Assembly: GCF_963664965.1 (NCBI RefSeq)
Contig: NZ_OY761823.1
Coordinates: 692,001 to 756,000, forward strand
Direction of reading: 5' to 3'
Length of the DNA: 64,000 nt
Source: an uncultured Pseudodesulfovibrio sp.
Lineage (GTDB): Bacteria; Desulfobacterota; Desulfovibrionia; Desulfovibrionales; Desulfovibrionaceae
In this document: one piece after another, positions 1 to 64,000 of the stretch
Numbering within the stretch: the first letter of the stretch is position 1
How the letters are laid out: every line of letters begins with the position of its first letter
Translations under genes and position numbers: made by a program
Notes under the pieces: model-generated
Databases searched by the model: none
Told to the model about the DNA's origin: nothing
Seen by the model: the letters and a program-made list of their open reading frames with translations, nothing else

Positions 1-485
1 GGCCTGCCCCCGTGAAGGTGGAAGAAGGCGATTTGGGTGAAGAGCCGGTCGTGACCAAGGCGGACTCTCCTGCGGCGGTTCCGGTTGCCGTGACCGGTGA
101 AAAGGTGCCTGCCAGCAAGATCGACGAGCCTGCCCGGACGTCCAAGGCCGCACCTGTAGAGCAGAAAGCGACCGATGCCGTTGCTTCTCCCGAGCAGGAG
201 ACGGCTGCGGTTGAGACGGTAATAGACGGAGAGTCTGCCCAGACCACCTCGGTTCTCAAGGAGATGTATTATGTGCAGGTCGGGGCATTCTCGAATCTTG
301 AGAACGCAAACAGGGCCCTCGCGCGATTGATCTCAGACGGCTACAAGGGCTCCAGGCTGGTAAGAACCGACGACGGGCTGTACCGCGCACAAGCAGGTGC
401 ATTCCCGGACGAGGTCTCGGCCGGGAATGCACTTGAAAAACTGCACACGGATTACCCCAAGGGGTTCGTGCTTAAGACGGATTAA
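1..485 (+). CDS. SPOR-domain protein, C-terminal part (gene starts before the window)
   Basis: The reading frame is open from the first bases, so the 5' end is missing. A GTG at 12 is in frame but has no clear ribosome site, and I take it as internal. The first ~85 visible residues are low-complexity, rich in Ala, Val, Glu and Pro, as expected for a periplasmic linker. The last ~70 residues form a SPOR domain (YYVQVGAF near its start, then a second Q-A-GAF strand). SPOR domains bind denuded peptidoglycan glycan strands, typically at the division septum, so a cell-envelope role is likely. The missing N-terminus would probably carry a membrane anchor. The stop overlaps the convergent IHF/HU gene by 14 bp. 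Confidence 0.8.
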   Translation, partial: PAPVKVEEGDLGEEPVVTKADSPAAVPVAVTGEKVPASKIDEPARTSKAAPVEQKATDAVASPEQETAAVETVIDGESAQTTSVLKEMYYVQVGAFSNLENANRALARLISDGYKGSRLVRTDDGLYRAQAGAFPDEVSAGNALEKLHTDYPKGFVLKTD

Positions 486-759
486 GTTCTGCGCGGAACT
501 TGCGGGACAGCCGGAACACGCACACCTTGCGCGGGGGCAGGGTGATGGTCTGGCTGGTCTGGGGATTGCGTCCCTTTCGTGCTCGTTTGTCGTAGGCCTC
601 AAACTTGCCGAATCCGCTGATGAGAAGGGCGTGGTCCTTCTTGATGGCGCTCTTCATGATTTCGAGGATGGATTCCACGAGATCCTTGATTTCGGCGCGG
701 TTCTTGTCGGTGCGTTCATAGATGTAGTCTACGATGCCGGCTTTGGTGAGTGTACTCAT
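472..759 (-). CDS. IHF/HU-family DNA-binding protein (IHF-alpha-like)
   Basis: This is a 95-residue protein of the usual HU/IHF size. It has the signature GFGKFEAYDKRARKGRNPQT, including the GRNP turn of the DNA-binding arm, and a final basic strand ending FRLSRKFRAELN. The family bends DNA in the minor groove and supports sigma-54 promoters, recombination and nucleoid packing. An upstream in-frame start at 864 is possible, but the ATG at 759 is preceded by GGAGG at a good distance and matches the family N-terminus (MSTLTKAGIVDYIYE). The residues resemble IHF-alpha more than HU, but the heterodimer partner is not in the window. Confidence 0.88.
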   Translation of the reverse strand: MSTLTKAGIVDYIYERTDKNRAEIKDLVESILEIMKSAIKKDHALLISGFGKFEAYDKRARKGRNPQTSQTITLPPRKVCVFRLSRKFRAELNPS

Positions 760-788
760 CAGGTCGCCTCCAAAATGGGTTTCAAAAA

Positions 789-1214
789 CTATTTCACCAG
801 ACCGGCGATGGTTTTCGCCAGTCCGCTCATCTCGTCCGGGTTGTCGTATCCGGTCTGGGGCCACAGTTGCAGCCCGTCGTCCGAATGCCTCGGAACAAGA
901 TGGAAATGCGCGTGATTGACCAGTTGCCCAGCTGCCTCATGGTTGTTCTGCATGAGGTTCAGCCCGTCGGCCCCTGTTGCCTCCATAACAGCCCTGCCGA
1001 CCTTTGACAGGGTTTCGGTCAGTTCACTCCCGAGTTCTGCGGGAATGTCCATGAGCGTCGGATAATGCCCTTTGGGCAGAACCAGCGCATGACCGGGATT
1101 CACGGGCGCGATGTCCAGAAAGGCCAGACAGGTTTCGCTTTCATAAACCTTGGCGCAGGGGATTTCTCCTGCGATAATCTTACAGAAAATACAGTCCGGA
1201 TCTTTCGGCTTCAC
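789..1214 (-). CDS. HIT-family nucleotide hydrolase/transferase
   Basis: The 141-residue protein has the histidine-triad motif HAHFHLVP at residues 101-108, with His103 as the expected nucleophile. It also has CIFCKI at residues 8-13 (likely zinc ligands with downstream His) and a GHALVLPKGH strand. HIT proteins of the HinT branch hydrolyse adenosine phosphoramidates and related nucleotide conjugates in the cytoplasm; the exact substrate cannot be read here. The start codon is GTG at 1214, preceded by GGAGGGGAG. It lies 29 bp upstream of the IHF/HU gene in the same direction, so the two may be cotranscribed. Confidence 0.9.
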   Translation of the reverse strand: MKPKDPDCIFCKIIAGEIPCAKVYESETCLAFLDIAPVNPGHALVLPKGHYPTLMDIPAELGSELTETLSKVGRAVMEATGADGLNLMQNNHEAAGQLVNHAHFHLVPRHSDDGLQLWPQTGYDNPDEMSGLAKTIAGLVK

Positions 1215-1307
1215 GTTCTTTCTCCCCTCCGCAATCAGTAAATCTCAACGGTTTTCACCGGTTGGAGAGCGTCATTTCATGCGGAGACATCTTGATGCTT
1301 AGACATA

Positions 1308-1336
1308 TTACTAACTGAGAAATTCAGTTAAATCAA
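1308..1336 (-). promoter_or_regulatory. Candidate promoter with inverted-repeat operator before the HIT gene
   Basis: Read on the minus strand, TTGATT (plus 1331-1336) and TAGTAA (plus 1308-1313) are spaced 17 bp apart, like a sigma-70 promoter. The spacer is almost wholly a perfect inverted repeat, TAACTGA-GAAAT-TCAGTTA (1312-1330), where a repressor could sit. The assignment rests on sequence pattern only. Confidence 0.35.
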
Positions 1337-1475
1337 GTTACTTGCCACAAATATCTGCAGACGGACGAAAAGCGGCTTTGGTAAAAAGTCTAGATTTCGT
1401 CTTGAAAATCGGGGTGTTGCCCGTTTTTTTGTGTTTGAAAGTCGTATATGAAAAGTAAAAGCTTTTTGAATTCAG

Positions 1476-3338
1476 CTAGTTAGAGTCGGGTTCGTATTCG
1501 GGAACCAAGCGTTTCAGCACGGTTCGGACAGCGTCGCCGTCATGGGCATCGCCCGCTGCAACGAGCTTTTCCACCTCAACGGCGAGTGCCTCTCCGTCGG
1601 CCTTGACCTCGCTGCCGAGCACCAGAATTTTTTCGTGCTCGGTCCGGACAATGCCCTCGCCTTCGGTGATGAGTTCTTCAAAAAGTTTTTCCCCTTCGCG
1701 CAGGCCGGTGAAGACGATCTCCACGTCCACATCCGGTTCCATGCCCGACAGCCTGACAAGGTCACGGGCCATGTCCGCGATCTTGACGGGCACGCCCATG
1801 TCCAGAACGAAGATTTCCCCGCCTGTTCCGGCATCTCCCATGCTTCCTGCCTGAAGGATGAGTTGTGACGCTTCGGAGATGGACATGAAGTATCTGGTCA
1901 CGTCAGGGTGGGTGACGGTCACCGGGCCGCCCGCCTCGATCTGACGGCGGAAGAGCGGTACCACGGAGCCGCTGGAGCCCACTACGTTGCCGAAGCGTAC
2001 GGCCATGAACCGGGTGCCGGTGCCGAGATGGGACTGCATCAGCAGTTCGGTGACGCGTTTGCTCGCTCCCATGACGTTGGTGGGACGGACCGCCTTGTCC
2101 GTGGAGACGAGGACGAATCGTTCGACCTTGGCAGCCACGGCGGCCTTCATGATCGTTTCCGAGCCGACGATGTTGTTGTGCACGGCCTGCCACGGATTGC
2201 GTTCCAGCATGGGCACATGCTTGTATGCCGCGGCATGGAACACGACCGACGGCCTGTGCGCTTCAAAGGTCAGGGTCATGAGTTCGGCGTCCGCGATAGA
2301 GCCGAGCACGGTGGTGTAGTCCGTGAAACCGAACTCGTAATGCAGCTCCATCTGTATCTGATAGAGATTGTATTCACTTGAATCGACGAGCACGATGTGG
2401 CGCGGTTTGAAGCGGACGATCTGTCTGCACAGTTCCGAACCGATGGACCCGCCGCAGCCAGTGACGAGCACTGTCTGGCCGGTGAGATATGCCTCGATGC
2501 GGTCGGTATCGAGGCTGACGGGCGAGCGTCCGAGCAGATCGAGATAATCCACGTCGCGCAGTGCCTTGATGTTCACCTTGCCGTCCATGATTTCTGTCAT
2601 GGCGGGCAGAATCTTGAAGGGGACGCCAGTCGCTTTGCACGTATCCGCGATCCGGCGCATTTCCTTGCCCGAAGCTTCGGATATGGCGATGAAGATTTCG
2701 TCTACGGACAGCCGTTTTACCACGGTATCCATGTTTTTGATCTGACCGAGCACCGGTTTGCCGTGGATGGTGCGTCCCTGTTTGCCCGGATTGTCGTCAA
2801 GAAAGCCGACCAGATTGTATTGGGCCGGGTTGGATGTCATTTCCCGGCTGATCTTTTCTGCGGAACCGCCTGCGCCTACCACGAGAACGTTTTTCCGGTC
2901 GACGGCAGGTGCCAGCAATGATTCGGATTTGGTGAAAAAGGCCCGGATGGAAAGACGCAGGCCGCTGCACATCAGGAGCGTGAGAATCCAGTCCAGCACG
3001 AAAATGGAACGGGGCACGCCTACAAAGGTAAAGCGGAAAACCACGAAGCAGATGAGTACCAGACTCTGGAGTGCGGTAATGCGTAACAGCTTCCAGTAGT
3101 CGTCGAGGCTGGTGTAGCGCCACATGCCCTGATACAGGCCGAACAGGACGAACAGGACCGCCTTGAAAGTTAGAACGTATTTGAGCAGTCCCTTGAATTG
3201 GATGAAATAGGCCGGGGGCAGAGAAAGGTCGAACCGGAAAAGATAGGCTCCGTACAGGGCGAGCGTAAAGATCATCATGTCCGCGAGGAGCATGACGTAA
3301 AAGTTCAGATTACGCAGATTGGGCAGGCTCAGTTTCAT
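1476..3338 (-). CDS. pglF: Membrane-bound nucleoside-diphosphate-sugar 4,6-dehydratase (PglF/WbpM/FlaA1 type)
   Basis: The 620-residue protein begins with four hydrophobic segments (about residues 10-120). A cytoplasmic Rossmann region follows with VVGAGGSAEK near 180 and the NAD-binding TGCGGSIGSEL near 290. The catalytic stretch STDKAVRPTNVMGASKR near 410-427 has Met where short-chain dehydrogenases have Tyr, the Ser-Met-Lys triad typical of this inverting/retaining UDP-GlcNAc dehydratase group. It should convert UDP-GlcNAc to the 4-keto-6-deoxy sugar. The start at 3338 forms an ATGA overlap with the upstream aminotransferase; the longer 674-residue reading begins inside that gene and is rejected. 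It is the last gene of the pglD-pglE-pglF operon. The exact stereochemistry (PglF-like versus PseB/CapD-like) is not proven by sequence reading. Confidence 0.88.
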   Translation of the reverse strand: MKLSLPNLRNLNFYVMLLADMMIFTLALYGAYLFRFDLSLPPAYFIQFKGLLKYVLTFKAVLFVLFGLYQGMWRYTSLDDYWKLLRITALQSLVLICFVVFRFTFVGVPRSIFVLDWILTLLMCSGLRLSIRAFFTKSESLLAPAVDRKNVLVVGAGGSAEKISREMTSNPAQYNLVGFLDDNPGKQGRTIHGKPVLGQIKNMDTVVKRLSVDEIFIAISEASGKEMRRIADTCKATGVPFKILPAMTEIMDGKVNIKALRDVDYLDLLGRSPVSLDTDRIEAYLTGQTVLVTGCGGSIGSELCRQIVRFKPRHIVLVDSSEYNLYQIQMELHYEFGFTDYTTVLGSIADAELMTLTFEAHRPSVVFHAAAYKHVPMLERNPWQAVHNNIVGSETIMKAAVAAKVERFVLVSTDKAVRPTNVMGASKRVTELLMQSHLGTGTRFMAVRFGNVVGSSGSVVPLFRRQIEAGGPVTVTHPDVTRYFMSISEASQLILQAGSMGDAGTGGEIFVLDMGVPVKIADMARDLVRLSGMEPDVDVEIVFTGLREGEKLFEELITEGEGIVRTEHEKILVLGSEVKADGEALAVEVEKLVAAGDAHDGDAVRTVLKRLVPEYEPDSN

Positions 3339-4465
3339 TTTGCCACGCTTTGTATGACTTTTGCCACGCGGTTCAGGTCGTTTTCGGTCATGGCTGAACC
3401 TGAGGGCAGGCACAGGCCGCGCTTGAACAGGTCTTCGCACACTTCGCCGCCGGTGTGGGCGGCGTCTCTGAACACGGGTTGCAAGTGCATGGGTTTCCAT
3501 ACAGGCCGGGATTCGATGTTCTCCATCTCAAGGGCGATTCGGATATCCTCCGGACTCGCTCCGAACGTGTCTTCATCCACCAGCATGACGGTCAGCCAGC
3601 GGTTCGCCTTTCCATACGCGGCTTCAGGCATGAACTCAATGCCGGGAAGGACGGAGAGGGTCTTCTCGTACCAGTCGAATATTTCACGGAGTCTGTCCAC
3701 GAAACCGTCGAGCATATCAAGCTGCCCCAGTCCGATGGCCGCGGCCACGTTGCTCATGCGGTAGTTGTAGCCGATGGTCGAGTGTTCATAATAAGGTGCA
3801 TCGTCACGGGCCTGCTGGGAAAGGCGGCGTGCCTCGGCAATGAAATCCGCGTCGTCGCTGGCAAGTAGCCCGCCACCGCCCGTGGTGATGATCTTGTTTC
3901 CGTTGAAGGAGTAGATGGCCGCGTCTCCGCCCCGTCCGGCGTGACGGCCCTTGTATGTCGCTCCCACGGCTTCGGCCGCGTCAATGACCAGCGGGATGGA
4001 GTATTCGTCACACACAGTCCGTATGACGTCGTAATCGGCACATTGGCCGTAGATATCGGTGGGAATGACGGCACCGACATGTCCGCCGTCAGCCTGTACC
4101 GTCTCAATGGCCTGCCGCAGCAGCCCGGGGTCCATGTTCCATGTCTCGCGGCTTGAGTCCACGAAGTGCAGTTTCGCATCAAGGAATGTCACGGGGGTGA
4201 CCGAACCGATGAACGTCAGGGAGGAGCCAATGACAGTGTCGCCCGGTTTCACGCCGAGCTGGCGCAGGGCCAGATGCATGGCTGCGGTGCCGCTTGACAC
4301 GGCGACACAGTGTGCAAATCCGGTCAGGTCGCAGAATGCCTGTTCGAACCGGGCAAGCTGCGGCCCGATGGGGGCGATGAAATTGGCGTCAAAAGCCTGC
4401 TGTATGAATTGCATCTCTTTTCCGCCCATGTGCGGCGGAGAGAGGTAAAGTCTGTCTTTGCTCAA
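3335..4465 (-). CDS. pglE: DegT/DnrJ/EryC1 aminotransferase (PglE-like)
   Basis: This is a 376-residue PLP-dependent sugar aminotransferase of normal family length. Visible marks are the N-terminal YLSPPHMGGKE, the VSSGTAAMHLAL phosphate-binding region, and YSFNGNKIITTGGGG with Lys191 as the Schiff-base lysine. The family transfers an amino group from glutamate to the C4 keto group of nucleotide-linked 6-deoxy sugars. Placed between PglD and PglF homologues, it should make UDP-4-amino-4,6-dideoxy-GlcNAc. It lies 9 bp downstream of pglD and overlaps pglF by 4 bp, so the three proteins are probably translated as a unit. Confidence 0.9.
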   Translation of the reverse strand: MSKDRLYLSPPHMGGKEMQFIQQAFDANFIAPIGPQLARFEQAFCDLTGFAHCVAVSSGTAAMHLALRQLGVKPGDTVIGSSLTFIGSVTPVTFLDAKLHFVDSSRETWNMDPGLLRQAIETVQADGGHVGAVIPTDIYGQCADYDVIRTVCDEYSIPLVIDAAEAVGATYKGRHAGRGGDAAIYSFNGNKIITTGGGGLLASDDADFIAEARRLSQQARDDAPYYEHSTIGYNYRMSNVAAAIGLGQLDMLDGFVDRLREIFDWYEKTLSVLPGIEFMPEAAYGKANRWLTVMLVDEDTFGASPEDIRIALEMENIESRPVWKPMHLQPVFRDAAHTGGEVCEDLFKRGLCLPSGSAMTENDLNRVAKVIQSVAK

Positions 4466-4474
4466 GATCGTATC

Positions 4475-5095
4475 CTATTTTTCAGAGGACAGTTCCCGTG
4501 CCGGAACGCCGACAACGGTTTGACCGGAAGGGACGTCCCGGATGACGGCGGCACCGGCTCCGACCACGGCCCTGTCGCCGATGGTGAGTCCCTGCATGGC
4601 GCATGAGCCGATTCCCATGAACGCCTCTTCCCCGACCGTGACGTTTCCGGCCAGATTCACGCCGGGGGCGACGTGGGCGAACGGGCCGACGGTACAGTCG
4701 TGATCGACCGTGCATCCGGTGTTGAGAATGGTGTGTGCGCCGATTCGGCTTCCGGAGTTCACGACCACGCCTGCACAGACCATGCAGCCCGGTTCGATGA
4801 TCACATCCGGGGCTATGATGGCTGACGGATGAATGGCGGAAATGAATGTCTCGCCGCGACCGGCGTATGTCTCATGAATTTTCGCGCGCAACCGGTTGTC
4901 GCCGATGGCGATGATCAGTCCGTCGTGAGGAATATCTTTGGCGGAACGGTCATCCCCCAGTATGGGCAAGCCGAGAACTTTTGTGCTCGCGCTATCCCGT
5001 GATGCGAATCCAATCGGCTTCATGTCAGGAATCGCAAGGAGGATGTCGGCCACGACCTTTGCATGACCTCCGCTGCCTATAATCAATACCTTCAT
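4475..5095 (-). CDS. pglD: Sugar O/N-acetyltransferase with left-handed beta helix (PglD-like)
   Basis: The 206-residue protein starts with a small Rossmann-like domain (VLIIGSGGHAKVVADIL). It continues as hexapeptide repeats (IIAPDVIIEPGCMVCAGVVV and following turns) and ends with the GVPAREL tail seen in PglD-type enzymes. His in NTGCTVDHDCTVG is the expected catalytic base. The family acetylates the 4-amino group of UDP-4-amino-sugars with acetyl-CoA, giving UDP-N,N'-diacetylbacillosamine when paired with PglF and PglE. It is the first gene of the operon, with GGGAAG before the start. No PglC, PglA or PglB homologue lies nearby, so the sugar's destination (glycan, lipid or flagellin) is unknown. 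Confidence 0.88.
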   Translation of the reverse strand: MKVLIIGSGGHAKVVADILLAIPDMKPIGFASRDSASTKVLGLPILGDDRSAKDIPHDGLIIAIGDNRLRAKIHETYAGRGETFISAIHPSAIIAPDVIIEPGCMVCAGVVVNSGSRIGAHTILNTGCTVDHDCTVGPFAHVAPGVNLAGNVTVGEEAFMGIGSCAMQGLTIGDRAVVGAGAAVIRDVPSGQTVVGVPARELSSEK

Positions 5096-5363
5096 GTGCT
5101 TCCCGGCAGTGTGCCTTTTTTGGGATTGTCATAGTTTTCGACAAGTAATCGCTGTGTCGTTGATACCGCGTTGTGTTTTTTACTGTCAACCGTCTCCTTT
5201 CCACGTGGATTGCATACCGGAGAAGGGGTGGCAGGCATGCGGATTTTTCTGTTTGAGCGGCCTTGACTTGCGAGTCTTTCCGATAACGGTTACTTTCCCA
5301 CGGCGTTAAATAGCGCTGCACGGGGTTTTTCTTTTGCCCCGACACCATTCAAGGAGAATACAA

Positions 5364-6290
5364 ATGACTCAACTCGCAATACTTTTCCCCGGACAGGGGT
5401 CTCAGGAAAAAGGCATGGGCCGGGATGTCGCCGAAGCGAGCGGCGAGGCTCTGGACCTGTGGAAACTGGCCGAAAGCGAATCCGGCCTGCCCCTGCGGGA
5501 GATATATTGGGACGGCGAAGCCGAGGACATGGCGGACACGCGTGCATTGCAGCCTGCGCTGACCGTGACGAATCTCACCCTGTGGATGCAGGTCCGATCC
5601 AGAGTATCCCCTTCCGCCACTGCCGGACACAGCCTCGGCGAATTCGCTTCGCTGGCCGCCGCCGGTGTGCTGTCCATGGAGGATGCTGTCCGGGCCGTGA
5701 CCCTGCGTGGACGCCTCATGGCCGAAGCCGGACAGGAAGGACACGGCATGGCCGCCGTGGTCAAGCTGGCGCAGGACAAGGTCGAAGAGATCGTGGACCG
5801 CGCTGCCAAAGAGTCCGGAAAGGAACTGCGCGTGGCGAATTACAATTCACCGGCCCAGTTCGTCATCAGCGGCGAGAAGGAAGCGCTTGAGAGCGCGGCC
5901 GCACAGGTCAAGGAAGCCAAGGGCCGTGCCATCCCTCTGGCCGTGTCCGGTGCGTTTCACAGTCCCCTGATTCAGGAGGCAGCTGATGAATTCGCCGCTT
6001 TTCTCGGCAAGCTGAGCTGGAGCGCTCCGGCCTTCCCGGTTTTCCACAACGCCACTGCCCTGCCCGAGCCGGATGCGGAAAAGACCATGGAGATCATGCA
6101 GCGCCAGATGACGTCGTCCGTACTGTGGATTCAGACCGTGCAGGCCATGTACGGAACCGGGGTCCGTAGATTTGTCGAAGTCGGTCCCAAGGGCGTGCTT
6201 TTCAAGATGCTCAAGCCTAATCTCAAGGGGATGGAAGAAGAGTGGACCGGTGCGACCGTCGGCAGTCTGGAACAGATCGAAACCCTGTAG
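5364..6290 (+). CDS. fabD: Malonyl-CoA:ACP transacylase
   Basis: The 308-residue protein has FPGQGSQEKGMG at the N-terminus and the nucleophile motif GHSLGEF with Ser90. The conserved AVSGAFHSPLI holds the catalytic His, and VGPKGVLFKML sits near the end. FabD loads malonate from CoA onto acyl carrier protein for fatty-acid synthesis in the cytoplasm. ATG 5364 is preceded by AAGGAG at 5351-5356, so the ten extra residues of the longest reading are not used. It is directly followed by aroE with a 22-bp gap. Confidence 0.93.
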   Translation: MTQLAILFPGQGSQEKGMGRDVAEASGEALDLWKLAESESGLPLREIYWDGEAEDMADTRALQPALTVTNLTLWMQVRSRVSPSATAGHSLGEFASLAAAGVLSMEDAVRAVTLRGRLMAEAGQEGHGMAAVVKLAQDKVEEIVDRAAKESGKELRVANYNSPAQFVISGEKEALESAAAQVKEAKGRAIPLAVSGAFHSPLIQEAADEFAAFLGKLSWSAPAFPVFHNATALPEPDAEKTMEIMQRQMTSSVLWIQTVQAMYGTGVRRFVEVGPKGVLFKMLKPNLKGMEEEWTGATVGSLEQIETL

Positions 6291-6312
6291 CGTGGGCACA
6301 AAGAGAGCTGAG

Positions 6313-7122
6313 ATGACCAGGAAATACGGAATTATCGGGTGGCCTTTGGGTCACAGCATGAGCCCTACTTTGCATAACTGGGGATTCGGTGAACTCGGTA
6401 TTGATGCGACATACGAGGCATGGCCGCTTCGCCCTGAAGACCTGCCTTCGTTCATGGAGCGGGTCCGCAGCGAACCCATTTCCGGCATGAGCGTGACGAT
6501 TCCGCACAAGCTGAGGGTCATGGACCATCTGGACCACATTACCGAGCGTGCCCTGACCGTGGGAGCCGTGAATACCCTGTATTGGGACGGCGACAGGCTG
6601 TGCGGTGAAAATACGGATGTCATCGGGATGACCGCTCCTCTGAAAAAGAGTGACTCCCTGCCCGAGTGCGCCATGGTGCTTGGTGCGGGTGGTGCGGCAC
6701 GGGCTGCGGTCGCCGGTCTTCAGGAATTGGGGGTCGAACGCATTCTCGTCTGCAACCGGACACGGGAAAAGGCTGATGCGCTGGCCGCGGATTTGAATGT
6801 CGAAGCCGTAGGCTGGGCCTGCCGCATGGACGAAGCTCCCGGATTGATCTGTAACACCACGCCGCTGGGGATGTCCGGCGAACTGGAGGACTTGACTCCG
6901 TGGGACGGCAGTCAGTTCCCTGAGAGGTGTATTGCATATGATATCGTCTACAATCCGCTCGACACGACATTCCTGCGGGAAGCCCGCAAGGCCGGGTGCG
7001 AGACCATTTCCGGTTTGGAAATGTTCCTGCATCAGGGGCTGGCTCAATTCAGGCTTTGGACCGGACAGGATATGGACGAGGAAGGGGCGAGAGCTTTGTT
7101 GAAGAGTTCGCTGAAAGGATAG
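6313..7122 (+). CDS. aroE: Shikimate dehydrogenase
   Basis: The 269-residue protein opens with YGIIGWPLGHSMSPTLHN, the shikimate-binding loop. VTIPHKL with the catalytic Lys, the GENTDVIGM substrate motif and VLGAGGAARAAV for NADP binding follow. AroE reduces 3-dehydroshikimate to shikimate in aromatic amino-acid synthesis. The ATG at 6313 gives the normal family length; the longer reading from 6172 lies inside fabD and is rejected. The GAG-rich stretch before the start is a weak ribosome site, so coupling to fabD translation is plausible. Confidence 0.93.
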   Translation: MTRKYGIIGWPLGHSMSPTLHNWGFGELGIDATYEAWPLRPEDLPSFMERVRSEPISGMSVTIPHKLRVMDHLDHITERALTVGAVNTLYWDGDRLCGENTDVIGMTAPLKKSDSLPECAMVLGAGGAARAAVAGLQELGVERILVCNRTREKADALAADLNVEAVGWACRMDEAPGLICNTTPLGMSGELEDLTPWDGSQFPERCIAYDIVYNPLDTTFLREARKAGCETISGLEMFLHQGLAQFRLWTGQDMDEEGARALLKSSLKG

Positions 7123-7192
7123 GTGACTGTTGAAAAATGAATCGTTCTCTTCTATTGTCCACGAAAGATTCAATTTACGAGGCGTAGCGACA

Positions 7193-7855
7193 ATGAAAAA
7201 AATCTGTTTCTGTTTTTCCCTTTTGATGTTTGCCCTGCTGCTTTCAATCGGTCCCGGCATGAGCATGTCGGCACAGGCAGGGCCCAACCCGGTCGTGATT
7301 TTCGAAACGTCCATGGGACGTTTCATCGTCATGCTGTATCCCAAGGACGCGCCGAAAACGGTCAAGAACTTTCTTCGGTATGTTGATGAGGGATTCTATA
7401 ACGGTACCGTATTTCATCGTGTTGTGAGAAAGGAGGATTTTGAACGTCAGATTACAGCGCGCAAGGAATATCCTTATGCCATGATTCAGGGCGGTGGCTT
7501 GACGCCGGATTTGAAGAAGAAAGACACGTATTCTCCCATTGTCAATGAATCTGCTACAGGGCTTCTCAACAAGAAAGGCACCATTGCCATGGCCCGCGGG
7601 GGGCATCCCGATTCGGCCACGGCCCAGTTCTTTATCAACACGATAGACAATGCCGCTTTTGACTATAAGCAGACTGCCAAAAAATATAATCAAAAAGAGT
7701 TCAATACCCGTCAAGGTTACTGTGCCTTCGGAAAGGTGATCCGGGGCATGGATGTGGTTGAGAAAATAAGCATGGTCAAAAGAAAGAAAGTCGGGCAACG
7801 CAAAAATGTTCCGGTCAAGCCGGTGGTTATTCTGAAGGCCTATCGAGCGAAATAG
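7193..7855 (+). CDS. Exported cyclophilin-type peptidyl-prolyl isomerase
   Basis: The 220-residue protein has a signal peptide (MKKICFCFSLLMFALLLS, cleavage near AQA-GP at about 30). A cyclophilin domain follows with VIFETSMGRFIVMLYP, APKTVKNFLRYV, FYNGTVFHRVV, IQGGG and ATAQFFINT. Cyclophilins catalyse cis-trans isomerisation of prolyl bonds and would help fold periplasmic proteins. I chose ATG 7193 because GAGG lies about 10 bp upstream and the signal peptide then starts properly; a TTG at 7130 would put 21 residues in front of it. Relative to short bacterial cyclophilins there is an insertion after FHRVV (residues about 90-110). A strong terminator follows. Confidence 0.9.
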   Translation: MKKICFCFSLLMFALLLSIGPGMSMSAQAGPNPVVIFETSMGRFIVMLYPKDAPKTVKNFLRYVDEGFYNGTVFHRVVRKEDFERQITARKEYPYAMIQGGGLTPDLKKKDTYSPIVNESATGLLNKKGTIAMARGGHPDSATAQFFINTIDNAAFDYKQTAKKYNQKEFNTRQGYCAFGKVIRGMDVVEKISMVKRKKVGQRKNVPVKPVVILKAYRAK

Positions 7856-7878
7856 TACGTTTGCAAGTGACTTTGATG

Positions 7879-7910
7879 ACCGGAAAAGCCGTTTGGTTTT
7901 TCCGGTTTTT
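7879..7910 (+). terminator. Intrinsic terminator after the peptidyl-prolyl isomerase
   Basis: ACCGGAAAA (7879-7887) pairs with TTTTCCGGT (7898-7906). The stem extends to about 12 bp around a GTTT loop and is followed by a run of T. It overlaps the stop codon of the convergent HDOD gene. Confidence 0.85.
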
Positions 7911-8779
7911 CATATGGGGCAACTGGTTTCCGTGCATTCCATGAAGAGGTCCCAGACGGCGCCGAGTTCTTCCACCACGTTGGCAGAGACCGCATCCAGT
8001 ATGTCCGGCGTCAGGCCGAGTCGTGCGACTACCTGCTGTGACGGGGTGTAATTGAGGCCGTCAATGCCGAGGCCCACGCCGATCATTTTTGCCAGTGCGT
8101 TGCCTATGTGAACGAGGTCCAGAACGATGCTTTCCCCATCAAAGTCATCCGGGCGAAGGTGGTATCGGACCGCGTTCACTATTTCTGTCGGCAGGCCCCA
8201 TGCTTCAAGCAGGATGCCACCGAGTTCGGCGTGGTTGATGCCGAGCACCGCATCTTCGGCTTCATCAAAGCTGAGTCCTTCGGAGAAGGCCAGATTGAGA
8301 ATCTGGTGTACGTCGACTTCAACATAGGCACCGAGGAGAGTCTTTCCCACGCCGGACAGCAGACCGGCGGTGAATGTCGATTTCGGCACAGTGATCCCGA
8401 GTTCCCGGCCAAGTTCGCGTGCGGCCATGGCAACGGTGGCAGAGTGCTGCAAATGCATGGTCGGGGCCAGATCGTACCCTTCGATCTTTCGAACATAGGA
8501 AGGGGCCACGCCGGTGGAGATGACGAACTGAAGCACCTGTGCCGTGCCCAGTCGGTCGATCGCCTCGCGGGCGGTGGTCATGGGGCGTTTGTCGCTGAAA
8601 AACGAGGCATTGACGATCTTGAGCAGGTTGGCGGTCAGGCCGGGGTCATACTCGATGATCCGTGCCAGTTCTTCGAGATCGGCTTTCGGGTCGTTGATGA
8701 GTGCCGCGGCCTTGGGCGCGCATGACGGGATGGCGACGACCTCGGCGACCTGTGCCAGTATTTCCTTGCGCCGGTTCAT
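7910..8779 (-). CDS. HDOD-domain protein
   Basis: The 289-residue protein is one HDOD domain, a degenerate HD hydrolase fold used as a signalling module. Typical pieces are IPSCAPKAAALINDPKADLEELARIIEYDPGLTANLLKIVNASFF at the start and the MAARELGREL...SGVGKTLLGAY core. A later stretch, INHAELGGILLEAWGLPTEIVNAVRYH, follows. No partner output domain is present. It overlaps the upstream cheD gene by 4 bp, which suggests a role in chemotaxis or motility signalling. The mechanism of HDOD proteins is not settled, so I assign no enzymatic activity. Confidence 0.88.
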   Translation of the reverse strand: MNRRKEILAQVAEVVAIPSCAPKAAALINDPKADLEELARIIEYDPGLTANLLKIVNASFFSDKRPMTTAREAIDRLGTAQVLQFVISTGVAPSYVRKIEGYDLAPTMHLQHSATVAMAARELGRELGITVPKSTFTAGLLSGVGKTLLGAYVEVDVHQILNLAFSEGLSFDEAEDAVLGINHAELGGILLEAWGLPTEIVNAVRYHLRPDDFDGESIVLDLVHIGNALAKMIGVGLGIDGLNYTPSQQVVARLGLTPDILDAVSANVVEELGAVWDLFMECTETSCPI

Positions 8780-9252
8780 AGCTCTTTCTCCTTCCCCAGT
8801 GAGCGGACGATGACGCGTCCTGTATTCATATGCAGAAACATCGTTCTCGGAATGGTTCCCCCGACGTCTTTTGCCGCCAATTGCACATTGTTGTGTTCGA
8901 ACAGTTTTTTCAGCGCTTCGAAATTGCGTGCCCCGGTGTTGAAAAGGGTGTCATTCCTCATGTTGGCTGCTCCGGCGGCCTTGAAGATCAACCGCTTCCG
9001 TTCGGCTCCTTTTTCAATAAGTCTGCGGACCATCATTGGGACGCCGGTATTGACGAACATGTACGGGTTGCTACGCGCTTTGGCTCGCGCGGACGTAGCG
9101 AAAGGAAGCAGGCAGTGAATCATGGCACCGATGCCTGATTTCGGGTCATATGCAGTGACGCCGAGGCACGACCCCAGAGAGTAGGTGACAATGACGTCCT
9201 CGCGTTTGAGCGAGTACTTCATGTCCGAGATGTTGACGATGAGCTGGCTCAT
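8776..9252 (-). CDS. cheD: Chemoreceptor glutamine deamidase CheD
   Basis: The 158-residue protein carries the CheD catalytic set: TYSLGSCLGV with Cys29 and MIHCLLP with His46. The FVNTGVPMMVRRLIEKGA and AAGAANM stretches are also typical of the family. CheD deamidates glutamines on chemoreceptors and, in several bacteria, is regulated by CheC. No other chemotaxis gene is in the window except the coupled HDOD gene, which it overlaps by 4 bp. Start ATG 9252; no strong ribosome site is visible before it. Confidence 0.92.
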   Translation of the reverse strand: MSQLIVNISDMKYSLKREDVIVTYSLGSCLGVTAYDPKSGIGAMIHCLLPFATSARAKARSNPYMFVNTGVPMMVRRLIEKGAERKRLIFKAAGAANMRNDTLFNTGARNFEALKKLFEHNNVQLAAKDVGGTIPRTMFLHMNTGRVIVRSLGKEKEL

Positions 9253-9374
9253 GGGAATTCCGGTTGCATGACACTGGTCGTTGCTGATTCACCTGATAGG
9301 GATGAAGCGTACATCAAGCCCGGAATTGTTGCCAGTCCGTTATATGCTCAGTGGGAAGAACTGTTTTCCCCTGA

Positions 9375-11150
9375 TTATTCTACCGGAACCTGTGAATCGT
9401 CGAACTGCATTTTGTACAGGCGCTGATACAGGGGGCAGGATGCGAGCAGTTCCCTGTGCGTGCCCGTGGACAGGATGCGGCCTTTCTCCATGACCACAAT
9501 GACGTCGGCCGAAAGAATGGTGGACAGTCTGTGCGCGATGACAATGGAAGTACGGCCCTGCATCAGGTTTTCAAGCGCCTTCTGGACCACGCGTTCGGAC
9601 TCGGTGTCCAGGGCACTGGTGGCCTCGTCCAGAATGAGCAGGGACGGGTCCTTCATGATGGCGCGGGCAATGGTCAGCCGTTGCTTCTGGCCGCCGGAAA
9701 TCTTGACGCCGCCTTCGCCGACTACGGTGTCGTAACCATGCGGCATTTCCATGATGAACTCATGGGCAAAGGCACCGTGTGCGGCTTCCTCGACTTCACT
9801 TTGTTCAAACTCCGTGCGGGAATAGGCGATGTTTTCACGCACTGATTCATTGAACAGGAAGGTATCCTGCGAGACGAGTCCCAGCCCCAGGCGCAGGCTG
9901 CCGAGGGTGTAGTCCTCAAGCGGGGTGCCGTTGAGGCGGATGGTTCCTTCCTGAGCATCGTAAAAGCGGGGGATCATGTTAACCAGAGTGGTTTTTCCTC
10001 CGCCGCTGGGACCGACAACGGCCACGCGCTGGCCTTCTCGGATGGTCAGTGAAATGCCGTCCAGAGCCGGTTTCGGTGCGGCAGGGTATTGAAAGTGGAC
10101 ATTTTCAAATGTCAGTTCCTTGAATGATCCGTCATATACCTTTGTTCCCTCTTCCTCTGTCTGGATTTCAGGAGAGTCGAAGATATCGAAAACACGTTCC
10201 GCCCCGGCCAGTCCGGATTGAATCTGGTGGTTGGACATGTTGATTTTCTTGATGGGTTCGTAGAGCTGTATCAGGCAAACCAGAAAGGCGGTCAATTCGC
10301 CGGGGGTCATGATGCCTTCGATGACACGGGAACCGCCGACCCACAGCACTGTCGCCCCGGCTGCGGCAGAGACGAAGTCCATCACGCGTGAGGAGGTTTC
10401 TCCGTAGAAAATTTGGCGAATGATGACTTTGGTTATGCCTTCGTTTTCAACTCCGAATTTGAGGGATTCACGCACTTCGGTGGCAAAGGCCTTGATGACC
10501 TTGACGCCGGAGAAGCTTTCTTCAAGGACGATGTTGACCCCGGACAGTTCGGTCTGCATCTTGCGCCCGTATTTGCGGACCTTTTTCCCGAAGAAAACGA
10601 TCGGATACAGAGCCACGGGCATGACCACGAGGCTCCAGAAGGCAAGGTAGGCGTCGAGGTAGATAACTGTTGCGATCAGGCCGATCAGGGTGAATATCTG
10701 GCGCACGAACATGATGATGCTGGGCAGGCTCTGGCGTACGGCCACCACGTCGTTGACGATTCGGCTCATGAGCATGCCGATCTCGCTTTCCGCAAAGAAG
10801 GGCATGGGGAGCCGGATTATCTTGTCATAGAGATCACGGCGCATATCCCTGAGCACGAGAATGCCGGTGGAGTTCATGACGTAGACCTGAAGAAACTGGA
10901 ATATGCCTTTGAGCACGATGAGTACCACCAGACCGGTGATACAGAACCTGAGCATTTCCATGTTCTTGTTCACGAGAACGTCATCGGTAACGTACTTGGT
11001 CAGCCAGCCCAGCGCCGGGGCGATGGGGGCGTAAAGCAGCATGGCGAGGACCGCAATGGTCACACGCAGCTTGTATGGCGAAAAATAACCGATGCTTCGT
11101 TTGAGCAGGTGCCGGTTACCCAGATAGTGCAGTTTTGGATCGCGAGCCAA
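9375..11150 (-). CDS. msbA: MsbA-type ABC exporter (fused permease and ATPase)
   Basis: This 591-residue half-transporter has six transmembrane helices in residues ~20-310. The ATPase domain follows with Walker A GPSGGGKTT near 380, signature SGGQKQR, Walker B LLILDEATSALD and the switch HRLST. Its layout and length fit the MsbA group, which flips lipid A-core across the inner membrane as a homodimer. Other lipid or drug exporters share the fold, so the substrate is inferred. The start is TTG at 11150, preceded by GAGGAG at the right distance. No lipid A genes adjoin it here. Confidence 0.82.
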   Translation of the reverse strand: MARDPKLHYLGNRHLLKRSIGYFSPYKLRVTIAVLAMLLYAPIAPALGWLTKYVTDDVLVNKNMEMLRFCITGLVVLIVLKGIFQFLQVYVMNSTGILVLRDMRRDLYDKIIRLPMPFFAESEIGMLMSRIVNDVVAVRQSLPSIIMFVRQIFTLIGLIATVIYLDAYLAFWSLVVMPVALYPIVFFGKKVRKYGRKMQTELSGVNIVLEESFSGVKVIKAFATEVRESLKFGVENEGITKVIIRQIFYGETSSRVMDFVSAAAGATVLWVGGSRVIEGIMTPGELTAFLVCLIQLYEPIKKINMSNHQIQSGLAGAERVFDIFDSPEIQTEEEGTKVYDGSFKELTFENVHFQYPAAPKPALDGISLTIREGQRVAVVGPSGGGKTTLVNMIPRFYDAQEGTIRLNGTPLEDYTLGSLRLGLGLVSQDTFLFNESVRENIAYSRTEFEQSEVEEAAHGAFAHEFIMEMPHGYDTVVGEGGVKISGGQKQRLTIARAIMKDPSLLILDEATSALDTESERVVQKALENLMQGRTSIVIAHRLSTILSADVIVVMEKGRILSTGTHRELLASCPLYQRLYKMQFDDSQVPVE

Positions 11151-11235
11151 AATATCTCCTCTTGAATGCGGCCATGGAAAGTCCGGCCGCCAAGCCTCCT
11201 TTAAATGGTTGGGGCGGGATAGTCAAAGGCAGGAA

Positions 11236-11268
11236 GTGAAAAGCCCCGGAAAGGATCCTTTCCGGGGC
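11236..11268 (-). terminator. Intrinsic terminator after copZ
   Basis: A perfect inverted repeat, GCCCCGGAAAGG-AT-CCTTTCCGGGGC (11243-11268), is followed on the minus strand by TTTTC. It ends the copA-copZ transcript. Confidence 0.8.
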
Positions 11269-11295
11269 CAGATTGTTCAGTGGTGGCCGGGACGG

Positions 11296-11493
11296 TCAGG
11301 ACACGACTTCAAATCCGATCTTCGTGATCGCTTCCGTGACGGCGTCCTGCGTGATCGGGGTGCTTTCCTCGTAATCCACATTGCCGGAAAGCAGATCGAC
11401 CTTCACGTTTTTCGCACCAAGCCCCTCAAGAGCTTCGGTGACGGACTTGGCGCAGTGTTGGCAGCTCATGCCTTTGACTTTGACGGTGGGCAT
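11296..11493 (-). CDS. copZ: Copper chaperone with one heavy-metal-associated domain (CopZ-like)
   Basis: This 65-residue protein is a single HMA domain with the metal-binding loop GMSCQHCAKSV (CxxC) and the expected beta-alpha-beta-beta-alpha-beta length. Such proteins carry Cu(I) in the cytoplasm and pass it to the N-terminal HMA domains of a P-type ATPase. It lies 24 bp downstream of copA in the same direction and ends before a strong terminator, so the two form an operon. The binding loop cannot alone exclude another soft metal, but the neighbour argues for copper. Confidence 0.92.
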   Translation of the reverse strand: MPTVKVKGMSCQHCAKSVTEALEGLGAKNVKVDLLSGNVDYEESTPITQDAVTEAITKIGFEVVS

Positions 11494-11517
11494 ATATTCC
11501 TCCCTCGTTATGGATTA

Positions 11518-13995
11518 TTACCCTTTGAAAAAACGCAGCCTGAGAGCATTGGATACCACAGTTACCGAGCTGGTGGCCATGGCTGTTCCCGCAATCATGG
11601 GGTTGAGCGTGGGGCCGCCGAAAATGTGCAGCAGGCCCGCAGCCACCGGGATACCGATGGTGTTGAACGCGAATGCCCAGAACAGGTTTTCCTTGATGTT
11701 TTTCATGACCGACTTGGACAGGTTCAGTGCGGTCATGAGTGCGCGCAGATCGCTTTTCATGAGCACCACGTCCCCGGATTCGACAGCCACGTCGATTCCG
11801 CTGCCCATGGCGATGCCGATATCTGCCGTGGCAAGGGCCGGTGCGTCGTTGATGCCGTCGCCGATCATGGCGACACGCTTGCCTTCCTTCTGGAGTTTTT
11901 CCACTTCCTCGGCCTTGCGGTCGGGCATGACGGACGCGATGACCGTGTCGATGCCTACCTGTTCGGCCACGACGTTGGCAGTGGCCTCGATGTCGCCGGT
12001 GAGCATGACCGGGGTCAGTCCGGCCTGTTTCAGTTCGGCCACGACTTCGGCGGCTTCGTCCCGGACTTCGTCGGCAATGGCGAACAGGGCGTTGAGTTTG
12101 TCTTCGCTGGCGAAGTATACCACGGTCGCGCCCTGTTTCTCATAGTGGCCCACAGCCTCCTCGGCAAAGCCGTCCTCGCCGAATCCATAGCCGTGTTCCT
12201 GCATGAATGCCCAGTTGCCCATGACGATATTCCGGTAACCGATAGTCGCCTTGATGCCTTTGCCGGGAATGACTTCAAAGGAATTGGGTTCAGGGAAGTC
12301 GAGGTTGAGTTCCTTGGCATGGCGGACAAAGGCCTTGGCCAGAGGGTGTTCGCTTTGGGATTCGGCGGCCGCGGCGAGGTAAATTGCTTCGGTCTGGGCC
12401 ATGGTGCCCCGGACCATGGTCACGGCACCTACTTCGGGGCGGCCATGGGTCAGGGTGCCGGTCTTGTCGAAGACCACGGTGTCGAGGTCGCCCGCTTCCT
12501 GCAATGCGCGGCCGGACTTGATGAGAACGCCGAGCTGTGCGCCTCGTCCGGTGCCGACCATGATGGACACCGGGGTGGCCAGTCCCATGGCGCACGGGCA
12601 GGCAATGACCATGACGGCCACGAAGATACGCAGGCTGAACGGGAAGTCCGCTCCACCGATGAAGTACCATGCCAGCCCGGACAGGAGGGCGATGCCCATG
12701 ACCGTGGGAACGAAATAATAGCTGATGCGGTCCGCGAGGTTGGCGATGGGGGCCTTTGACCCTTGCGCGTCCTGCACGAGGCGGATGATGCGGGCGAGCA
12801 TGGTGTCGCCGCCCACGCGTTCGGCAGTGATGGTGAGTGCCCCGTGGGTGTTGAGCGTGCCGCCTGCAACCGTGTCGCCCACGTCCTTGCCCACGGGCAT
12901 GGGTTCGCCGGTGAGCATGGATTCGTCCACGCTGGAACGGCCGTCCTTTACCACGCCGTCTACCGGAATGCGTTCACCCGGCTTGATGAGCAGGGTGTCT
13001 CCGGGTTCAACATCACCGACCGGGATTTCGATCTGCTCGCCGTCCCGCATGAGGGTGGCGGTGTCGGGGGTCAGTTGCATGAGCGCGCGGATCGCGTCCG
13101 AGGTCTTGAGCTTGCTGCGGGCCTCGAAATATTTGCCCAGCGAGATCATGGCGATGAGTACGGCGGAGGATTCAAAGTAGAGGTCCATTGCAAGGTGCGT
13201 ATGATCGCCGGAACCGATGAGGACCGTATTCCACAGGGAATAGATGAAGGCCGCACCTGTACCCATGGCCACGAGGGAATCCATGGTCGGGCCGCCGCGC
13301 AGCAGTGCCGGGATTCCCTGAGTGTAAAAGTTTCTGCCGGACCAGATTACGGGCAGGGTCAGTGCAAGCTGTGTCAGGGCGAAGGTCAGCGGCGAGTGCA
13401 TGGGGTCGAGCCATTGGGGCAGCGGCATGCCCCACATGTGGCCCATGGAAAGGATGAGCAGGGGCAGGGCGAACAGGAAGGCGGGGATGAGCGCCCTTTT
13501 CTGGGCCGCGAGCTTTTCCTCGGCCTCGCGGCGGCGCGATTCGAACAGGTTGGCGGTTTCGGACTGGACTTCGGTGGTGAATCCGGCATCTGCAATGGCC
13601 TGCCGGATGTCGCGGCGGGAAATGGCTGCCGGATCAAAAGTGAAACTGCCGGTGTTGGCGGCGAGGTTCACGGTGGCGGAATCCATCCCGTCCATGTTGC
13701 CGGTGATGCGTTCGATGCGTCCGGAACAGGCGGCGCAGTGCATGCCGCCGATGGCGAGATTGAGTTCCTCCAGTCCCCCGGCTGCGGGGAAGACGGCCTC
13801 AAAGCCGAGGTCCTTGATGCGTTCGCCCACGGTCTCGGTGGTCAGGACGGTTTCGTCATAGGTGAGGTCGAGTGTTTCCGCCGCGAGGTTGACGTTGGCG
13901 GATTCCACGCCGTCCATTCCACTGAGCACCCGTTCGATTCGTCCGGAACAGGCAGCGCAATGCATGCCTTTGATTTGAGCCTGTATTGTCTGCAT
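11518..13995 (-). CDS. copA: Cu(I)-exporting P1B-type ATPase
   Basis: The 825-residue protein has two N-terminal HMA domains, each with [13 protein letters not shown] (about residues 9-21 and 79-91), then eight expected membrane helices. The signature [10 protein letters not shown] lies near residue 465 and [11 protein letters not shown] near 508. [10 protein letters not shown] and [13 protein letters not shown] (the M8 region) complete the CopA pattern. CPC with two HMA domains is the Cu(I)-exporting subgroup; it moves copper out of the cytoplasm at the cost of ATP. AAGGA precedes the ATG. copZ follows 24 bp downstream. A divergent CsoR-family gene lies ~0.9 kb away and may control it. Confidence 0.94.
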
Positions 13996-14027
13996 AATTG
14001 AAAATCCTTATCAATTGGTAGAGCCGG

Positions 14028-14070
14028 ATAATGCTCATTGAAAAGGAGTTTGGCAAGGGGTTTTCGCCAA
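14028..14070 (-). promoter_or_regulatory. Candidate copA promoter and operator
   Basis: On the minus strand TTGCCA (plus 14051-14056) and CATTAT (plus 14028-14033) are spaced 17 bp. The -35 region is embedded in the inverted repeat TTGGC-N11-GCCAA (14050-14070), a possible repressor site. Pattern only. Confidence 0.4.
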
Positions 14071-14143
14071 TTTATGTGAAGCTTGTTGTTATGGTTGAAG
14101 AAAAAACCATTTAATACGGCGAGTTGCAGCGGTTGTTTACGGG

Positions 14144-14770
14144 TCAGCGTATTGCTTCGAGGATTGCGACGGTCAGGTCGGCAGTACCCAGATAGACGGG
14201 GTGCGGACTGACAAGTGCGAGGTTTCGGCGAAAATGGCGCAGCCACGGGAGCATGGTGCAGCGGGCGAATTTCCGGGCCTGGGATTCGATTTCCGGGTCG
14301 GATTCGGACCAGCCCGTTGCAAGGCGGTGGTAGAGATATTCAAGCTCTATGGAAAGATGGTCGGGCGGTTCGCTGGAGTTCAGTGGGAGATCAAGTCCGG
14401 CGTTGATGAGGCGGGAACGCATCGAAACCGCGGATTCATTCCTGATGCGGGGGCTTTCTTCAAGCTGGCAGGATTCTTGGAGAGGGGCGACCGCGGGAGT
14501 GCCGATATCCGTGAAAAGGCGTTCATATTCGGTCTGGAGCAGCGCGGGCTGATCCGGTGTGTCGCTGGAAAGGGCGGCCTGTATTTTTTTCAGGATGGCG
14601 GTGATGACAGGGGATTGCCTGTTCGAAGCTGCAACAAGTTGCGGCAGGCCGACGGAGATGATGCCTTCCCATCCGTCGCGGTCCGGGCCCCGAAAAACGG
14701 CGGCCGCGAATTCGATGGTGCTGAGGAGGAAGATTCGTTCGCTGGTATCGGAAATGGCGAATTCGGACAT
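14144..14770 (-). CDS. TorD/DmsD-like cytoplasmic chaperone (orphan)
   Basis: The 208-residue all-helical protein has TorD-family features: LLQTEYERLFTDIGTPAVAPLQESC in the middle, then PDHLSIELEYLYHRLA and MLPWLRHF. TorD-type chaperones bind Tat signal peptides and apo-forms of molybdoenzymes until the cofactor is inserted. No molybdoenzyme adjoins it; it lies between copA and a divergent CsoR-type regulator. The start ATG 14770 has GGAG 11 bp upstream; the longer reading from 15010 runs across the divergent gene and is not credible. Its client could be elsewhere on the chromosome. The family call is from motif reading and moderately sure. Confidence 0.7.
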   Translation of the reverse strand: MSEFAISDTSERIFLLSTIEFAAAVFRGPDRDGWEGIISVGLPQLVAASNRQSPVITAILKKIQAALSSDTPDQPALLQTEYERLFTDIGTPAVAPLQESCQLEESPRIRNESAVSMRSRLINAGLDLPLNSSEPPDHLSIELEYLYHRLATGWSESDPEIESQARKFARCTMLPWLRHFRRNLALVSPHPVYLGTADLTVAILEAIR

Positions 14771-14825
14771 GAGCGTATTCTCCGGTTCTCCACAGTTGGC
14801 GATAGTTCGGGAGAATAAGGGAAAA

Positions 14826-14855
14826 TTGACGACTCGGCAACGATGAAGATATAGA
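14826..14855 (+). promoter_or_regulatory. Candidate sigma-70 promoter of the CsoR-family gene
   Basis: TTGACG (14826-14831) and TATAGA (14850-14855) are spaced 18 bp. The transcript would begin near 14862, leaving a ~24-base leader before the ATG at 14886. Confidence 0.45.
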
Positions 14856-14885
14856 TAACGGATGAAAAAGGAAAAAGGGAACGAC

Positions 14886-15176
14886 ATGGCACTCGACGAG
14901 CAGGAACAGCAGCAGCTGAAAAAAAAGGTGCTTTCGCGCATGAAGCGAATCGAGGGGCAGGTGCGGGGCATCCAACGCATGATCGAGGAAGGCAAGGAGT
15001 GCGAGGACATCCTTGTGCAGGTGCGGGCGGTCCGTTCCGCGCTTCAGTCGGCCAGCAAGGTCATCCTGCAACGGTACATGCTGCGCTGTCACGCCGAAGC
15101 GCTTGAAGGCGGGGACGATCAGCAGGAATCGCTGGAAAAGATGCTCAAGGTCATGACGGGATTTATCGACGGATAA
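14886..15176 (+). CDS. CsoR/DUF156-family repressor lacking the metal-site histidine
   Basis: This 96-residue helical repressor has the DUF156 core KVLSRMKRIEGQVRGIQRMI. In CsoR the copper ligands are Cys, His and Cys at relative positions 0, +25 and +29. Here Cys39 and Cys68 fit exactly, but +25 is Tyr64. Losing His while keeping both Cys resembles the persulfide-sensing CstR branch more than copper-sensing CsoR. It is divergent from the TorD-like gene and ~0.9 kb from copA, so either copper or sulfur-species sensing is possible. I chose ATG 14886 because an A/G-rich stretch with AAAGGGAAC precedes it; ATG 14862 would add eight residues but has no ribosome site. A terminator follows. Confidence 0.82.
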   Translation: MALDEQEQQQLKKKVLSRMKRIEGQVRGIQRMIEEGKECEDILVQVRAVRSALQSASKVILQRYMLRCHAEALEGGDDQQESLEKMLKVMTGFIDG

Positions 15177-15195
15177 AAAGACGTTTCAATAAGAA

Positions 15196-15230
15196 AGCCG
15201 CAGTCACATTGACTGCGGCTTTTTTGTTTT
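15196..15230 (+). terminator. Bidirectional intrinsic terminator between the CsoR-family gene and era
   Basis: AGCCGCAGTC (15196-15205) pairs with GACTGCGGCT (15211-15220) around ACATT, followed by TTTTTGTTTT. On the minus strand the same stem is followed by TTTCTTATT, so it can also end era transcripts. Confidence 0.9.
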
Positions 15231-15237
15231 CAGGAAT

Positions 15238-16146
15238 TTATTCTCCGAGTCCCATGGCGCGGAGGAAGCCGGGGTCTTCGGTCCAGCCGGAGCGGACTTT
15301 GACCCAGAGTTCGAGATGCACCTTGCAGTCGAGCAGTTCGGCGATTTCCTTGCGGGCTTCGGTGCCGATCTTTTTCAGGTTGCTTCCCTGTTTTCCGATG
15401 ATCATGCCCTTGTGGTTCTTCTGCGCCGTGTAGATCACCGCGTTGACAAGGACCATGTCCTTTCTGGATTCCTCATCCCATACTTCGATTTCAACCGCCG
15501 TGGTGTACGGCAGTTCCTGACGCAGGGAATAGAACAGTTTCTCGCGGATGATTTCTGCGGCCATGAAGCGGACCGGCGCGGTGGAAATCTGATCCTCCGG
15601 GAACATGGGCGGGCCTTCGGGGACCTTTTCGAGCACGCGGGACAGCAGCTCGTCCGTGCCCTGTCCGCGCAGGGCGGAGATGGGGACGAACTCGGCCTCG
15701 GGCCACAGCTCGGAAGCACGTGCCATGACCGGAAGCATGGTGGGCTTGTCCTTGACGCGGTCCACCTTGTTCACGGCTATGAGCACGGGCCTGCCGGATT
15801 CGTTGACCGGCTTCACCAGCGGCTTGAGTTCCTTGTCCATCAGGTGCGGCTTGGCAGCGTACAGGGCGGCGTCGAGCAGGACGACCACGACATCGGAGCC
15901 TGCCAGTGCGTTCCATGCGGATTCCAGCAGAAAGCGGTTCATCTTGCCTCTGAGCTGATGAATGCCTGGTGTGTCGAGAAAAACGATCTGGGCATCGTCA
16001 TTGGTGAGAATGCCGCTGATACGGTTGCGCGTGGTCTGCGGACGGGGTGACACGATGGCCACCTTCTGCCCCAGATACTGGTTCATGAGCGTGCTTTTTC
16101 CCGCATTGGGCGGACCGATCAGGGCCACCATTCCGAACTTGTGCAT
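15238..16146 (-). CDS. era: GTPase Era
   Basis: The 302-residue protein has G1 GPPNAGKST at 11-19, the SPRPQTTRNRI switch, G3 DTPG and G4 NKVD. A C-terminal KH domain carries GMIIGKQGSNLKKIG. Era binds the 3' end of 16S rRNA and assists 30S ribosome assembly at the membrane. ATG 16146 with AAGGCG upstream gives the normal family start (MHKFGMVALIG); the longer reading adds 25 unrelated residues. It appears monocistronic, with terminators on both sides. Confidence 0.94.
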   Translation of the reverse strand: MHKFGMVALIGPPNAGKSTLMNQYLGQKVAIVSPRPQTTRNRISGILTNDDAQIVFLDTPGIHQLRGKMNRFLLESAWNALAGSDVVVVLLDAALYAAKPHLMDKELKPLVKPVNESGRPVLIAVNKVDRVKDKPTMLPVMARASELWPEAEFVPISALRGQGTDELLSRVLEKVPEGPPMFPEDQISTAPVRFMAAEIIREKLFYSLRQELPYTTAVEIEVWDEESRKDMVLVNAVIYTAQKNHKGMIIGKQGSNLKKIGTEARKEIAELLDCKVHLELWVKVRSGWTEDPGFLRAMGLGE

Positions 16147-16220
16147 GACTTCGCCTTGTGCATGGGGCCGAACGACCCGTTGAAAATCCGTTTGCCGCGG
16201 GAACGTCCCCGCGGTGATCA

Positions 16221-16238
16221 ACGCCTATAGGCGTTTTT
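16221..16238 (+). terminator. Small hairpin with T-run upstream of the sensor kinase
   Basis: ACGCCTATAGGCGT (16221-16234) is a short palindrome followed by TTT. It is oriented as a terminator on the plus strand, but no plus-strand gene precedes it closely, so it may be incidental. Confidence 0.25.
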
Positions 16239-16374
16239 CGAAAAAGACAACTCCAAATCACTACCCCTTGCCGAAAAACGCCAGATGAACCTGATTATTC
16301 CTATTAATAATGGCGCAGATCAATGATTTTGGATATTTTTTCGGTGTTGTTCAAAACAGGGTTGAGGTGTGCCG

Positions 16375-18984
16375 ATGCGTTTTCTCCTTGCAACTCTTTT
16401 TTCCTTTTTCTTTCTGCCCCCATCGATTTCTCGGGGGGCTTCGCTGCCGTCGTTTGTTGCCGAAAACCAGACGTGTATTCTGTTGGGGGGAGTGGTTTCC
16501 TTTTTCGTGATTTTGACCGCGTTGTTTTTGGTGCGCTCGTACCGGGACCGGGCTGCGATGGCAAAGCGGATGCTGGAAAACGAAAAGCGATACCTGAAGT
16601 TTCTTGAAACCGCATCCGATGCGGTTTTTCTGCTGGATGCCCGGGGATATGTGCTTCACGCCAATGAGGCCGGCGTCTGTCTTACCGGATACGACCAGAG
16701 GGAACTTACGGGCCTTCATGTCATTGAAAATCTGACTCCGCCGGATCTCAGGGAAACGGCAAGAACGGATTTTCAGCAGATGTCGACGATCGGTTTTTTT
16801 AGCGGAGAGCGCAGGATGCTGCAAAAAAACGGTGAAATGCTGCATATGCTTGTCGACTGTGTCTCTCTTGATGACGGCACTATTATCGTTTTTTGCAAGG
16901 ACCAGACGGACATCAGAGGCGCACATGAAGCGCTCAGAAAAAGCGAGGAGCTGTTCAGGGGGCTTCTGGAGCGGGCGGGCGACGCCATATTTGTGGCGTA
17001 CGAAGACGGTTCGTTTCAGTTCGTCAATGACGCCGCGTGTGACAGTCTCGGCTATTCCCGCGATGAATTGATGCAGCTCAAAATTGCGGACGTCGATCCT
17101 TTGTTCACTGAGCTCAAGGACCCGGAAAAGTTGTGGACCCGGTCTTCGATCATGTTTGAATCCCTGCATAGGCGCAAGGATGGTTCCCTTTTTCCCGTGG
17201 AAGTGAAGGGCGGCAAAATCCGGCTGGGCAGTGAGAACGTCGTTCTCGGTATGGCTCGTGATATTTCTGACCGTCAGGAAAGGGATCGGCAGATACAGCG
17301 TGAAGCCCGGATCAATCTTGCACAGGTGGAGATCGTTCGCGCCCTGACCGCCCCGGACGCGACCATTCAGAAAATCGCCAGTGTCGTTTATGACTGGGCC
17401 ATGCGTATTATCGGCAGCAAATATGCGTATATCGGCTCACTTGATGAATCCGGGAGTTCCATGACGACGTACAAGATGGACGCCATGATGGAAGCCGGGT
17501 GCAGGATAGACTCGCCAGAGAGTATTGTCTTTGAAAAGCGGAATGGCCAGTTTCCCTCCCTGTGGGGATACAGCCTCAACATGGGAAGGCCATTCTATAC
17601 CAACGACGTCGCCAATCATCCGCTGTCCGAGGGGATTCCCGAAGGGCATGTGGAAGTGAAGCAGTTTCTGACTGCCCCGTGCCTTTATGAAGGCCAGCTA
17701 GTCGGGCAGATTTCCGTTGCCAACCCCGGTCGCGATTTTACGGATGATGATCTGGAACTTCTGGAAACGCTGGCAGGCCTTTTTGCCTTGGGTATTTACC
17801 GCAAGCGGGCGGAGGAGACTCTTATCGCTGCCAAGGAGACTGCCGAAGCCGCCAGCCGGTCCAAGAGTGAGTTCCTCGCCAATGTGAGCCATGAACTCCG
17901 TACCCCGCTGAATGGAATCTTCGGCATGCTTGAACTGGTAGGCGACACCCCGCTGACGCAGGACCAGTCCGAATGCATCGAAACGGCCAAGGTTTCGGGC
18001 CGGAACCTGCTACAGGTCATCAATGACGTGCTTGATATTTCCAAGGTCGAGGCGGGCAAGATCGAGCTGGAGAGAAAGGTTTTCTCGCCCCGTGCCCTGT
18101 TTGATTCCGTGGCGCTGCTTTTCACGGTACAGGCCGGAAGCAAGGGGCTTGCGATATTCTGGGACATTGATGATTCGGTGGGCAGCGAATACATCGGCGA
18201 TCAGGGACGTATCCGCCAGATACTGTTCAATCTCGTTGGCAATTCCATAAAATTCACGCATGTCGGGAAAATCTCCGTCACGTGTTCGTCCCTTGCTTCA
18301 CCCGGTCAGGGACAGGAACTGCTGCTGTTCATGGTGACGGATACCGGCATCGGCATACCCGAAGACAAGATTGACGCCGTATTCAGGGCCTTTGAACAGG
18401 TGGACGGTTCCTATACCCGAGGTTATCAGGGTACGGGGCTGGGGCTTGGTATCGTGAAGCGGTTCGTGGACCTGATGGGCGGCACCATCACGGTGGACAG
18501 CCTGAAGGGCGTGGGAACGACCATCGCCTTCACTGTCAGGGTCGAGCGGGTTCTGGAAGCCGTCAGGGAAGAAGAGGAACCTGTTGCCGCTCCGCTGCCT
18601 GTTGCCGGGTTATACCTGTTGCTGGCCGAAGATGACCGCATCAACAGGCTGGCCGCGTCGCGGCTTCTCGAGAAGCGGGGGCATATGGTGGACACAGTGG
18701 AAAACGGCCTTGAGGCGGTGCAGGCCTTCAGGGATAACGAGTATGACTGCATTCTCATGGACATCCAGATGCCGGGTATGAATGGAATGGAAGCGACCAG
18801 GGTGATCCGCGAGTCCGAGGAGGTCGACGGGAAGAGCCGTATTCCCATCATCGCACTCACTGCCCATGCAATGAAAGGGGACCGGGAAACCTTTCTGGCA
18901 GCGGGGATGGACGGCTACCTGTCAAAACCGCTTGATACCGATGCGCTGGACCAGATGTTTTTCGACATCCTGCAACACGGCTAG
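16375..18984 (+). CDS. Hybrid sensor histidine kinase (PAS-PAS-GAF-HisKA-HATPase-REC)
   Basis: The 869-residue membrane protein begins with a hydrophobic segment/signal and a second helix near 32-55. Two PAS domains (about 70-180 and 190-305) and a GAF domain (about 325-475) follow. The dimerisation domain has SHELRTPLNG with phospho-acceptor His506. The ATPase domain shows N-box NLVGNSIKF, DTGIGIP and GTGLGLGI. The C-terminal receiver has LMDIQMPG with Asp796. It senses an unknown cue and phosphorylates its own receiver; no output protein is adjacent. ATG 16375 is 7 bp after GAGG; an in-frame GTG at 16369 is the alternative. It overlaps the convergent DUF1992 gene by 4 bp. Confidence 0.9.
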   Translation: MRFLLATLFSFFFLPPSISRGASLPSFVAENQTCILLGGVVSFFVILTALFLVRSYRDRAAMAKRMLENEKRYLKFLETASDAVFLLDARGYVLHANEAGVCLTGYDQRELTGLHVIENLTPPDLRETARTDFQQMSTIGFFSGERRMLQKNGEMLHMLVDCVSLDDGTIIVFCKDQTDIRGAHEALRKSEELFRGLLERAGDAIFVAYEDGSFQFVNDAACDSLGYSRDELMQLKIADVDPLFTELKDPEKLWTRSSIMFESLHRRKDGSLFPVEVKGGKIRLGSENVVLGMARDISDRQERDRQIQREARINLAQVEIVRALTAPDATIQKIASVVYDWAMRIIGSKYAYIGSLDESGSSMTTYKMDAMMEAGCRIDSPESIVFEKRNGQFPSLWGYSLNMGRPFYTNDVANHPLSEGIPEGHVEVKQFLTAPCLYEGQLVGQISVANPGRDFTDDDLELLETLAGLFALGIYRKRAEETLIAAKETAEAASRSKSEFLANVSHELRTPLNGIFGMLELVGDTPLTQDQSECIETAKVSGRNLLQVINDVLDISKVEAGKIELERKVFSPRALFDSVALLFTVQAGSKGLAIFWDIDDSVGSEYIGDQGRIRQILFNLVGNSIKFTHVGKISVTCSSLASPGQGQELLLFMVTDTGIGIPEDKIDAVFRAFEQVDGSYTRGYQGTGLGLGIVKRFVDLMGGTITVDSLKGVGTTIAFTVRVERVLEAVREEEEPVAAPLPVAGLYLLLAEDDRINRLAASRLLEKRGHMVDTVENGLEAVQAFRDNEYDCILMDIQMPGMNGMEATRVIRESEEVDGKSRIPIIALTAHAMKGDRETFLAAGMDGYLSKPLDTDALDQMFFDILQHG

Positions 18985-19388
18985 TCCTGTTCCGTCTCCT
19001 GTCCGAAACGCTTTTCTGCAAGACGCACCTTTTCGACTATCCGACGATAATATTCATCCGAGTCGTCAAGATTGACCGGACGGCCCCGCCGTTCATTCAT
19101 CTGCATTATCATGACATTGAGTTTCTGCATCTGGCGGTAGCGTTCGCCCTCGTCCTTCATGTGCGCGAGCAGGTCGATAGTGCGGGTGATTTCCTTTTCT
19201 TCTGCTATCTCAGCCGGGACATAGCCGGAATTCTTGAGCATTCGATAGGCCAGTCGCAGTTCCGGCGGCAGGTTCTCGGCTTCGTCCGGGGGCAGCGGCT
19301 TGCCCGCCCCTTCGAGATTTTCGAACTTGCCTTCCTTGATGGCCCTTTTTATGCGGTCCTCGGACACTATCTGCGAAAACGTCTTCAT
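18981..19388 (-). CDS. DUF1992 (DnaJC28-like conserved domain) protein
   Basis: The 135-residue protein has the DUF1992 signature near its N-terminus: IVSEDRIKRAIKEGKFENLEGAGKPLP, then LPPELRLAYRMLKNSGYVPAEIAEEKEI. This family is widespread and of unknown role; the eukaryotic relative is DNAJC28, but no J domain is present here. The start ATG 19388 has GAGGAG about 10 bp upstream. The gene is cytoplasmic by sequence (no signal or membrane segment). Its stop overlaps the end of the convergent kinase gene. Confidence 0.88.
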   Translation of the reverse strand: MKTFSQIVSEDRIKRAIKEGKFENLEGAGKPLPPDEAENLPPELRLAYRMLKNSGYVPAEIAEEKEITRTIDLLAHMKDEGERYRQMQKLNVMIMQMNERRGRPVNLDDSDEYYRRIVEKVRLAEKRFGQETEQD

Positions 19389-19746
19389 GCCGACATTCTC
19401 CTCTTCTCCAAACCGCTTGTCAAAGGAATACGGCTCACGGTATCACTTCGGCATGCCCACCGATACCGCCATGCAGATACTGAGCGCCTACAAGCGCAAA
19501 CAGAAGCAGAATCCCGTTGCCGACAGGGCGACGCTTTTCAAGTACATCCTCTGGGATCGTTTCAGCGGAAAGATGATTTCCGATAGCGAACTCAACGCTG
19601 TTGCCGCGAAATCAGCCAGCCTGAGCGAGTTGGCCTATGCCGTGCTTGTCCGTGAGAAACCGGCCATGGCAGAAGGCGTCCTCGCCCAGAGTGCAAAGGA
19701 CGCCATCCGTCGGTATTTCACCATGAATTATCCTGACGGCCTGTAG
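19387..19746 (+). CDS. Small protein of unknown function
   Basis: I do not recognise this ~120-residue protein. Its body looks genuinely coding (KEYGSRYHFGMPTDTAMQ, then ILSAYKRKQKQNPVADRATLFKYILWDRF). The C-terminal half is helical and basic, and it has no signal peptide, membrane segment or metal motif. The start is uncertain: ATG 19387 overlaps the start codon of the divergent DUF1992 gene by two bases and lacks a ribosome site. ATG 19453 (98 residues) is an alternative, also without a clear site. It ends 4 bp before the convergent Ser/Thr-kinase gene. Confidence 0.5.
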   Translation: MPTFSSSPNRLSKEYGSRYHFGMPTDTAMQILSAYKRKQKQNPVADRATLFKYILWDRFSGKMISDSELNAVAAKSASLSELAYAVLVREKPAMAEGVLAQSAKDAIRRYFTMNYPDGL

Positions 19747-19750
19747 ATTA

Positions 19751-21115
19751 TCAGCCGCAGACAGCCCGTGCGAAGAATCGGCATGTCCGGTCCTGCCACC
19801 AGACAAATCCCAGCTCCGCATCAGCGTACCACGCAGCGGTAAAGGCCTTGGTGTCGCAGCTCCAGAGACGGGCCTTGCGCGGGTCGAACACCGGCTGCTG
19901 GCAGAAATCCCCCGGTTCGGTCCTGCCCGTGAACAGCGTGGTCAGTTCATCTATGGTCGGCAGTCGCCAGTCCGTGCGTCCGCCGTATCGGTTCCGGTTG
20001 AGTCGGGCCACATGGGCGTGCGCCCGGTCCCATGTCAACGGATACCGTGATCCGAACTTTTCCCATGTCAGGCCGTTGGCGTCATACGACACGGTGCCGT
20101 TGCCGGTGTCCGTGAACGTGCCTGCCCCGTATTCCGTGGGCCGCCACAATTCGTCCAGCCCGAAGGCTTTTCGCGCTTTTTTGGTGTCTGTCTTGATGGG
20201 AGCGGAGCGTGGTGACCAGTCCGCGTCATGCCGGACCGGTTCGAAAAGCAGGTCCGCGCCGGAGCATTCCGCGTCCTTTTGGTCATTCCATGCGGTCTCC
20301 AGTTCATCGAGTGCGGCGGCCATTTTCATGGCGTCGTCAAAGCGTTGCGCGGGATCGCGTGAAAGCGCCTTGTGGAACAGCTCGTCCCATTCGCAGCCGA
20401 GGTCCGGGTGCTTCTCGCATATGGAGGGAGCATCGGTCAGATCTTCCGGCGGCAGGGTGCCGGTCAGCATGCGGTACAGCGTGACGCCCACGGAAAAGAT
20501 ATCTGACCGGGCATCCGCTGATTCCGGGTCTGCCTCCTGTTCCGGAGCGGTGTAATACGGTGACCCGACGACCATGCCCTTGTGGCCCTGCGTGCGTTCG
20601 CCGCGCAGTTTGCTCAGGCCGAAATCGATGAGCTTGACCATGCCCGGTCCGCCTTCGTCCTCGGCCAGCATCACGTTGAAGGGTTTCACGTCCCGGTGCA
20701 CGATTCCTTCGTAATGCAGCCGGTCCAGCCCGAACAGCATCTCCCGTGCAATATGTATCGAGGTCTCGACTCCCAGCCTGCGGGACGGTTTTTCCACTTC
20801 ATAGGTCTCACCCATGAGCACGCCGAGGTTGCCGCAGAAATACTCCATGGTGAAATGGACGGGCACGCCGTCTGCGCCGTCATGAACGTCCAGAATCGAC
20901 GCGATATTGCCATGGCTGATGCTCGCCATCATAGAGGCTTCCTTGAGAAACATCTCGGTCAGTTTCTCGGTGCCCATGAGGTCTTCCATGATCTCGGCGG
21001 GACGCAGCACCTTCAGCGCCACGATCCGTTCGGTCACCGGCATCTCAGCCTTGTATACCGCTCCCATGCCGCCCCGGCCGAGCAGGCCGCGTATCGTATA
21101 ACGTCCGATTTTCAT
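19751..21115 (-). CDS. Ser/Thr protein kinase with C-terminal DUF1566 domain
   Basis: The 454-residue protein starts with a Hanks-type kinase domain. It has the P-loop LLGRGGMGAVYKAE, the ATP-anchoring Lys35 in ALKVL, HRDVKPFNVM, DFGLSKL and GSPYYTAPEQ. After a linker (~residue 300) comes a DUF1566-type region with TGNGTVSYDANGLTWE and TDWRLPTIDELTTLF. DUF1566 is common in exported or surface proteins of unknown function. I see no transmembrane segment between the two, so the whole protein is probably cytoplasmic. ATG 21115 matches the natural kinase start; the longer reading adds eight residues. It lies downstream of the response regulator in the same direction, separated by a hairpin. Confidence 0.85.
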   Translation of the reverse strand: MKIGRYTIRGLLGRGGMGAVYKAEMPVTERIVALKVLRPAEIMEDLMGTEKLTEMFLKEASMMASISHGNIASILDVHDGADGVPVHFTMEYFCGNLGVLMGETYEVEKPSRRLGVETSIHIAREMLFGLDRLHYEGIVHRDVKPFNVMLAEDEGGPGMVKLIDFGLSKLRGERTQGHKGMVVGSPYYTAPEQEADPESADARSDIFSVGVTLYRMLTGTLPPEDLTDAPSICEKHPDLGCEWDELFHKALSRDPAQRFDDAMKMAAALDELETAWNDQKDAECSGADLLFEPVRHDADWSPRSAPIKTDTKKARKAFGLDELWRPTEYGAGTFTDTGNGTVSYDANGLTWEKFGSRYPLTWDRAHAHVARLNRNRYGGRTDWRLPTIDELTTLFTGRTEPGDFCQQPVFDPRKARLWSCDTKAFTAAWYADAELGFVWWQDRTCRFFARAVCG

Positions 21116-21177
21116 GTGATGGTGATACCCCAAAGCCAATGGTTTTGGAATGGGGGAAAGTCTTGAGGGAAGCGCGA

Positions 21178-21202
21178 GGAAGGAACGGTTGCCGTTCCTT
21201 CC
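21178..21202 (-). terminator. Strong hairpin between the response regulator and the Ser/Thr kinase
   Basis: GGAAGGAACGG (21178-21188) pairs perfectly with CCGTTCCTTCC (21192-21202), an 11-bp stem with a 3-base loop. There is no T-run on either strand, so it may be a weak terminator or an RNA stability element. Confidence 0.45.
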
Positions 21203-21286
21203 AGTCTTCGTCAGGGAGCAGGAGTGGCTCAGGACCGCATGACAATGCGTGCGGTCATTTCCCGAAGGGGGACTTCGAAAAAAAAC

Positions 21287-21658
21287 TTACGCCACGTCGA
21301 GTGCGGTCTTGACTGTCTCGACGAGTTTTCGGGTGTCGATGGGCTTGGTAAAGGTTTCCACCACATCGAAGACCTTGGCGAGTTCAACAATGGCTTCGGG
21401 ATTGAAGGCTTCGCCGCCGGAGATGGCGATGAACTTGTGGGACTGGTCGGACTTGATGAGTTCGCCCATGACCTGCAAGCCGCCTTTCTTGGGCAGGAAA
21501 ATGTCAATGATGCTGAGGTCGATATCCCTGTCCTTGCACATGCGGATGGCTTCTTCTCCATCGGCGGCTTCGACAACTTCGAAACCCTCGGCTTCCAGTA
21601 CGGATTTGATGAGTTCCCGGATCATGGGGGCGTCGTCAACGACAAGTATTGTTTTCAT
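21287..21658 (-). CDS. Single-domain response regulator
   Basis: This 123-residue stand-alone receiver has the acidic pair in LVVDDAP, phospho-acceptor Asp in LSIIDIFLPKKGG, the conserved Ser in AISGGE and the Lys in TKPID. There is no output domain. It begins 24 bp after the 808-residue hybrid kinase that carries its own receiver and Hpt, and it is the obvious phosphorylation partner through that Hpt. Such lone receivers act by protein-protein contact. Start ATG 21658, preceded by AGGAGCGGG. Confidence 0.93.
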   Translation of the reverse strand: MKTILVVDDAPMIRELIKSVLEAEGFEVVEAADGEEAIRMCKDRDIDLSIIDIFLPKKGGLQVMGELIKSDQSHKFIAISGGEAFNPEAIVELAKVFDVVETFTKPIDTRKLVETVKTALDVA

Positions 21659-21682
21659 TATCCCGCTCCTTGGGTAGCTTTT

Positions 21683-24109
21683 TTACTGGGAAGGATGGGC
21701 GTCCTTCCGAATGAAGTCTAACGCGAATTTCACTTCGGATTCAAGGGATTCGAATTCTTTTTCTGCCGAAGGCTCGTCTTTTTGCTTGCAGAAGAATTCG
21801 AGTTGCTCGGCCTGTGAACCGGCACGCTGCGCTCCCACGGTGCGTGAGGAGCCTTTGATGGAGTGGGCGAGCCGCTTGGCGTTTTCCCAGTCCTTCTTGT
21901 TGATATATGTACTCAATTCTTCCAGTTCATTGGGAACATCCCGCAGGAATATCTCATCCATGCGGGTCAGCAGATCTTCTCTGCCGCCCAGCATGTCGAG
22001 CGCGGTCTTGCGGTCGAATGCTTCCTCGGCAGCGTGGGGAGCCACGGATTCTGCCGGGGCGTTTTCCATCTGCGCGGGACGTCCTTCCACGGCGGCGGCA
22101 ATGGTCGTGTAGAATTCCGTCATCTTGATGGGCTTGGCAATGTAGTCGTTCATGCCCGCCTCAAGAAAGCGCTCCTTGTCGCCCTTGAGCGCGTGGGCAG
22201 TCAGGGCCACGATGGGAATGGACGGATCAAGCGCGCCTGAATTGGGATCGCGGATGGCGCGGGTTGCCGTGACGCCATCCATCATTGGCATCTGCACATC
22301 CATGAGCACGACGTCGAAAGTGTCCTGTTTGACGGCCTCAAGGGCAAGGGCTCCGTTTCCCACCGTGGTGACGCTGTGCCCGTGTTCGCTCAGGAGGGTC
22401 ATGGCGAGTTCCTGATTGAGCAGGTTGTCGTCGGCGAGCAGCACCTTGAGCTTCGGCAGCGAGGCAATGTTTTCCTCAAAATCCTCACTGACGTCTTTGG
22501 GGATGAGGGCGGGGTCGCCGATTTCGAAGCGCCCGGTAAAGGAGAAGGTGCTGCCTTTGCCTTCCGCGCTCTTGATGTGGAGGCGGCCGTCCATGAGTTC
22601 GACCAGCAGCTTGCAGATGGCGAGGCCGAGGCCCGTTCCGCCGTGCTTGCGCGTGACGGAATCGTCAGCCTGGAGAAAGGATTCGAAGATCGCCTTTTGC
22701 TTGTCCGGGGGAATGCCGATGCCGGTGTCGGTAACGGAAAATTCCAGAACGACCTCGTCCTTGCCGCGTTCTCTGACCGGGTTCGCGGCCATGGTGACAC
22801 GTATGTCAACTCCGCCGTGTTCGGTGAACTTGACGGCATTGGACACGAGGTTGATGAGTACCTGCTTGAGGCGTGACGGATCGCCCACCAACACTTCCGG
22901 TACGTCTTCATCGACATGGGCAGTCAGCATCAGGCTTTTTTCCGCTGTCTGGACCCGGTGAATATCCAGTGACGACTCCAGAAGTCTTCTGACATCGAAA
23001 TGAATTTTTTCCAGCGTCAGTTTCCGTGCTTCGATTTTGGAAAAGTCGAGGATGTCGTTGATGACGCTCAGAAGCGAGTTGCCCGCTTCCATGACCCGTT
23101 TGAGGTAGTCGTTCTTTTTCTTGCTGTCCCGGACACGGTGCGCCAGTTCGGCCATGCCCAGCACGGCATTGAGCGGCGTGCGGATTTCATGGCTCATGTT
23201 GGCGAGGAAAGCGGATTTTGCACGGGTGGCGGCATCGGCTTTTTTCATGGCGCTGATCAGCCGTATGGATTTGCTGGTCAGCTTGTCATTGGCTTTTTCA
23301 AGGTCTTCGGTGCGCTGCCTGACGCGGTCTTCCAGCTTGTCGTGTGCGTGCTGCAATGCATCTTCGGCCCGCTTTCTGGCCGTGATGTCGATTCCGAGCA
23401 CCATGATCATGCGTTCGCCCGCAGAGTCGGTCATGGGACTGCATTGCAGGTGAAAGGTGCGCCCCTGCGAATCGGTCCAGTCCCATTCCACGGCGCGGTC
23501 CTCTTTCATGGCGAGCATGGGAGGGCAGCTCTTGCAGTATCCGTCGGAGCATTGGAGCGCTGTCTTGCAGTCCTTGCCTTTGGGGCTGCCGAAATATTTA
23601 CGGAAGTACCGGTTGGCGTAGCGGATGGTCCTGTCGGGATAGAGGTGGTAGACGATACCGGGCAGGGATTCCATGAAAAATATCTGCCGTTGCTGCTCCC
23701 GGCGCAACCCTTCGTCGGTTCGTCTGAGGTCGGTAAGATCAAGCGTGTTGACGGCGAGTCGGGCCACATCTCCCCACGGGTTCGTGATCGGTACGATGGA
23801 ATGGACCAGTGACCGTCCCTTGACTTCCTCTTCGAATTTGACGGGTTTTACGTCACGGATAACCTCTTCCATCTTGGAGCGGCGGATGTCGGCGGTGTTT
23901 TCCGGCAGCAATTCATAGATGTTGGTCTGTTCCAGTTCGGTCGCCAGCTCCATGCCGAACTGTTTTGCCGCGGCGTCGTTGGCTGCCAGCACGTAACCGC
24001 TCACATCCATGACAAAAGCGGATTCCACGGAGGCTTCGAGAAGCGCGCGCGAGGTTGCGTCGAGTGACACGTATGTTGTAGGTCGAGCTGGTTTTTTATT
24101 CAGGGACAT
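21683..24109 (-). CDS. Hybrid sensor kinase with PAS, receiver and Hpt domains
   Basis: This 808-residue, apparently soluble kinase has PAS domains at about 18-130 and 150-270. The second contains the Cys-rich stretch CKTALQCSDGYCKSCPPM, a possible metal or redox site. A short coiled coil leads to MSHEIRTPLNA (His307). The ATPase domain has NLVSNAVKF and DTGIGIP, the receiver has LMDVQMPMMDG, and the Hpt domain has LAHSIKGSS (His749). It can run a complete phosphorelay to the response regulator 24 bp downstream. The PAS cysteines suggest sensing of redox or metal, which is inference. Confidence 0.9.
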   Translation of the reverse strand: MSLNKKPARPTTYVSLDATSRALLEASVESAFVMDVSGYVLAANDAAAKQFGMELATELEQTNIYELLPENTADIRRSKMEEVIRDVKPVKFEEEVKGRSLVHSIVPITNPWGDVARLAVNTLDLTDLRRTDEGLRREQQRQIFFMESLPGIVYHLYPDRTIRYANRYFRKYFGSPKGKDCKTALQCSDGYCKSCPPMLAMKEDRAVEWDWTDSQGRTFHLQCSPMTDSAGERMIMVLGIDITARKRAEDALQHAHDKLEDRVRQRTEDLEKANDKLTSKSIRLISAMKKADAATRAKSAFLANMSHEIRTPLNAVLGMAELAHRVRDSKKKNDYLKRVMEAGNSLLSVINDILDFSKIEARKLTLEKIHFDVRRLLESSLDIHRVQTAEKSLMLTAHVDEDVPEVLVGDPSRLKQVLINLVSNAVKFTEHGGVDIRVTMAANPVRERGKDEVVLEFSVTDTGIGIPPDKQKAIFESFLQADDSVTRKHGGTGLGLAICKLLVELMDGRLHIKSAEGKGSTFSFTGRFEIGDPALIPKDVSEDFEENIASLPKLKVLLADDNLLNQELAMTLLSEHGHSVTTVGNGALALEAVKQDTFDVVLMDVQMPMMDGVTATRAIRDPNSGALDPSIPIVALTAHALKGDKERFLEAGMNDYIAKPIKMTEFYTTIAAAVEGRPAQMENAPAESVAPHAAEEAFDRKTALDMLGGREDLLTRMDEIFLRDVPNELEELSTYINKKDWENAKRLAHSIKGSSRTVGAQRAGSQAEQLEFFCKQKDEPSAEKEFESLESEVKFALDFIRKDAHPSQ

Positions 24110-24161
24110 GGTGTTTCCGTTGAACCTTTTTCACTTCAAGAATGATTCCCACCGTATACGA

Positions 24162-24190
24162 ACTGTATGAAACCGGCGGGAATAGGTCAA
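24162..24190 (-). promoter_or_regulatory. Candidate sigma-70 promoter of the hybrid kinase-regulator operon
   Basis: On the minus strand TTGACC (plus 24185-24190) and TACAGT (plus 24162-24167) are separated by 17 bp. Transcription would begin ~45 bases before the ATG at 24109. Confidence 0.5.
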
Positions 24191-24287
24191 TTGAATTGTC
24201 GGAAAACGGAAAGAGTCTGGTCTTGCCGGTGTTTTTTCGTGCGTGCTTCATGGTTTCAAATCAGGGCGGGGGATGGTACTGAGCGGC

Positions 24288-25157
24288 ATGGACCATCAGG
24301 GAATGATCATACGTCCGCCCAGTGAGGCCGGAAGCATCCTGTTGCAGGTGACCCTCGGGTGCTCACACGGGAAGTGTGCCTTTTGCGGTGCATATCAGGA
24401 CAAGCGTTTCGGAATTAAGGATCGCGAAACCGTGGCCCGTGACATTGCTTTTGCCGCGGCCCACTGCCGCAGCCAACGCCGGGTTTTTCTTTGTGACGGT
24501 GACGCAATGATCCTGCCCATGCCGCGCCTGCTTGAAATTCTCGAAGACATCCGGCGCGAACTGCCGTGGGTCACACGCGTCGGCACATATGCCAGCGCCA
24601 AGAGCCTACGCATGAAGTCCGACGACGAATTGCGCCAGCTCCGCGAAGCTGGCATCGGCATCGTCTACATGGGGCTGGAGTCCGGTGATGACGCCATCCT
24701 GAAGTCCATGAACAAGAACGGCGACAGTGCCGATATCATCGAACAGGGGCGTCGCGCCCGACGTGCCGGGTTCAAGCTCAACGTCACGGTCATCAACGGT
24801 CTTGGCGGTGTGGAACATTCCATGCGCCATGCCCGTGAAACCGCCCGTGCCCTTTCGGAAATGGACCCGGATCAGATCGGCGCGCTCAGTCTCATGCTTG
24901 TTCCCGGAACCCCGCTGCATGATCTGTGGGAGCGGGGTGCATTCGTTCTGCCCGATGCACAGGGCATGCTTGCTGAAATTCGGGAGATGCTCGCCGGACT
25001 GCACCTGACACGCGGTCTTTTTCTCGCCAACCACGCTTCCAATTACCTGCCGATCAAGGTCCGGCTTCCTTCGGGAAAGCAGGCCGCACTGGCCGAACTC
25101 GATGCGGCTCTCGACGGCGCGCGTGCGTTGAAATCGGAGTCGTCGCGACGGTTGTAG
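24288..25157 (+). CDS. Radical SAM protein with CX4CX2C cluster motif
   Basis: The 289-residue protein has a radical SAM core with LQVTLGCSHGKCAFCGAY near its start. The three cysteines are spaced C-x4-C-x2-C rather than the common C-x3-C-x2-C, a spacing I associate with a distinct Elp3-like subgroup. GLESGDD and INGLGG are the strand motifs that contact SAM. No extra cluster domain or cobalamin-binding domain is visible. The reaction is unknown. The start is uncertain between ATG 24273, 24288 and 24303; 24288 has a G-rich stretch upstream. It is divergent from the hybrid kinase. Confidence 0.8.
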   Translation: MDHQGMIIRPPSEAGSILLQVTLGCSHGKCAFCGAYQDKRFGIKDRETVARDIAFAAAHCRSQRRVFLCDGDAMILPMPRLLEILEDIRRELPWVTRVGTYASAKSLRMKSDDELRQLREAGIGIVYMGLESGDDAILKSMNKNGDSADIIEQGRRARRAGFKLNVTVINGLGGVEHSMRHARETARALSEMDPDQIGALSLMLVPGTPLHDLWERGAFVLPDAQGMLAEIREMLAGLHLTRGLFLANHASNYLPIKVRLPSGKQAALAELDAALDGARALKSESSRRL

Positions 25158-25180
25158 CTAGAGTGATGTTTTTTAAAAAG

Positions 25181-25208
25181 GCATGAGCGACCGGCTTTCG
25201 CCTTTCGT
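25181..25208 (-). terminator. Possible terminator after the amidase gene
   Basis: On the minus strand AAAGGC and GCCTTT flank a 17-base loop and are followed by TTAAAAAA. Weak stem, modest support. Confidence 0.35.
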
Positions 25209-25237
25209 CTCTTTTCTGAAAAGGGGCCGCAGCCTCA

Positions 25238-27058
25238 CTACTTCATGGCGTATCGTTCAATTTTGCCCTTGTAGGCGACTACGCCATCCACGATGCCTCG
25301 GGCGAGGTATTGCAGATAGGCATCCGACTTGAGGCGCTTGGCCTCGGTGTAGTTGGTCAGATAACCGAGCTCGACAAGCACGGAAGGCATCTTCGCGCCC
25401 ATGAGTACGTAAAACGGCGCTTCGCGGGTGCCGTGGTTGTTGAGACGCCATCTCCGGCGCACACGGCTGATGGTGCTGCCCTGCACGTCCTTGGCGAGAT
25501 CACGGCTTTCCTTGATCTTGGAATTGACCATCAGGTCGGTGAGGATGAACTGAAGATCGGAAATGGAGCGGGGATCAACAGCATTTTCGCGGGCTGCGAT
25601 ACGCACGGCGTCCTTGCTTTTGGCAAGGTTCAGGCTGTAGGTCTCCAGCCCGTTGACCTTCTTGCTGCGGCTGGCGTTGCAGTGAATCGACAGGAACAGA
25701 TCGGCCTTCTTGACGTTGGCCATGGCAGTCCGCTGCTCAAGGGGAATGAAGATATCCTTGAGGCGGGTATACTGGACGTTGAAGCCCTTTTCCTTGAGCA
25801 TCTTGCCGACGATCTTGGCAAAACGGAGATTCACGTCCTTTTCGCGCAGGCCGTTGGCAACCGCGCCGGGGTCCTTGCCGCCGTGACCGGGGTCAAGCAT
25901 GATGGTCCGCACGGTCAAGCCGAGCTGCTCAAGCAGGTCTCCGGCCATCTTCTTGCTGCCGCGGGGCGGACGATATTTGCTGTTGGCAGTTGTTTTCTTG
26001 GCTGGCTGCTTGGCCTTGGCGACCGGCACGCTGCCGTCGGGCGCGTACACGTCGATGACGATACGGTACGGGTTCTCCAGCGGAAAGACCTTGTATTCCT
26101 GCATGGCAAGGAAATCGAGAACCACACGGGTGGTGTCCTTGTTGTACTGGCCGGTACGAATGGAACGCAGAATGCCGTCGGAAACAGTGGTTGCCGACTC
26201 TACGTCATGTCCGAGGCGGGAACCTGTCAGATCAAGATAAAGACGATGGGGACGATCCACGGCGGGGTTCGGGTCAAGCACCTGATAGCGGTACTTGACG
26301 CGGCCATCCAGTTCGAGGACCACACGGGTGTAGTCGTCGCTGGACTTGTAGCGGACCATGTCGAGATGCGCCAGACCGGAGGGGTCTTTCAACCTTCCGT
26401 TGCCATTGATCTTTTTCGAAGAGGCTTTCGCTTTTGAAGTCTTGGCCTTGACCGCGGCGGACTTGGCTGCTGCATCAAGAGACGAATGCTTGGGCTTTTT
26501 CCCAGAGACCGCGGCAATGGAACTGTCGTACTTGCCCAGTTTCCTGAGATACGCCTTGGCCTTTGCGTGCATGTCCGAACGGGGGTACTCGACGATGATT
26601 TTTGCCAGATCCCGGCGGGCGGCAGAGATTTCCTTGAGCCGACGCGCATACACATTGGCACGGCGGTACAGGCAGTCATCAGCCCAACCATGCCGGGGAT
26701 ACCGGCTGACCACACGCCCGAAGTAATCCACGGCACGCCGGAAATCCGATTTCAAGCCACTCTGGATGCCCAGCTCTTCATGCACCCGGCCTATGTAATA
26801 CAGGGACTTGGGAGCATACGAACCGTCCGGGTCCGCCTTGAGACAACGGGAAAAACTTTTCTCGACCTTCTGCCAATTGGAGCGGAATTTGGCCTTCTTG
26901 CGATTTTTGAGAAGGGCATGGAAGTCGGAATGGCCGACAATGAAATACGATTTTGCGGAAACCGCAGGCGCGGAGGAAGGACACAGGAAAAGCGCGGCCA
27001 GCGCCAGGAGCGCCAGTGTCGGAAGGATGCGGTTCACGGTCTTGTGAAACGATTTCAT
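25238..27058 (-). CDS. amiC: N-acetylmuramoyl-L-alanine amidase (AMIN + Amidase_3) with N-terminal TPR-like region
   Basis: The 606-residue exported protein has a signal peptide (KTVNRILPTLALLALAALFL). A helical TPR-like stretch at ~40-160 (SLYYIGRVHEELG, WADDCLYRRANVYARR) and a Lys/Ala-rich linker follow. The AMIN domain spans about 205-325, and the zinc amidase domain from ~370 has MLDPGHGGKDPGA, LFLSIHCNAS and VLVELGYLTN. It cleaves the amide between MurNAc and the stem peptide during cell separation; AMIN targets it to the septum or envelope. The TPR front is unusual compared with E. coli AmiC. The longer reading adds 30 residues before the signal peptide and is rejected. Confidence 0.9.
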   Translation of the reverse strand: MKSFHKTVNRILPTLALLALAALFLCPSSAPAVSAKSYFIVGHSDFHALLKNRKKAKFRSNWQKVEKSFSRCLKADPDGSYAPKSLYYIGRVHEELGIQSGLKSDFRRAVDYFGRVVSRYPRHGWADDCLYRRANVYARRLKEISAARRDLAKIIVEYPRSDMHAKAKAYLRKLGKYDSSIAAVSGKKPKHSSLDAAAKSAAVKAKTSKAKASSKKINGNGRLKDPSGLAHLDMVRYKSSDDYTRVVLELDGRVKYRYQVLDPNPAVDRPHRLYLDLTGSRLGHDVESATTVSDGILRSIRTGQYNKDTTRVVLDFLAMQEYKVFPLENPYRIVIDVYAPDGSVPVAKAKQPAKKTTANSKYRPPRGSKKMAGDLLEQLGLTVRTIMLDPGHGGKDPGAVANGLREKDVNLRFAKIVGKMLKEKGFNVQYTRLKDIFIPLEQRTAMANVKKADLFLSIHCNASRSKKVNGLETYSLNLAKSKDAVRIAARENAVDPRSISDLQFILTDLMVNSKIKESRDLAKDVQGSTISRVRRRWRLNNHGTREAPFYVLMGAKMPSVLVELGYLTNYTEAKRLKSDAYLQYLARGIVDGVVAYKGKIERYAMK

Positions 27059-27230
27059 ACGGTACGTTCGTCGGGCTTTTGTCGATTTTCCCCAGTTACG
27101 CAAAAAGCGCACAAGGGCCCACGTGTGAAGCCTACAGTTTGGCTGCATTTTTCAGAAAAATCTAAAAAAAGTCCAGAAAAGAATGCGGGCATTGTGGAGA
27201 AAATCGTTTTTTTTGCACCAAAAATACGAA

Positions 27231-27983
27231 TCAGGCCATTCCGCTCGTGAGCCATTCGGCCCAGTCGTCACGGCCATTCTCCGCAGCCATGCGCGAAACC
27301 GCTTGCCAGTCGTACTCCACGGACACGAATTTCGCTTCCCATGCGCCGCCGGAGCGCGTGAGCACCGCGTATCTGGCGTGCGGGGAACCGCTGGCCATGG
27401 CGTGTGGCGGTGAATCGTCGTCATAGGCGGGCAACCCGACACTGCCGGGATTGACAACCGTGATGCCGCCGCATTGCACCAGTCCCGGATAATGGCTGTG
27501 ACCGGCGAGGACAAGTGAGCAACCCTCTGCCGATGGAAGCAGGTCGCGTTCGATGTCACGACAATCTCTCATGACAGGCAGGCCGGTGGACACGTCTTCA
27601 AGCAGGTAGGCGGAGTCGTTGTCAGGCGTGCCGTGGCAGAGCAGGACATCCCCGTCCACCCGGCAGGACGCCGGGAGAGAACGCAACCAAGCCATTCCTT
27701 CACTGCCGAGAGCATTCACAGCCGCCGTGTATACGGGCAGCTTTTCCCACTGCGGCCCGCCCTCCAGAAGCAGCCTGTCCTGATTGCCGAGCACGGTGGG
27801 GATATCCATCTCCCGGAGTATGAGCCACGTCCCACCGGGATCAAGCGGACCGTAAAACGTGTCCCCGAGATTGACGAATCGCGTCAGCCCCCGCGCCCGG
27901 GCATCGGCAAGGACCGCCTCAAGGGCAAGGGCATTGCCATGGATATCGGCCAATACGGCCAGTGACTCGGTCGTTGCATGCAT
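27231..27983 (-). CDS. Calcineurin-like metallophosphoesterase (YfcE/MJ0936-like)
   Basis: The 250-residue protein has the dinuclear metal-site motifs in order: LADIHGN (Asp13, His15), NLGDTFYG, LGNQD, LLCHGTPDND and LAGHSHYPG. VVNPGSVGLP near the end is typical of the YfcE/MJ0936 group of cytoplasmic phosphodiesterases. The physiological substrate is not known for most members. ATG 27983 is preceded by AAGGG. It is divergent from the sigma-28-linked gene to the right. Confidence 0.88.
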   Translation of the reverse strand: MHATTESLAVLADIHGNALALEAVLADARARGLTRFVNLGDTFYGPLDPGGTWLILREMDIPTVLGNQDRLLLEGGPQWEKLPVYTAAVNALGSEGMAWLRSLPASCRVDGDVLLCHGTPDNDSAYLLEDVSTGLPVMRDCRDIERDLLPSAEGCSLVLAGHSHYPGLVQCGGITVVNPGSVGLPAYDDDSPPHAMASGSPHARYAVLTRSGGAWEAKFVSVEYDWQAVSRMAAENGRDDWAEWLTSGMA

Positions 27984-28065
27984 TCAACAACCCTTCTCTA
28001 AAATCTGACATTTTGCAAGGTGCGGACATGTCCCAGCTTCGCCCTTTTTTTATGCGCGTCCTCTG

Positions 28066-28092
28066 TAAAGTCTTTTGCGGAACCGACGATAA
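28066..28092 (+). promoter_or_regulatory. Sigma-28 (FliA)-type promoter
   Basis: TAAAGTCT (28066-28073), 11 bases, then GACGATAA (28085-28092). The flagellar sigma-28 consensus is TAAAGTTT-N11-GCCGATAA, so 14 of 16 positions match with the exact spacer. The transcript would begin near 28099. Confidence 0.7.
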
Positions 28093-28135
28093 GACTTGCA
28101 TGATAATCTCCGGAAGCCATCTGAATTACGGATTC

Positions 28136-28966
28136 ATGCAGCAGTTGCAGGCGCAGAAGAATCAGGGTGCCAACCTTGGTTCTGCGGCGTCTTTATTGCA
28201 GGATTCCGTTGGGATGCGCCTCGGAAAGGGACTCAACGTCAGTAAGGCAAAAACCGAACTGCCCGACGTGGCCCCGCAGGAAGTCCATGCCCAGCAGGGG
28301 CAGCTTCCCGAAAAAGCGCCGGAAACGCTCGGCCAGACCGTTGCCAACGAAATCGTGCGGCGCATGGACGTCGCTACAGACGAAAACGGTCAGCCCAAGG
28401 ACGTTTCCGGGCTCCGCCATTCCATCGGGTCCACGGTCGACTGGATTCGTGACCGTTTCGGCGACGAGACCGCTGCCGCCGCATCCGGCATGATTCTCGG
28501 TTCATCCGGTTCCAAGGTCACGGAAGACTCGCTCGGTGACGGGTTCCTGAATGCGCTGAAGTTCATTGACCGCAATCACGGGTATGCCGCAGGCGACGAG
28601 ACCATCAGCCGTTTCAACAACGGCATCAATACGGAACTCAACTCCTATTTCGACAACGGAAAGTCCGAACTCTTCCACGTCGCTGCCGCGCCCTCCGTGG
28701 ACCAGCCGTCCGCAACGCAGGACATCTCCATGCGCCTGTTCACGCGGGCCGTGCAATCCACCGGAAATTCCAAGGACACCAAGTCCGCCAGTCAGGAACT
28801 GCTCGATTCCCTCAAAAAGGAACTCGACCAGACCGCCGAACTCCAGAACCTCGCTTCACAGCTCGAAGCCGAGTTCAACCCGCTGGCCAACGCCTCCAAC
28901 GCCATGGCCGCCTACCAGTCATACGGCACCATCCCCGCCCCCCAGTTCACCAGCCTGTCCGTTTAG
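28136..28966 (+). CDS. Protein of unknown function under a predicted flagellar sigma-28 promoter
   Basis: I do not recognise this 276-residue protein. The N-terminus is rich in Gln, Ala and Leu (MQQLQAQKNQGANLGSAASL) without a signal peptide. The middle has RHSIGSTVDWIRDRFGDETAAAASGMILG, and the C-terminal third is a predicted amphipathic helix (SQELLDSLKKELDQ, AELQNLASQLEAEFNPLANA) ending in a short Pro/Phe tail. It has no Cys and no membrane helix. Start choice: 28136 gives a ~37-base leader from the sigma-28 start; ATG 28100 would be leaderless, and ATG 28028 has AAGGTG but lies before the promoter. Control by FliA suggests a late flagellar or secreted motility role; this is inference. Confidence 0.7.
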   Translation: MQQLQAQKNQGANLGSAASLLQDSVGMRLGKGLNVSKAKTELPDVAPQEVHAQQGQLPEKAPETLGQTVANEIVRRMDVATDENGQPKDVSGLRHSIGSTVDWIRDRFGDETAAAASGMILGSSGSKVTEDSLGDGFLNALKFIDRNHGYAAGDETISRFNNGINTELNSYFDNGKSELFHVAAAPSVDQPSATQDISMRLFTRAVQSTGNSKDTKSASQELLDSLKKELDQTAELQNLASQLEAEFNPLANASNAMAAYQSYGTIPAPQFTSLSV

Positions 28967-29283
28967 GACACAGGGACGCCTTTCAGGACATCTCCGCATG
29001 GCGCGGCAAATGATGAGCGCCTGAAAACAGCTGCACCCTTTGCGTGCGTCTGTCGGTTTCTTCCGCCGTCCCGTCATTGTGCGTGAACGCCTGCGCAAAA
29101 TCACTGCGCACATTACCCGCCTGTGAATTGCAAAAAATAAAAGCTCAGGGCCGCGAATTATGCATAAACTGAAAATAATGGCGGAAAAACCCCGTTCAAT
29201 TGATCTGGATCAACACTTTGTTTGATTCAGCGTGTTACGCTTCAATATCCGTGATTAACCCAACAGCCTACAGGAGTGAAAAC
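28967..29283. other. Intergenic region upstream of the molybdoenzyme operon
   Basis: This 317-bp stretch has no credible gene. Its left half shows nothing clear, and no terminator is visible after the sigma-28-linked gene. Its right half, from about 29140, is A/T-rich and holds the FNR-type site and promoter described separately. Confidence 0.6.
29200..29241 (+). promoter_or_regulatory. FNR-type box with class II promoter
   Basis: TTGATCTGGATCAA (29200-29213) is a perfect FNR consensus palindrome (TTGAT-N4-ATCAA). A TACGCT hexamer lies at 29236-29241. The start would fall at about 29248, putting the palindrome centre at -41.5, the classic activating position. HcpR-type regulators have related sites, so the exact regulator is open. 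Confidence 0.7.
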
Positions 29284-29505
29284 ATGTCGAAGAAAATCAA
29301 TGTAATATGCCCTTATTGCGAGGCTTCGGAAGAGCATCCCGCTCCCGCAGATTATGCCCCCAGATATCTGACCTGCGGAACATGCGGCAAAAGGTTCATC
29401 ATGGAGCCGACCGCCTCCGGACATGACGTATATCGTGACGGAGAAGCCCCCTGCTGCAGCGATCCCGACTGCAAGGCCATCGAGATGGGGGCCGGGGACG
29501 ACTAG
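29284..29505 (+). CDS. Small cysteine-rich zinc-ribbon-like protein
   Basis: The 73-residue protein has two CxxC pairs, ICPYC at residues 9-13 and CGTCGK, forming a probable zinc ribbon or rubredoxin-like knuckle. A C-terminal cluster CCSDPDC could bind a further metal. There is no signal peptide. The ATG at 29284 is preceded by AGGAG with good spacing. It is the first gene after the FNR-type box and lies 74 bp before the TorD-molybdoenzyme fusion, with which it should be cotranscribed. A role in maturation of or electron transfer to that enzyme is plausible but unproven. Confidence 0.75.
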   Translation: MSKKINVICPYCEASEEHPAPADYAPRYLTCGTCGKRFIMEPTASGHDVYRDGEAPCCSDPDCKAIEMGAGDD

Positions 29506-29579
29506 GCCTGAGCTGAATGAATCCCCGGCACTGTTCTCCGGGCAAGAGTCATCAACACAACTTGCAAGGGAGGTATGCC

Positions 29580-32354
29580 GTGTCTAAGGAACATGACAAG
29601 CAGCATTCTGGCATGTGCCGTTTTCTTTCGGTGCTGCTCCGAGACGAGCCGACACAGCAGATCGTCGCAGCCATGGCTGATCCGGCATTCGCCGATTCTT
29701 TCGGAACTGCCTTGAAAGAGGCCGGAAATGCGAACTGGATTCAGACCGCGACACTTCTTGAAGAGGCCTTTGCCGACACAGGGCCGGAAAACGTGTACCG
29801 CCAGCTGCGCTTCGAATATGCCGACATGTTTCTCGGGGTCGGCGTGGACCCCGTGTTCCCCTATGAGAGCGTGCACCTGACCGGACTGCCGCTGGTGCGC
29901 CAGAAGAATGTCTTTGAACTCCGGGCCCTCTACCGCGAGGCAGGCGTGCGTCCCAATCCGCAGTACGCGGACCTCGAGGAACACATCGCCGTTGAACTGG
30001 AATTCCTTGCCCACTGCCTTGAAAACGAGCTCGATGCCGGGGCGGAAGGAATCTTGGGACGGCTGCAGGAGTGGGGACCAAAGTTCTTCGACCACCTGTA
30101 CCAGCGGGCGGAGTCGCCCTTTTACCGCGCCGCGGCGAAGCTCGGACTGGGATACCTCGCTCTGGCGGACGAAGGCGCTTCCCTTCCCGGGGCGCTTGCC
30201 GATTCGCTCGCCATGCTTCCCTTGGGGGACGGCCTGACGACCTTGGCCGGGGGCGCGACCCCTCCGCTTCCCGACACGGCGATTCCCACCCATTGCTACA
30301 CATGCGGCGCATTGTGCGGCATGACCGCCAAGCTTTCCGACGGCGTCCTGACAGGAACCGTGGGATTGCCCGGCGACCCCAAGGGTGCAGGCAAGCTCTG
30401 TCCAAAGGGCGGCTCGGCTCCCAAACACGTCTATTCGGCATATCGGCTCAAGGCCCCGCTGGTAAAGGAAGACGGACGGTTCCGGAAAGCCGGCTGGGAC
30501 GAGGCCCTTGACCGCATGGCTGACGGCATCAGGAGCATTCCCGAAGGAAAGCTCGCGTACTTCCGGGGCAACGACTTCTGCAACTGGATTCATGAGGCCC
30601 TGTTCGGCGCGCTGGGGTGTCCCAAAGGAACCCACCGGACCATGTGCGACAACTCCAACCGCATGTGGAATGAACACACGCAGAACGACAAGCGGCCTTG
30701 GATCAATTACGAGGGAAGCGACTATATCCTTCATTTCGGCATGAACGAACTGGCCACCAGCTACGGCCAGCGAAAGACCGCCGGTTTGAAGAACGCCCTC
30801 AAGAACGGCGCCAAGCTCGTCGTATTCGACCCACGCAAGAGTGAAACCGCGGCCAAGGCTTCGGAATGGATACCTCTCAAGCCCGCCACCGACGGTGCCG
30901 TGGCCATGGCCATGGCTTGGGTCATCGTGACCGAGAACCTCTACGACAGGACGTTCGTCGCCAAGTGGACCGAAGGCTTTGACCGGTTCAAGGCGCGTCT
31001 CCTCGGCGAGGAGGACGGCGTCGCCCGTACGCCGGAATGGGCGGAGGCGATCAGCGACGTGCCTGCCGAGACTATCGCCCGCATCGCCCGCGAATTCGCC
31101 GGGGCCAAGGCCAAGGGAGCGATTTCGTGGACCGGACTGGCCCAGAACCCGAACGGGCACTGGAGCACCGGGGCGGTTCAGTCCCTGAACACCCTGTGCG
31201 GCACCCATGACGCGCCCGGTGGACCGGGGCTGATCTTCAAGCGCAAGCTTTCGAGCGCATGGGGTGAAGGTCAGGCCAAGCCTGAAGCCAAATCCGCGCC
31301 TAAGGTGGACAACTTCGGCCTGTGGAGCGGCTGGTCGCCGGCCCGACTTCAAGCCAATGTGGAGGAAGGCAAGATCGAAGGCATGGTCATGTACTGGGGA
31401 GACCCCGCACTGACGGCGGGCAACTCCGAAGCTGAGACCAAGGGCATCGAGGCCATGCGCTTTGCCGGAGGCATTGAGGCCTTCATGTGCGACAGCGCCC
31501 TGCTTTTCGACGTGCTGCTTCCCGACGCCACATGGCTGGAGCAGGCGCAGGTCAAGCAGGACTGGCTCTATGATGCCTTTATCGGCTACTTCGCCGAGGT
31601 CGTGCCGCCCATGTACGACAGCAAGCCCATCTGGGAAATCACCCGGCTGCTCGCCGGGAAGCTGGGGCTGGGCGAATTCTTCCCTTGGGACAATCTGGAC
31701 GACGCCTTCCGCAACCAGCTTCGCGGCACAGGCGTCGAACTGGACGAACTCAAGGAACAGGGATTCGTCATCACCGACCCCGCGGAATATCGCAAGTACG
31801 AGAAGTGGGGAGGCTGCAATCCTCCGGAAGGCTATGGCTCCTCGGGCAAGAGCCGAAGCGGCAAGTTCTGCTTCGTCAACCCGGTGAGCGATGAAAAGGG
31901 CCTCGACCCCATGCCCGATTACAAGGCGCCTGACCCGGAATTCGCGCCGGACGAAGAGTATCCCTTCGTGTTCGGAAACTTCCGCTTCTTCCAGCATGAG
32001 CACTGCTCGACCTTCAACAACTACCAGCTGATGAAGCTCAAGCCGACCAACCCGCTGTGGATGAACGAAGACGACGCCGCGCGGCTGGGACTGGTAGAGG
32101 GCGACACGGTCCGCCTCATCTCGCCGTGGGGCAGCTGCCGGGCGAAGCTGCATCCGACGCCGGACATCAGCCACGGCGTGCTCGGAGCCGCGGGCGGGTA
32201 TGGACACAAGCGCGGACTGGAGGCCGATCCCAAGTATCCCGACATGGGCGGAGTGAACATCCCCGGCGCGCTGATGCCGCCGAACGTGACGGAGCCTACC
32301 GGGGGTACGCCGCTCCTGAAATTCATCAAGTGCAAAATTGAAAAGGCGTCGTAA
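29580..32354 (+). CDS. TorD-like chaperone fused to a molybdopterin oxidoreductase
   Basis: The 924-residue protein has two parts. Residues ~10-220 are a TorD-type chaperone domain (RQLRFEYADMFLGVGVDPVFPYESV, then DLEEHIAVELEFLAHCLENEL). From ~236 it is a DMSO-reductase-family enzyme with an N-terminal [4Fe-4S] motif C239-x2-C242-x3-C246-x27-C274. RTMCDNSNR supplies Cys356 as the probable Mo ligand, and a C-terminal cofactor-binding domain has PTNPLWMNEDDAARLGLVEGDTVRL. There is no Tat signal, so it should stay in the cytoplasm. A Cys ligand with this FeS motif resembles the thiosulfate/polysulfide/tetrathionate reductase group, but the substrate is not readable. No FeS subunit or membrane anchor follows. 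GTG 29580 is chosen over ATG 29517 because GGGAGG precedes it. Confidence 0.88.
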   Translation: MSKEHDKQHSGMCRFLSVLLRDEPTQQIVAAMADPAFADSFGTALKEAGNANWIQTATLLEEAFADTGPENVYRQLRFEYADMFLGVGVDPVFPYESVHLTGLPLVRQKNVFELRALYREAGVRPNPQYADLEEHIAVELEFLAHCLENELDAGAEGILGRLQEWGPKFFDHLYQRAESPFYRAAAKLGLGYLALADEGASLPGALADSLAMLPLGDGLTTLAGGATPPLPDTAIPTHCYTCGALCGMTAKLSDGVLTGTVGLPGDPKGAGKLCPKGGSAPKHVYSAYRLKAPLVKEDGRFRKAGWDEALDRMADGIRSIPEGKLAYFRGNDFCNWIHEALFGALGCPKGTHRTMCDNSNRMWNEHTQNDKRPWINYEGSDYILHFGMNELATSYGQRKTAGLKNALKNGAKLVVFDPRKSETAAKASEWIPLKPATDGAVAMAMAWVIVTENLYDRTFVAKWTEGFDRFKARLLGEEDGVARTPEWAEAISDVPAETIARIAREFAGAKAKGAISWTGLAQNPNGHWSTGAVQSLNTLCGTHDAPGGPGLIFKRKLSSAWGEGQAKPEAKSAPKVDNFGLWSGWSPARLQANVEEGKIEGMVMYWGDPALTAGNSEAETKGIEAMRFAGGIEAFMCDSALLFDVLLPDATWLEQAQVKQDWLYDAFIGYFAEVVPPMYDSKPIWEITRLLAGKLGLGEFFPWDNLDDAFRNQLRGTGVELDELKEQGFVITDPAEYRKYEKWGGCNPPEGYGSSGKSRSGKFCFVNPVSDEKGLDPMPDYKAPDPEFAPDEEYPFVFGNFRFFQHEHCSTFNNYQLMKLKPTNPLWMNEDDAARLGLVEGDTVRLISPWGSCRAKLHPTPDISHGVLGAAGGYGHKRGLEADPKYPDMGGVNIPGALMPPNVTEPTGGTPLLKFIKCKIEKAS

Positions 32355-32365
32355 GACACCCTCCT

Positions 32366-32415
32366 CGGGAAGCGGGGCCTTGTCGATGGCGTGCGACCAC
32401 GGCCCCGGCTTCCCG
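32366..32415 (+). terminator. Long stem-loop after the molybdoenzyme
   Basis: CGGGAAGCGGGGCC (32366-32379) pairs with GGCCCCGGCTTCCCG (32401-32415) with one bulged G and a 21-base loop. No T-run follows, so it may block exonucleases or act with Rho rather than as a simple terminator. Confidence 0.45.
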
Positions 32416-32582
32416 GTCCGGCAGGGCTTGCAGGCACCGGCAGGCCGCTGACAGGACCAATACATGTTCACTCGTTCCGGCCTGCCGATCGGGATTGAAA
32501 AATCCCCATTACGCGAGTCCGGGAGGGGGGTGAACAGCCTTTTGGGACGTCACGTCCGAAACAGGCGGACCGCCTTCTCCCC

Positions 32583-33302
32583 TTACCCGACTTTCACACC
32601 CACGCGGACGGAAGCGTCGATTCGGTTGAGGAGGATTGTGGCGTTGGTTTTTTCGAGGTATTCGTCCACGGCTTTTCGCGCACCCTGATAGTATCCGTAG
32701 TCATCGATGATGAGCACCCCGCCGATGGCGAGGCGCGGATACAGGGTTTCGAGTTCATGGGCAGTGGATCGGTAGAGATCGGTATCAAGCCGCAGCAGGG
32801 CTATTTGTTCGGGCGCGGCATCGGGCAGGGTGTCCTCGACCAGTCCTTTGACAAAGAGGAAGTTTTCTTCGGGATACCCGGTCTGGAACACGTTTTTGCG
32901 AACGTCTTCCAACGGGCCGCCGTAACCCCACTTGGTTCCGCGTTGCTGATGCTGGCTCCAGACGGGATGCGAGCTGGTGCCGTTCCAGTCCATGTCCACA
33001 GGGTCGGGTTCGGGCACACCGTCAAAGGTGTCGAAGAGGTGAAGCTTTCGCGTGGTGTCGCCGAAACGGGCAAGCGCCATGGCCGCGAGCATGACCGATC
33101 CGCCGCGCCAGACGCCGCATTCGACGATGTCGCCGGGGATATCGCGGGTCACAACGTATTCAACGGCCTTGTACAGACCGTAGAACGGTTCGATGCCGCG
33201 CTGTATTGTCAGCGAATATTCGGCACACCGTGCGGCAATGGCCGCGAAATCGCGATCATTGATATCCTTGTATTCGACGTCACTGGAAATCCGGACTTTC
33301 AT
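32583..33302 (-). CDS. TylF/MycF-type SAM-dependent O-methyltransferase
   Basis: The 239-residue protein has the TylF pattern: IPGDIVECGVWRGGSVMLAA for SAM binding, LHLFDTFDGVPEP, LRLDTDLYRSTAHELETLYPRL and GGVLIIDDYG near the metal-binding acids. Founding members methylate sugar hydroxyls of macrolides using Mg2+. Bacterial chromosomal copies often modify surface glycans, which suits this window, although it lies ~7 kb from the CDP-sugar operon. ATG 33302 follows GAGG at 7 bp; the longer reading adds seven residues. Confidence 0.88.
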   Translation of the reverse strand: MKVRISSDVEYKDINDRDFAAIAARCAEYSLTIQRGIEPFYGLYKAVEYVVTRDIPGDIVECGVWRGGSVMLAAMALARFGDTTRKLHLFDTFDGVPEPDPVDMDWNGTSSHPVWSQHQQRGTKWGYGGPLEDVRKNVFQTGYPEENFLFVKGLVEDTLPDAAPEQIALLRLDTDLYRSTAHELETLYPRLAIGGVLIIDDYGYYQGARKAVDEYLEKTNATILLNRIDASVRVGVKVG

Positions 33303-33367
33303 GCGTACCTCGGAGGTTTCCAAGGATATACGCAGGATTCACCATGGTTTCAAGATGGCACCGGAAT

Positions 33368-33694
33368 TTACTGCGTCGCGGCCTTCTCTTCCTTGCGGAA
33401 TCCCCAATGCCCGTCAGGGATTTCCAGATACATGGACTCGACACTGGAACCCTGCACCTGAATCATCATGCCGAGCCGGTTGCTCTCTTCATGCCAGAAG
33501 AGTTGCTGCACCAGACTTTCGCGAAGCATGTCATAGGGCAGGCCGTAGCTGATGCACAGGGCGCGCAACTGCCGTCCTATGGAAATCTGGATGTCCCGGC
33601 TGATCCAGACATCGGTGATGGTGACCGAATAGGTCTTTTCCGGGTTCCAGCCCAGAGCCTTGACGTGCTGAGTCTGCTCACTGGTCAAAATCAT
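33368..33694 (-). CDS. Small conserved-looking protein of unknown function
   Basis: I do not recognise this 108-residue cytoplasmic protein. It has a mixed composition (LTSEQTQHVKALGWNPEK, QISIGRQLRALCISYGL, MLRESLVQQLFWHEESNR) with no signal peptide, membrane helix or metal motif. The ATG at 33694 is preceded by GGAGG at a good distance, so expression is likely. It lies between the TylF-type gene and a nucleotide cyclase, all on the minus strand, but gaps on both sides (65 and 190 bp) give no firm operon link. Confidence 0.65.
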   Translation of the reverse strand: MILTSEQTQHVKALGWNPEKTYSVTITDVWISRDIQISIGRQLRALCISYGLPYDMLRESLVQQLFWHEESNRLGMMIQVQGSSVESMYLEIPDGHWGFRKEEKAATQ

Positions 33695-33884
33695 GACAAC
33701 CTCCATTGGCCGGTGTCAAAGGCTCGGAAGGTCGGGGAAGGCGTGATAATCAGGAAGGATACAGGCGGGAATATAGGCCTGTGGAAGCATGTGGCGCGGT
33801 GGCGGTGACCGTCCGGTGCCAGACGTTTTTTCCCTTGCAGAAAGGGGTGCGGGAACCGTGCCAATCGGGGCAGTTCACCTTGTT

Positions 33885-35330
33885 TTAGCCGATCGGAAGG
33901 CCCCAGAGCCTGACAGGGTGCGTCTTGCCCTTGAGTTCCGATTCACCGAAATCCTGCCAGCCGGAAAAGGACGTCGTCTTTTCCAGATCATGCTTCACGG
34001 CTTCGGAGATCAGCACGGAAGCGTCGAGCCGCCGGGTCATGCCCTCGATCCGCGAGGCCGTGTTGACCACGTCTCCTATCACAGTGAATTCAAGCCGTTC
34101 GGGCGAACCGAGAATTCCGGCCAGCACCTCTCCCTTATGGATGCCGATGCCTATGTCGATCGGGGCGGAGAGTGTCGGATTGAGGCGTTCCAGCCGGACG
34201 AGCATCTCACGAGCGCAGGCCACGGCCTTTTCACAGGCGGACATGTCGCCGTCGAAACCGAAAACCACAAGAATGCCGTCCCCGATGAACTTGTCCACCA
34301 CGCCGCCATGGTCGCAGACGGCCTCCACGGCCTCGGTGAACCACGCATTGAGATCCGCTATGACGGTTTCCGGCGCGCTGGATTCCGTGCGGGCGGTGAA
34401 ATCCCGAATATCCGAAAAAAGGATCACCAGCGACTGCATGGAGCCGCCCAGCGAAAGACCGTTCTCAGCCTGCCGCATGAGACGTGCGGCAATGGTCGGG
34501 CTGACGGCCTTGCCGAAAACGTGCTTGATGCGATTGCGTTCCTCCAGCCCCTTGATCATGGAATTGGTATGGTCCGCGATTTCACCGAATTCGTCACGGG
34601 TCAGGATCGGCACCCGGCTGGACAGGTCGCCGTCACGAACCTTCCTGAGCACCTCGGTTTCTCTGCCGAAAAAGAGCCGGATATTGCGGGTGTAGGAATA
34701 GATGATGAGCAGGGTATAGCCGCACAGCAGAATGAGAACGAAGCCGACCTCCGCAAGAATGGCGAGATGCGTCAGGGATTCGTGCAGTTTGTCCGCATTG
34801 TGCTTCATCCAGTAGACGTCCTTGGCCACGGCAAGGATCAAGACACCACCGGACAGGGCTACGGTGGCCAGCGCGAAAAGGGAAAACTTCCGGGTCAGCG
34901 AGGTATAATGACCTATTTCCGGTGGCGGGACATCATGCCGCAGAACCGCCTCGCCATAGTTGCGGACCTGAGCCAGAGCGAGGTCCAGACCGATGAAAAA
35001 GCCGAATGTCATGAAGCCGAGGATGACCTTGACCCCGCTTTCCAGCGTGGGAAAACCGAGGACCGCGTGATCGAACACGGACAAACCGACACCAAAGGCG
35101 GTGAACAGTCCCAGCTCCAGATAAAAGGTGCGGACGGATTGTTCCAGCAGCGGCGCGCACTCCACCAATCGCGGCACGAGCACGGCCCGCGACATGACAA
35201 GGAGAACGAATGTGCCCGAGACAATGGTTCCCCAATGCACAAGGGTCAACGTATCGATAAGCGGACAGACCTGTCCGCCGTAGACGGTCAGAAGCCCGAG
35301 GGCGACGACATAATGCAACGCTGCACGCAT
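33885..35330 (-). CDS. Membrane class III adenylate/guanylate cyclase (HAMP-linked)
   Basis: The 481-residue protein has about six hydrophobic helices in the first ~260 residues. A HAMP linker (RLFFGRETEVLRKVRDGDLSSRVP to DEFGEIADHTNSM) and a class III cyclase domain follow. The metal-binding aspartates sit in LVILFSDIRDFTART and DKFIGDGILVVFG. The substrate Lys occurs as DKF and the late transition-state region is VIGDVVNTASRIEGM. It would make cAMP (cGMP cannot be excluded) in response to a membrane-sensed cue; the N-terminal helices form no sensor domain I know. Start ATG 35330 follows AGGAGG. The next genes upstream are a substrate-binding protein and a second cyclase. Confidence 0.88.
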   Translation of the reverse strand: MRAALHYVVALGLLTVYGGQVCPLIDTLTLVHWGTIVSGTFVLLVMSRAVLVPRLVECAPLLEQSVRTFYLELGLFTAFGVGLSVFDHAVLGFPTLESGVKVILGFMTFGFFIGLDLALAQVRNYGEAVLRHDVPPPEIGHYTSLTRKFSLFALATVALSGGVLILAVAKDVYWMKHNADKLHESLTHLAILAEVGFVLILLCGYTLLIIYSYTRNIRLFFGRETEVLRKVRDGDLSSRVPILTRDEFGEIADHTNSMIKGLEERNRIKHVFGKAVSPTIAARLMRQAENGLSLGGSMQSLVILFSDIRDFTARTESSAPETVIADLNAWFTEAVEAVCDHGGVVDKFIGDGILVVFGFDGDMSACEKAVACAREMLVRLERLNPTLSAPIDIGIGIHKGEVLAGILGSPERLEFTVIGDVVNTASRIEGMTRRLDASVLISEAVKHDLEKTTSFSGWQDFGESELKGKTHPVRLWGLPIG

Positions 35331-35522
35331 GAGAACCTCCTGAGTCCGAAAGACATCTCGTCCATGGGACGGGCTACGGGCTTTCATCTCGGCAACACGG
35401 AAAAGGGGCAAAAAAGTGGTGCTGCCTCATGACCGGACAAGGATGTAGTTGCCATGAATCAATCAAAAAAGCGACAGGATGCAATGTGAAGTTCAGTGCC
35501 CGATACGCATCACCCTCTGTTC

Positions 35523-36929
35523 TCAACTGGTGGGCTTTTTCGGAAACGTGCCTTTTTTCGAGGCGGCATTCTCGGGCGATGCTACCTTTTGGACGATGGC
35601 CCGTATCTGCCGTGCCGCCTGTGCAACCGCTTTTTCCGGCGGCACTCCCTCGAATACGGTACGCTGAATCATTTGGGGGATGATGTCGTCGGCATAGACT
35701 ACGGACGCAGCCGGAATCACTTTGCCGTCAATCAGGCAGAAGGATTCCATGGACGAAAGGCCGTCGATGATGTTCTTGATCTTGACCCGTCCGTATCGGC
35801 GGAAAATGCCAGACGGGTCTGTCAGGAACCGGTCGGAGACGGCAACATCCCTGAGGACCGGCAGCATTCCTCCGGGAGCCATGTGAAGCCATGAGACATA
35901 GTGGGCCGGATCATACAGGAATGCCAGAAAACGTTCTGCCGCAGCCTGCTCCTCCCCGCTCAATCCAGCCGCCACACCGAATCCGTTTATCACTCCATAG
36001 CCTGCTTTTCCGGTGTGGTACAGGGTCGCCTCCATATCCACCTTGGAAACTAGATCGGGATCAAAGGCCGCTCCGTTCAATTCCTTGAAGTTGTTGCCCG
36101 TCAGCGAATCCTGCGCCACATTCGCCAACGCCAGATCGTCCATTATGAACGTCGAGTAGAAAAGCATGGCGAGCCTGCCCTGAAGGAAATAATCCCTCGC
36201 CCTCCACGTCTGTGGACCTTTCGGTCCGCATTGCGCCAGTGTGGCATACATTTCAAGGGTCTCGACCATGGCCTTGCTGTCAAAAAGCACCTGGCCGTCA
36301 CCGTCGAACATGGCCGCATTGTTGGAACAGGCCAGTTGGGTGAACACTTGGGTCGCGTAGTGGTCCTCGTCAGTACCGACGAGAATGCCGTAACGCCCGC
36401 TTGCGGGGGCGTGAAAATGTTTCGCCGCAGCCAGAATGGACGCCCAGTCACAGGGCGGTTTTAGCCCTGCTTCCCTGAACCAGTCCGCCCTGTACCAGAT
36501 TCCCTGAACCCAGCCGTGGAACGGCACGCCGTACCAGCCCCCGCCGGGAGCGGAAAGCCGTTTCAGGGCACCGGGATAAAATCGCTCCGGGCCGATACTG
36601 TGGATAATCCGGGAGGCGGTATCCTTCCCCAGAGTGCCGGTTTCATTCAGGGCGACCAGCAATTGAGACCCCGCACCGATCAGATGGGGAGCCATGCCGT
36701 CTTTTTCGGCTTCGCTCACACGTTTGCACAAATCGTTCTCGTTTACGCTGACCAGCTTGACCGTCACGTCATCCTGCATGACCGTGAAGGCCCGGATGAG
36801 GAATTCGATCGTCCTGATCCGGTCCTCATGGATTTCCGTGGTCCAGAACGTCAGTTCCACCGCCGATGCCTGCGGCGGGAGCACCAGAGACGTCCATCCC
36901 AGAATGATAGCAATGAGAATACGTTTCAT
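35523..36929 (-). CDS. Orphan extracellular solute-binding protein (SBP_bac_1 type)
   Basis: The 468-residue exported protein has a signal peptide (MKRILIAIILGWTSLVLPPQASA) and a two-lobed binding fold. It begins VELTFWTTEIHEDRIRTIEFLIRAF, as in sugar-binding ABC proteins, with GVPFHGWVQGIWYRADWF and LAMLFYSTFIMDDLAL later. No permease or ATPase gene lies nearby. Instead its start follows the stop of a Cache-domain cyclase by only 6 bp, and a second cyclase follows. It may therefore present a ligand to a sensor rather than feed a transporter. The C-terminal ~70 residues are extended and basic, ending AASKKGTFPKKPTS. Confidence 0.87.
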   Translation of the reverse strand: MKRILIAIILGWTSLVLPPQASAVELTFWTTEIHEDRIRTIEFLIRAFTVMQDDVTVKLVSVNENDLCKRVSEAEKDGMAPHLIGAGSQLLVALNETGTLGKDTASRIIHSIGPERFYPGALKRLSAPGGGWYGVPFHGWVQGIWYRADWFREAGLKPPCDWASILAAAKHFHAPASGRYGILVGTDEDHYATQVFTQLACSNNAAMFDGDGQVLFDSKAMVETLEMYATLAQCGPKGPQTWRARDYFLQGRLAMLFYSTFIMDDLALANVAQDSLTGNNFKELNGAAFDPDLVSKVDMEATLYHTGKAGYGVINGFGVAAGLSGEEQAAAERFLAFLYDPAHYVSWLHMAPGGMLPVLRDVAVSDRFLTDPSGIFRRYGRVKIKNIIDGLSSMESFCLIDGKVIPAASVVYADDIIPQMIQRTVFEGVPPEKAVAQAARQIRAIVQKVASPENAASKKGTFPKKPTS

Positions 36930-36935
36930 GATTCG

Positions 36936-39083
36936 TTACTTGGAGTGGAACACTTCGACGCCGTTCCAGTCGTTGTCTGGGGGTGTTTGGGCCAGCTTTT
37001 CCGCCCGTTCCCGCATAATGGCTGCGAGATCGTCCCCGGGGTTTATCCTGAAGCATTTATCAAATAGTATTGCCGCTTCTTCGAACCGCCGGTCCAGATA
37101 AGCGGTGTAAGCCGTTTCCCATGTTTCGATAAAGTGCGGCAACTCCTCGGGGGAGACATGGAAATCCATGGGACCGCCCCTGCGTCCCAGAAGTTCATAC
37201 ACCGACACCGGGATGGTCGTTCCCTTGGGCATAACCTTCCCGACAGGACGGAAGAGGAAACCGTCTCCGGCCTGCTTCACCACGCTTTCACTGGCGAGTA
37301 TCTGGGTGCCGCAATACTTGTTCAGGCCTTCCAGCCGGGAAGCGAGATTGACCGGGGCTCCCATGGCCGTATAGTTCATCCGGTCATCCGACCCCACGTT
37401 GCCTATGATCGGGTCGCCGGTATGCAGGCCGAAACGGGTATGCATGGCTGGCAGCCCTTCGGCGGTCCATTTCCTGTTGAGCGCCTCGGACGCCTCACGG
37501 GCACCGAGCGCGGCGTCGCAGGCCAGTTCCGCATGGTTTTCCTGAGGAGACGGGGAATTCCAGAAAGCCATAACCGCGTCACCGATATACTTGTCGATGG
37601 TTCCCTCGTGTCGCAGGATGACTGAGCTCACGGCCTGCAAATATTCCGACACCTTGAGCATCAGCTTTTCCGCCTCCATGCTCTCGGAAATGGTCGTGAA
37701 GTCCGCGATGTCAGAGAAAAGCAATGTGGCTTCCCGCCGCTCGCCACCCAGTTCCGGGATCTTTTTGGCGAGCAGCAACTGTTTGACCAGTGTCTTGGGA
37801 ACGTACCGTCCGAATGAGCGGAGACTCATCTGCATGGTCTTGACTGCCTTGGACAATTCCGCGATTTCGGAAATGTGCGACCGTACGTTCACGGTAGAAT
37901 CCAGTTTGAAATGGCGGATCTTGTCCGCTTCCCTTGCCAACCTGTTCAATGCGACGGACATCTGCCGCGCATTGTAGGCGGCAATGGGGATGGCGAGAAG
38001 AATGATGACGGCAGCACCCAACAGGCTTCGCTTTCTGGTCTGGTCCATGTGCCCCGTGAAATCCGACAGGGGAGCGGTGACCGCCAGAATTTCTCCGGGC
38101 AGATGGGTGTTGTTCAGATGAGCCATGCATACCAGATGTCTGGATTCTCCCGTCTCCAGCAGCATCATGTTCTCCCTGTGGTCCCAGTTTTTTATTTCCC
38201 TTGTCAGTTCCGCCATCATCGGGTCCGCCATGTCCTTGAGGGAAAGGCGGACGACCTGATGGCCTCTCAGGGTTTCGGTCATGGTAAGAATCTTGTCCTG
38301 ATCAGGGTGGGCAGTGATCTGCAACGCCTCGTTGAACATGAAGGCATAACCGGATTTGCCGATTTTCAGATCGCCAAAATACCGGGATAACCCCGCCAGT
38401 GTGACATCGACTCCGAAAACGCCTGGAACATCGCCGTCAAAGCGGTGTGCAAACGTTATTCCCATGCTGCCGGTGCTCTTGAAAATGTAAAACGGGGTAT
38501 GGACGATGCCCTCCTTGCCGATCGCCTGACGGAACCATGGCCTTTCCCGCGGGTCATAACTGGAAAAACGCAGGCCCCGCGATCCGACGAGACGGCGCTC
38601 CTGGTCAAAGAATTGCCACAGCTCGACTCTTTTTCCGTCCCCGGGCCGGTCAAAGACCTTCCTGATTCCCAGCCGGGTCTCCTCCGGTGCCAGAAGGTGC
38701 TTACGCAGAGAAGCATTGCTCAGCGATATCACCTGATAGAAATCGCCGTCGGCGTATCCGATATATGCCGAATACAGATGAGGCCGCGCCAAAAGCCTTT
38801 CGGCAATAAGCCATTGAGCCGGATGACGCATGAAGTCCGGCTTGTCAGACAGGTAAGGGAGTTCCGCAACTTCATTGGACATGCGGGTGGTTGACTCGAA
38901 AAGATATTCGATGCGTGCCGTAACCTCGTCACTGACTTCGCACAATAGCTGGGTCGCAATATCCTGCGCGGCCTGACTGTTTTCGTTGTAATTATACCAG
39001 GTAAGACTGCCTGCCGTTATCAGAATAAACGACAGAAACAGCGTCAGGATGGTAACGTGCAGCGACGGTTTGCGAATCTTCAT
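36936..39083 (-). CDS. Cache-domain class III nucleotide cyclase
   Basis: The 715-residue protein has a membrane helix at ~8-30. A large periplasmic double-Cache-like region (to about 350) follows, with YIGYADGDFYQVISL and GVFGVDVTLAGLSRYF. A second helix lies at ~355-375, then a HAMP linker and a cyclase domain with ATLLFSDIADFTTIS, DKYIGDAVMAFWNSP and YTAMGAPVNLASRLEG. A C-terminal helical tail follows. Cache domains bind small ligands outside the membrane and signal inward. Its stop lies 6 bp before the orphan solute-binding protein, so the two are translated together and may form one sensing unit. Product (cAMP or cGMP) is not decided by what I can see. Confidence 0.9.
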   Translation of the reverse strand: MKIRKPSLHVTILTLFLSFILITAGSLTWYNYNENSQAAQDIATQLLCEVSDEVTARIEYLFESTTRMSNEVAELPYLSDKPDFMRHPAQWLIAERLLARPHLYSAYIGYADGDFYQVISLSNASLRKHLLAPEETRLGIRKVFDRPGDGKRVELWQFFDQERRLVGSRGLRFSSYDPRERPWFRQAIGKEGIVHTPFYIFKSTGSMGITFAHRFDGDVPGVFGVDVTLAGLSRYFGDLKIGKSGYAFMFNEALQITAHPDQDKILTMTETLRGHQVVRLSLKDMADPMMAELTREIKNWDHRENMMLLETGESRHLVCMAHLNNTHLPGEILAVTAPLSDFTGHMDQTRKRSLLGAAVIILLAIPIAAYNARQMSVALNRLAREADKIRHFKLDSTVNVRSHISEIAELSKAVKTMQMSLRSFGRYVPKTLVKQLLLAKKIPELGGERREATLLFSDIADFTTISESMEAEKLMLKVSEYLQAVSSVILRHEGTIDKYIGDAVMAFWNSPSPQENHAELACDAALGAREASEALNRKWTAEGLPAMHTRFGLHTGDPIIGNVGSDDRMNYTAMGAPVNLASRLEGLNKYCGTQILASESVVKQAGDGFLFRPVGKVMPKGTTIPVSVYELLGRRGGPMDFHVSPEELPHFIETWETAYTAYLDRRFEEAAILFDKCFRINPGDDLAAIMRERAEKLAQTPPDNDWNGVEVFHSK

Positions 39084-39611
39084 TTGAAATTACAACCGGC
39101 AATTACAGGTTTATCGATTTCAAACAAACGTATCATTATTGGAAGAAAAAGCAATCAGTGTAGCCCGACTCGCTTGCAGAAACCGGAAACGTCGGGTCAC
39201 GGATAGGCGTTACCTCATCCCATCCGCGAAAAGAAAAACACCTGCTTCTGTGCATTAAGGCAAGTCAGCCCTGTGCCATGCAGGCAGAACTCGTCTGGGG
39301 AAAATCGAACCGCACGAACCGGCAGCCCGGTGGAAAAGTCATGAAAGGAAAGAAATGAAATGCAGCGAAACAGGCACGTTTCCGACAAGAAATGAAAAGG
39401 CACCGCAACCTGCGGGCAGCACCATCTGCTCAATGGGGGAAATCATTGTAGCCGTTCATTGGACAGCGAAAAAGAAAACACTTTGCGGCCAGCGAAGCGG
39501 CCTGCCCGATGCCGGAAGCGGTGAACAGCCTCGGCCCCGGACAAGGGATGCGGCTGTTTCGTCAACCGCCTCCCTACCGTCGAAAAAAAGGCATGCCTGA
39601 CCTTTGGGTGT
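39084..39611. other. Intergenic region between the cyclase and the CDP-sugar operon
   Basis: This 528-bp stretch contains no ORF I can support. The part near 39084-39180 should hold the cyclase promoter. Near its left middle it is A-rich (39340-39500), and a possible terminator of the rfbF operon is at 39583-39605. I see no RNA gene, repeat or transposon end. Confidence 0.5.
39583..39605 (-). terminator. Possible terminator of the CDP-sugar operon
   Basis: On the minus strand AAAGG and CCTTT flank TCAGGCATG, followed by more T. It lies just after the rfbF stop. The stem is short. Confidence 0.4.
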
Positions 39612-40391
39612 CTACCAGATTTTCCACTCGGCCCGGTTTTCGTTCCACAGCTGGTTGAGATGTTCCGTATCCCGCAGGGTATCCATGCAGGCCCAGAAGC
39701 CGTCGTGACGGTAAACCATGAGTTCGCCTGCGTCGGCCAACTGCTCCAGAGGACCGTATTCAAAATCGCAATCCGTGTCCGGAGTCAGGTAATCGAACAC
39801 CTTACGGTTGAGGACCATGTAGCCGCCGTTGATGATGTTGCCCATCGCCGTCTTCGGTTTTTCCTGAAAGGAACGGACCACATCGCCTTCCGTGTGCAGC
39901 TCTCCGAAACGCTGGGCGATACTCACGCCGCTCAGGGTAACGATTTTTCCATGAGACTTGTGGAATTCAAGCAACTTGTCGATGTTGATGTCAGCCACGC
40001 CGTCCCCATAGGTAAGCATGAACGTATCACCCTTGATGTATTTCTCGATCTGCTTGATCCGCCCGCCCTTGAGCGTGGTGGGACCGGTGTTGGCCAGGGT
40101 GATGCTCCAGCCGGCTTCGTCGTGGCATTCATGAAGACACAGCTTTTCCGGTTTGCCGAGTTCAATGGTGATGTCGTTGTTCATCCATTCGTAGTTGACG
40201 AAATAATCCCGGATCATTTCTCCCTTGTATCCCAACGGGAGGACGAACTTCGTATGCCCATAATGGGCATAAATCTTCATGACATGCCAGAGAATCGGCC
40301 TTGGACCGATATTGACCATGGGCTTGGGACGAAATTCGGTTTCTTCGCGCAGGCGCGTTCCCAACCCACCACAGAGGATGACAACTTCCAT
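39612..40391 (-). CDS. rfbF: Glucose-1-phosphate cytidylyltransferase
   Basis: The 259-residue protein begins VVILCGGLGTRLREETEFRPKPM, the nucleotidyltransferase signature. It has YGDGVADIN, GFWACMDTLRD and the length typical of RfbF. It makes CDP-glucose from CTP and glucose 1-phosphate, the substrate of RfbG. It is the last gene of the eight-gene operon, 12 bp after the CmcI-like gene. GGGAG lies before the ATG. Having rfbF last while rfbG is first is unusual; in many O-antigen clusters they adjoin. Confidence 0.93.
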   Translation of the reverse strand: MEVVILCGGLGTRLREETEFRPKPMVNIGPRPILWHVMKIYAHYGHTKFVLPLGYKGEMIRDYFVNYEWMNNDITIELGKPEKLCLHECHDEAGWSITLANTGPTTLKGGRIKQIEKYIKGDTFMLTYGDGVADINIDKLLEFHKSHGKIVTLSGVSIAQRFGELHTEGDVVRSFQEKPKTAMGNIINGGYMVLNRKVFDYLTPDTDCDFEYGPLEQLADAGELMVYRHDGFWACMDTLRDTEHLNQLWNENRAEWKIW

Positions 40392-40403
40392 CGTGACTCC
40401 CTA

Positions 40404-41144
40404 CTATCCTTTGACACACTTCAGATATCCATTGGGCGCAACGGAAAACATCAGTTTGTTGTCTATGTTGATATCCTTGACGAACCTGTCATTGGTTTCA
40501 AGGAACTGATCGACTGCGGTCATGGGATTGTTTCCCGGCGACCAGGGACGGTCTGCGGATGCTTCTTCCGGGAGATTCTCGATGATCGTATCGAAAACGA
40601 CCATGTATGAATCCTTTTTCACCAAGGGGGAATACAGCTCCATTTCACGCAGGACGTGCTCATGGGTATGATTGGAATCCAGAACGACCAGCGGATTTTC
40701 ATATCCCTTCGCCTTCTCGAAAACCGAAGCCACCAACTCTTCATCAATGGCGGAACCTTCCAGCAACTCGACATTCCTGAACATCGGATGGGACTCGATC
40801 TCCTTCCGGTTGTGTTCGCGGATATCGATGTCGATGGAAATGAGCTTTCGGTCACCCCCCAAAAGCTGCAACAGGGAAGCATAGAACAGGACCGTGCCGC
40901 CGTGGGCAATGCCTGTCTCGATGATGATGTCCGGCTGCACTTCCCAGATAATTTCCTGCATAGCCATGATGTCTTGCGGGTACTGGATGATCGGACGACC
41001 AAACCACTGAAAATTATATGAATACCCTGACGATATGGAGTGACGCATAAATTCGTCAGAAGCATCCTTCAGGGGGGCATTCGCTCCCTGTTCATCAATT
41101 CGCTGCTTCCGCTGGTTCTCAAATTCCTTAACTGGATTACTCAT
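40404..41144 (-). CDS. CmcI-like (cephalosporin hydroxylase family) methyltransferase
   Basis: The 246-residue protein has a Rossmann SAM-binding core with QPDIIIETGIAHGGTVLFYASLL, LISIDIDIREHNR and VVLDSNHTHEHVLRE. These are marks of the CmcI/rhamnosyl O-methyltransferase family. Despite the family's name, members are mostly SAM-dependent O-methyltransferases needing a divalent metal. Inside a sugar-nucleotide operon it most likely methylates a sugar hydroxyl. Its start overlaps the preceding methyltransferase gene by 4 bp (ATGA). Confidence 0.85.
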   Translation of the reverse strand: MSNPVKEFENQRKQRIDEQGANAPLKDASDEFMRHSISSGYSYNFQWFGRPIIQYPQDIMAMQEIIWEVQPDIIIETGIAHGGTVLFYASLLQLLGGDRKLISIDIDIREHNRKEIESHPMFRNVELLEGSAIDEELVASVFEKAKGYENPLVVLDSNHTHEHVLREMELYSPLVKKDSYMVVFDTIIENLPEEASADRPWSPGNNPMTAVDQFLETNDRFVKDINIDNKLMFSVAPNGYLKCVKG

Positions 41145-42232
41145 ATTTCCCCCATGGTCAGCAAGGTGCTTCCACTACCGGCACACATGCCCTGTATTTC
41201 GTCTTTGTAATTGTCGTTCATGATGATGATCTCGCCGGCCTCACTATTTCGGAACTCTTCCGGCGAAAAAATCCGATGTCCGGTCTTTGCCACAAAACGG
41301 CCCTGTTTGACAGGATTGATATCGATCAACCCCTGAACAAACCGGGCATCCGGGTCAACCTGATTCACAAAGGCGACCCCTTTGGCCCCAGCACCCCATA
41401 CCCAGCATCCCCGATGTTTCGAGACAAATTCCTTGAAGCGTCCGATTTCGGTAGCAAATAGTCTGTCATCAACGCGGGGGAGGTCGAGTCCTCCGGTCAC
41501 TGAGGTGCCCTTGAAGTCCTTCAAGTCGGCAATCACCCACATATATTGACCTTCGAAACACGGAATGACTTCCGCATTCTCGAACAGATTCGCAAGGGAT
41601 TGCTCGGTGAAGTAGTTGCAGTGCTCATGGAAAATGTCCCAAAAGGCCTTATTCTCCAGTATCCACTCGAACCGGGGAACTTCGATGAGAATCCGGCCCT
41701 GCCTGCCGTTGGCTTCACTGATTGCCGAGAGGAAATCAAGCGGAGCGGGCACATGCTCCAATGTATGACGCAGGACGACCAGTTCACCGGGGTCCACTTC
41801 AAGACTCTTGTCGAAATAGGTCTTGACGACATCCGGGTCACCCGCTTCATGTGACGGATCGTAACCTGTCACGGAAAAACCCGCATTTCGCATCATCGCG
41901 AGGAATACACCTTTTCCGCAGCCGACTTCGATAATTCTTTGCCCCGGCCGGACAATGGAAGCGACCAGATCCAGCGTCCTTTCCAGATGGCGCCGGAAGG
42001 AAGGGGAGTGGCCCTGTTCATTCTGGTATGAATCATCATACTCCATGGCTTCTGACTGGAATTTGCTGTTCCAGGCGAACCCGCAGGAATGACACCGAAG
42101 CAACTCGACGGAAAAGCTGGGACTTGCCTCAAGGCTTGCCATATCCTCGTAAACCTTGTTCTGAAAGGCAGGGACGTCGGAAGCGGTATAAATGACGCTC
42201 TGTTCGGCCTTGTTACAAAGAGGACAATTCAC
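41141..42232 (-). CDS. Zinc-finger SAM methyltransferase, NovU/TylC3-like (second copy)
   Basis: The 363-residue protein begins CPLCNKAEQ and continues LLRCHSCGFAWN, two CxxC pairs for zinc. The SAM motif is IIEVGCGKGVFLAMMRNAG, then VVLRHTLEHVPAPLDFL and a C-terminal domain resembling Methyltransf_14 (CWVWGAGAKGVAFVNQ). The layout is the same as the 411-residue C-methyltransferase at the operon's start, but the two are clearly diverged. Such enzymes methylate carbons of 4-keto sugars; this copy may act on another position or on oxygen. It starts with GTG at 42232, overlapping the epimerase gene by 20 bp, and overlaps the CmcI-like gene by 4 bp. Confidence 0.82.
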   Translation of the reverse strand: MNCPLCNKAEQSVIYTASDVPAFQNKVYEDMASLEASPSFSVELLRCHSCGFAWNSKFQSEAMEYDDSYQNEQGHSPSFRRHLERTLDLVASIVRPGQRIIEVGCGKGVFLAMMRNAGFSVTGYDPSHEAGDPDVVKTYFDKSLEVDPGELVVLRHTLEHVPAPLDFLSAISEANGRQGRILIEVPRFEWILENKAFWDIFHEHCNYFTEQSLANLFENAEVIPCFEGQYMWVIADLKDFKGTSVTGGLDLPRVDDRLFATEIGRFKEFVSKHRGCWVWGAGAKGVAFVNQVDPDARFVQGLIDINPVKQGRFVAKTGHRIFSPEEFRNSEAGEIIIMNDNYKDEIQGMCAGSGSTLLTMGEI

Positions 42233-43088
42233 GGACTTCTTTCCTGATGGATGTTAAGAGTTCGGCGTTGCCCCAAAACCGGAAAGGCTCCCAATCTGGG
42301 TAGGGGTAAACACCGAGATTCAGTTTTATGGAAGCATTGCGTTTCTGCAAGTACTCCTGAACAAGTGACTGCAAGACAAGAGAACGCCCCGAACAGACGT
42401 TGACAACTCCACTATGTGTCGGGTGGCAGATGATGTCCGCCAATGCCTCGGCAATTTCTTCCACGGGCAGGAAATCCCTTATCTGCTGCCCGCCGGACAT
42501 GTCGAATGTCGTCTCGCCGTCATCCAGCGCTTTCTGCAACTGAGCGAAGAGGGATTTTTCACCCTGACCCGCCCCGTACATGTAAAAAATCCTGGCCCAT
42601 TGAAGACGGGCGGGCTTGCCGGACACAAGAGTTTCCAACTCCTGCCGCAACCTGTCCTTGGCCTTGCCGTAAGGGTTCGACGGCTTCGGCTCGGTCGATT
42701 CGTCCAGCTCCCCCTCCTGCATGCCGTATTCGAAGCAGGTGCCCGTCACAAGGAGGTGCTGCAATCCGCCATTGATCATGTCGAACAGGAATGAACGGCT
42801 TTGCGGCAGACATTCCGTCATATGCGTTTCCGAATTGTAATTCGGCAATCCGGACCATGCGAGATGGATGCAGTGCGAAGGCTGGCCGAAACTCTCGAAT
42901 ACCCCTTGGTGCGAGTCGGCCAAATCAAAGGATACCCTTTCAACCAGATCAGGCCACCCGGCGCTGTCCAGCTTGGCTTGATCCCGTCCGGTCGCGACAA
43001 CGGGAATGCGCCGTTTGACGAGTTCGTTCACGACATGATTGCCGAGAAACCCGGTTGCCCCTGTTACGAGTACTCTGGCTGGCTTCAT
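42213..43088 (-). CDS. NAD(P)-dependent sugar epimerase/4-ketoreductase
   Basis: The 291-residue short-chain protein has VLVTGATGFLGNHVV for NAD(P), LLVTGTCFEYG as the serine strand and NPYGKAKDRL with the catalytic Tyr and Lys. This group reduces 4-keto or epimerises nucleotide-linked sugars. After RfbG, RfbC and a C-methyltransferase, a 4-keto reduction is the expected last step to a CDP-6-deoxyhexose. The ATG at 43088 overlaps the glycosyltransferase stop (ATGA); the longer reading adds 16 residues. The 3' end runs 20 bp into the next gene. Confidence 0.85.
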   Translation of the reverse strand: MKPARVLVTGATGFLGNHVVNELVKRRIPVVATGRDQAKLDSAGWPDLVERVSFDLADSHQGVFESFGQPSHCIHLAWSGLPNYNSETHMTECLPQSRSFLFDMINGGLQHLLVTGTCFEYGMQEGELDESTEPKPSNPYGKAKDRLRQELETLVSGKPARLQWARIFYMYGAGQGEKSLFAQLQKALDDGETTFDMSGGQQIRDFLPVEEIAEALADIICHPTHSGVVNVCSGRSLVLQSLVQEYLQKRNASIKLNLGVYPYPDWEPFRFWGNAELLTSIRKEVRELSSL

Positions 43089-44134
43089 TGCTGACCTTGG
43101 GTGAGTATTGCGACGATTTCGTCCAATTCCCTGCATCCTTCAGGACCGCTTTCCGCCGCCAGTTCGTCAATGGCAAACCGCAAATTGAAATCTTTCTTTT
43201 CCTTCCGTTTCACTTTCTGTTTTTTCTGGACGGTTTTTCCCATCAACGAATCCCATTCGTTGCGTATCCTGTCCGAAAGCGTTTTGGGAGGACGGTCATT
43301 GAGCCAGTAGTAAGTCTTCTTGGGGAGGGCATTGACCAGCCAGAGGGAAACGGCATTGTCCACATGCCGCTTCGCCAACACCTCGGGCATCCCTTTTTCG
43401 TGAACAAGATATTCCCTGACCGCTTCCTTTACGAGGGTGAGTTCCTCATAATATCTGGCGTTGTGTATCACATCATGGGAATTCCCGTGGGTCTTGAGCG
43501 ATCTCTTTTCGGCGCACGGGATGATGCTCGTAATGTGATGCAGGTATCGCATCTTCGCCGCCTTGCCGTGTGCGAGCATCATCAGGACCATGTGGATTTC
43601 CATCATGTTGTAATTCACCACTTCATCCGGGTAATACCGGAAGACGGTCTTCCACGCGTCGGTCTTTTGCAGTGAATAGAACACGGGGTGGTAATACACC
43701 ATGTGCTGCAACATTCTGGTTCCGGGACACTCGGCATCGACCTGATGCAAAGAGGATTCGGGTTTGTATAAATCCAGATTCCCGTTGGTCTCATAAATAA
43801 TCGAACCCTGAACAGAGGAATAGTCCGGGTTTTCTTCAAGGAACTGCAAGCTGAGCGAGAGACTGCTCTTGAGGGGATAAATGTCGTCCGCGTTCATGAG
43901 CATGTACGGAGTACGGACATTGTTGCTGATTGCCTGCTTCAGTTTCTGCTGGAAACCGACTCCCGGCATGTGGAGGTACTCGACATCCGGGTTGGAAGCC
44001 GTGGGAGCATGCGGAGTTGCCGTAGAATCGACGACCAGCACCGGCATATTGAAATCCAGCAGGAACGGAATGATACGTTCCAGATGGTGATGCCGGTTAT
44101 ACGTCGGGACAACTATGGTTACCTTATCCTTCAT
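43085..44134 (-). CDS. Family-2-like glycosyltransferase
   Basis: The 349-residue protein begins VTIVVPTYNRHHHLERIIPFLL, typical of GT-A fold family 2. The nucleotide-binding acids are in YMLMNADDIYP, and a long helical C-terminus ends with a Lys-rich stretch (KTVQKKQKVKRKEKKDF). There are no membrane helices. It is the only glycosyltransferase in the operon and the likely user of the CDP-sugar; its acceptor may be a lipid carrier or a protein. It overlaps the epimerase gene by 4 bp and starts 49 bp after the C-methyltransferase. Confidence 0.85.
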   Translation of the reverse strand: MKDKVTIVVPTYNRHHHLERIIPFLLDFNMPVLVVDSTATPHAPTASNPDVEYLHMPGVGFQQKLKQAISNNVRTPYMLMNADDIYPLKSSLSLSLQFLEENPDYSSVQGSIIYETNGNLDLYKPESSLHQVDAECPGTRMLQHMVYYHPVFYSLQKTDAWKTVFRYYPDEVVNYNMMEIHMVLMMLAHGKAAKMRYLHHITSIIPCAEKRSLKTHGNSHDVIHNARYYEELTLVKEAVREYLVHEKGMPEVLAKRHVDNAVSLWLVNALPKKTYYWLNDRPPKTLSDRIRNEWDSLMGKTVQKKQKVKRKEKKDFNLRFAIDELAAESGPEGCRELDEIVAILTQGQQ

Positions 44135-44183
44135 TCCTCGATTCCCCTGATTTTCCTTGGATGACAGTGATGCTGCCGGTCTT

Positions 44184-45419
44184 TTAGGCTTTTTCCTGTA
44201 CGGAGAGCGTCGGCATGGCCGTCACGAAACGTCCGCCCCATTCCTTGATGTAATCATGCTGGGCATGAATCTCCGTCTTGATATTCCACGGAAGGATGAG
44301 CACGTAGTCGGGCCTGCGTTCCCTGAGAACCTCGGGAGCGAAGACCGGAATATGGCTACCGGGCATGAACAGCCCCTGCTTGTGGGGGGATGCGTCGATG
44401 CAGAAGTCGAGAAGCTCCGGGCCTATGCCGCAATAGTTGAGCAGGGTGTTGCCCTTGGCCGCCGCACCGTATGCGGCAACGGTTTTGCCTGCATCTCGCT
44501 GGGTATGCAGAAAATCCAGCAGTTCCTGTTTCACGCGGTCCGCTTCTCCCTGCAATGTCTCATAGTAGGAGAGAGAGGTCATGCCTTCAGCCTTTTCGAC
44601 CTCAAGCAGCGAATCCACGGCGGGAAGGGTTTCATGGGTGCCGTCTTCCTGATGGCAGGCATACACCCGCAAGGAGCCGCCATGCGTGGGGATTTCCTCT
44701 ACATCAAAAACACGCAGTCCCTGCTTTTCGAAAATACGCTGAACCGTGCCAAGGGACAGGTAGGAAAAATGCTCGTGATAGATGGTGTCGAACTGACATC
44801 CACCGATCAACCGCATGAGGTGCGGAAATTCCAGAGTCGCTACGCCGTCATCCTTGAGTATGTGTTTGATTCCAGCCACGAAATCGTTGATATCCGGAAC
44901 GTGGGCCAGCACATTGTTGCCGATCAGCAGATCCACTTTGCCGCGCTCTGCCGCGAGTGTTTCCGCCAGAGCCTGACCAAAGAAGTCACAGACCGATTCG
45001 ACGCCTTTTTCCTTGGCCGCCTCCGCCGTGGCGACGGACGGCTCGACCCCGAAGCAGGGGATGGACTTCTCCACCATGTACTGAAGGAGATATCCGTCGT
45101 TGGATGCGATTTCCACAACCAGGGAATCGTTGCCCAGACCGAATCGTTCCGCAGCCATGTCAGTGTAGCGTCGGGCATGTTCCAGCCAGGAACTGGAGTA
45201 GGAAGAAAAATAGACGTAGTCGTTGTTGAAAATCTCTGACGATTTCTTCAATTCGTCCACTTGGACCAGAAAGCATTCCGGACAGGTGAAAACCTTGAGC
45301 GGAAAGACCGCCTCAGGCCGATCCAATTCTTCCGGAGAGAGAAAGGAGTTGGAGGGAGGCTGCTGTCCAAGGTCAATGAACACATGGCTCAGTTTTGTGC
45401 CGCAATGTCGACAATTCAT
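44184..45419 (-). CDS. Sugar C-methyltransferase (NovU/TylC3 type)
   Basis: The 411-residue protein has CRHCGTKLS and a second CPEC pair for zinc, then DSLVVEIASNDGYLLQYMV as the SAM motif. NNVLAHVPDINDFV and FPHLMRLIGGCQFDTIYHEHFSYL are strongly typical of the C-3 methyltransferases acting on 4-keto-6-deoxy sugars. The C-terminal domain has VAAYGAAAKGNTLLNYCG. It would give a branched 3-C-methyl sugar. Its start overlaps the rfbC stop by 4 bp (ATGA). Confidence 0.9.
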   Translation of the reverse strand: MNCRHCGTKLSHVFIDLGQQPPSNSFLSPEELDRPEAVFPLKVFTCPECFLVQVDELKKSSEIFNNDYVYFSSYSSSWLEHARRYTDMAAERFGLGNDSLVVEIASNDGYLLQYMVEKSIPCFGVEPSVATAEAAKEKGVESVCDFFGQALAETLAAERGKVDLLIGNNVLAHVPDINDFVAGIKHILKDDGVATLEFPHLMRLIGGCQFDTIYHEHFSYLSLGTVQRIFEKQGLRVFDVEEIPTHGGSLRVYACHQEDGTHETLPAVDSLLEVEKAEGMTSLSYYETLQGEADRVKQELLDFLHTQRDAGKTVAAYGAAAKGNTLLNYCGIGPELLDFCIDASPHKQGLFMPGSHIPVFAPEVLRERRPDYVLILPWNIKTEIHAQHDYIKEWGGRFVTAMPTLSVQEKA

Positions 45420-45967
45420 ATATCGATTCCTTCAAATTGGTCGTTGATCAGTGGGTATGACGTATCCCGTTCCGAAATGTCGGTGAGCGGCAGGGGCCAT
45501 TCAATGTTGATGGCAGGGTCGCTGAAACGGACGCCCCCTTCACTGGACGGGGTGTAGAATTCGGAATGCATGTAAAGCAGGAGGCTCTCTTCCTCCAGAA
45601 CCTGAAAACCGTGTGCGAATCCTTCCGGGATGAACAGCGCGCACCCCTTGTCCGGCGACAGGATTTCACCATGCCACTGCAAGAAGGTATCAGAGCCTTT
45701 ACGCAGGTCCACGATGACATCGAAGACGGCCCCTTGAAGGCATCGCACTATCTTGATCTCGGCATGGGGAGGGCGCTGAAAGTGCATGCCGCGAACAGCG
45801 CCCTTGTGCCGTGTCAGAGAAAGATTCGACTGGGCAAGCGGCTGCTCCAGGCCGATTTCTTTCAGCTCCCTGGCGCAGAAAATTCGTGAAAATCGTCCTC
45901 GGTCGTCAACGAACGCTTCGTCTTCGATACGAAAAGCTCCGGAAAGAGGCAGTGGAGAAAATCGCAT
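45416..45967 (-). CDS. rfbC: dTDP-4-dehydrorhamnose 3,5-epimerase-like protein
   Basis: The 183-residue cupin has FSRIFCARELKEIG, NLSLTRHKGAVRGMHFQRPP with the catalytic His, VIVDLRKGSDTFLQW and IPEGFAHGF. The family epimerises C3 and/or C5 of 4-keto-6-deoxy sugars. Here the substrate is probably the CDP-linked product of RfbG, because no dTDP-sugar genes (rmlA, rmlB) are present. In C-methyl-sugar pathways such an epimerase usually works on one carbon only. It overlaps rfbG by one base (TAATG) and the C-methyltransferase by 4 bp. Confidence 0.9.
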   Translation of the reverse strand: MRFSPLPLSGAFRIEDEAFVDDRGRFSRIFCARELKEIGLEQPLAQSNLSLTRHKGAVRGMHFQRPPHAEIKIVRCLQGAVFDVIVDLRKGSDTFLQWHGEILSPDKGCALFIPEGFAHGFQVLEEESLLLYMHSEFYTPSSEGGVRFSDPAINIEWPLPLTDISERDTSYPLINDQFEGIDI

Positions 45968-47022
45968 TACATCGTCTCGAAACGTTGAATCTGTTCTTCG
46001 GTAAGCTCACGCAACGACTGGGGATTCAGGTGCCACGCCTTGTACCATTCAGCGGACCAGTCGATGGCGACACCGATTTCCGTTCTGGGGGTCCACCCAA
46101 GCTTTTCCTTTGCCTTGGTGCAGTCCAGACGGAGAATGCCGGCTTCATGCGGGTGGTTGTTCCGGTCCATCTCGCACCGCGCGCCATCGCCCCAGCGGGT
46201 GGTAAAACTGTCCACCACTTCACCGACGGTCTGCGTGTCTTCGGACTCAGGACCGAAATTCCAGCCGCCCACGCAATCCCGGTTGCCCAGAAATGCTTCC
46301 TGAGCGAGCTGAAGGTAGCCGGATAACGGTTCCAGTACGAACTGCCATGGCCGGATAGCCTTGGGGGAACGAATCTGGACAGCTTCTCCCCTTGAATAGG
46401 CACGAACCATGTCCGGCAACAAACGGTCTTCGCCGAAATCGCCGCCGCCGATCACGTTGCCGGCCCGGACCGAAACCATGGACGGACCGCCGTCCTGAAA
46501 AAATGACCTGTTCCACGCGGTCGCCGCCAACTCCGCGCATCCCTTGCTGGCGGAATACGGGTCCGAGCCTCCCATGGGGTCGGATTCCCGGAAGGGACGG
46601 GCCGCTTCGGTGTTTTCGTAACACTTGTCGCTGGTGACATTGACCATGACCTGAACAGAAGGGGTCTGGCGGACAGCTTCCATGACGTTGACGGTGCCGA
46701 GCACATTGGTGGAAAAGGTTTCCACCGGTTCGACATAGGAACGGCGAACCAACGGCTGTGCAGCCATGTGAATGACGATATCCGGGGCAAAGTCCGTCAT
46801 GGCCCGACGCAGGGAATCAAGATCCCGGATGTCTCCGTGGGAACCGGAGACGTCGTTATCAAGCCCGATGAGATCGAACATGTATGGCGAGGATGGGGGG
46901 AGCAGGGAATACCCGTGAACCCGGGCTCCGAGCATGGTGAGCCATAGCGACAGCCAGCTCCCTTTGAAGCCGGTATGTCCCGTTATGAAAACACGCTTGC
47001 CGGAATATGTCCTTTTCAGCAC
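45967..47022 (-). CDS. rfbG: CDP-glucose 4,6-dehydratase
   Basis: The 351-residue protein has VFITGHTGFKGSWLSLWL for NAD, IHMAAQPLVRRSYVEPVET with family-specific residues, VTSDKCYEN and DPYSASKGCAEL with the catalytic Tyr and Lys. It converts CDP-glucose to CDP-4-keto-6-deoxyglucose. It is the first gene of the operon. AGGAGG lies 6 bp before GTG 47022, which I prefer; TTG at 47025 directly before it is also in frame but too close to the ribosome site. No rfbH (3-dehydrase) is present, so the product keeps its C3 oxygen. Confidence 0.92.
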   Translation of the reverse strand: MLKRTYSGKRVFITGHTGFKGSWLSLWLTMLGARVHGYSLLPPSSPYMFDLIGLDNDVSGSHGDIRDLDSLRRAMTDFAPDIVIHMAAQPLVRRSYVEPVETFSTNVLGTVNVMEAVRQTPSVQVMVNVTSDKCYENTEAARPFRESDPMGGSDPYSASKGCAELAATAWNRSFFQDGGPSMVSVRAGNVIGGGDFGEDRLLPDMVRAYSRGEAVQIRSPKAIRPWQFVLEPLSGYLQLAQEAFLGNRDCVGGWNFGPESEDTQTVGEVVDSFTTRWGDGARCEMDRNNHPHEAGILRLDCTKAKEKLGWTPRTEIGVAIDWSAEWYKAWHLNPQSLRELTEEQIQRFETM

Positions 47023-47134
47023 CAAAGGCCTCCTGAAATCTGGCTTATTCGTCGAATTGGCACTTTATTCGGGGTCAAACGAGCCGTGCCCGGGCATTAA
47101 GTAAGCTTCAAATATAGAGTTTGTAAAGGGGGCC

Positions 47135-47153
47135 GGGGAATCGTGGATTCCCC
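47135..47153 (-). terminator. Stem-loop after the aspartate decarboxylase-like gene
   Basis: GGGGAATC (47135-47142) pairs with GATTCCCC (47146-47153). On the minus strand it is followed by GGCCCCCTTT, a weak terminator signal. The rfb operon promoter must lie between it and 47022. Confidence 0.4.
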
Positions 47154-47309
47154 ATGCTGCCGGACTGCGTCCCAAGGCCGGATTTTCACCCGCGCACACT
47201 CCACCACCCGCGATGCATGAACAGGCAGCCCCAAGCCCTGCCCGTTCATGGGCACGCCGAAAGTATCCTTGGGTTGGATGCCCCCTCCGAGTTGCGATCC
47301 GGAAGAGGG

Positions 47310-49052
47310 CTAGCCGAGTTCCTTTCTGTATCCGGCCATGACCGCAAGTATGTTTTCGCCTATGTCGGTACAATCCTGTTCGGAGATATTGGCCAGAGCC
47401 ACTCGCAGCGACCACGGCGGTCCGGCGAACCCGTCACCGGGCAGGCAGACCGTATGGTGATTCCCGGCCAGACGGAACAGGTATTCCAAGGCGTGGCCCT
47501 TGGTCAGCTTGGTTGCGAATTCCTTGCCGTACATCTTGACCGCCAGTTCCTTGAGATTGATGAGGGCGTAGTAGCGCGTGAGGTTGTCGCCTTTGGGCTC
47601 GTCCATCTGCAACGCCTTGAACAGGGCGGTCCACCGCCTGTGCAGGATGTCCATGATGGTCTTTTTGTACACGTATTTTTCGTCGAGCAGTTCAAACAGG
47701 GAGAACAGGCACATGGCCGCCTGCTGCGGTCCGGAAAGCCCGCCGGTATGCGCCAGGGCCACCTGACGGCTGTCCATTTCCAGTCGTTCGTAGAATTTGA
47801 TGGAACCGGGTCTGGTGGAGGTCAGCCGGTAACGGATGTCGAGCTGCGCCTGCTGTTTCCGGGGCAGCTTGCCGATGATCCTGTCGATGACGCTGTTCTC
47901 ATGAACCATGATCACGCCCAATCGCCAGCCGGTGACGCCGAAGTACTTGGAAAAGGAATACACACCGAGAATATTCTCGGGCAGCAATTCTCCGAACGTG
48001 TTGAAATTGTCCACAAAGCTGGCGTAAACCGTGTCCGAGATGATAACCATATCCGGATTGTAGACCTTGATGGTGTCGGCCATGCGTTTGACCGTATCCG
48101 CGTTCAGGGAGACCGAGGTCGGGTTGGTCGGGTTGACCATGTACAGCGCCTTGACCTTGGGGTCCTTGAGCTTGGCCACTTCACTGTCCGGCACCTGCCA
48201 CTTCATGGCTTCATCGCCCTTGATATAGACCGGCTCCAATCCATAATCCTTGAGTACCGGCAATTCAAGGTAGGGCGAAAAGATCGGGGTGACGATGGCC
48301 ACCTTGTCGCCGGGAACGAGAACCTTGTTCTCCTTCAGGGAATTGAAGATGTATATCATGGCCGCCGTGGCCCCTTCGGTAGCGAAGAGATTGAACTTGC
48401 CTTTGGGCGGGTTGTTGGAGAAGACCACCCGGTCGAGGTAACGGTTGACGATGGCCTCGGTCACCGGGAAGATGCGCGGCGGGTCGGGATAGAAGTCGCC
48501 CTGAATGCCGTCGGTGAGTTGAAAGACCACGTCGTCCGGGTTCATGCCGAGGTTTTCGGTGGCGTATTCCAGAGCCTGTTCCAGAAAGGCCGCACCGGAC
48601 TGTCCCCGCTTGCCAACGATGAATTTCCTGAAATCGGCAGCCACGCCCTTCTGGGCGATACGCAGGCCTGTATCCTTGGCAGAGGCGGTTTTTTCCGCCT
48701 GTTCTGCTGCGAACAGGGTCAGCAGGGCCAAGGATTTGCGTACCGTGGTGTTGAGAAAATTAGGATTGCCCCGGCCCGCGTTTATCATGGAGCAGCCCTG
48801 CTTGGCGCAAGCGTCTTCAGCCATCTCGATGAGCCGATTCTTGATCTCGAACGGACTCTCCTTGGACAACCCTTTCCAGTCGGGTGCGGCAGCTTGGGCG
48901 ATTTCGGGAGCGGTCATGCCTATGAGCGGACCGGCGGCCATGGCCGTTACGCCGAAACATGCGGCGTATCTGAAAAAATCCCGACGGGAAAGTGTGCCTT
49001 TCCGGGTTTGCTCCGCGGCTTCATGAATGAACGGGTGTACGTTTTGGCTCAT
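47310..49052 (-). CDS. Aspartate 4-decarboxylase-like PLP enzyme with Tat signal peptide
   Basis: The 580-residue protein starts with a clear twin-arginine signal, SRRDFFRYAACFGVTAMAAG, with possible cleavage at AQA-AAPD. The mature part matches bifunctional aspartate aminotransferase/aspartate 4-decarboxylase: MVNPTNPTSVSLN, IISDTVYASFVDNF and YSFSKYFGVTGWRLG, where Lys369 is the Schiff-base lysine. These enzymes are normally cytoplasmic and turn aspartate into alanine and CO2. Export by Tat, which carries folded cofactor-loaded proteins, would place it in the periplasm. ATG 49052 has AAGGAGAG upstream; the longer reading adds 15 residues. No adjacent aspartate-alanine antiporter gene is seen. 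Confidence 0.88.
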   Translation of the reverse strand: MSQNVHPFIHEAAEQTRKGTLSRRDFFRYAACFGVTAMAAGPLIGMTAPEIAQAAAPDWKGLSKESPFEIKNRLIEMAEDACAKQGCSMINAGRGNPNFLNTTVRKSLALLTLFAAEQAEKTASAKDTGLRIAQKGVAADFRKFIVGKRGQSGAAFLEQALEYATENLGMNPDDVVFQLTDGIQGDFYPDPPRIFPVTEAIVNRYLDRVVFSNNPPKGKFNLFATEGATAAMIYIFNSLKENKVLVPGDKVAIVTPIFSPYLELPVLKDYGLEPVYIKGDEAMKWQVPDSEVAKLKDPKVKALYMVNPTNPTSVSLNADTVKRMADTIKVYNPDMVIISDTVYASFVDNFNTFGELLPENILGVYSFSKYFGVTGWRLGVIMVHENSVIDRIIGKLPRKQQAQLDIRYRLTSTRPGSIKFYERLEMDSRQVALAHTGGLSGPQQAAMCLFSLFELLDEKYVYKKTIMDILHRRWTALFKALQMDEPKGDNLTRYYALINLKELAVKMYGKEFATKLTKGHALEYLFRLAGNHHTVCLPGDGFAGPPWSLRVALANISEQDCTDIGENILAVMAGYRKELG

Positions 49053-49153
49053 GGTTCTCTCCTTCTGGCAGGGGTAATTACAGTGACACTGGCACAAGCA
49101 GGAGTTTTGTCAAGGACACGAGTCAAGGAAAGGCAAGTGATCGTCGGTTCGCA

Positions 49154-49185
49154 TAAAAAAAGTGCTCCTCAGACTGAGGAACACT
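49154..49185 (-). terminator. Intrinsic terminator after yjbQ
   Basis: AGTG-C-TCCTCA and TGAGGA-A-CACT (49161-49185) form a 10-bp stem with one mismatch and a short loop. On the minus strand it is followed by TTTTTTT. Confidence 0.8.
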
Positions 49186-49223
49186 TTCAAATCCCTTTGA
49201 ACCGGATGCACTCTTGGAAAAGG

Positions 49224-49640
49224 TTATTCCCCGATGATCTTGACGAGAACGCGCTTTTTGCGCCGCCCGTCGAATTCCCCGTAAAAAATGCGTTCCCACG
49301 TACCGAAATCCAGTTGGCCGTCCGTGATCGCGACCACGACTTCACGGCCCATGACCTGCCGCTTCATGTGTGCATCGGCATTGTCTTCATATCCGTTGTG
49401 CCGGTACTGGCCCACAGGCTCATGCGGCGCGAGCTTTTCGAGCCAGACCTCGTAATCATGGTGCAGCCCGGATTCATCGTCATTGATGAATACCGAAGCC
49501 GTGATATGCATGGCGTTCACCAGACACAGCCCTTCGCGGATGCCGGATGCACGCAGGCACGCCTCCACGTCGTCGGTGATGTTGATGAATGCTCGACGGG
49601 TCGGGACTTCGTAAAACAGTTCCTTGCGATATGACTTCAT
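49224..49640 (-). CDS. YjbQ/UPF0047 family protein
   Basis: The 138-residue protein carries the UPF0047 signature: [36 protein letters not shown] with metal-binding His residues, [22 protein letters not shown] and [16 protein letters not shown]. Members have weak thiamine-phosphate synthase activity in one studied case, but the cellular role is unclear. It ends at a strong terminator and is 9 bp downstream of the UV glycosylase gene on the same strand, so the two form an operon. Confidence 0.9.
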
Positions 49641-49649
49641 GGTTTGTCC

Positions 49650-50078
49650 TTATGATATTTTTTCCCAATCCCTCACTCCGCCTGCGACAAGCAGGAAAAG
49701 GGGATGCGGCTCGGGAACGGATTTTTCAAATTCCCGGAAAAGCTCCGGGGCACGCTCGGCCAACTTTCGCAGGAGGTGCTGCCACTCGTACCCGAGTTGA
49801 CCGTCCGTTTCTTCGATTTTTGCAGCCTGTGCGTTCTCGTCTATCTTTGAGGCGTCGAAATGATAGCCGCGCCGTCGCGATTCCCTGAGTACCTCGGCAA
49901 GATAGGCGTCGATGGCGGCCAGAGGGTCGGGATGTTCCCGGAAACGGAGCAACTGCGGATGGTTGCGATACCCCTTGGTCTTTCCATGCAGAACAGCCCG
50001 CGCCAGCAGCCCCTCGCGCCACAGGGCGACGAGTCCCTTTGCGTCAAGATATCCGGGATGGACGGTCCACAGTCGCAT
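49650..50078 (-). CDS. Pyrimidine-dimer DNA glycosylase (T4 endonuclease V family)
   Basis: The 142-residue protein starts MRLWTVHPGYLDAKGLVALWREGLLA, the pattern of chromosomal relatives of T4 endonuclease V. Glu22 in WRE aligns with the phage enzyme's catalytic Glu23 (YRE). The phage enzyme uses the amino group of residue 2 as nucleophile, here Arg2 after Met removal. LGYEWQHLLRKLAERAP is typical of the second half. It should cut DNA at UV-induced dimers. It lies 9 bp before yjbQ. Confidence 0.82.
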   Translation of the reverse strand: MRLWTVHPGYLDAKGLVALWREGLLARAVLHGKTKGYRNHPQLLRFREHPDPLAAIDAYLAEVLRESRRRGYHFDASKIDENAQAAKIEETDGQLGYEWQHLLRKLAERAPELFREFEKSVPEPHPLFLLVAGGVRDWEKIS

Positions 50079-50097
50079 GGTTTCCCCGCTGGAAAAA

Positions 50098-50853
50098 TCA
50101 GTTGTCGGCTACAGGGAAATATCGATTCATGATGGCTTCATACTTTCCCGTTCCCTTGAGACGGTCCAGAATTTCCTGCCATTTTTGTACAACGTTGACC
50201 GGAACCTGTTTTGAAAAAGCCACATAGGCTTCGGATCGGTACCACATCGGACCTGTCTTTTCGAACATGTCCAAATCCAATCCCTGAACCCTATCCATGA
50301 AATTCCGTATGCTTTTTTCGCCCATGGGAACAAGCGTCACGCGTCCCTCAAAAAGTTTCCTGAAATCATGCTCCTGCTTGGAACTGACATCCAGATTGAT
50401 AAACCCTTTTTCTTTGAGAAGCTGGTGGTACAGATCATTCCGCGTAACGCCGATGGACGTCACCTTTTTCGCATCCTCGATGGAGGTCAGCGTGAGGGAT
50501 GCATTCCTTTTCTTGTAAAAATAGACCGCATCACTGAAAACTGGACCGACAAATCGGAAAAGGGCTTCACGCCCGGGAGTGCGTGCCATGGGATACAACA
50601 CGTCACCGGAACCGTTCTGGAGCTTCATGTATGCTCTGGCCCACGGATAAAAATGAATCGCGGTTTCCCCTTGTCCGGCTTCATCCAGTATCAACCGGAC
50701 CACTTCCGAGACAAAGCCTGCGGCCTGCCCGTTTTCCGGGAAGCTGTACGGGGGGTAGTCTTCCGCCATGATATGCAATTCTCCAGTCCATCCCGAGACA
50801 GGGAGTAGGCAGAGGCACACGAAAAGGCAGAAATTGAGAAGTCTTGCAGCCAT
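50098..50853 (-). CDS. Periplasmic solute-binding protein, amino-acid type (SBP_bac_3)
   Basis: The 251-residue protein has a signal peptide (LLNFCLFVCLCLLPVSG) and then the type II binding fold: LHIMAEDYPPYSFPENGQAAGFVSEVV, FRFVGPVFSDAVYFYKKR and a late WQEILDRLKGTGKYEAIMNRYFP. No transporter genes adjoin it, so it may serve a distant transporter or sensor, as many Desulfovibrio-type orphans do. Its stop lies 19 bp before the glycosylase gene, but the relation may be accidental. Confidence 0.85.
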   Translation of the reverse strand: MAARLLNFCLFVCLCLLPVSGWTGELHIMAEDYPPYSFPENGQAAGFVSEVVRLILDEAGQGETAIHFYPWARAYMKLQNGSGDVLYPMARTPGREALFRFVGPVFSDAVYFYKKRNASLTLTSIEDAKKVTSIGVTRNDLYHQLLKEKGFINLDVSSKQEHDFRKLFEGRVTLVPMGEKSIRNFMDRVQGLDLDMFEKTGPMWYRSEAYVAFSKQVPVNVVQKWQEILDRLKGTGKYEAIMNRYFPVADN

Positions 50854-50865
50854 GATGCAGTGTGG

Positions 50866-51414
50866 TTAGCGTGTTTCAGCCAAGTAGCCGAGTTCTCGGG
50901 AAAAATCGGTGCTTTCGGCGGGTTGCCCGTGCAGCAGATGCCCCAGACGCATCATCCATCCAGCAGGAAAATCCTTAGTCCAGTGCTCATGGTAACCGGA
51001 GAATCCGTACATCCAGAGCAGTTCCGAAGCCTGCGTGAACACCTGTTCCGCCATGGTTTTCCATTGGGTCATGAAGTCGATTCGCCAGACCGGGAATTCC
51101 TGCCCGCCGACTTCCCGCTTGCCCTTGAATTCAACGGACACGGCCAGTTCGCCGCCGGGGTGCGGAACGATTTTCCAGAAGTAGATCCATCCCTCGCCGC
51201 CCCATTCAAACTCGAAATGGCACGGTTCGTCGTCGGATTCGGGAAGAGCTTCCAGTCCATGCAGGTCGCACAGGCTGCGGAAAAGATCCTTGAGCGGTTC
51301 GGAAAAAGTGCACTGGGTGCTGAGTTCATAATGGGAGCCGTCCAAAACGACGCGGGATTCAAGCCAGCCCGCCTTGACTTCGGTGAAATATAATTCGAAC
51401 GGCTCTCCTGACAT
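50866..51414 (-). CDS. Protein of unknown function
   Basis: I do not recognise this 182-residue protein. It starts MSGEPFELYFTEVKAGWLESRVVLDG and is rich in aromatic and acidic residues (HFEFEWGGEGWIYFWKIVP, ELAVSVEFKGKREVGGQEF). It has no signal peptide or membrane helix. The ATG at 51414 follows GAGGTG; the longer reading to 51522 lacks a ribosome site. It lies 12 bp upstream of the solute-binding protein on the same strand. Confidence 0.6.
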   Translation of the reverse strand: MSGEPFELYFTEVKAGWLESRVVLDGSHYELSTQCTFSEPLKDLFRSLCDLHGLEALPESDDEPCHFEFEWGGEGWIYFWKIVPHPGGELAVSVEFKGKREVGGQEFPVWRIDFMTQWKTMAEQVFTQASELLWMYGFSGYHEHWTKDFPAGWMMRLGHLLHGQPAESTDFSRELGYLAETR

Positions 51415-51649
51415 GAACACCTCGTAGTTTTTGGTCCTCGTCATCAACTTCTGGATGATGATCTCTGCTTGCAGAGAATACAACACTATTCGCTGCCGGG
51501 GAAAAAGCCAAGAAAAAGTCACGGTTCAACACTATGTAGCCTCGGGATACAGAGAAAAGCATTTCATTCAAAAACAAAAAACTGTACGGTGGTTTACTGT
51601 TCCTGCAACCCTCAAACCACGAGATATCGCTCAAGACCTCCGCAAAAGA

Positions 51650-53446
51650 ATGAATTCGGCAAAACTCATCGCACTGGAAAAGATCGGTCTGCTGGCCCGT
51701 GGAAAAGACTGCGGCGGGGGCATGAAAAATGGCGACCCCGGCAAGGGACCGCATACCTTTTATTCCCATCATCCGGTATGGGCATATGAATCGCCGCGCT
51801 GCCAGCGTCCCTACTCCGGGTCCGACGAGGCTGTCTTTGATTTCCTGCCCGATGGCTGCACTCTTCAGCAGGCCTGGGGAAAAACACGCCTGACCGTGTT
51901 TCTGGGCGCGGAGAACAGCCCGGAGTTTCACACGGCTCTGGCCCGGGAGGATACGATCCTCCTTCTTTTCGAACCGGACGAGAGCCGTCTTGCCGCATTG
52001 CTGGATATTTTGCCGCCAACCATACTAAAGCGGCAGGGACTCTTTTTCCTTTCCGGGCATGCCCGCACGTTCACGCCGCCGTTGCAGGAAATTCTTCTCG
52101 AAGAGATATTCAACATGGGATTCCCGGTCTTTTTCGCATCCGACCGGATACGCAGCGACCATGAAGCGTGGGCAAACGACCTGATCGAATATCTGGAGAT
52201 ACTCTTTTTCCGCCACAGGCTGTACCCGCTTTCCGGTCAGACCAACGCACGCTCGCTCCCTCTCAGGGATATTTACCGCGGCTTGATCTACGATCAGCAA
52301 CTGCACCTTTACGAGAACCTCTGCGATTACCTGACATGCCCTGACCTGAGCAGCCTTCAAAACATCCTTGAGGGCGAAACCGCCATTCTGGTCGCTGCCG
52401 GTCCCGAACTCAGCAGGAATATCGACTACATCGCCGACAATCTGGACAAGGCCGTGGTCATCTGCGTGAACAATGCCCTCAAGCCGCTGCGCGAGGCCGG
52501 GATAGAGCCGCATTTCGTCATCATCAATGACGCGTCCCTGCACTCGGGGCAGGTCTTCGATCTTATCGAACCGTGTGAAGACGCCATCCTTGTCGGGCAC
52601 GCCTTTTCCGCTCTCGGAGGCGGCACATTTCGGCAGAAGATCATTTTCGGCAGCGAACTGAAAACGCCGTTCCGGGAACGGGGACGCCTGCACATGCACG
52701 GTTCAGTGATCTCTGCGGCCTTTTCCCTCGCCCGCACCCTGGGCTGCACGCGATGCGTTTCAATCGGCGCGCAACTCAGCTCTCTTGATCCGTGGAGCCT
52801 GCGCTATGCAGCAGGAACGGTTCACGAAAACGACTCTGCCATCCCGGAAAAACCGCTGACATACAGGTATCCGCAGCTTTTCCCGGTGAAAACCCCTATG
52901 GGAGACACGGTCTATACCTCGCTGAATTTTCGTGACGCCGCCATCTGGCTCACCGAGGAAATCCGCATTTCAGGCATGGAGTTCATCAACACTTCGCGCC
53001 ACAGCCTGCTGTTCGGTCCCGACATCCGCTTTGAGGAACGTCCGAAACTGGACGGAACGTTGGACCGGAACCGATTGGCAAGCCTGCACCGGCTGTCCGG
53101 CCATGATGAGTCCGTGAGTGCCATACGGGAGTATGCGACACAGGAGAGCGCCCGGTGGGAGGCCGTCAGGGACAATGCCGAAGCCCTGCTGAACCATGCC
53201 GGAGGCGTGCCCGTGGAACCGGGCATGACGCTCTTGGAGAAATTCGACAAGGTCAATGTCAGTTATCTGGTGGAACGGTTTGACGATTTCGACAGTGAAG
53301 AATTCCACCACAAGGTCTTTGAATCCGATGATCCTGCCCAGCACCGATTGGGGCTGACAGACTACTTTTCCAAGGTCGTGGAAATGAGCAATCAGTTTCT
53401 CGTTGAACTGAAACAACAGCAACGCAGGATGGCGGCTCTTAAATAG
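51650..53446 (+). CDS. DUF115/MptE-like (Maf-type) protein
   Basis: The 598-residue protein has a DUF115 core at ~280-500: TAILVAAGPELSRNIDYIADN, VVICVNNALKPLREAGIEPHFVIINDAS, LVGHAFSALGGG and CVSIGAQLSS. The fold is shared with 6-hydroxymethylpterin pyrophosphokinase MptE and with Maf proteins, which put nonulosonic sugars on flagellin. The long N-terminal and C-terminal parts favour the Maf side, but no flagellin or nonulosonate genes are near. The start is uncertain: ATG 51650 has a weak A-rich site, ATG 51719 follows a G-rich stretch; the reading back to 51431 looks non-coding. It is convergent with a sensor kinase. Confidence 0.78.
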   Translation: MNSAKLIALEKIGLLARGKDCGGGMKNGDPGKGPHTFYSHHPVWAYESPRCQRPYSGSDEAVFDFLPDGCTLQQAWGKTRLTVFLGAENSPEFHTALAREDTILLLFEPDESRLAALLDILPPTILKRQGLFFLSGHARTFTPPLQEILLEEIFNMGFPVFFASDRIRSDHEAWANDLIEYLEILFFRHRLYPLSGQTNARSLPLRDIYRGLIYDQQLHLYENLCDYLTCPDLSSLQNILEGETAILVAAGPELSRNIDYIADNLDKAVVICVNNALKPLREAGIEPHFVIINDASLHSGQVFDLIEPCEDAILVGHAFSALGGGTFRQKIIFGSELKTPFRERGRLHMHGSVISAAFSLARTLGCTRCVSIGAQLSSLDPWSLRYAAGTVHENDSAIPEKPLTYRYPQLFPVKTPMGDTVYTSLNFRDAAIWLTEEIRISGMEFINTSRHSLLFGPDIRFEERPKLDGTLDRNRLASLHRLSGHDESVSAIREYATQESARWEAVRDNAEALLNHAGGVPVEPGMTLLEKFDKVNVSYLVERFDDFDSEEFHHKVFESDDPAQHRLGLTDYFSKVVEMSNQFLVELKQQQRRMAALK

Positions 53447-53465
53447 CCGTCATTGGGGCAGGTTT

Positions 53466-55682
53466 TTACAAGGCGTTGACCGCGACTTCCAGCCGTCCGA
53501 CTTCCTTTTTCAACTGCACTGACCGTTCCCGGCAGAGACCGGCGTCTTCCCTGCGTGCGGCATTTTCAAGGCGAACCGCGGCACGCCGCGCGGCTTCGGC
53601 ACCGATGGAGGCGGTCACACTCTTGAGGGTGTGGGTCTGAATGGCCACCTCTCGCAGGGTGCCGGTCTGCACGGCCTTTTCCGTCAGGTCGAGCTTGAGC
53701 CGGATCTCGCTCATGGCATTGGGCACCAGATGGCGTATTTCTGCCTGCGAAACGCCCAGATTCGATGCGGCATGGACGATATCAAGGACCGGAGCTTCAT
53801 CCGGAGTTTCTTTCTTTGAAATCGGCAAGTGCTGCCAATTGCCGCCGAGAATCCGGCGCATGGCCGCGCCGAGATCGCCGAAACTCGCGGGCTTGGTAAC
53901 GAATCCGTTCATGCCTTCGTTTTCGCATTTGATCCGCACATCGGACAAGGCGTGTGCCGTGACCGCCAGCACCGGGACATCCGGTTGCCGGACCGGGCTG
54001 CCGACCCCTTCGCCGTTGCGGATGCGCCGGGTCGTTTCGTGACCGTCCATACCGGGCATTTCCAAGTCCATGAGCACAAGGTCAAAATCCTCTTCGGCCA
54101 GCAGCATGAGGGCTTCGGTGCCGCTTTCTGCCGTGGTGACATCCATGCCCATGCGGTCAAGATGCAGCTTTTCCACCTTGACGTTGAGCGGGTTGTCGTC
54201 CACCAGCAGCACGCGGGACGGCTTGACCGGCAGCGGCACGTTCCACGAGGCGGACATGACGTCGGCCTCGGTGGCGCGCTTGCCGTCGCCTTCGCCGAAC
54301 CGGGCGGTAAATATGAATTCACTCCCCTTGCCCGGTCTCGATTCCACGCGGATGGTGCCACCCATGGCCTCAACCAGATTCCGGCTGATGGAAAGGCCGA
54401 GTCCGGACCCGCCGTAACTGCGTGAGGAAGAACCGTCTGCCTGCGAAAAAGCCTGAAAAATGGATTGGAGCTTTTTCTTCGGTATGCCGGTGCCGGTATC
54501 CTTGACGGAAAAACGGATGCCCACAGGCCGCCCCTGCTCAGCCTCCTTTGGCCTCCATGGACCGGCCGTGACGCGGATGGTGCCCGAATCCGTGAACTTC
54601 AGGGCGTTGTTGAGCAGGTTGATGAATATCTGGCGCAGCCTGCCCGGATCGCCCTTGAGAAAGCGGGGGGTGCCGGACATGATGTCCACGACCAGTTCCA
54701 CGCCTTTCTGCTCGGCCTGAAGCCGTATGGTCGTGGCAGCCGAATGCATCACGGCGGGCAGGTCGAAATGCACCGGGATGAGCCGGATGCCGCGCGCCTC
54801 GATACGGGAAAAATCGAGTATGTCGTTGATGATGTCGAGCAGGTTCAGGGCGGCCTCGCGGGCGGCCCCGATGTAGTCACGCTGTTCCGAGGAGAGCGGT
54901 GTGTGCAGCGTGATTTCCGTCATGCCGAGAATGGCGTTCATGGGCGTGCGGATTTCATGGCTGACCGTGGCAAGAAATTCACTCTTGGCCTCGCTCGCCT
55001 TTTCCGCCACGGCACGCGCGTTTTCAAGCTGGATGTTTTTTTGTTCGATAACCCGCTTGTTCATGAATGCCTTGAAGCTGCTGACGTAGGACGTCTGCGC
55101 GATGACCAGTGCCACGGCGGACAGGATGGATACGTTGAGAATCTGGTGCCCGATCGGGATCGCCGACGGGACAAACAGATGCAGCCACCCGGCAATGGCG
55201 ATAATGCCTGTGACGAACAGGGTGGCGGCCTGCCGAAACGTCATGGCGAAAAACACCGATGGGCCAAGCAGAAAAATGTATACGGGGGCCAGACTCATCT
55301 TGAGCGGGAACGTGTAGCAGGTGATCATGGCCGTATACACCAGAGCGAAGAGAATGAAGACCTTCCACAGCCAGTAGTGCATGGGGCTGACGTCTTCATT
55401 GTTTTGCAAGGGGCCGAGCATCCACAGGAACAGGCCGCAGACGGCGATGGCGAATGAGCGCATGCCAAGGAGAATCAGCCACATGTCGGCAACCACGAGC
55501 GTACCGGCACGCCTGATGGTGATGAAGTCGACAACCAGGTACGTGAGCACGACAATAATCATCAGCCACGAAACGACCTTGACCCTGCGGCAGTTGGACA
55601 GGGTGATCTCGAAAAGGAATTCGTCACGCAGTTCCGGCGGGACCTTCGGGTCCCTGAAGAATTTCGGAAAGATGTCGTTCAT
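53466..55682 (-). CDS. Membrane hybrid histidine kinase with receiver and Hpt domains
   Basis: The 738-residue protein has about six membrane helices in residues ~35-205 and no periplasmic sensor domain. HisKA ([13 protein letters not shown]), the ATPase domain ([27 protein letters not shown]) and a receiver with [13 protein letters not shown] follow. The C-terminal Hpt has [14 protein letters not shown]. The ligand or signal is unknown. ATG 55682 has GGGA upstream; the longer reading adds 12 residues. It lies downstream of a second kinase that lacks a receiver, at 78 bp. Confidence 0.9.
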
Positions 55683-55759
55683 ACGTCCCACAGGCAACTC
55701 CAGAGCCGAACCTAGCACAAGCGGAGAGGGTTCGGAAAGAGGGACGTCAAAAAGGGAAA

Positions 55760-57766
55760 TCAGGCGATGGTCACGTCAATGGAGAAAATGAATTCCGTTC
55801 CCACGCCCGGTTCGGAAAAAATGGAGATGGAGCCACCCATGGCGGAGATGAATTCCTGCACGAGCGAGAGCCCGATGCCGGTGCCGCCATGCCTGCGGGT
55901 GCGGGAGCCGTCAGCCTGCCGAAACGGCTCGAAAATGTGATCCAGCTGATCTTCCGGGATGCCGATGCCGGTGTCTGAAACCAGAAGAATCAACCGTCCC
56001 GCCTCGTCACGGGGGTGCTTGAGAAAGGCCGCTTCCAGAGAGACCTTTCCCCTGTCCGTGAACTTGACGGCATTTCCGACCAGATGAAAAATGATCTGCC
56101 GCAACCGGCGGGAATCTCCCCGGATGAGTTCCGGGATGGTCGGATCAAGGAGGCATTCCAACTCAAGCCCCTTGCTTTCGGCTTCGAACCTGTAGGGGCG
56201 TGCGACCAGTTCGACAACCTCCGGGAGATTGAAATCCTGTTCATCCAGTTCCCATGCGCGGGCTTCCACGACCGAGAAGTCGAGAATGTCGTTGAGCAGC
56301 CCAAGCAGGCTGAGAGCCGCCCCGGTAGCGTGCTCCGTCATTTCATTCATGTCCTCGCCGAGGTCCTCGTCCTGGAAAAGCTGCAACATGCCGAGCAGGA
56401 CATTGAGCGGGGTGCGGATTTCATGACTGATGTTGGCAAGAAAATCGCTCTTGGCCCGGGAAATGTCTTCAGCCGCTTCCTTGGCCTCCACAAGGACGCT
56501 GACATCCATGACCGCGTGTACCTCGAACAGCCCGCTCGACTCGTGCAGGGAGCGTATTCCCTGCCGCTGCCCGTTCAGGGTGTGCAGCAGACACGGCTCT
56601 CCGCGCAGTCCGGAAAGCTCTTTGGCAAGCCCGTCCGCTCGGACAATGAACCGGTCTTCGGGCTGATTGAGCGCATCCTTTCCAAACATGCTCAGGGCCT
56701 CGGGATTGAGATACCGGATGATACGGCCCGCATCCGTCCGTTCCACCTTGAGGATTGAAATGGGTGAATAATCAATGAGCATCTTGAGATCATGCTCGGT
56801 CTGCTTGCGGCGGGTGATGTCCTCGCGAATGATGATGCCGCCGATGACTTCCTCACCGACCACCAGCGGTGAACAGCGAATGTTCTGCCAGATTTCCTCC
56901 CGGTCACCGAACGGGGGAAACCGGATGTCTTCCAGCGAAACCAACTGCCCCTGAAGCACGGGCCTGAGCTTTTCCCCGACCCCGGCACGGACCAGAGCGG
57001 GGAGCTCGAACACTTTTTTCCCGATGTAGAATTCCGGTCTCTGGAGTCCCCGGTCAAACATCTGCATGTGCCAGTCGTTGACGAACTGAACAATGCCGTT
57101 CTGATCAAAGGCCATGATCGAAACCGGGGTACTGAGCGCCAGCGCCTCGTATTTTTCCCGAGTTTCCCGAAGATAGCGTTCGACCAGCTCACGCCGGGAA
57201 TTGTCCACCGCGATCATCAGACGGGCCTGCACCTCTCCCACAGAATTCCTGAGCGGATAGAAACTGACAAGAGCCGGGAATTCTTCCCCGGATTGACGCC
57301 GCAGCAGCATGCGGTTTGCCGCGATCGCCTCGGTCGGGGACCCGTGGGGGACGTCCTTGGCGGGATGCAGCATATCCGGCTGCTTTCCCATGATTTCGGA
57401 TTTCGAATAACCGAAAATATGCTCGGCACCGGCACTGAACTCGACGATTTTGCCGGTGTCGCACCGGGTGACCACAAAGGCCACATCCGTCACCGCCTCC
57501 AGAATGGCATCCAGCCGGGTCCCGGTTTCGTTGAGGGTCTGGCTGGTCTGTGACATGTCGTCAACCAGTGTGGCCAGTGCGCCCTGCATAGACGTTTGAC
57601 GTGCATCAAGAGCATCATGATATTTACAGAGATCATCAAAGATGGCGCGATATTCCTCGGGTACGCCAGAGGAATCACTGCCCTGTTCGTCCAACGCCTT
57701 TCGCACGGATTCCCGTATATCCTGAAGCGAGCGAGTGTCGTCGGAAGGATGTTCCCTGTCTGCCAT
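55760..57766 (-). CDS. Multi-PAS sensor histidine kinase without receiver
   Basis: The 668-residue soluble kinase has a helical N-terminus (to ~80). Three PAS domains follow at about 83-200, 205-325 and 330-430, the second with the PAC-like motif IIIREDITRRKQTE. HisKA has SHEIRTPLNVLLG, and the ATPase domain has NAVKFTDRGKVSL, DTGIGIPEDQ and GTGIGLSL. It ends without a receiver, so it must phosphorylate another protein. The receiver and Hpt of the membrane kinase directly downstream are the obvious candidates. Start ATG 57766. Confidence 0.88.
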   Translation of the reverse strand: MADREHPSDDTRSLQDIRESVRKALDEQGSDSSGVPEEYRAIFDDLCKYHDALDARQTSMQGALATLVDDMSQTSQTLNETGTRLDAILEAVTDVAFVVTRCDTGKIVEFSAGAEHIFGYSKSEIMGKQPDMLHPAKDVPHGSPTEAIAANRMLLRRQSGEEFPALVSFYPLRNSVGEVQARLMIAVDNSRRELVERYLRETREKYEALALSTPVSIMAFDQNGIVQFVNDWHMQMFDRGLQRPEFYIGKKVFELPALVRAGVGEKLRPVLQGQLVSLEDIRFPPFGDREEIWQNIRCSPLVVGEEVIGGIIIREDITRRKQTEHDLKMLIDYSPISILKVERTDAGRIIRYLNPEALSMFGKDALNQPEDRFIVRADGLAKELSGLRGEPCLLHTLNGQRQGIRSLHESSGLFEVHAVMDVSVLVEAKEAAEDISRAKSDFLANISHEIRTPLNVLLGMLQLFQDEDLGEDMNEMTEHATGAALSLLGLLNDILDFSVVEARAWELDEQDFNLPEVVELVARPYRFEAESKGLELECLLDPTIPELIRGDSRRLRQIIFHLVGNAVKFTDRGKVSLEAAFLKHPRDEAGRLILLVSDTGIGIPEDQLDHIFEPFRQADGSRTRRHGGTGIGLSLVQEFISAMGGSISIFSEPGVGTEFIFSIDVTIA

Positions 57767-57860
57767 TTGTCCTGCCTGAAGGTTGCGGTTTATCTTCGGT
57801 CTTGCGTCACAGTATAGTAAAGCTGTCTGCGCGGAGAAAGTGGATTATAATTTACCAGAA

Positions 57861-58238
57861 TCATACGGCTTCGGCAGCCGTTTCGTTTTTCCGGTGCCAT
57901 GCCTCGTATGACTTTCCCCACTGGCACAGAGACTCCACTACCGGCATGACGCTTTTTCCCATCTCGGTCAGTGAATATTCCACCTTGGGCGGCACCTGCG
58001 GATACACCTTGCGATGCACCACGCCGTCAGCCTCCATCTCCCTCAACTGCTGGGTGAGCATCTTCTGCGTAATGTTCGGGATACTTCGCTTTATTTCGCT
58101 GAACCGCAGCACTCCCTCTTCCGCCAGACGATAGATGATGATCGGCTTCCATTTACCGCCTATGACCTGAAGGGTCAGTTCCACGTTGCAGTAATACTGC
58201 TTGCTCCCACATGTCTTCAACCCGCATTCCCCGCTCAT
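57861..58238 (-). CDS. HxlR-family winged-helix regulator
   Basis: The 125-residue protein has the HxlR core: YYCNVELTLQVIGGKWKPIIIYRLAEEGVLRFSEIKRSIPNITQKMLTQQLREMEADGVV. Cys17 sits at the position that reacts with electrophiles or oxidants in YodB- and HypR-type members. Two more cysteines (5 and 10) precede it. HxlR proteins often control divergent oxidoreductase genes, and a nitroreductase gene lies back to back here with an inverted repeat between them. Confidence 0.92.
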   Translation of the reverse strand: MSGECGLKTCGSKQYYCNVELTLQVIGGKWKPIIIYRLAEEGVLRFSEIKRSIPNITQKMLTQQLREMEADGVVHRKVYPQVPPKVEYSLTEMGKSVMPVVESLCQWGKSYEAWHRKNETAAEAV

Positions 58239-58305
58239 GATGACTCCCGGATACTCCCCCGTGCTTTGCGTGACGCACGGTTTCCTTTTGGTAACTATGG
58301 CACAT

Positions 58306-58321
58306 TCAAGTGCGTACTTGA
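58306..58321. promoter_or_regulatory. Candidate HxlR operator
   Basis: TCAAGT-GCGT-ACTTGA is a perfect inverted repeat placed 67 bp from the HxlR start and 68 bp from the nitroreductase start. Its size and position suit a dimeric winged-helix regulator controlling both genes. Confidence 0.5.
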
Positions 58322-58389
58322 TCTTTTCCTACCATTATCAGAAAAGGGAATGGCCGTAAACGAACACTCTAGCCGTCAGGAGATATGAC

Positions 58390-58899
58390 ATGGAACTGAT
58401 GGAAGCCATCCGTACACGCAGGAGCATCCGCAAATTTGAGGACAGGGACATCCCCGATGAGATGATCCGCGAAATTCTGGACGCCGCCATGATGGCCCCC
58501 AGCGCAGGGAATGCCCAGCCGTGGCAGTTCGTGGTCGTCAATGATCGTGAACTTCTCGATGCCACCAAGGATATCCACCCCCATCTCAAGATGGTCACAC
58601 AGGCCAAGGTGGGCATCCTGCTGTGCGCGGATTTGTCGCTTGAAAAATTTCCGGGCTATTGGACGCAGGACTGTTCCGCAGCCATGCAGAACATGCTGCT
58701 CGCCATCCACGGCCTCGGCCTCGGTGCGGTCTGGACCGGCGTTTACCCCATGGAAGACCGGGTAAAGGCATTCACCACGATGTTCAACCTGCCCGAAAAG
58801 GTCATCCCCCTCGGTTTCGTACCCATCGGCTGGCCCGCACAAACCGTCAAGTCCGAAAGCCGGTACAAGGAAGAACGCGTCCACTATAATACATACTAG
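58390..58899 (+). CDS. Nitroreductase-family FMN oxidoreductase
   Basis: The 169-residue protein has the compact nitroreductase pattern: EAIRTRRSIRKFEDRDIP with FMN-phosphate-binding Arg residues, MAPSAGNAQPWQFVVV, SAAMQNMLLAIHGLGLGAVWTG and VIPLGFVPIGWPAQ. Members reduce quinones, nitroaromatics or flavins with NAD(P)H. It is shorter than NfsB-type enzymes, as many anaerobe copies are. ATG 58390 follows AGGAG. The divergent HxlR gene is its likely regulator. Confidence 0.92.
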   Translation: MELMEAIRTRRSIRKFEDRDIPDEMIREILDAAMMAPSAGNAQPWQFVVVNDRELLDATKDIHPHLKMVTQAKVGILLCADLSLEKFPGYWTQDCSAAMQNMLLAIHGLGLGAVWTGVYPMEDRVKAFTTMFNLPEKVIPLGFVPIGWPAQTVKSESRYKEERVHYNTY

Positions 58900-58952
58900 C
58901 CGCGCCCAAATTTGGTCACAAAAACCATCTGAAACCATTGGATGGTCGGGTA

Positions 58953-58977
58953 GAGCCCTCTCATTGTGAGAGGGCTC
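58953..58977. terminator. Perfect hairpin after the nitroreductase gene
   Basis: GAGCCCTCTCA (58953-58963) pairs with TGAGAGGGCTC (58967-58977) around TTG. It is G/C-rich but has no T-run. It is the first of two hairpins in tandem. Confidence 0.5.
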
Positions 58978-58984
58978 AAGCTGC

Positions 58985-59029
58985 TGCAAAAGGCCCGATT
59001 GCGTCGTTTCTGCAATCGGGCCTTTTGCA
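58985..59029. terminator. Bidirectional terminator between nitroreductase and metW
   Basis: TGCAAAAGGCCCGATTGC (58985-59002) pairs over 18 bp with GCAATCGGGCCTTTTGCA (59012-59029). The A/T parts at both stem bases act as U-tracts in either direction. It separates convergent genes. Confidence 0.85.
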
Positions 59030-59069
59030 ACACCTTGTCAGAATCGTCTTTGCAAAGACTCTGGTCTGG

Positions 59070-59675
59070 TTATTTATTCGGCTGGCCGAGCATGAAGATG
59101 CCGAAAGTGGCGAACAGGTTGGGGAGCAGGGTGATGACGCGTCCCTTGGTGTCGTGATGATGGGTGGAGATGGCTGTTTCCTGCACGATGGGGACGTTCA
59201 TCCCCCGGCAGAAACGGCGGAAATCGGCAATGGGAATGACGCGGATGTTCGGGGTGTCGTGCCATGCGTAGGGCAGTTCCTTGGACACGGGCGCGCATCC
59301 GGTAAAGAACATCTGGAACCGGTTCTTTATGTGCGTGAAATTGGGGAAGGAAACAATGCACCGTCGACCCACGCGGAGCATCTCCCGAATGAGCATAGCG
59401 GGATCATAGACCTGCTGGAGGGTCTGGGAAAGGATGACGTAATCAAAGGCGTTGTCCGGATAGTCCTCGATCTCTTCGTAGATATCGCCGTGAATGACGG
59501 AAAGCCCCTTGGCTATGGCCTGTCCGGCGGCGTCTTCGTCGATCTCCACGCCGGTGCCGCGGATGCCTTTCTGCTCGGTCAGATGCATGAGCAGCGAACC
59601 GGTGCGGCAGCCGAGGTCGAGCACCTTGGATTCGGGTTCGATCCATGAGGCGATGACTTGCAGGTCAAATCTCAT
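59070..59675 (-). CDS. metW: Methionine biosynthesis protein MetW
   Basis: The 201-residue methyltransferase-fold protein has VLDLGCRTGSLLMHL as the SAM motif. YVILSQTLQQVYDPAMLIREMLRVGRRCIVSFPNF and ELPYAWHDTPNIRVIPIADFRRFC are the MetW-specific regions. It works together with MetX in homoserine acylation in bacteria that pair the two genes. Its start overlaps the metX stop by 4 bp, the usual arrangement. The hairpin to its right side ends the transcript. Confidence 0.93.
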   Translation of the reverse strand: MRFDLQVIASWIEPESKVLDLGCRTGSLLMHLTEQKGIRGTGVEIDEDAAGQAIAKGLSVIHGDIYEEIEDYPDNAFDYVILSQTLQQVYDPAMLIREMLRVGRRCIVSFPNFTHIKNRFQMFFTGCAPVSKELPYAWHDTPNIRVIPIADFRRFCRGMNVPIVQETAISTHHHDTKGRVITLLPNLFATFGIFMLGQPNK

Positions 59676-60865
59676 CGGGCTCCTCCTGTGGCTCCGGCCT
59701 GAACTTCGGCACCGACACGACCGAGAAAACCGGCAATCAGGGCTTCAAACCGTTCATTGGGAAGCAGGAATGCGTCATGTCCCCATGGGGCTTCGATCTC
59801 GCAGAAGCTGACGTCGAGACCGTTCTTTTTCATGGCCTTGACCATGGCCCGAGACTGATAGGTGGGGTAGAGCCAGTCCGACGTGAACGAGACAACGAGG
59901 TAGCGGCAGGTGGCCCGGGAAAACGCGGCCACGAGGGACCCCTGACCGTGCTGGTTTTCCAGATTGAAATAGTCCGCGGCTTTGGTGAGATACAGAAAAC
60001 TGTTGGCGTCGAAACGGTCCACGAACTTGTTCCCCTGATAGCGAAGATAACTCTCTACCTGAAAGTCCGCCTCGAAATCAAAGGAGAGTTCACACCGGTC
60101 CTGCAACTTGCGGTCGAACTTGTGCCGCATGGATTCGTCCGAAAGATAGGTGATGTGCCCGACCATGCGGGCCACGGCCAGTCCGTGCTCGGGACGGCCC
60201 GTTTCATGATAGTCGCCGTTGTTCCATGCGGGGTCGGCCATGATGGCCTGCCGTGCGACTTCGTTGAAGGCGATGGCCTGCGCCGAATGCTTGGTGGTGG
60301 TCGCCAGCGGCACGGCGGCGCGGACGCGGTCGGGATACCGCACGGACCATTCGAGCACCTGCATGCCGCCCACGGAACCGCCCACAACCGCGAGCAGGGT
60401 GTCGATGCCGAGGTGATCGATCAGGCGTCGCTGGCAGCGGACCATGTCGCCGATGGTGACCACGGGAAATTCCGTGCCATAGGGTTTTCCGGTAGCCGGA
60501 TTGTCGGAAACCGGTCCGGTGGACCCCATGCAGCCGCCGATGACGTTGGAGCAGATCACGAAATACTTGTCGGTATCAATGGGCTTGCCCGGTCCGACCA
60601 TGAGGTCCCACCACCCCGGCTTGGGGTCCTCGGGATGATAGTAGCCCGCCACATGCGAATCCCCGGTCAGGGCATGGCAGATGAGAATGGCGTTGGACTT
60701 GTCCTCGTTCAGGGTGCCGCACGTCTCATAGGCAAGGGAAACGGATTCAAGCTCGCGCCCGCCGTCCAGCGCGAACGGTCCGTCCGGCCCGCCGAACGTG
60801 AACGTCCGTTTCTCCACCTGCCCGACAGAAGCGCCGGTGGCGTCGTGATCTATGTATTCGCTCAT
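59672..60865 (-). CDS. metX: Homoserine O-acyltransferase MetX
   Basis: The 397-residue alpha/beta hydrolase has HALTGDSHVAG and the nucleophile elbow VGGSVGGMQ with Ser164. SFTSDWLYP with the catalytic Asp and APWGHDAFLL with the His follow. It transfers an acetyl (or succinyl) group to homoserine, committing it to methionine. Sequence alone does not settle acetyl versus succinyl specificity. No clear ribosome site precedes ATG 60865. metW overlaps its end. Confidence 0.93.
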   Translation of the reverse strand: MSEYIDHDATGASVGQVEKRTFTFGGPDGPFALDGGRELESVSLAYETCGTLNEDKSNAILICHALTGDSHVAGYYHPEDPKPGWWDLMVGPGKPIDTDKYFVICSNVIGGCMGSTGPVSDNPATGKPYGTEFPVVTIGDMVRCQRRLIDHLGIDTLLAVVGGSVGGMQVLEWSVRYPDRVRAAVPLATTTKHSAQAIAFNEVARQAIMADPAWNNGDYHETGRPEHGLAVARMVGHITYLSDESMRHKFDRKLQDRCELSFDFEADFQVESYLRYQGNKFVDRFDANSFLYLTKAADYFNLENQHGQGSLVAAFSRATCRYLVVSFTSDWLYPTYQSRAMVKAMKKNGLDVSFCEIEAPWGHDAFLLPNERFEALIAGFLGRVGAEVQAGATGGAR

Positions 60866-60929
60866 GGTCAGAGAGAATAAGTCCGCGGCGCGGCGCGGTC
60901 AATGGGCAACGTCGAAGGCATGCCCCAAC

Positions 60930-61331
60930 TCACGACCCTGAGGCCGTTTCGCCCCCGAAGAGTTTCCACGCTGCCATGCCCCATGTCACGTTGAGTACGT
61001 GGGTGTATCCGCCCTGCTGGAGCTGGCTGACGACCGGGGGAGAACGATGGCCGGTCATGCAGACCACGGCTACGGGACGTGTCGGATCAGGCGCGACAGA
61101 GGCCAGTTCCGCCAGCGTGGCCGGGTACGGCACGTTGACCGCGCCGGGGATGTGAAAGGAATCGAATTCACCGGGCGTACGCACATCGATAATGAGCGGC
61201 GCACGGTTTTCATTGACCATCTGCTTGAGTTCCCACGGGCTGAGCGGGGAAACCCCGAAACCGAACCACCAGCCCAAGTCCCACAGGACGAGGACGCCCA
61301 GTATCACCAGAATGACCGTCAGAAAGCGCAT
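60930..61331 (-). CDS. Membrane-anchored rhodanese-like sulfurtransferase
   Basis: The 133-residue protein has one N-terminal membrane helix (VILVILGVLVLWDLGWWFGFG). A single rhodanese domain follows with IIDVRTPGEFDSFHIPGAVNVPYP and the active-site loop VVCMTGHRS (Cys91). Rhodaneses move sulfane sulfur through a Cys persulfide. The anchor would place the domain on the periplasmic side or inner face; orientation is not certain. It lies 3 bp after the GNAT gene's stop and is likely cotranscribed with it and the channel gene. Confidence 0.9.
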   Translation of the reverse strand: MRFLTVILVILGVLVLWDLGWWFGFGVSPLSPWELKQMVNENRAPLIIDVRTPGEFDSFHIPGAVNVPYPATLAELASVAPDPTRPVAVVCMTGHRSPPVVSQLQQGGYTHVLNVTWGMAAWKLFGGETASGS

Positions 61332-61334
61332 AGC

Positions 61335-62174
61335 CTACCCCAGTTCGAAAGATGTGACTCCGTAAACCTTTTCCGTATCCATGACCGGTTCGCCGTCAGT
61401 GTACATGCGGACCGTGACAAACACCTTTTTAAGGCCGTGACGCCGAGCCAGTTCGCCCGCCGCCGCATTGGATTCCATGACGTCGAGATAGAATTTCCGT
61501 CCCGGCACCAGCGCGGTCAACGCCTGAAACAGTGTTTCGGCGATTTCCGGCGTGTCGGCAAACAGCGGCCCGATCTTGCTGCCCATGGCGCATGGCCTGA
61601 TGACGCCGAATCCGGTCAACCTGTCACCGTCCATAACACCGTAGCCGGTAACGCCGTCCGCAGTGAGCCATGTCCGCATGAACTGCTCCCGCGAACTGGG
61701 AAAACACTGGCGGTCGTATTCGGCAACCTTGGCAAAATCCACTTCCTCCAGCCGGACTACGCCTTCCGGGCATTTGCCGCCTCCGGTCCCCTCGAAGCGG
61801 GCCGAACGGTATGCGGTGCCGAAACCGGATTTCATGTAGGTCTTTTCCTGCTCGGTGACCGCATCCAACCCGATGTTGCACCCCTCGAGGTGCTGCATGG
61901 CATGATTCCACAGCGCCGTGCCGTACCCCTTGCCGCGTGAGCCCGGAGCAATGATGTACAGTCCCACGAATCCGAACCTGTCGTCGTACCGGACAGCGGA
62001 GATCGTTCCCACGGGCTCGCCGTTCTTTTCCGCGATGAAAAAGCCTTCGGGATCGGCAGCGTAAAAGCATTCGGCGTCAGACAGCCCGGGATTCCATCCC
62101 TCCTTGGCCGCCAGCCTGATGGCGATATCCACATCATCCCGGCTCATGGTTCGAATTTTCGGACCGTCACTCAT
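61335..62174 (-). CDS. GNAT acetyltransferase with a second C-terminal domain (YitH-like)
   Basis: The 279-residue protein has a GNAT domain (IRTMSRDDVDIAIRLAAKEGWNPG, then IAPGSRGKGYGTALWNHAMQHL as the acetyl-CoA loop). A C-terminal domain resembling Acetyltransf_18 follows, with DRQCFPSSREQFMRTWL and IGPLFADTPEIAETLF. The substrate is unknown. ATG 62174 follows AGGAGTGAC and overlaps the end of the channel gene by 8 bp; the longer reading adds 45 residues from inside that gene. Confidence 0.85.
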   Translation of the reverse strand: MSDGPKIRTMSRDDVDIAIRLAAKEGWNPGLSDAECFYAADPEGFFIAEKNGEPVGTISAVRYDDRFGFVGLYIIAPGSRGKGYGTALWNHAMQHLEGCNIGLDAVTEQEKTYMKSGFGTAYRSARFEGTGGGKCPEGVVRLEEVDFAKVAEYDRQCFPSSREQFMRTWLTADGVTGYGVMDGDRLTGFGVIRPCAMGSKIGPLFADTPEIAETLFQALTALVPGRKFYLDVMESNAAAGELARRHGLKKVFVTVRMYTDGEPVMDTEKVYGVTSFELG

Positions 62175-63477
62175 CGTTGTCACTCCTGCTGATATTGACA
62201 GAAAGCTGTGAATCCGGCTTGAGCAGCACGTCCCGCTGCGGGAACGGGAATTCAATGCCGTTTTCATGGAACAACCGCCAGATATTGAGCATGACCTCAC
62301 TGCGAACATTGGTCACGCCCTGCGGTGAATCGGCAATCCAGACACGCAACTGCAAATCCACGGAATTGTCGCCAAAGCCTACAAGGCGGGCGGCCGGACC
62401 GGGGTCCGCAAGCACGCGGCCCACCTTTTTCGCGGCTTCCACCAGCAGCTCCATGGCTTTTTCCACATCAGAGTCATACGCGATGCCCACGGGAATCTTG
62501 AGCCTCACATTGGAGTCGGAATACGTCCAGTTGACCACCTCGCCGGTAATGAGCACTTCGTTGGGGATCAGGTGTTCCTTGCCGTTGCGCGTCAGGATCG
62601 AGGCGTACCGGCTGTGCATCTCATGGACCACGCCGAACACCCCGCCCACTTCAATGGTGTCGCCCGGTTTGATGGAATTATCCACGAGCAGGAGCACGCC
62701 TGAGATATAATTGGAAAAGATCGTCTTGAGTCCGAAACCGATACCAACGCCGAGTGCGCTGGAGAATATGGCAAGGCTCGTCAGGTCGATGCCCACGCTC
62801 GACATGGCGAACAGCAGGGCAGCGGTGAACAGGCATACCTTGACCGCCTTGCTCAGAAGCACCTGAAGCGATGGTGACAGGTCCTTGATGCTCTCAATGC
62901 GCCTGACGGCAAACCGGGCAGCTATGGACGCGGCTTGCAACAGCACCGCTGCCAGCAACAGCCCCTTGATGACGCCCAGCGCGGTGACCGAAGATCCGCC
63001 CGTGGAAAAACTGAGATTTTCCAGAAAATCCGTCACCGGCGTCAGCAGGCCGAAGACATGCAGCGCCGCTACGGTCCAGACCGTATTGGCCGCGCCACGA
63101 GCCAAGGCCTGATTCGGCATCATCCCGGTCACGAGGCGGATGAGAATCCACGCCACGGCCAGATCGCTTGCCGCAATGAGCACCCGCGGCTGGACCAGCT
63201 CGTCCCAGAAGGTCCCTGCACATATCTGCGCCAGCAGGATGAACACCAATGAACGGCCGACCCGGACAAGGGAATTGATGATCGTCCGCGCCAAATCGCC
63301 TTCGATATTGTCATCCATCCACCGGACTATCAGCTTTTTCAAGACGCCCCAAATGACAAGGGCAAGACAAAAGGCGGCGGCAACGCAGGCCCACTGCAAG
63401 GCCGTATCCCACGTCAGGACATTCTGGTTCAGCCATTCCCGGATGAACGCGACAACACTTTCGATTTTCTGTTCCAT
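62167..63477 (-). CDS. MscS-family mechanosensitive channel
   Basis: The 436-residue protein has about five to six membrane helices. The pore-lining helix and beta domain come last: SLAIFSSALGVGIGFGLKTIFSNYISGVLLLVDNSIKPGDTIEVGG, RNGKEHLIPNEVLITGEVVNW. The family opens under membrane tension to release solutes after osmotic downshock. It is longer than E. coli MscS (extra N-terminal helices). It is the first gene of the channel-GNAT-rhodanese group. Confidence 0.92.
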   Translation of the reverse strand: MEQKIESVVAFIREWLNQNVLTWDTALQWACVAAAFCLALVIWGVLKKLIVRWMDDNIEGDLARTIINSLVRVGRSLVFILLAQICAGTFWDELVQPRVLIAASDLAVAWILIRLVTGMMPNQALARGAANTVWTVAALHVFGLLTPVTDFLENLSFSTGGSSVTALGVIKGLLLAAVLLQAASIAARFAVRRIESIKDLSPSLQVLLSKAVKVCLFTAALLFAMSSVGIDLTSLAIFSSALGVGIGFGLKTIFSNYISGVLLLVDNSIKPGDTIEVGGVFGVVHEMHSRYASILTRNGKEHLIPNEVLITGEVVNWTYSDSNVRLKIPVGIAYDSDVEKAMELLVEAAKKVGRVLADPGPAARLVGFGDNSVDLQLRVWIADSPQGVTNVRSEVMLNIWRLFHENGIEFPFPQRDVLLKPDSQLSVNISRSDNDE

Positions 63478-63913
63478 AAAAAGTACCTGTTTTCCTATGC
63501 CTTATCAGTCTGACACGTTCTGGTCAAAGAACGTGCCGAAAAATGTGCCCACTTTGTCCGCCATTGACACTCGACCACGCAGGCGGTAGCCGAAAGAAAT
63601 ACCCAATCAAGGAGCTTTTTTGATCAAAACAATGGATCTTGTTCTCCCGGCTGCCGACAGGGATTGCCGCCGGTAGACACCCCGCACGGCCAGACTTCAG
63701 GCCGCGCTTTCCGGTCTCGCTGACCGCGTTTCGTCTTCATCGGTCTGAATTCCGCACGGATTCGAATCTCTATCTGTGCCCATCCGTCCGCAGCCGTTTT
63801 CCGGTATGCCGATAGTGTCCGCCCGGACACTTTGCTGATTGCGTTCAGCAATGACGTTCGGGTATCGAGATATACGCGCCTTCCTTGCGACGGCGCAACC
63901 AAGGAATAGAGTA
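63478..63913. other. Intergenic region before the last gene, with a possible 18-codon ORF
   Basis: The 436-bp stretch holds no recognisable gene, repeat or RNA. One item stands out: AAGGAG at 63609-63614 is well spaced from a TTG at 63620 that opens a short frame (MIKTMDLVLPAADRDCRR) ending at 63676. It could be a leader peptide, a remnant or chance. Confidence 0.35.
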
Positions 63914-64000
63914 ATGAAAATAAGAAACGAATCAATACAGGACCATGCAGCCATCTCCACGATCCATCGGGAGGCATTCAAGAACGACCCGCACCGCGAA
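63914..64000 (+). CDS. Start of a GNAT acetyltransferase (runs off the window)
   Basis: The first 29 codons read MKIRNESIQDHAAISTIHRE and continue AFKNDPHRE. The start IRNESxxDxxAISxIHREAF is typical of GNAT (YhbS-like) N-terminal strands. AAGGA at 63901-63905 lies 8 bp before the ATG, and the frame is open to the window's end. Only this part is visible, so the family call is provisional. Confidence 0.7.
   Translation, partial: MKIRNESIQDHAAISTIHREAFKNDPHRE

Follow-up and report, generated by a model that had tools for sequence, protein, structure and literature searches.

Genes for TorD-type chaperones usually stand apart from those of the enzymes they serve, and one part of mycobacterial NarX is NarJ-like. 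This "fused nitrate reductase" has been presented as a fused-domain protein resembling the NarGHI subunits, with a function that is unclear (PMC7759655), and it is the nearest published fusion that we found in the open-access literature consulted. A review describes TorD-type chaperones as holding the apo-enzyme, aiding cofactor insertion and shielding the Tat peptide of exported enzymes; by its account NarG is the only enzyme on which the second site bound by NarJ-type chaperones has been located, and it asks how the chaperone permits insertion of the FeS centre and the cofactor (PMC10609526). A MolyA-MolyB-MolyC cluster (MOLY) of sulfur disproportionators has been proposed for Desulfobacterota (PMC12998232). 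In a term search, neither "fused" nor "fusion" turned up in a 2015 survey devoted to the NarJ subfamily (PMC4464133), and none of the open-access papers listed is, by its title and abstract opening, about a complete molybdoenzyme to which a TorD domain is fused, although the architecture may well be catalogued already in domain databases. Here we describe such a fusion, encoded in a 64,000-nucleotide stretch of DNA (the window) from an uncultured Pseudodesulfovibrio sp.

Results

One frame encodes a TorD domain and a molybdoenzyme

The fusion gene occupies 29580..32354 on the plus strand, where 924 codons follow from a GTG at 29580 without an internal stop; full-length homologues support the 924-residue product. 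Translation bears out the preliminary description of this locus, which had reported one continuous frame with GGGAGG ahead of the GTG. That hexamer, a probable ribosome-binding site (29568..29573, plus strand), lies six bases 5' of the GTG, and the start of most aligned homologues falls near the same position; an in-frame ATG further 5', at 29517, would extend the protein to 945 residues. The antisense ORF at 29502-32471 (989 aa) gave no match in a Pfam search, and a scan for promoters and terminators gave no useful signal. The GC content is 0.62 for the fusion gene and 0.57 for the window, and eight other window ORFs span 0.56-0.63, a range that includes the gene and allows no conclusion about foreign composition.

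Pfam places PF02613, Fe4S4, Molybdopterin and Molydop_binding in that order along the protein, all above their curated cut-offs. A domain search for TorD homology in the first 220 residues had been proposed as a check, and PF02613, the Nitrate_red_del/TorD family, matches residues 57-167 (whole-protein E value 3.5e-19). The homology to TorD/NarJ-type chaperones extends across the whole domain: a profile built from ten of the fused TorD domains hits the solved TorD 1n1c at 2.1e-25, over profile positions 4-202, and the solved DmsD 3u41 at 5.1e-14. From these matches, together with conservation and dN/dS, we assign residues 1 to ~196 to the TorD-type domain (29580..30167, plus strand). The TorD-like domain was originally drawn to residue ~220; its identity stands, but its extent does not, as it ends near residue 200 and is followed by a linker. 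This linker (residues ~197-237; 30168..30290, plus strand) is poorly conserved, and the span of residues 196-237 measures 42 aa in the window copy and 39-56 aa, with a median of 54, among 41 copies.

The remainder has the domains of the DMSO-reductase (Mo/W-bisPGD) family in their usual order, all on the plus strand: a [4Fe-4S] domain with Cys239, Cys242, Cys246 and Cys274 (PF04879; residues 234-286, 30279..30437), a molybdopterin oxidoreductase domain (PF00384; residues 289-693, 30444..31658) and a molybdopterin dinucleotide-binding domain (PF01568; residues 805-913, 31992..32318). The active-site segment, residues 351-374 (30630..30701, plus strand), reads T-H-R-x-M-Cys356-D-N...R361...E365...K371-R-P-W374. 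Cys356 (30645-30647), the predicted Mo/W ligand, occupies the canonical place of the family's metal-ligand residue in 41/41 aligned copies and aligns with the Cys of PhsA and PsrA, the known metal ligand of those enzymes. The cluster cysteines are likewise invariant in all 41 copies, so that both the complete DMSO-reductase-family enzyme with its Cys239/242/246/274 motif and the choice of Cys356 as probable Mo ligand, as first put forward, hold up. A single-sequence AlphaFold model of the fusion reached a pLDDT of 34 and is unusable, and so gives no view of how TorD docks on the enzyme.

The fusion recurs in related bacteria

Full-length fusions of ~45–63% identity recur across many genomes of the same phylum. 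A phylum sample has the fusion in 11 of 395 genomes, the source genome included. Seven of 348 genomes are positive in the window's class, a count that takes in the source genome and, as a partial copy only, G153; the corresponding figures are 34/192 in the class of G488 and 15/85 in that of G683. Among 148 other sampled genomes of the same family, no match exceeds 34% identity and none extends into the TorD part. Uniqueness of the fusion to its own genome is accordingly true among the 149 sampled family genomes and false for the class and the phylum. Searches at E 1e-70 found unfused matches only, of up to 36% identity, and no fusion among 299 genomes of a second phylum, and no match among 198 genomes of a third, where the empty result carries little weight. 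In 225 plasmid records no match covers 80% of the query, and the 20 matches listed start at residue 233 or beyond. A genome-contig scan based on short exact peptides returned three distant enzymes.

In the class of G488, 30 of the 34 matches start by query residue 15; the copies in G774, G846 and G788 run into a contig end, and that of G900 has a TorD part, but one split over three frames. In the class of G683, 12 of 17 matches start by residue 14, those in G946 and G921 start at a contig edge, and the G925 copy (L139) proved full-length when its locus was read; the two remaining matches are pieces of one broken copy, in G924, that is split over frames. Of the fusion, G153 retains just residues 258-333 and 575-924; the 2.2 kb of contig before them contain no TorD match, and this is either a deleted copy or a misassembly. 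The G814 copy has an internal TGA. A few copies are thus broken or run off a contig edge; every intact member of the family that was observed is fused. TorD shares the frame of the enzyme in the window and in the full-length copies and is not a separate, dissociable chaperone, and these full-length homologues from many genomes confirm the one-chain TorD-molybdoenzyme fusion proposed from the window copy as genuine. As judged from sequence, the fusion is a conserved protein family in related bacteria.

Conservation and phylogeny

Forty-one copies were aligned, leaving out G924, G153, G814, G900 and the contig-edge copies. Besides the five cysteines, the TorD motif residues Y80, A81, F84, L85, P91, P94, Y95, S97, W165 and Y182 are invariant in 41/41 copies, as are H352, R353, M355, C356, D357, N358, R361 and E365 around the ligand; K371-W374 (KRPW) is invariant in 16 aligned fusions. 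The family motif at the ligand, H-R-x-M-Cys-D-N-x-x-R-x-x-x-E ... K-R-P-W, is absent in its full form from 49 unfused relatives and from seven reference or own-genome enzymes, and the CD and RP of the motif are present in the unfused L147 and L150. At position 132, 40 of the 41 copies have leucine and the aligned TorD and DmsD have proline.

Identity of 15 other copies to the window copy is 29-40% in the TorD part and 52-71% in the enzyme part. For the 14 closest of 820 pairs, which are non-independent and several of which have dS >1, dN/dS is 0.055-0.21 in TorD, so this part is maintained, and 0.028-0.095 in the enzyme part. The identities of the two parts co-vary over the 820 pairs (r 0.79), a value that 0 of 2000 permutations reach. 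At the level of sequence, then, it is well established that the fusion exists, that its cofactor-binding residues are complete, that both parts are under purifying selection and that conservation extends through the family.

A 68-row tree, its rows being ORFs chosen by blastp, unites all 12 sampled fusions in one clade with support of 1.0. Their nearest neighbours are the unfused L147 and L150 from the second phylum (support 0.9), each of which adjoins a ferredoxin-like gene and has no TorD match in the stretch read. A single fusion event is the simplest history of the family. Two clades, I and II, were defined by enzyme-part identity; their support is moderate (95/60 and 94/70), in a tree in which at least 11 of the 34 unfused rows are wrong-strand ORFs.

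Cellular location and partner subunits

The window copy has no Tat-like RR pair in its first 45 residues or in its linker, and no convincing Tat signal was found in the 41 aligned fusions. An RR pair falls within the first 45 residues, as called, in three of the 41: that of L058 lies in a long N-terminal extension, probably 5' of the true start, and those of L077 and L078 lie inside the first TorD helix. L074 and L131 have an RR pair inside the linker. Among unfused relatives, an RRx[FLIM] motif occurs within 90 residues in 33/49. Because a Tat-like signal is absent, the fusion protein is probably cytoplasmic. No FeS subunit or molybdoenzyme membrane subunit was recognised among the scanned ORFs flanking the window gene, and 39 of 41 loci have no called CxxCxxCxxxC protein on the same strand at a distance of up to three genes, some contigs ending sooner. 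The preliminary description had noted the missing Tat signal and the missing FeS and membrane subunits, and had concluded that the enzyme is cytoplasmic; the first two points agree with our results, and the last is supported as probable.

Gene neighbourhoods

Neighbouring genes were called with a simple script that accepts frames of at least 70 aa, instead of an annotation pipeline, and some contigs stop short of the sixth gene. Upstream of the window fusion lie genes for a radical SAM protein, an amidase and a metallophosphoesterase, an ORF without a Pfam match and a small, cysteine-rich, zinc-ribbon-like ORF; downstream are two plus-strand ORFs that match no Pfam family, followed on the opposite strand by genes for a solute-binding protein and a cyclase. 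These flanking genes look unrelated. The zinc-ribbon-like ORF (73 aa from its ATG; 29284..29505, plus strand) ends 74 bases before the fusion and scores 20.2 bits against the YnfU family, below the cut-off of 36. No conserved partner emerged for it: in the loci compared it has no match other than this gene's own copies, and its link to the fusion is uncertain.

Clade II loci have a recurrent set of neighbours: a single-domain response regulator directly upstream in 13/21, a GAF-GAF-PAS-HisKA protein directly downstream in 14/21, and, no more than six genes away, a histidine kinase in 13/21 and a TauE/SafE transporter in 13/21. Of the 19 clade I loci other than the window, five have TauE within six genes, four the regulator and one the GAF protein, and no gene of the clade II signalling/TauE cassette adjoins the window copy. 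The GAF-GAF-PAS-HisKA gene is present in 84 of 192 genomes, 25 of the 34 with the fusion and 59 of the 158 without it (Fisher p 1e-4, relatedness ignored), which rules out the signalling genes as exclusive partners of the fusion.

Nine loci with the GAF gene were read in fusion-less genomes. In L166, L168, L169, L170 and L171 the GAF gene comes immediately after the regulator; in L167 kinase and GAF gene are separated by an ORF called on the other strand; and in L163, L164 and L165 the GAF gene is divergent from the remaining group. On the TauE side of L163, L164, L168 and L169 lies an unfused molybdoenzyme of ~705 aa (in L164 the stretch read covers only part of it). The source genome itself has such a group 2.3 Mb away (L172), made up of a PPDK-like protein, a response regulator, a histidine kinase, two opposite-strand ORFs, TauE and a ferredoxin, with an unfused PhsA-like enzyme of 696 aa in divergent orientation. 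Its response regulator is 72% identical to that of the fusion family, no GAF gene was called, and the 696-aa enzyme shares 48-49% identity with those of ~705 aa. PhsA-like enzymes without a Tat signal, whether fused or unfused, repeatedly have these signalling genes and TauE as neighbours. Given that the window copy lacks the cassette and that the GAF gene occurs in 59/158 fusion-less genomes, a functional link between the fusion and TauE is circumstantial.

Relation to PhsA and PsrA

The nearest solved enzyme to a profile of 16 fusions is the thiosulfate/polysulfide reductase subunit 2vpw (2.6e-93), and the nearest NCBIfam model is PhsA, NF012032. Against the cut-off of 694 bits for this model, the window copy scores 235 and the copies L081 and L079 score 299.5 and 290.6. 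Membership in PhsA/PsrA is ruled out by these scores, by the absence of a Tat signal on the catalytic subunit and by the lack of a recognisable B (ferredoxin) or C (membrane) subunit among the ORFs scanned beside the window gene.

Discussion

The fusion is probably a cytoplasmic Mo/W-bisPGD oxidoreductase with one [4Fe-4S] cluster and a Cys-ligated metal, tethered at its N terminus to its own TorD chaperone and matured in cis; the location and the in-cis maturation we infer. On leaving the ribosome the TorD domain would fold first, then keep the apo-enzyme part open while the FeS and bisPGD cofactors enter, and it would remain on its linker afterwards instead of departing. Because there is no Tat peptide to guard, the tethered TorD most likely keeps only the role in cofactor insertion, and the proofreading role would be gone. 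Observations that count against this explanation include the quicker divergence of the TorD part relative to the enzyme and the existence of broken copies.

The fused TorD might instead be a structural or regulatory module, such as a platform for the response regulator or GAF sensor of clade II, and not a maturation chaperone. Most clade II loci are flanked by signalling genes, the fused TorD is more variable than the enzyme, and its leucine 132 replaces the proline of aligned TorD and DmsD in 40/41 copies, all of which would suit such a module. We nevertheless think it unlikely, as the ten TorD motif residues are invariant also in clade I, mostly without signalling neighbours, the domain is under purifying selection, and the solved TorD is matched over almost its entire length. 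It is more improbable still that the fused TorD also or mainly serves the other molybdoenzymes of the cell in trans, which could be expected of a genome with apparently seven molybdopterin-domain genes (eight matches, two in one long frame) and only two TorD-family matches, the fusion and one at window 14144-15010 on the minus strand. TorD and enzyme, however, are joined in a single chain in all intact copies that were read, and they diverge together, which fits the expectation for action in cis. QrcB and TGA-containing molybdopterin genes, moreover, use other maturation factors, and these kinds account for four of the six remaining molybdopterin genes; QrcB scores 905.6 bits against a cut-off of 440, and one TGA-containing gene matched formate dehydrogenase-N.

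It is scarcely credible that an error of assembly or sequencing has merged two adjacent genes into the fused frame. Such chaperones do usually have genes of their own, and the broken copies in G153, G900 and G924 and the internal TGA in G814 could be cited in its favour, but the same fused frame occurs in independent assemblies of dozens of genomes, on multi-megabase contigs in examples such as L044 and L046, and homologues that match across both domains exclude an assembly or frameshift artefact, or chance. Going further than a tethered chaperone acting in cis, the fusion could be the founding case of self-maturing cytoplasmic molybdoenzymes with a substrate of their own and the motif HRxMCDN...R...E...KRPW, an idea to which we give only a small chance. 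The chaperone would never leave and could, following damage or metal exchange, open the metal site once more and reload it, two-component genes would tune synthesis, and TauE/SafE would move the substrate or product.

Our suggestions about the reaction are speculative. Electrons may come from a free soluble carrier, and a TauE/SafE transporter may move a small anion, perhaps a sulfur oxyanion or polysulfide. Because relatives of the fusion are often near TauE/SafE and two-component genes, a small anion, possibly a sulfur anion, is the most likely substrate; the repeated TauE and signalling neighbours of PhsA-like enzymes suggest, but do not prove, such a substrate. For Cupriavidus necator, TauE has been proposed to be a sulfite exporter (quoted in PMC3949148). 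Selenate and arsenate are not specially favoured.

A natural, one-to-one tethered pair of chaperone and enzyme avoids the problem of transient complexes, offering one protein for crystals or imaging in apo and holo states, and could show biochemists how TorD-type helpers grip their enzyme. Having no Tat signal to guard, the fusion also separates the two chaperone roles. Its distinct active-site motif, together with neighbours that recur as TauE and signalling genes, would mark it out as a family of cytoplasmic oxidoreductases.

The fused TorD and the TorD/DmsD/NarJ chaperones (REMPs) are one family over nearly the full TorD length, with the motif residues kept, but the fused domain is permanently joined to its client and has no Tat peptide to guard. 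PhsA/PsrA and the fusion both have a Cys at the ligand position and an FeS domain, whereas identity to PhsA is ~27% and the fusion has no Tat signal and an invariant ligand motif of its own. The unfused TauE-side enzymes (L172; L163, L164, L168 and L169) belong to the same signalling/TauE group as relatives of the fusion, start at the FeS motif and, like the fusion, lack a Tat signal, and the four that were aligned (L163, L168, L169 and L172/L006) share the Cys at the ligand position; they differ in having no TorD domain, in their 25-27% identity to the fusion and, for L168, L169 and L172, in a ferredoxin gene that follows or lies nearby. The MOLY cluster likewise combines a molybdopterin enzyme with a TorD/DmsD chaperone, but its chaperone is named as a component of its own and its enzyme is described as likely extracellular (PMC12998232). 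Mycobacterial NarX is also a nitrate-reductase relative built of fused parts; it differs from the fusion described here, in which a whole TorD precedes a whole enzyme.

A genome with two fusion copies, and broken copies elsewhere

In one genome, G943, the fusion gene is present twice, as L130 and L115, with each of the two clades represented once and with identities to the window copy of about 59% and 50%. Other copies are broken: that at L062 (G153) is partial, those at L140 (G924) and L174 (G900) are split over frames, and that at L088 (G814) contains a TGA. These four are either genes in decay or assembly errors.

Other genes in the window and in related loci

The strand opposite the fusion gene holds an open frame of 989 aa (window 29502-32471, minus strand), longer than the fusion gene itself, that has no match in Pfam and is probably a GC-rich shadow frame. 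The window also encodes a second TorD-family protein, unfused and of 288 aa (14144-15010, minus strand; PF02613, 6.9e-16), which scores 47.6 bits on the TorD model against a cut-off of 132, and no molybdoenzyme was found among the scanned ORFs neighbouring its gene. A GTPase with a KH domain adjoins this gene. Elsewhere in the window, a single 462-aa chain (19751-21139, minus strand) combines a protein kinase domain with an Lcl C-terminal domain (PF07603).

The GAF-GAF-PAS protein with a C-terminal HisKA domain (L122 9861-11519, with orthologues elsewhere) occurs in 84 of the 192 genomes sampled from one class. Pfam detected no ATPase domain in its L081 and L079 copies; the protein is a putative kinase remnant.

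Elsewhere in the window's own genome, a signalling/TauE/molybdoenzyme gene group (L172 2-11366, equivalent to C1:3033001-3044365) encodes a PPDK-like protein, a single-domain response regulator, a histidine kinase, a TauE/SafE transporter and a ferredoxin, together with a divergently oriented PhsA-like molybdoenzyme lacking a Tat signal. Similar groups are present at several further loci among those read.
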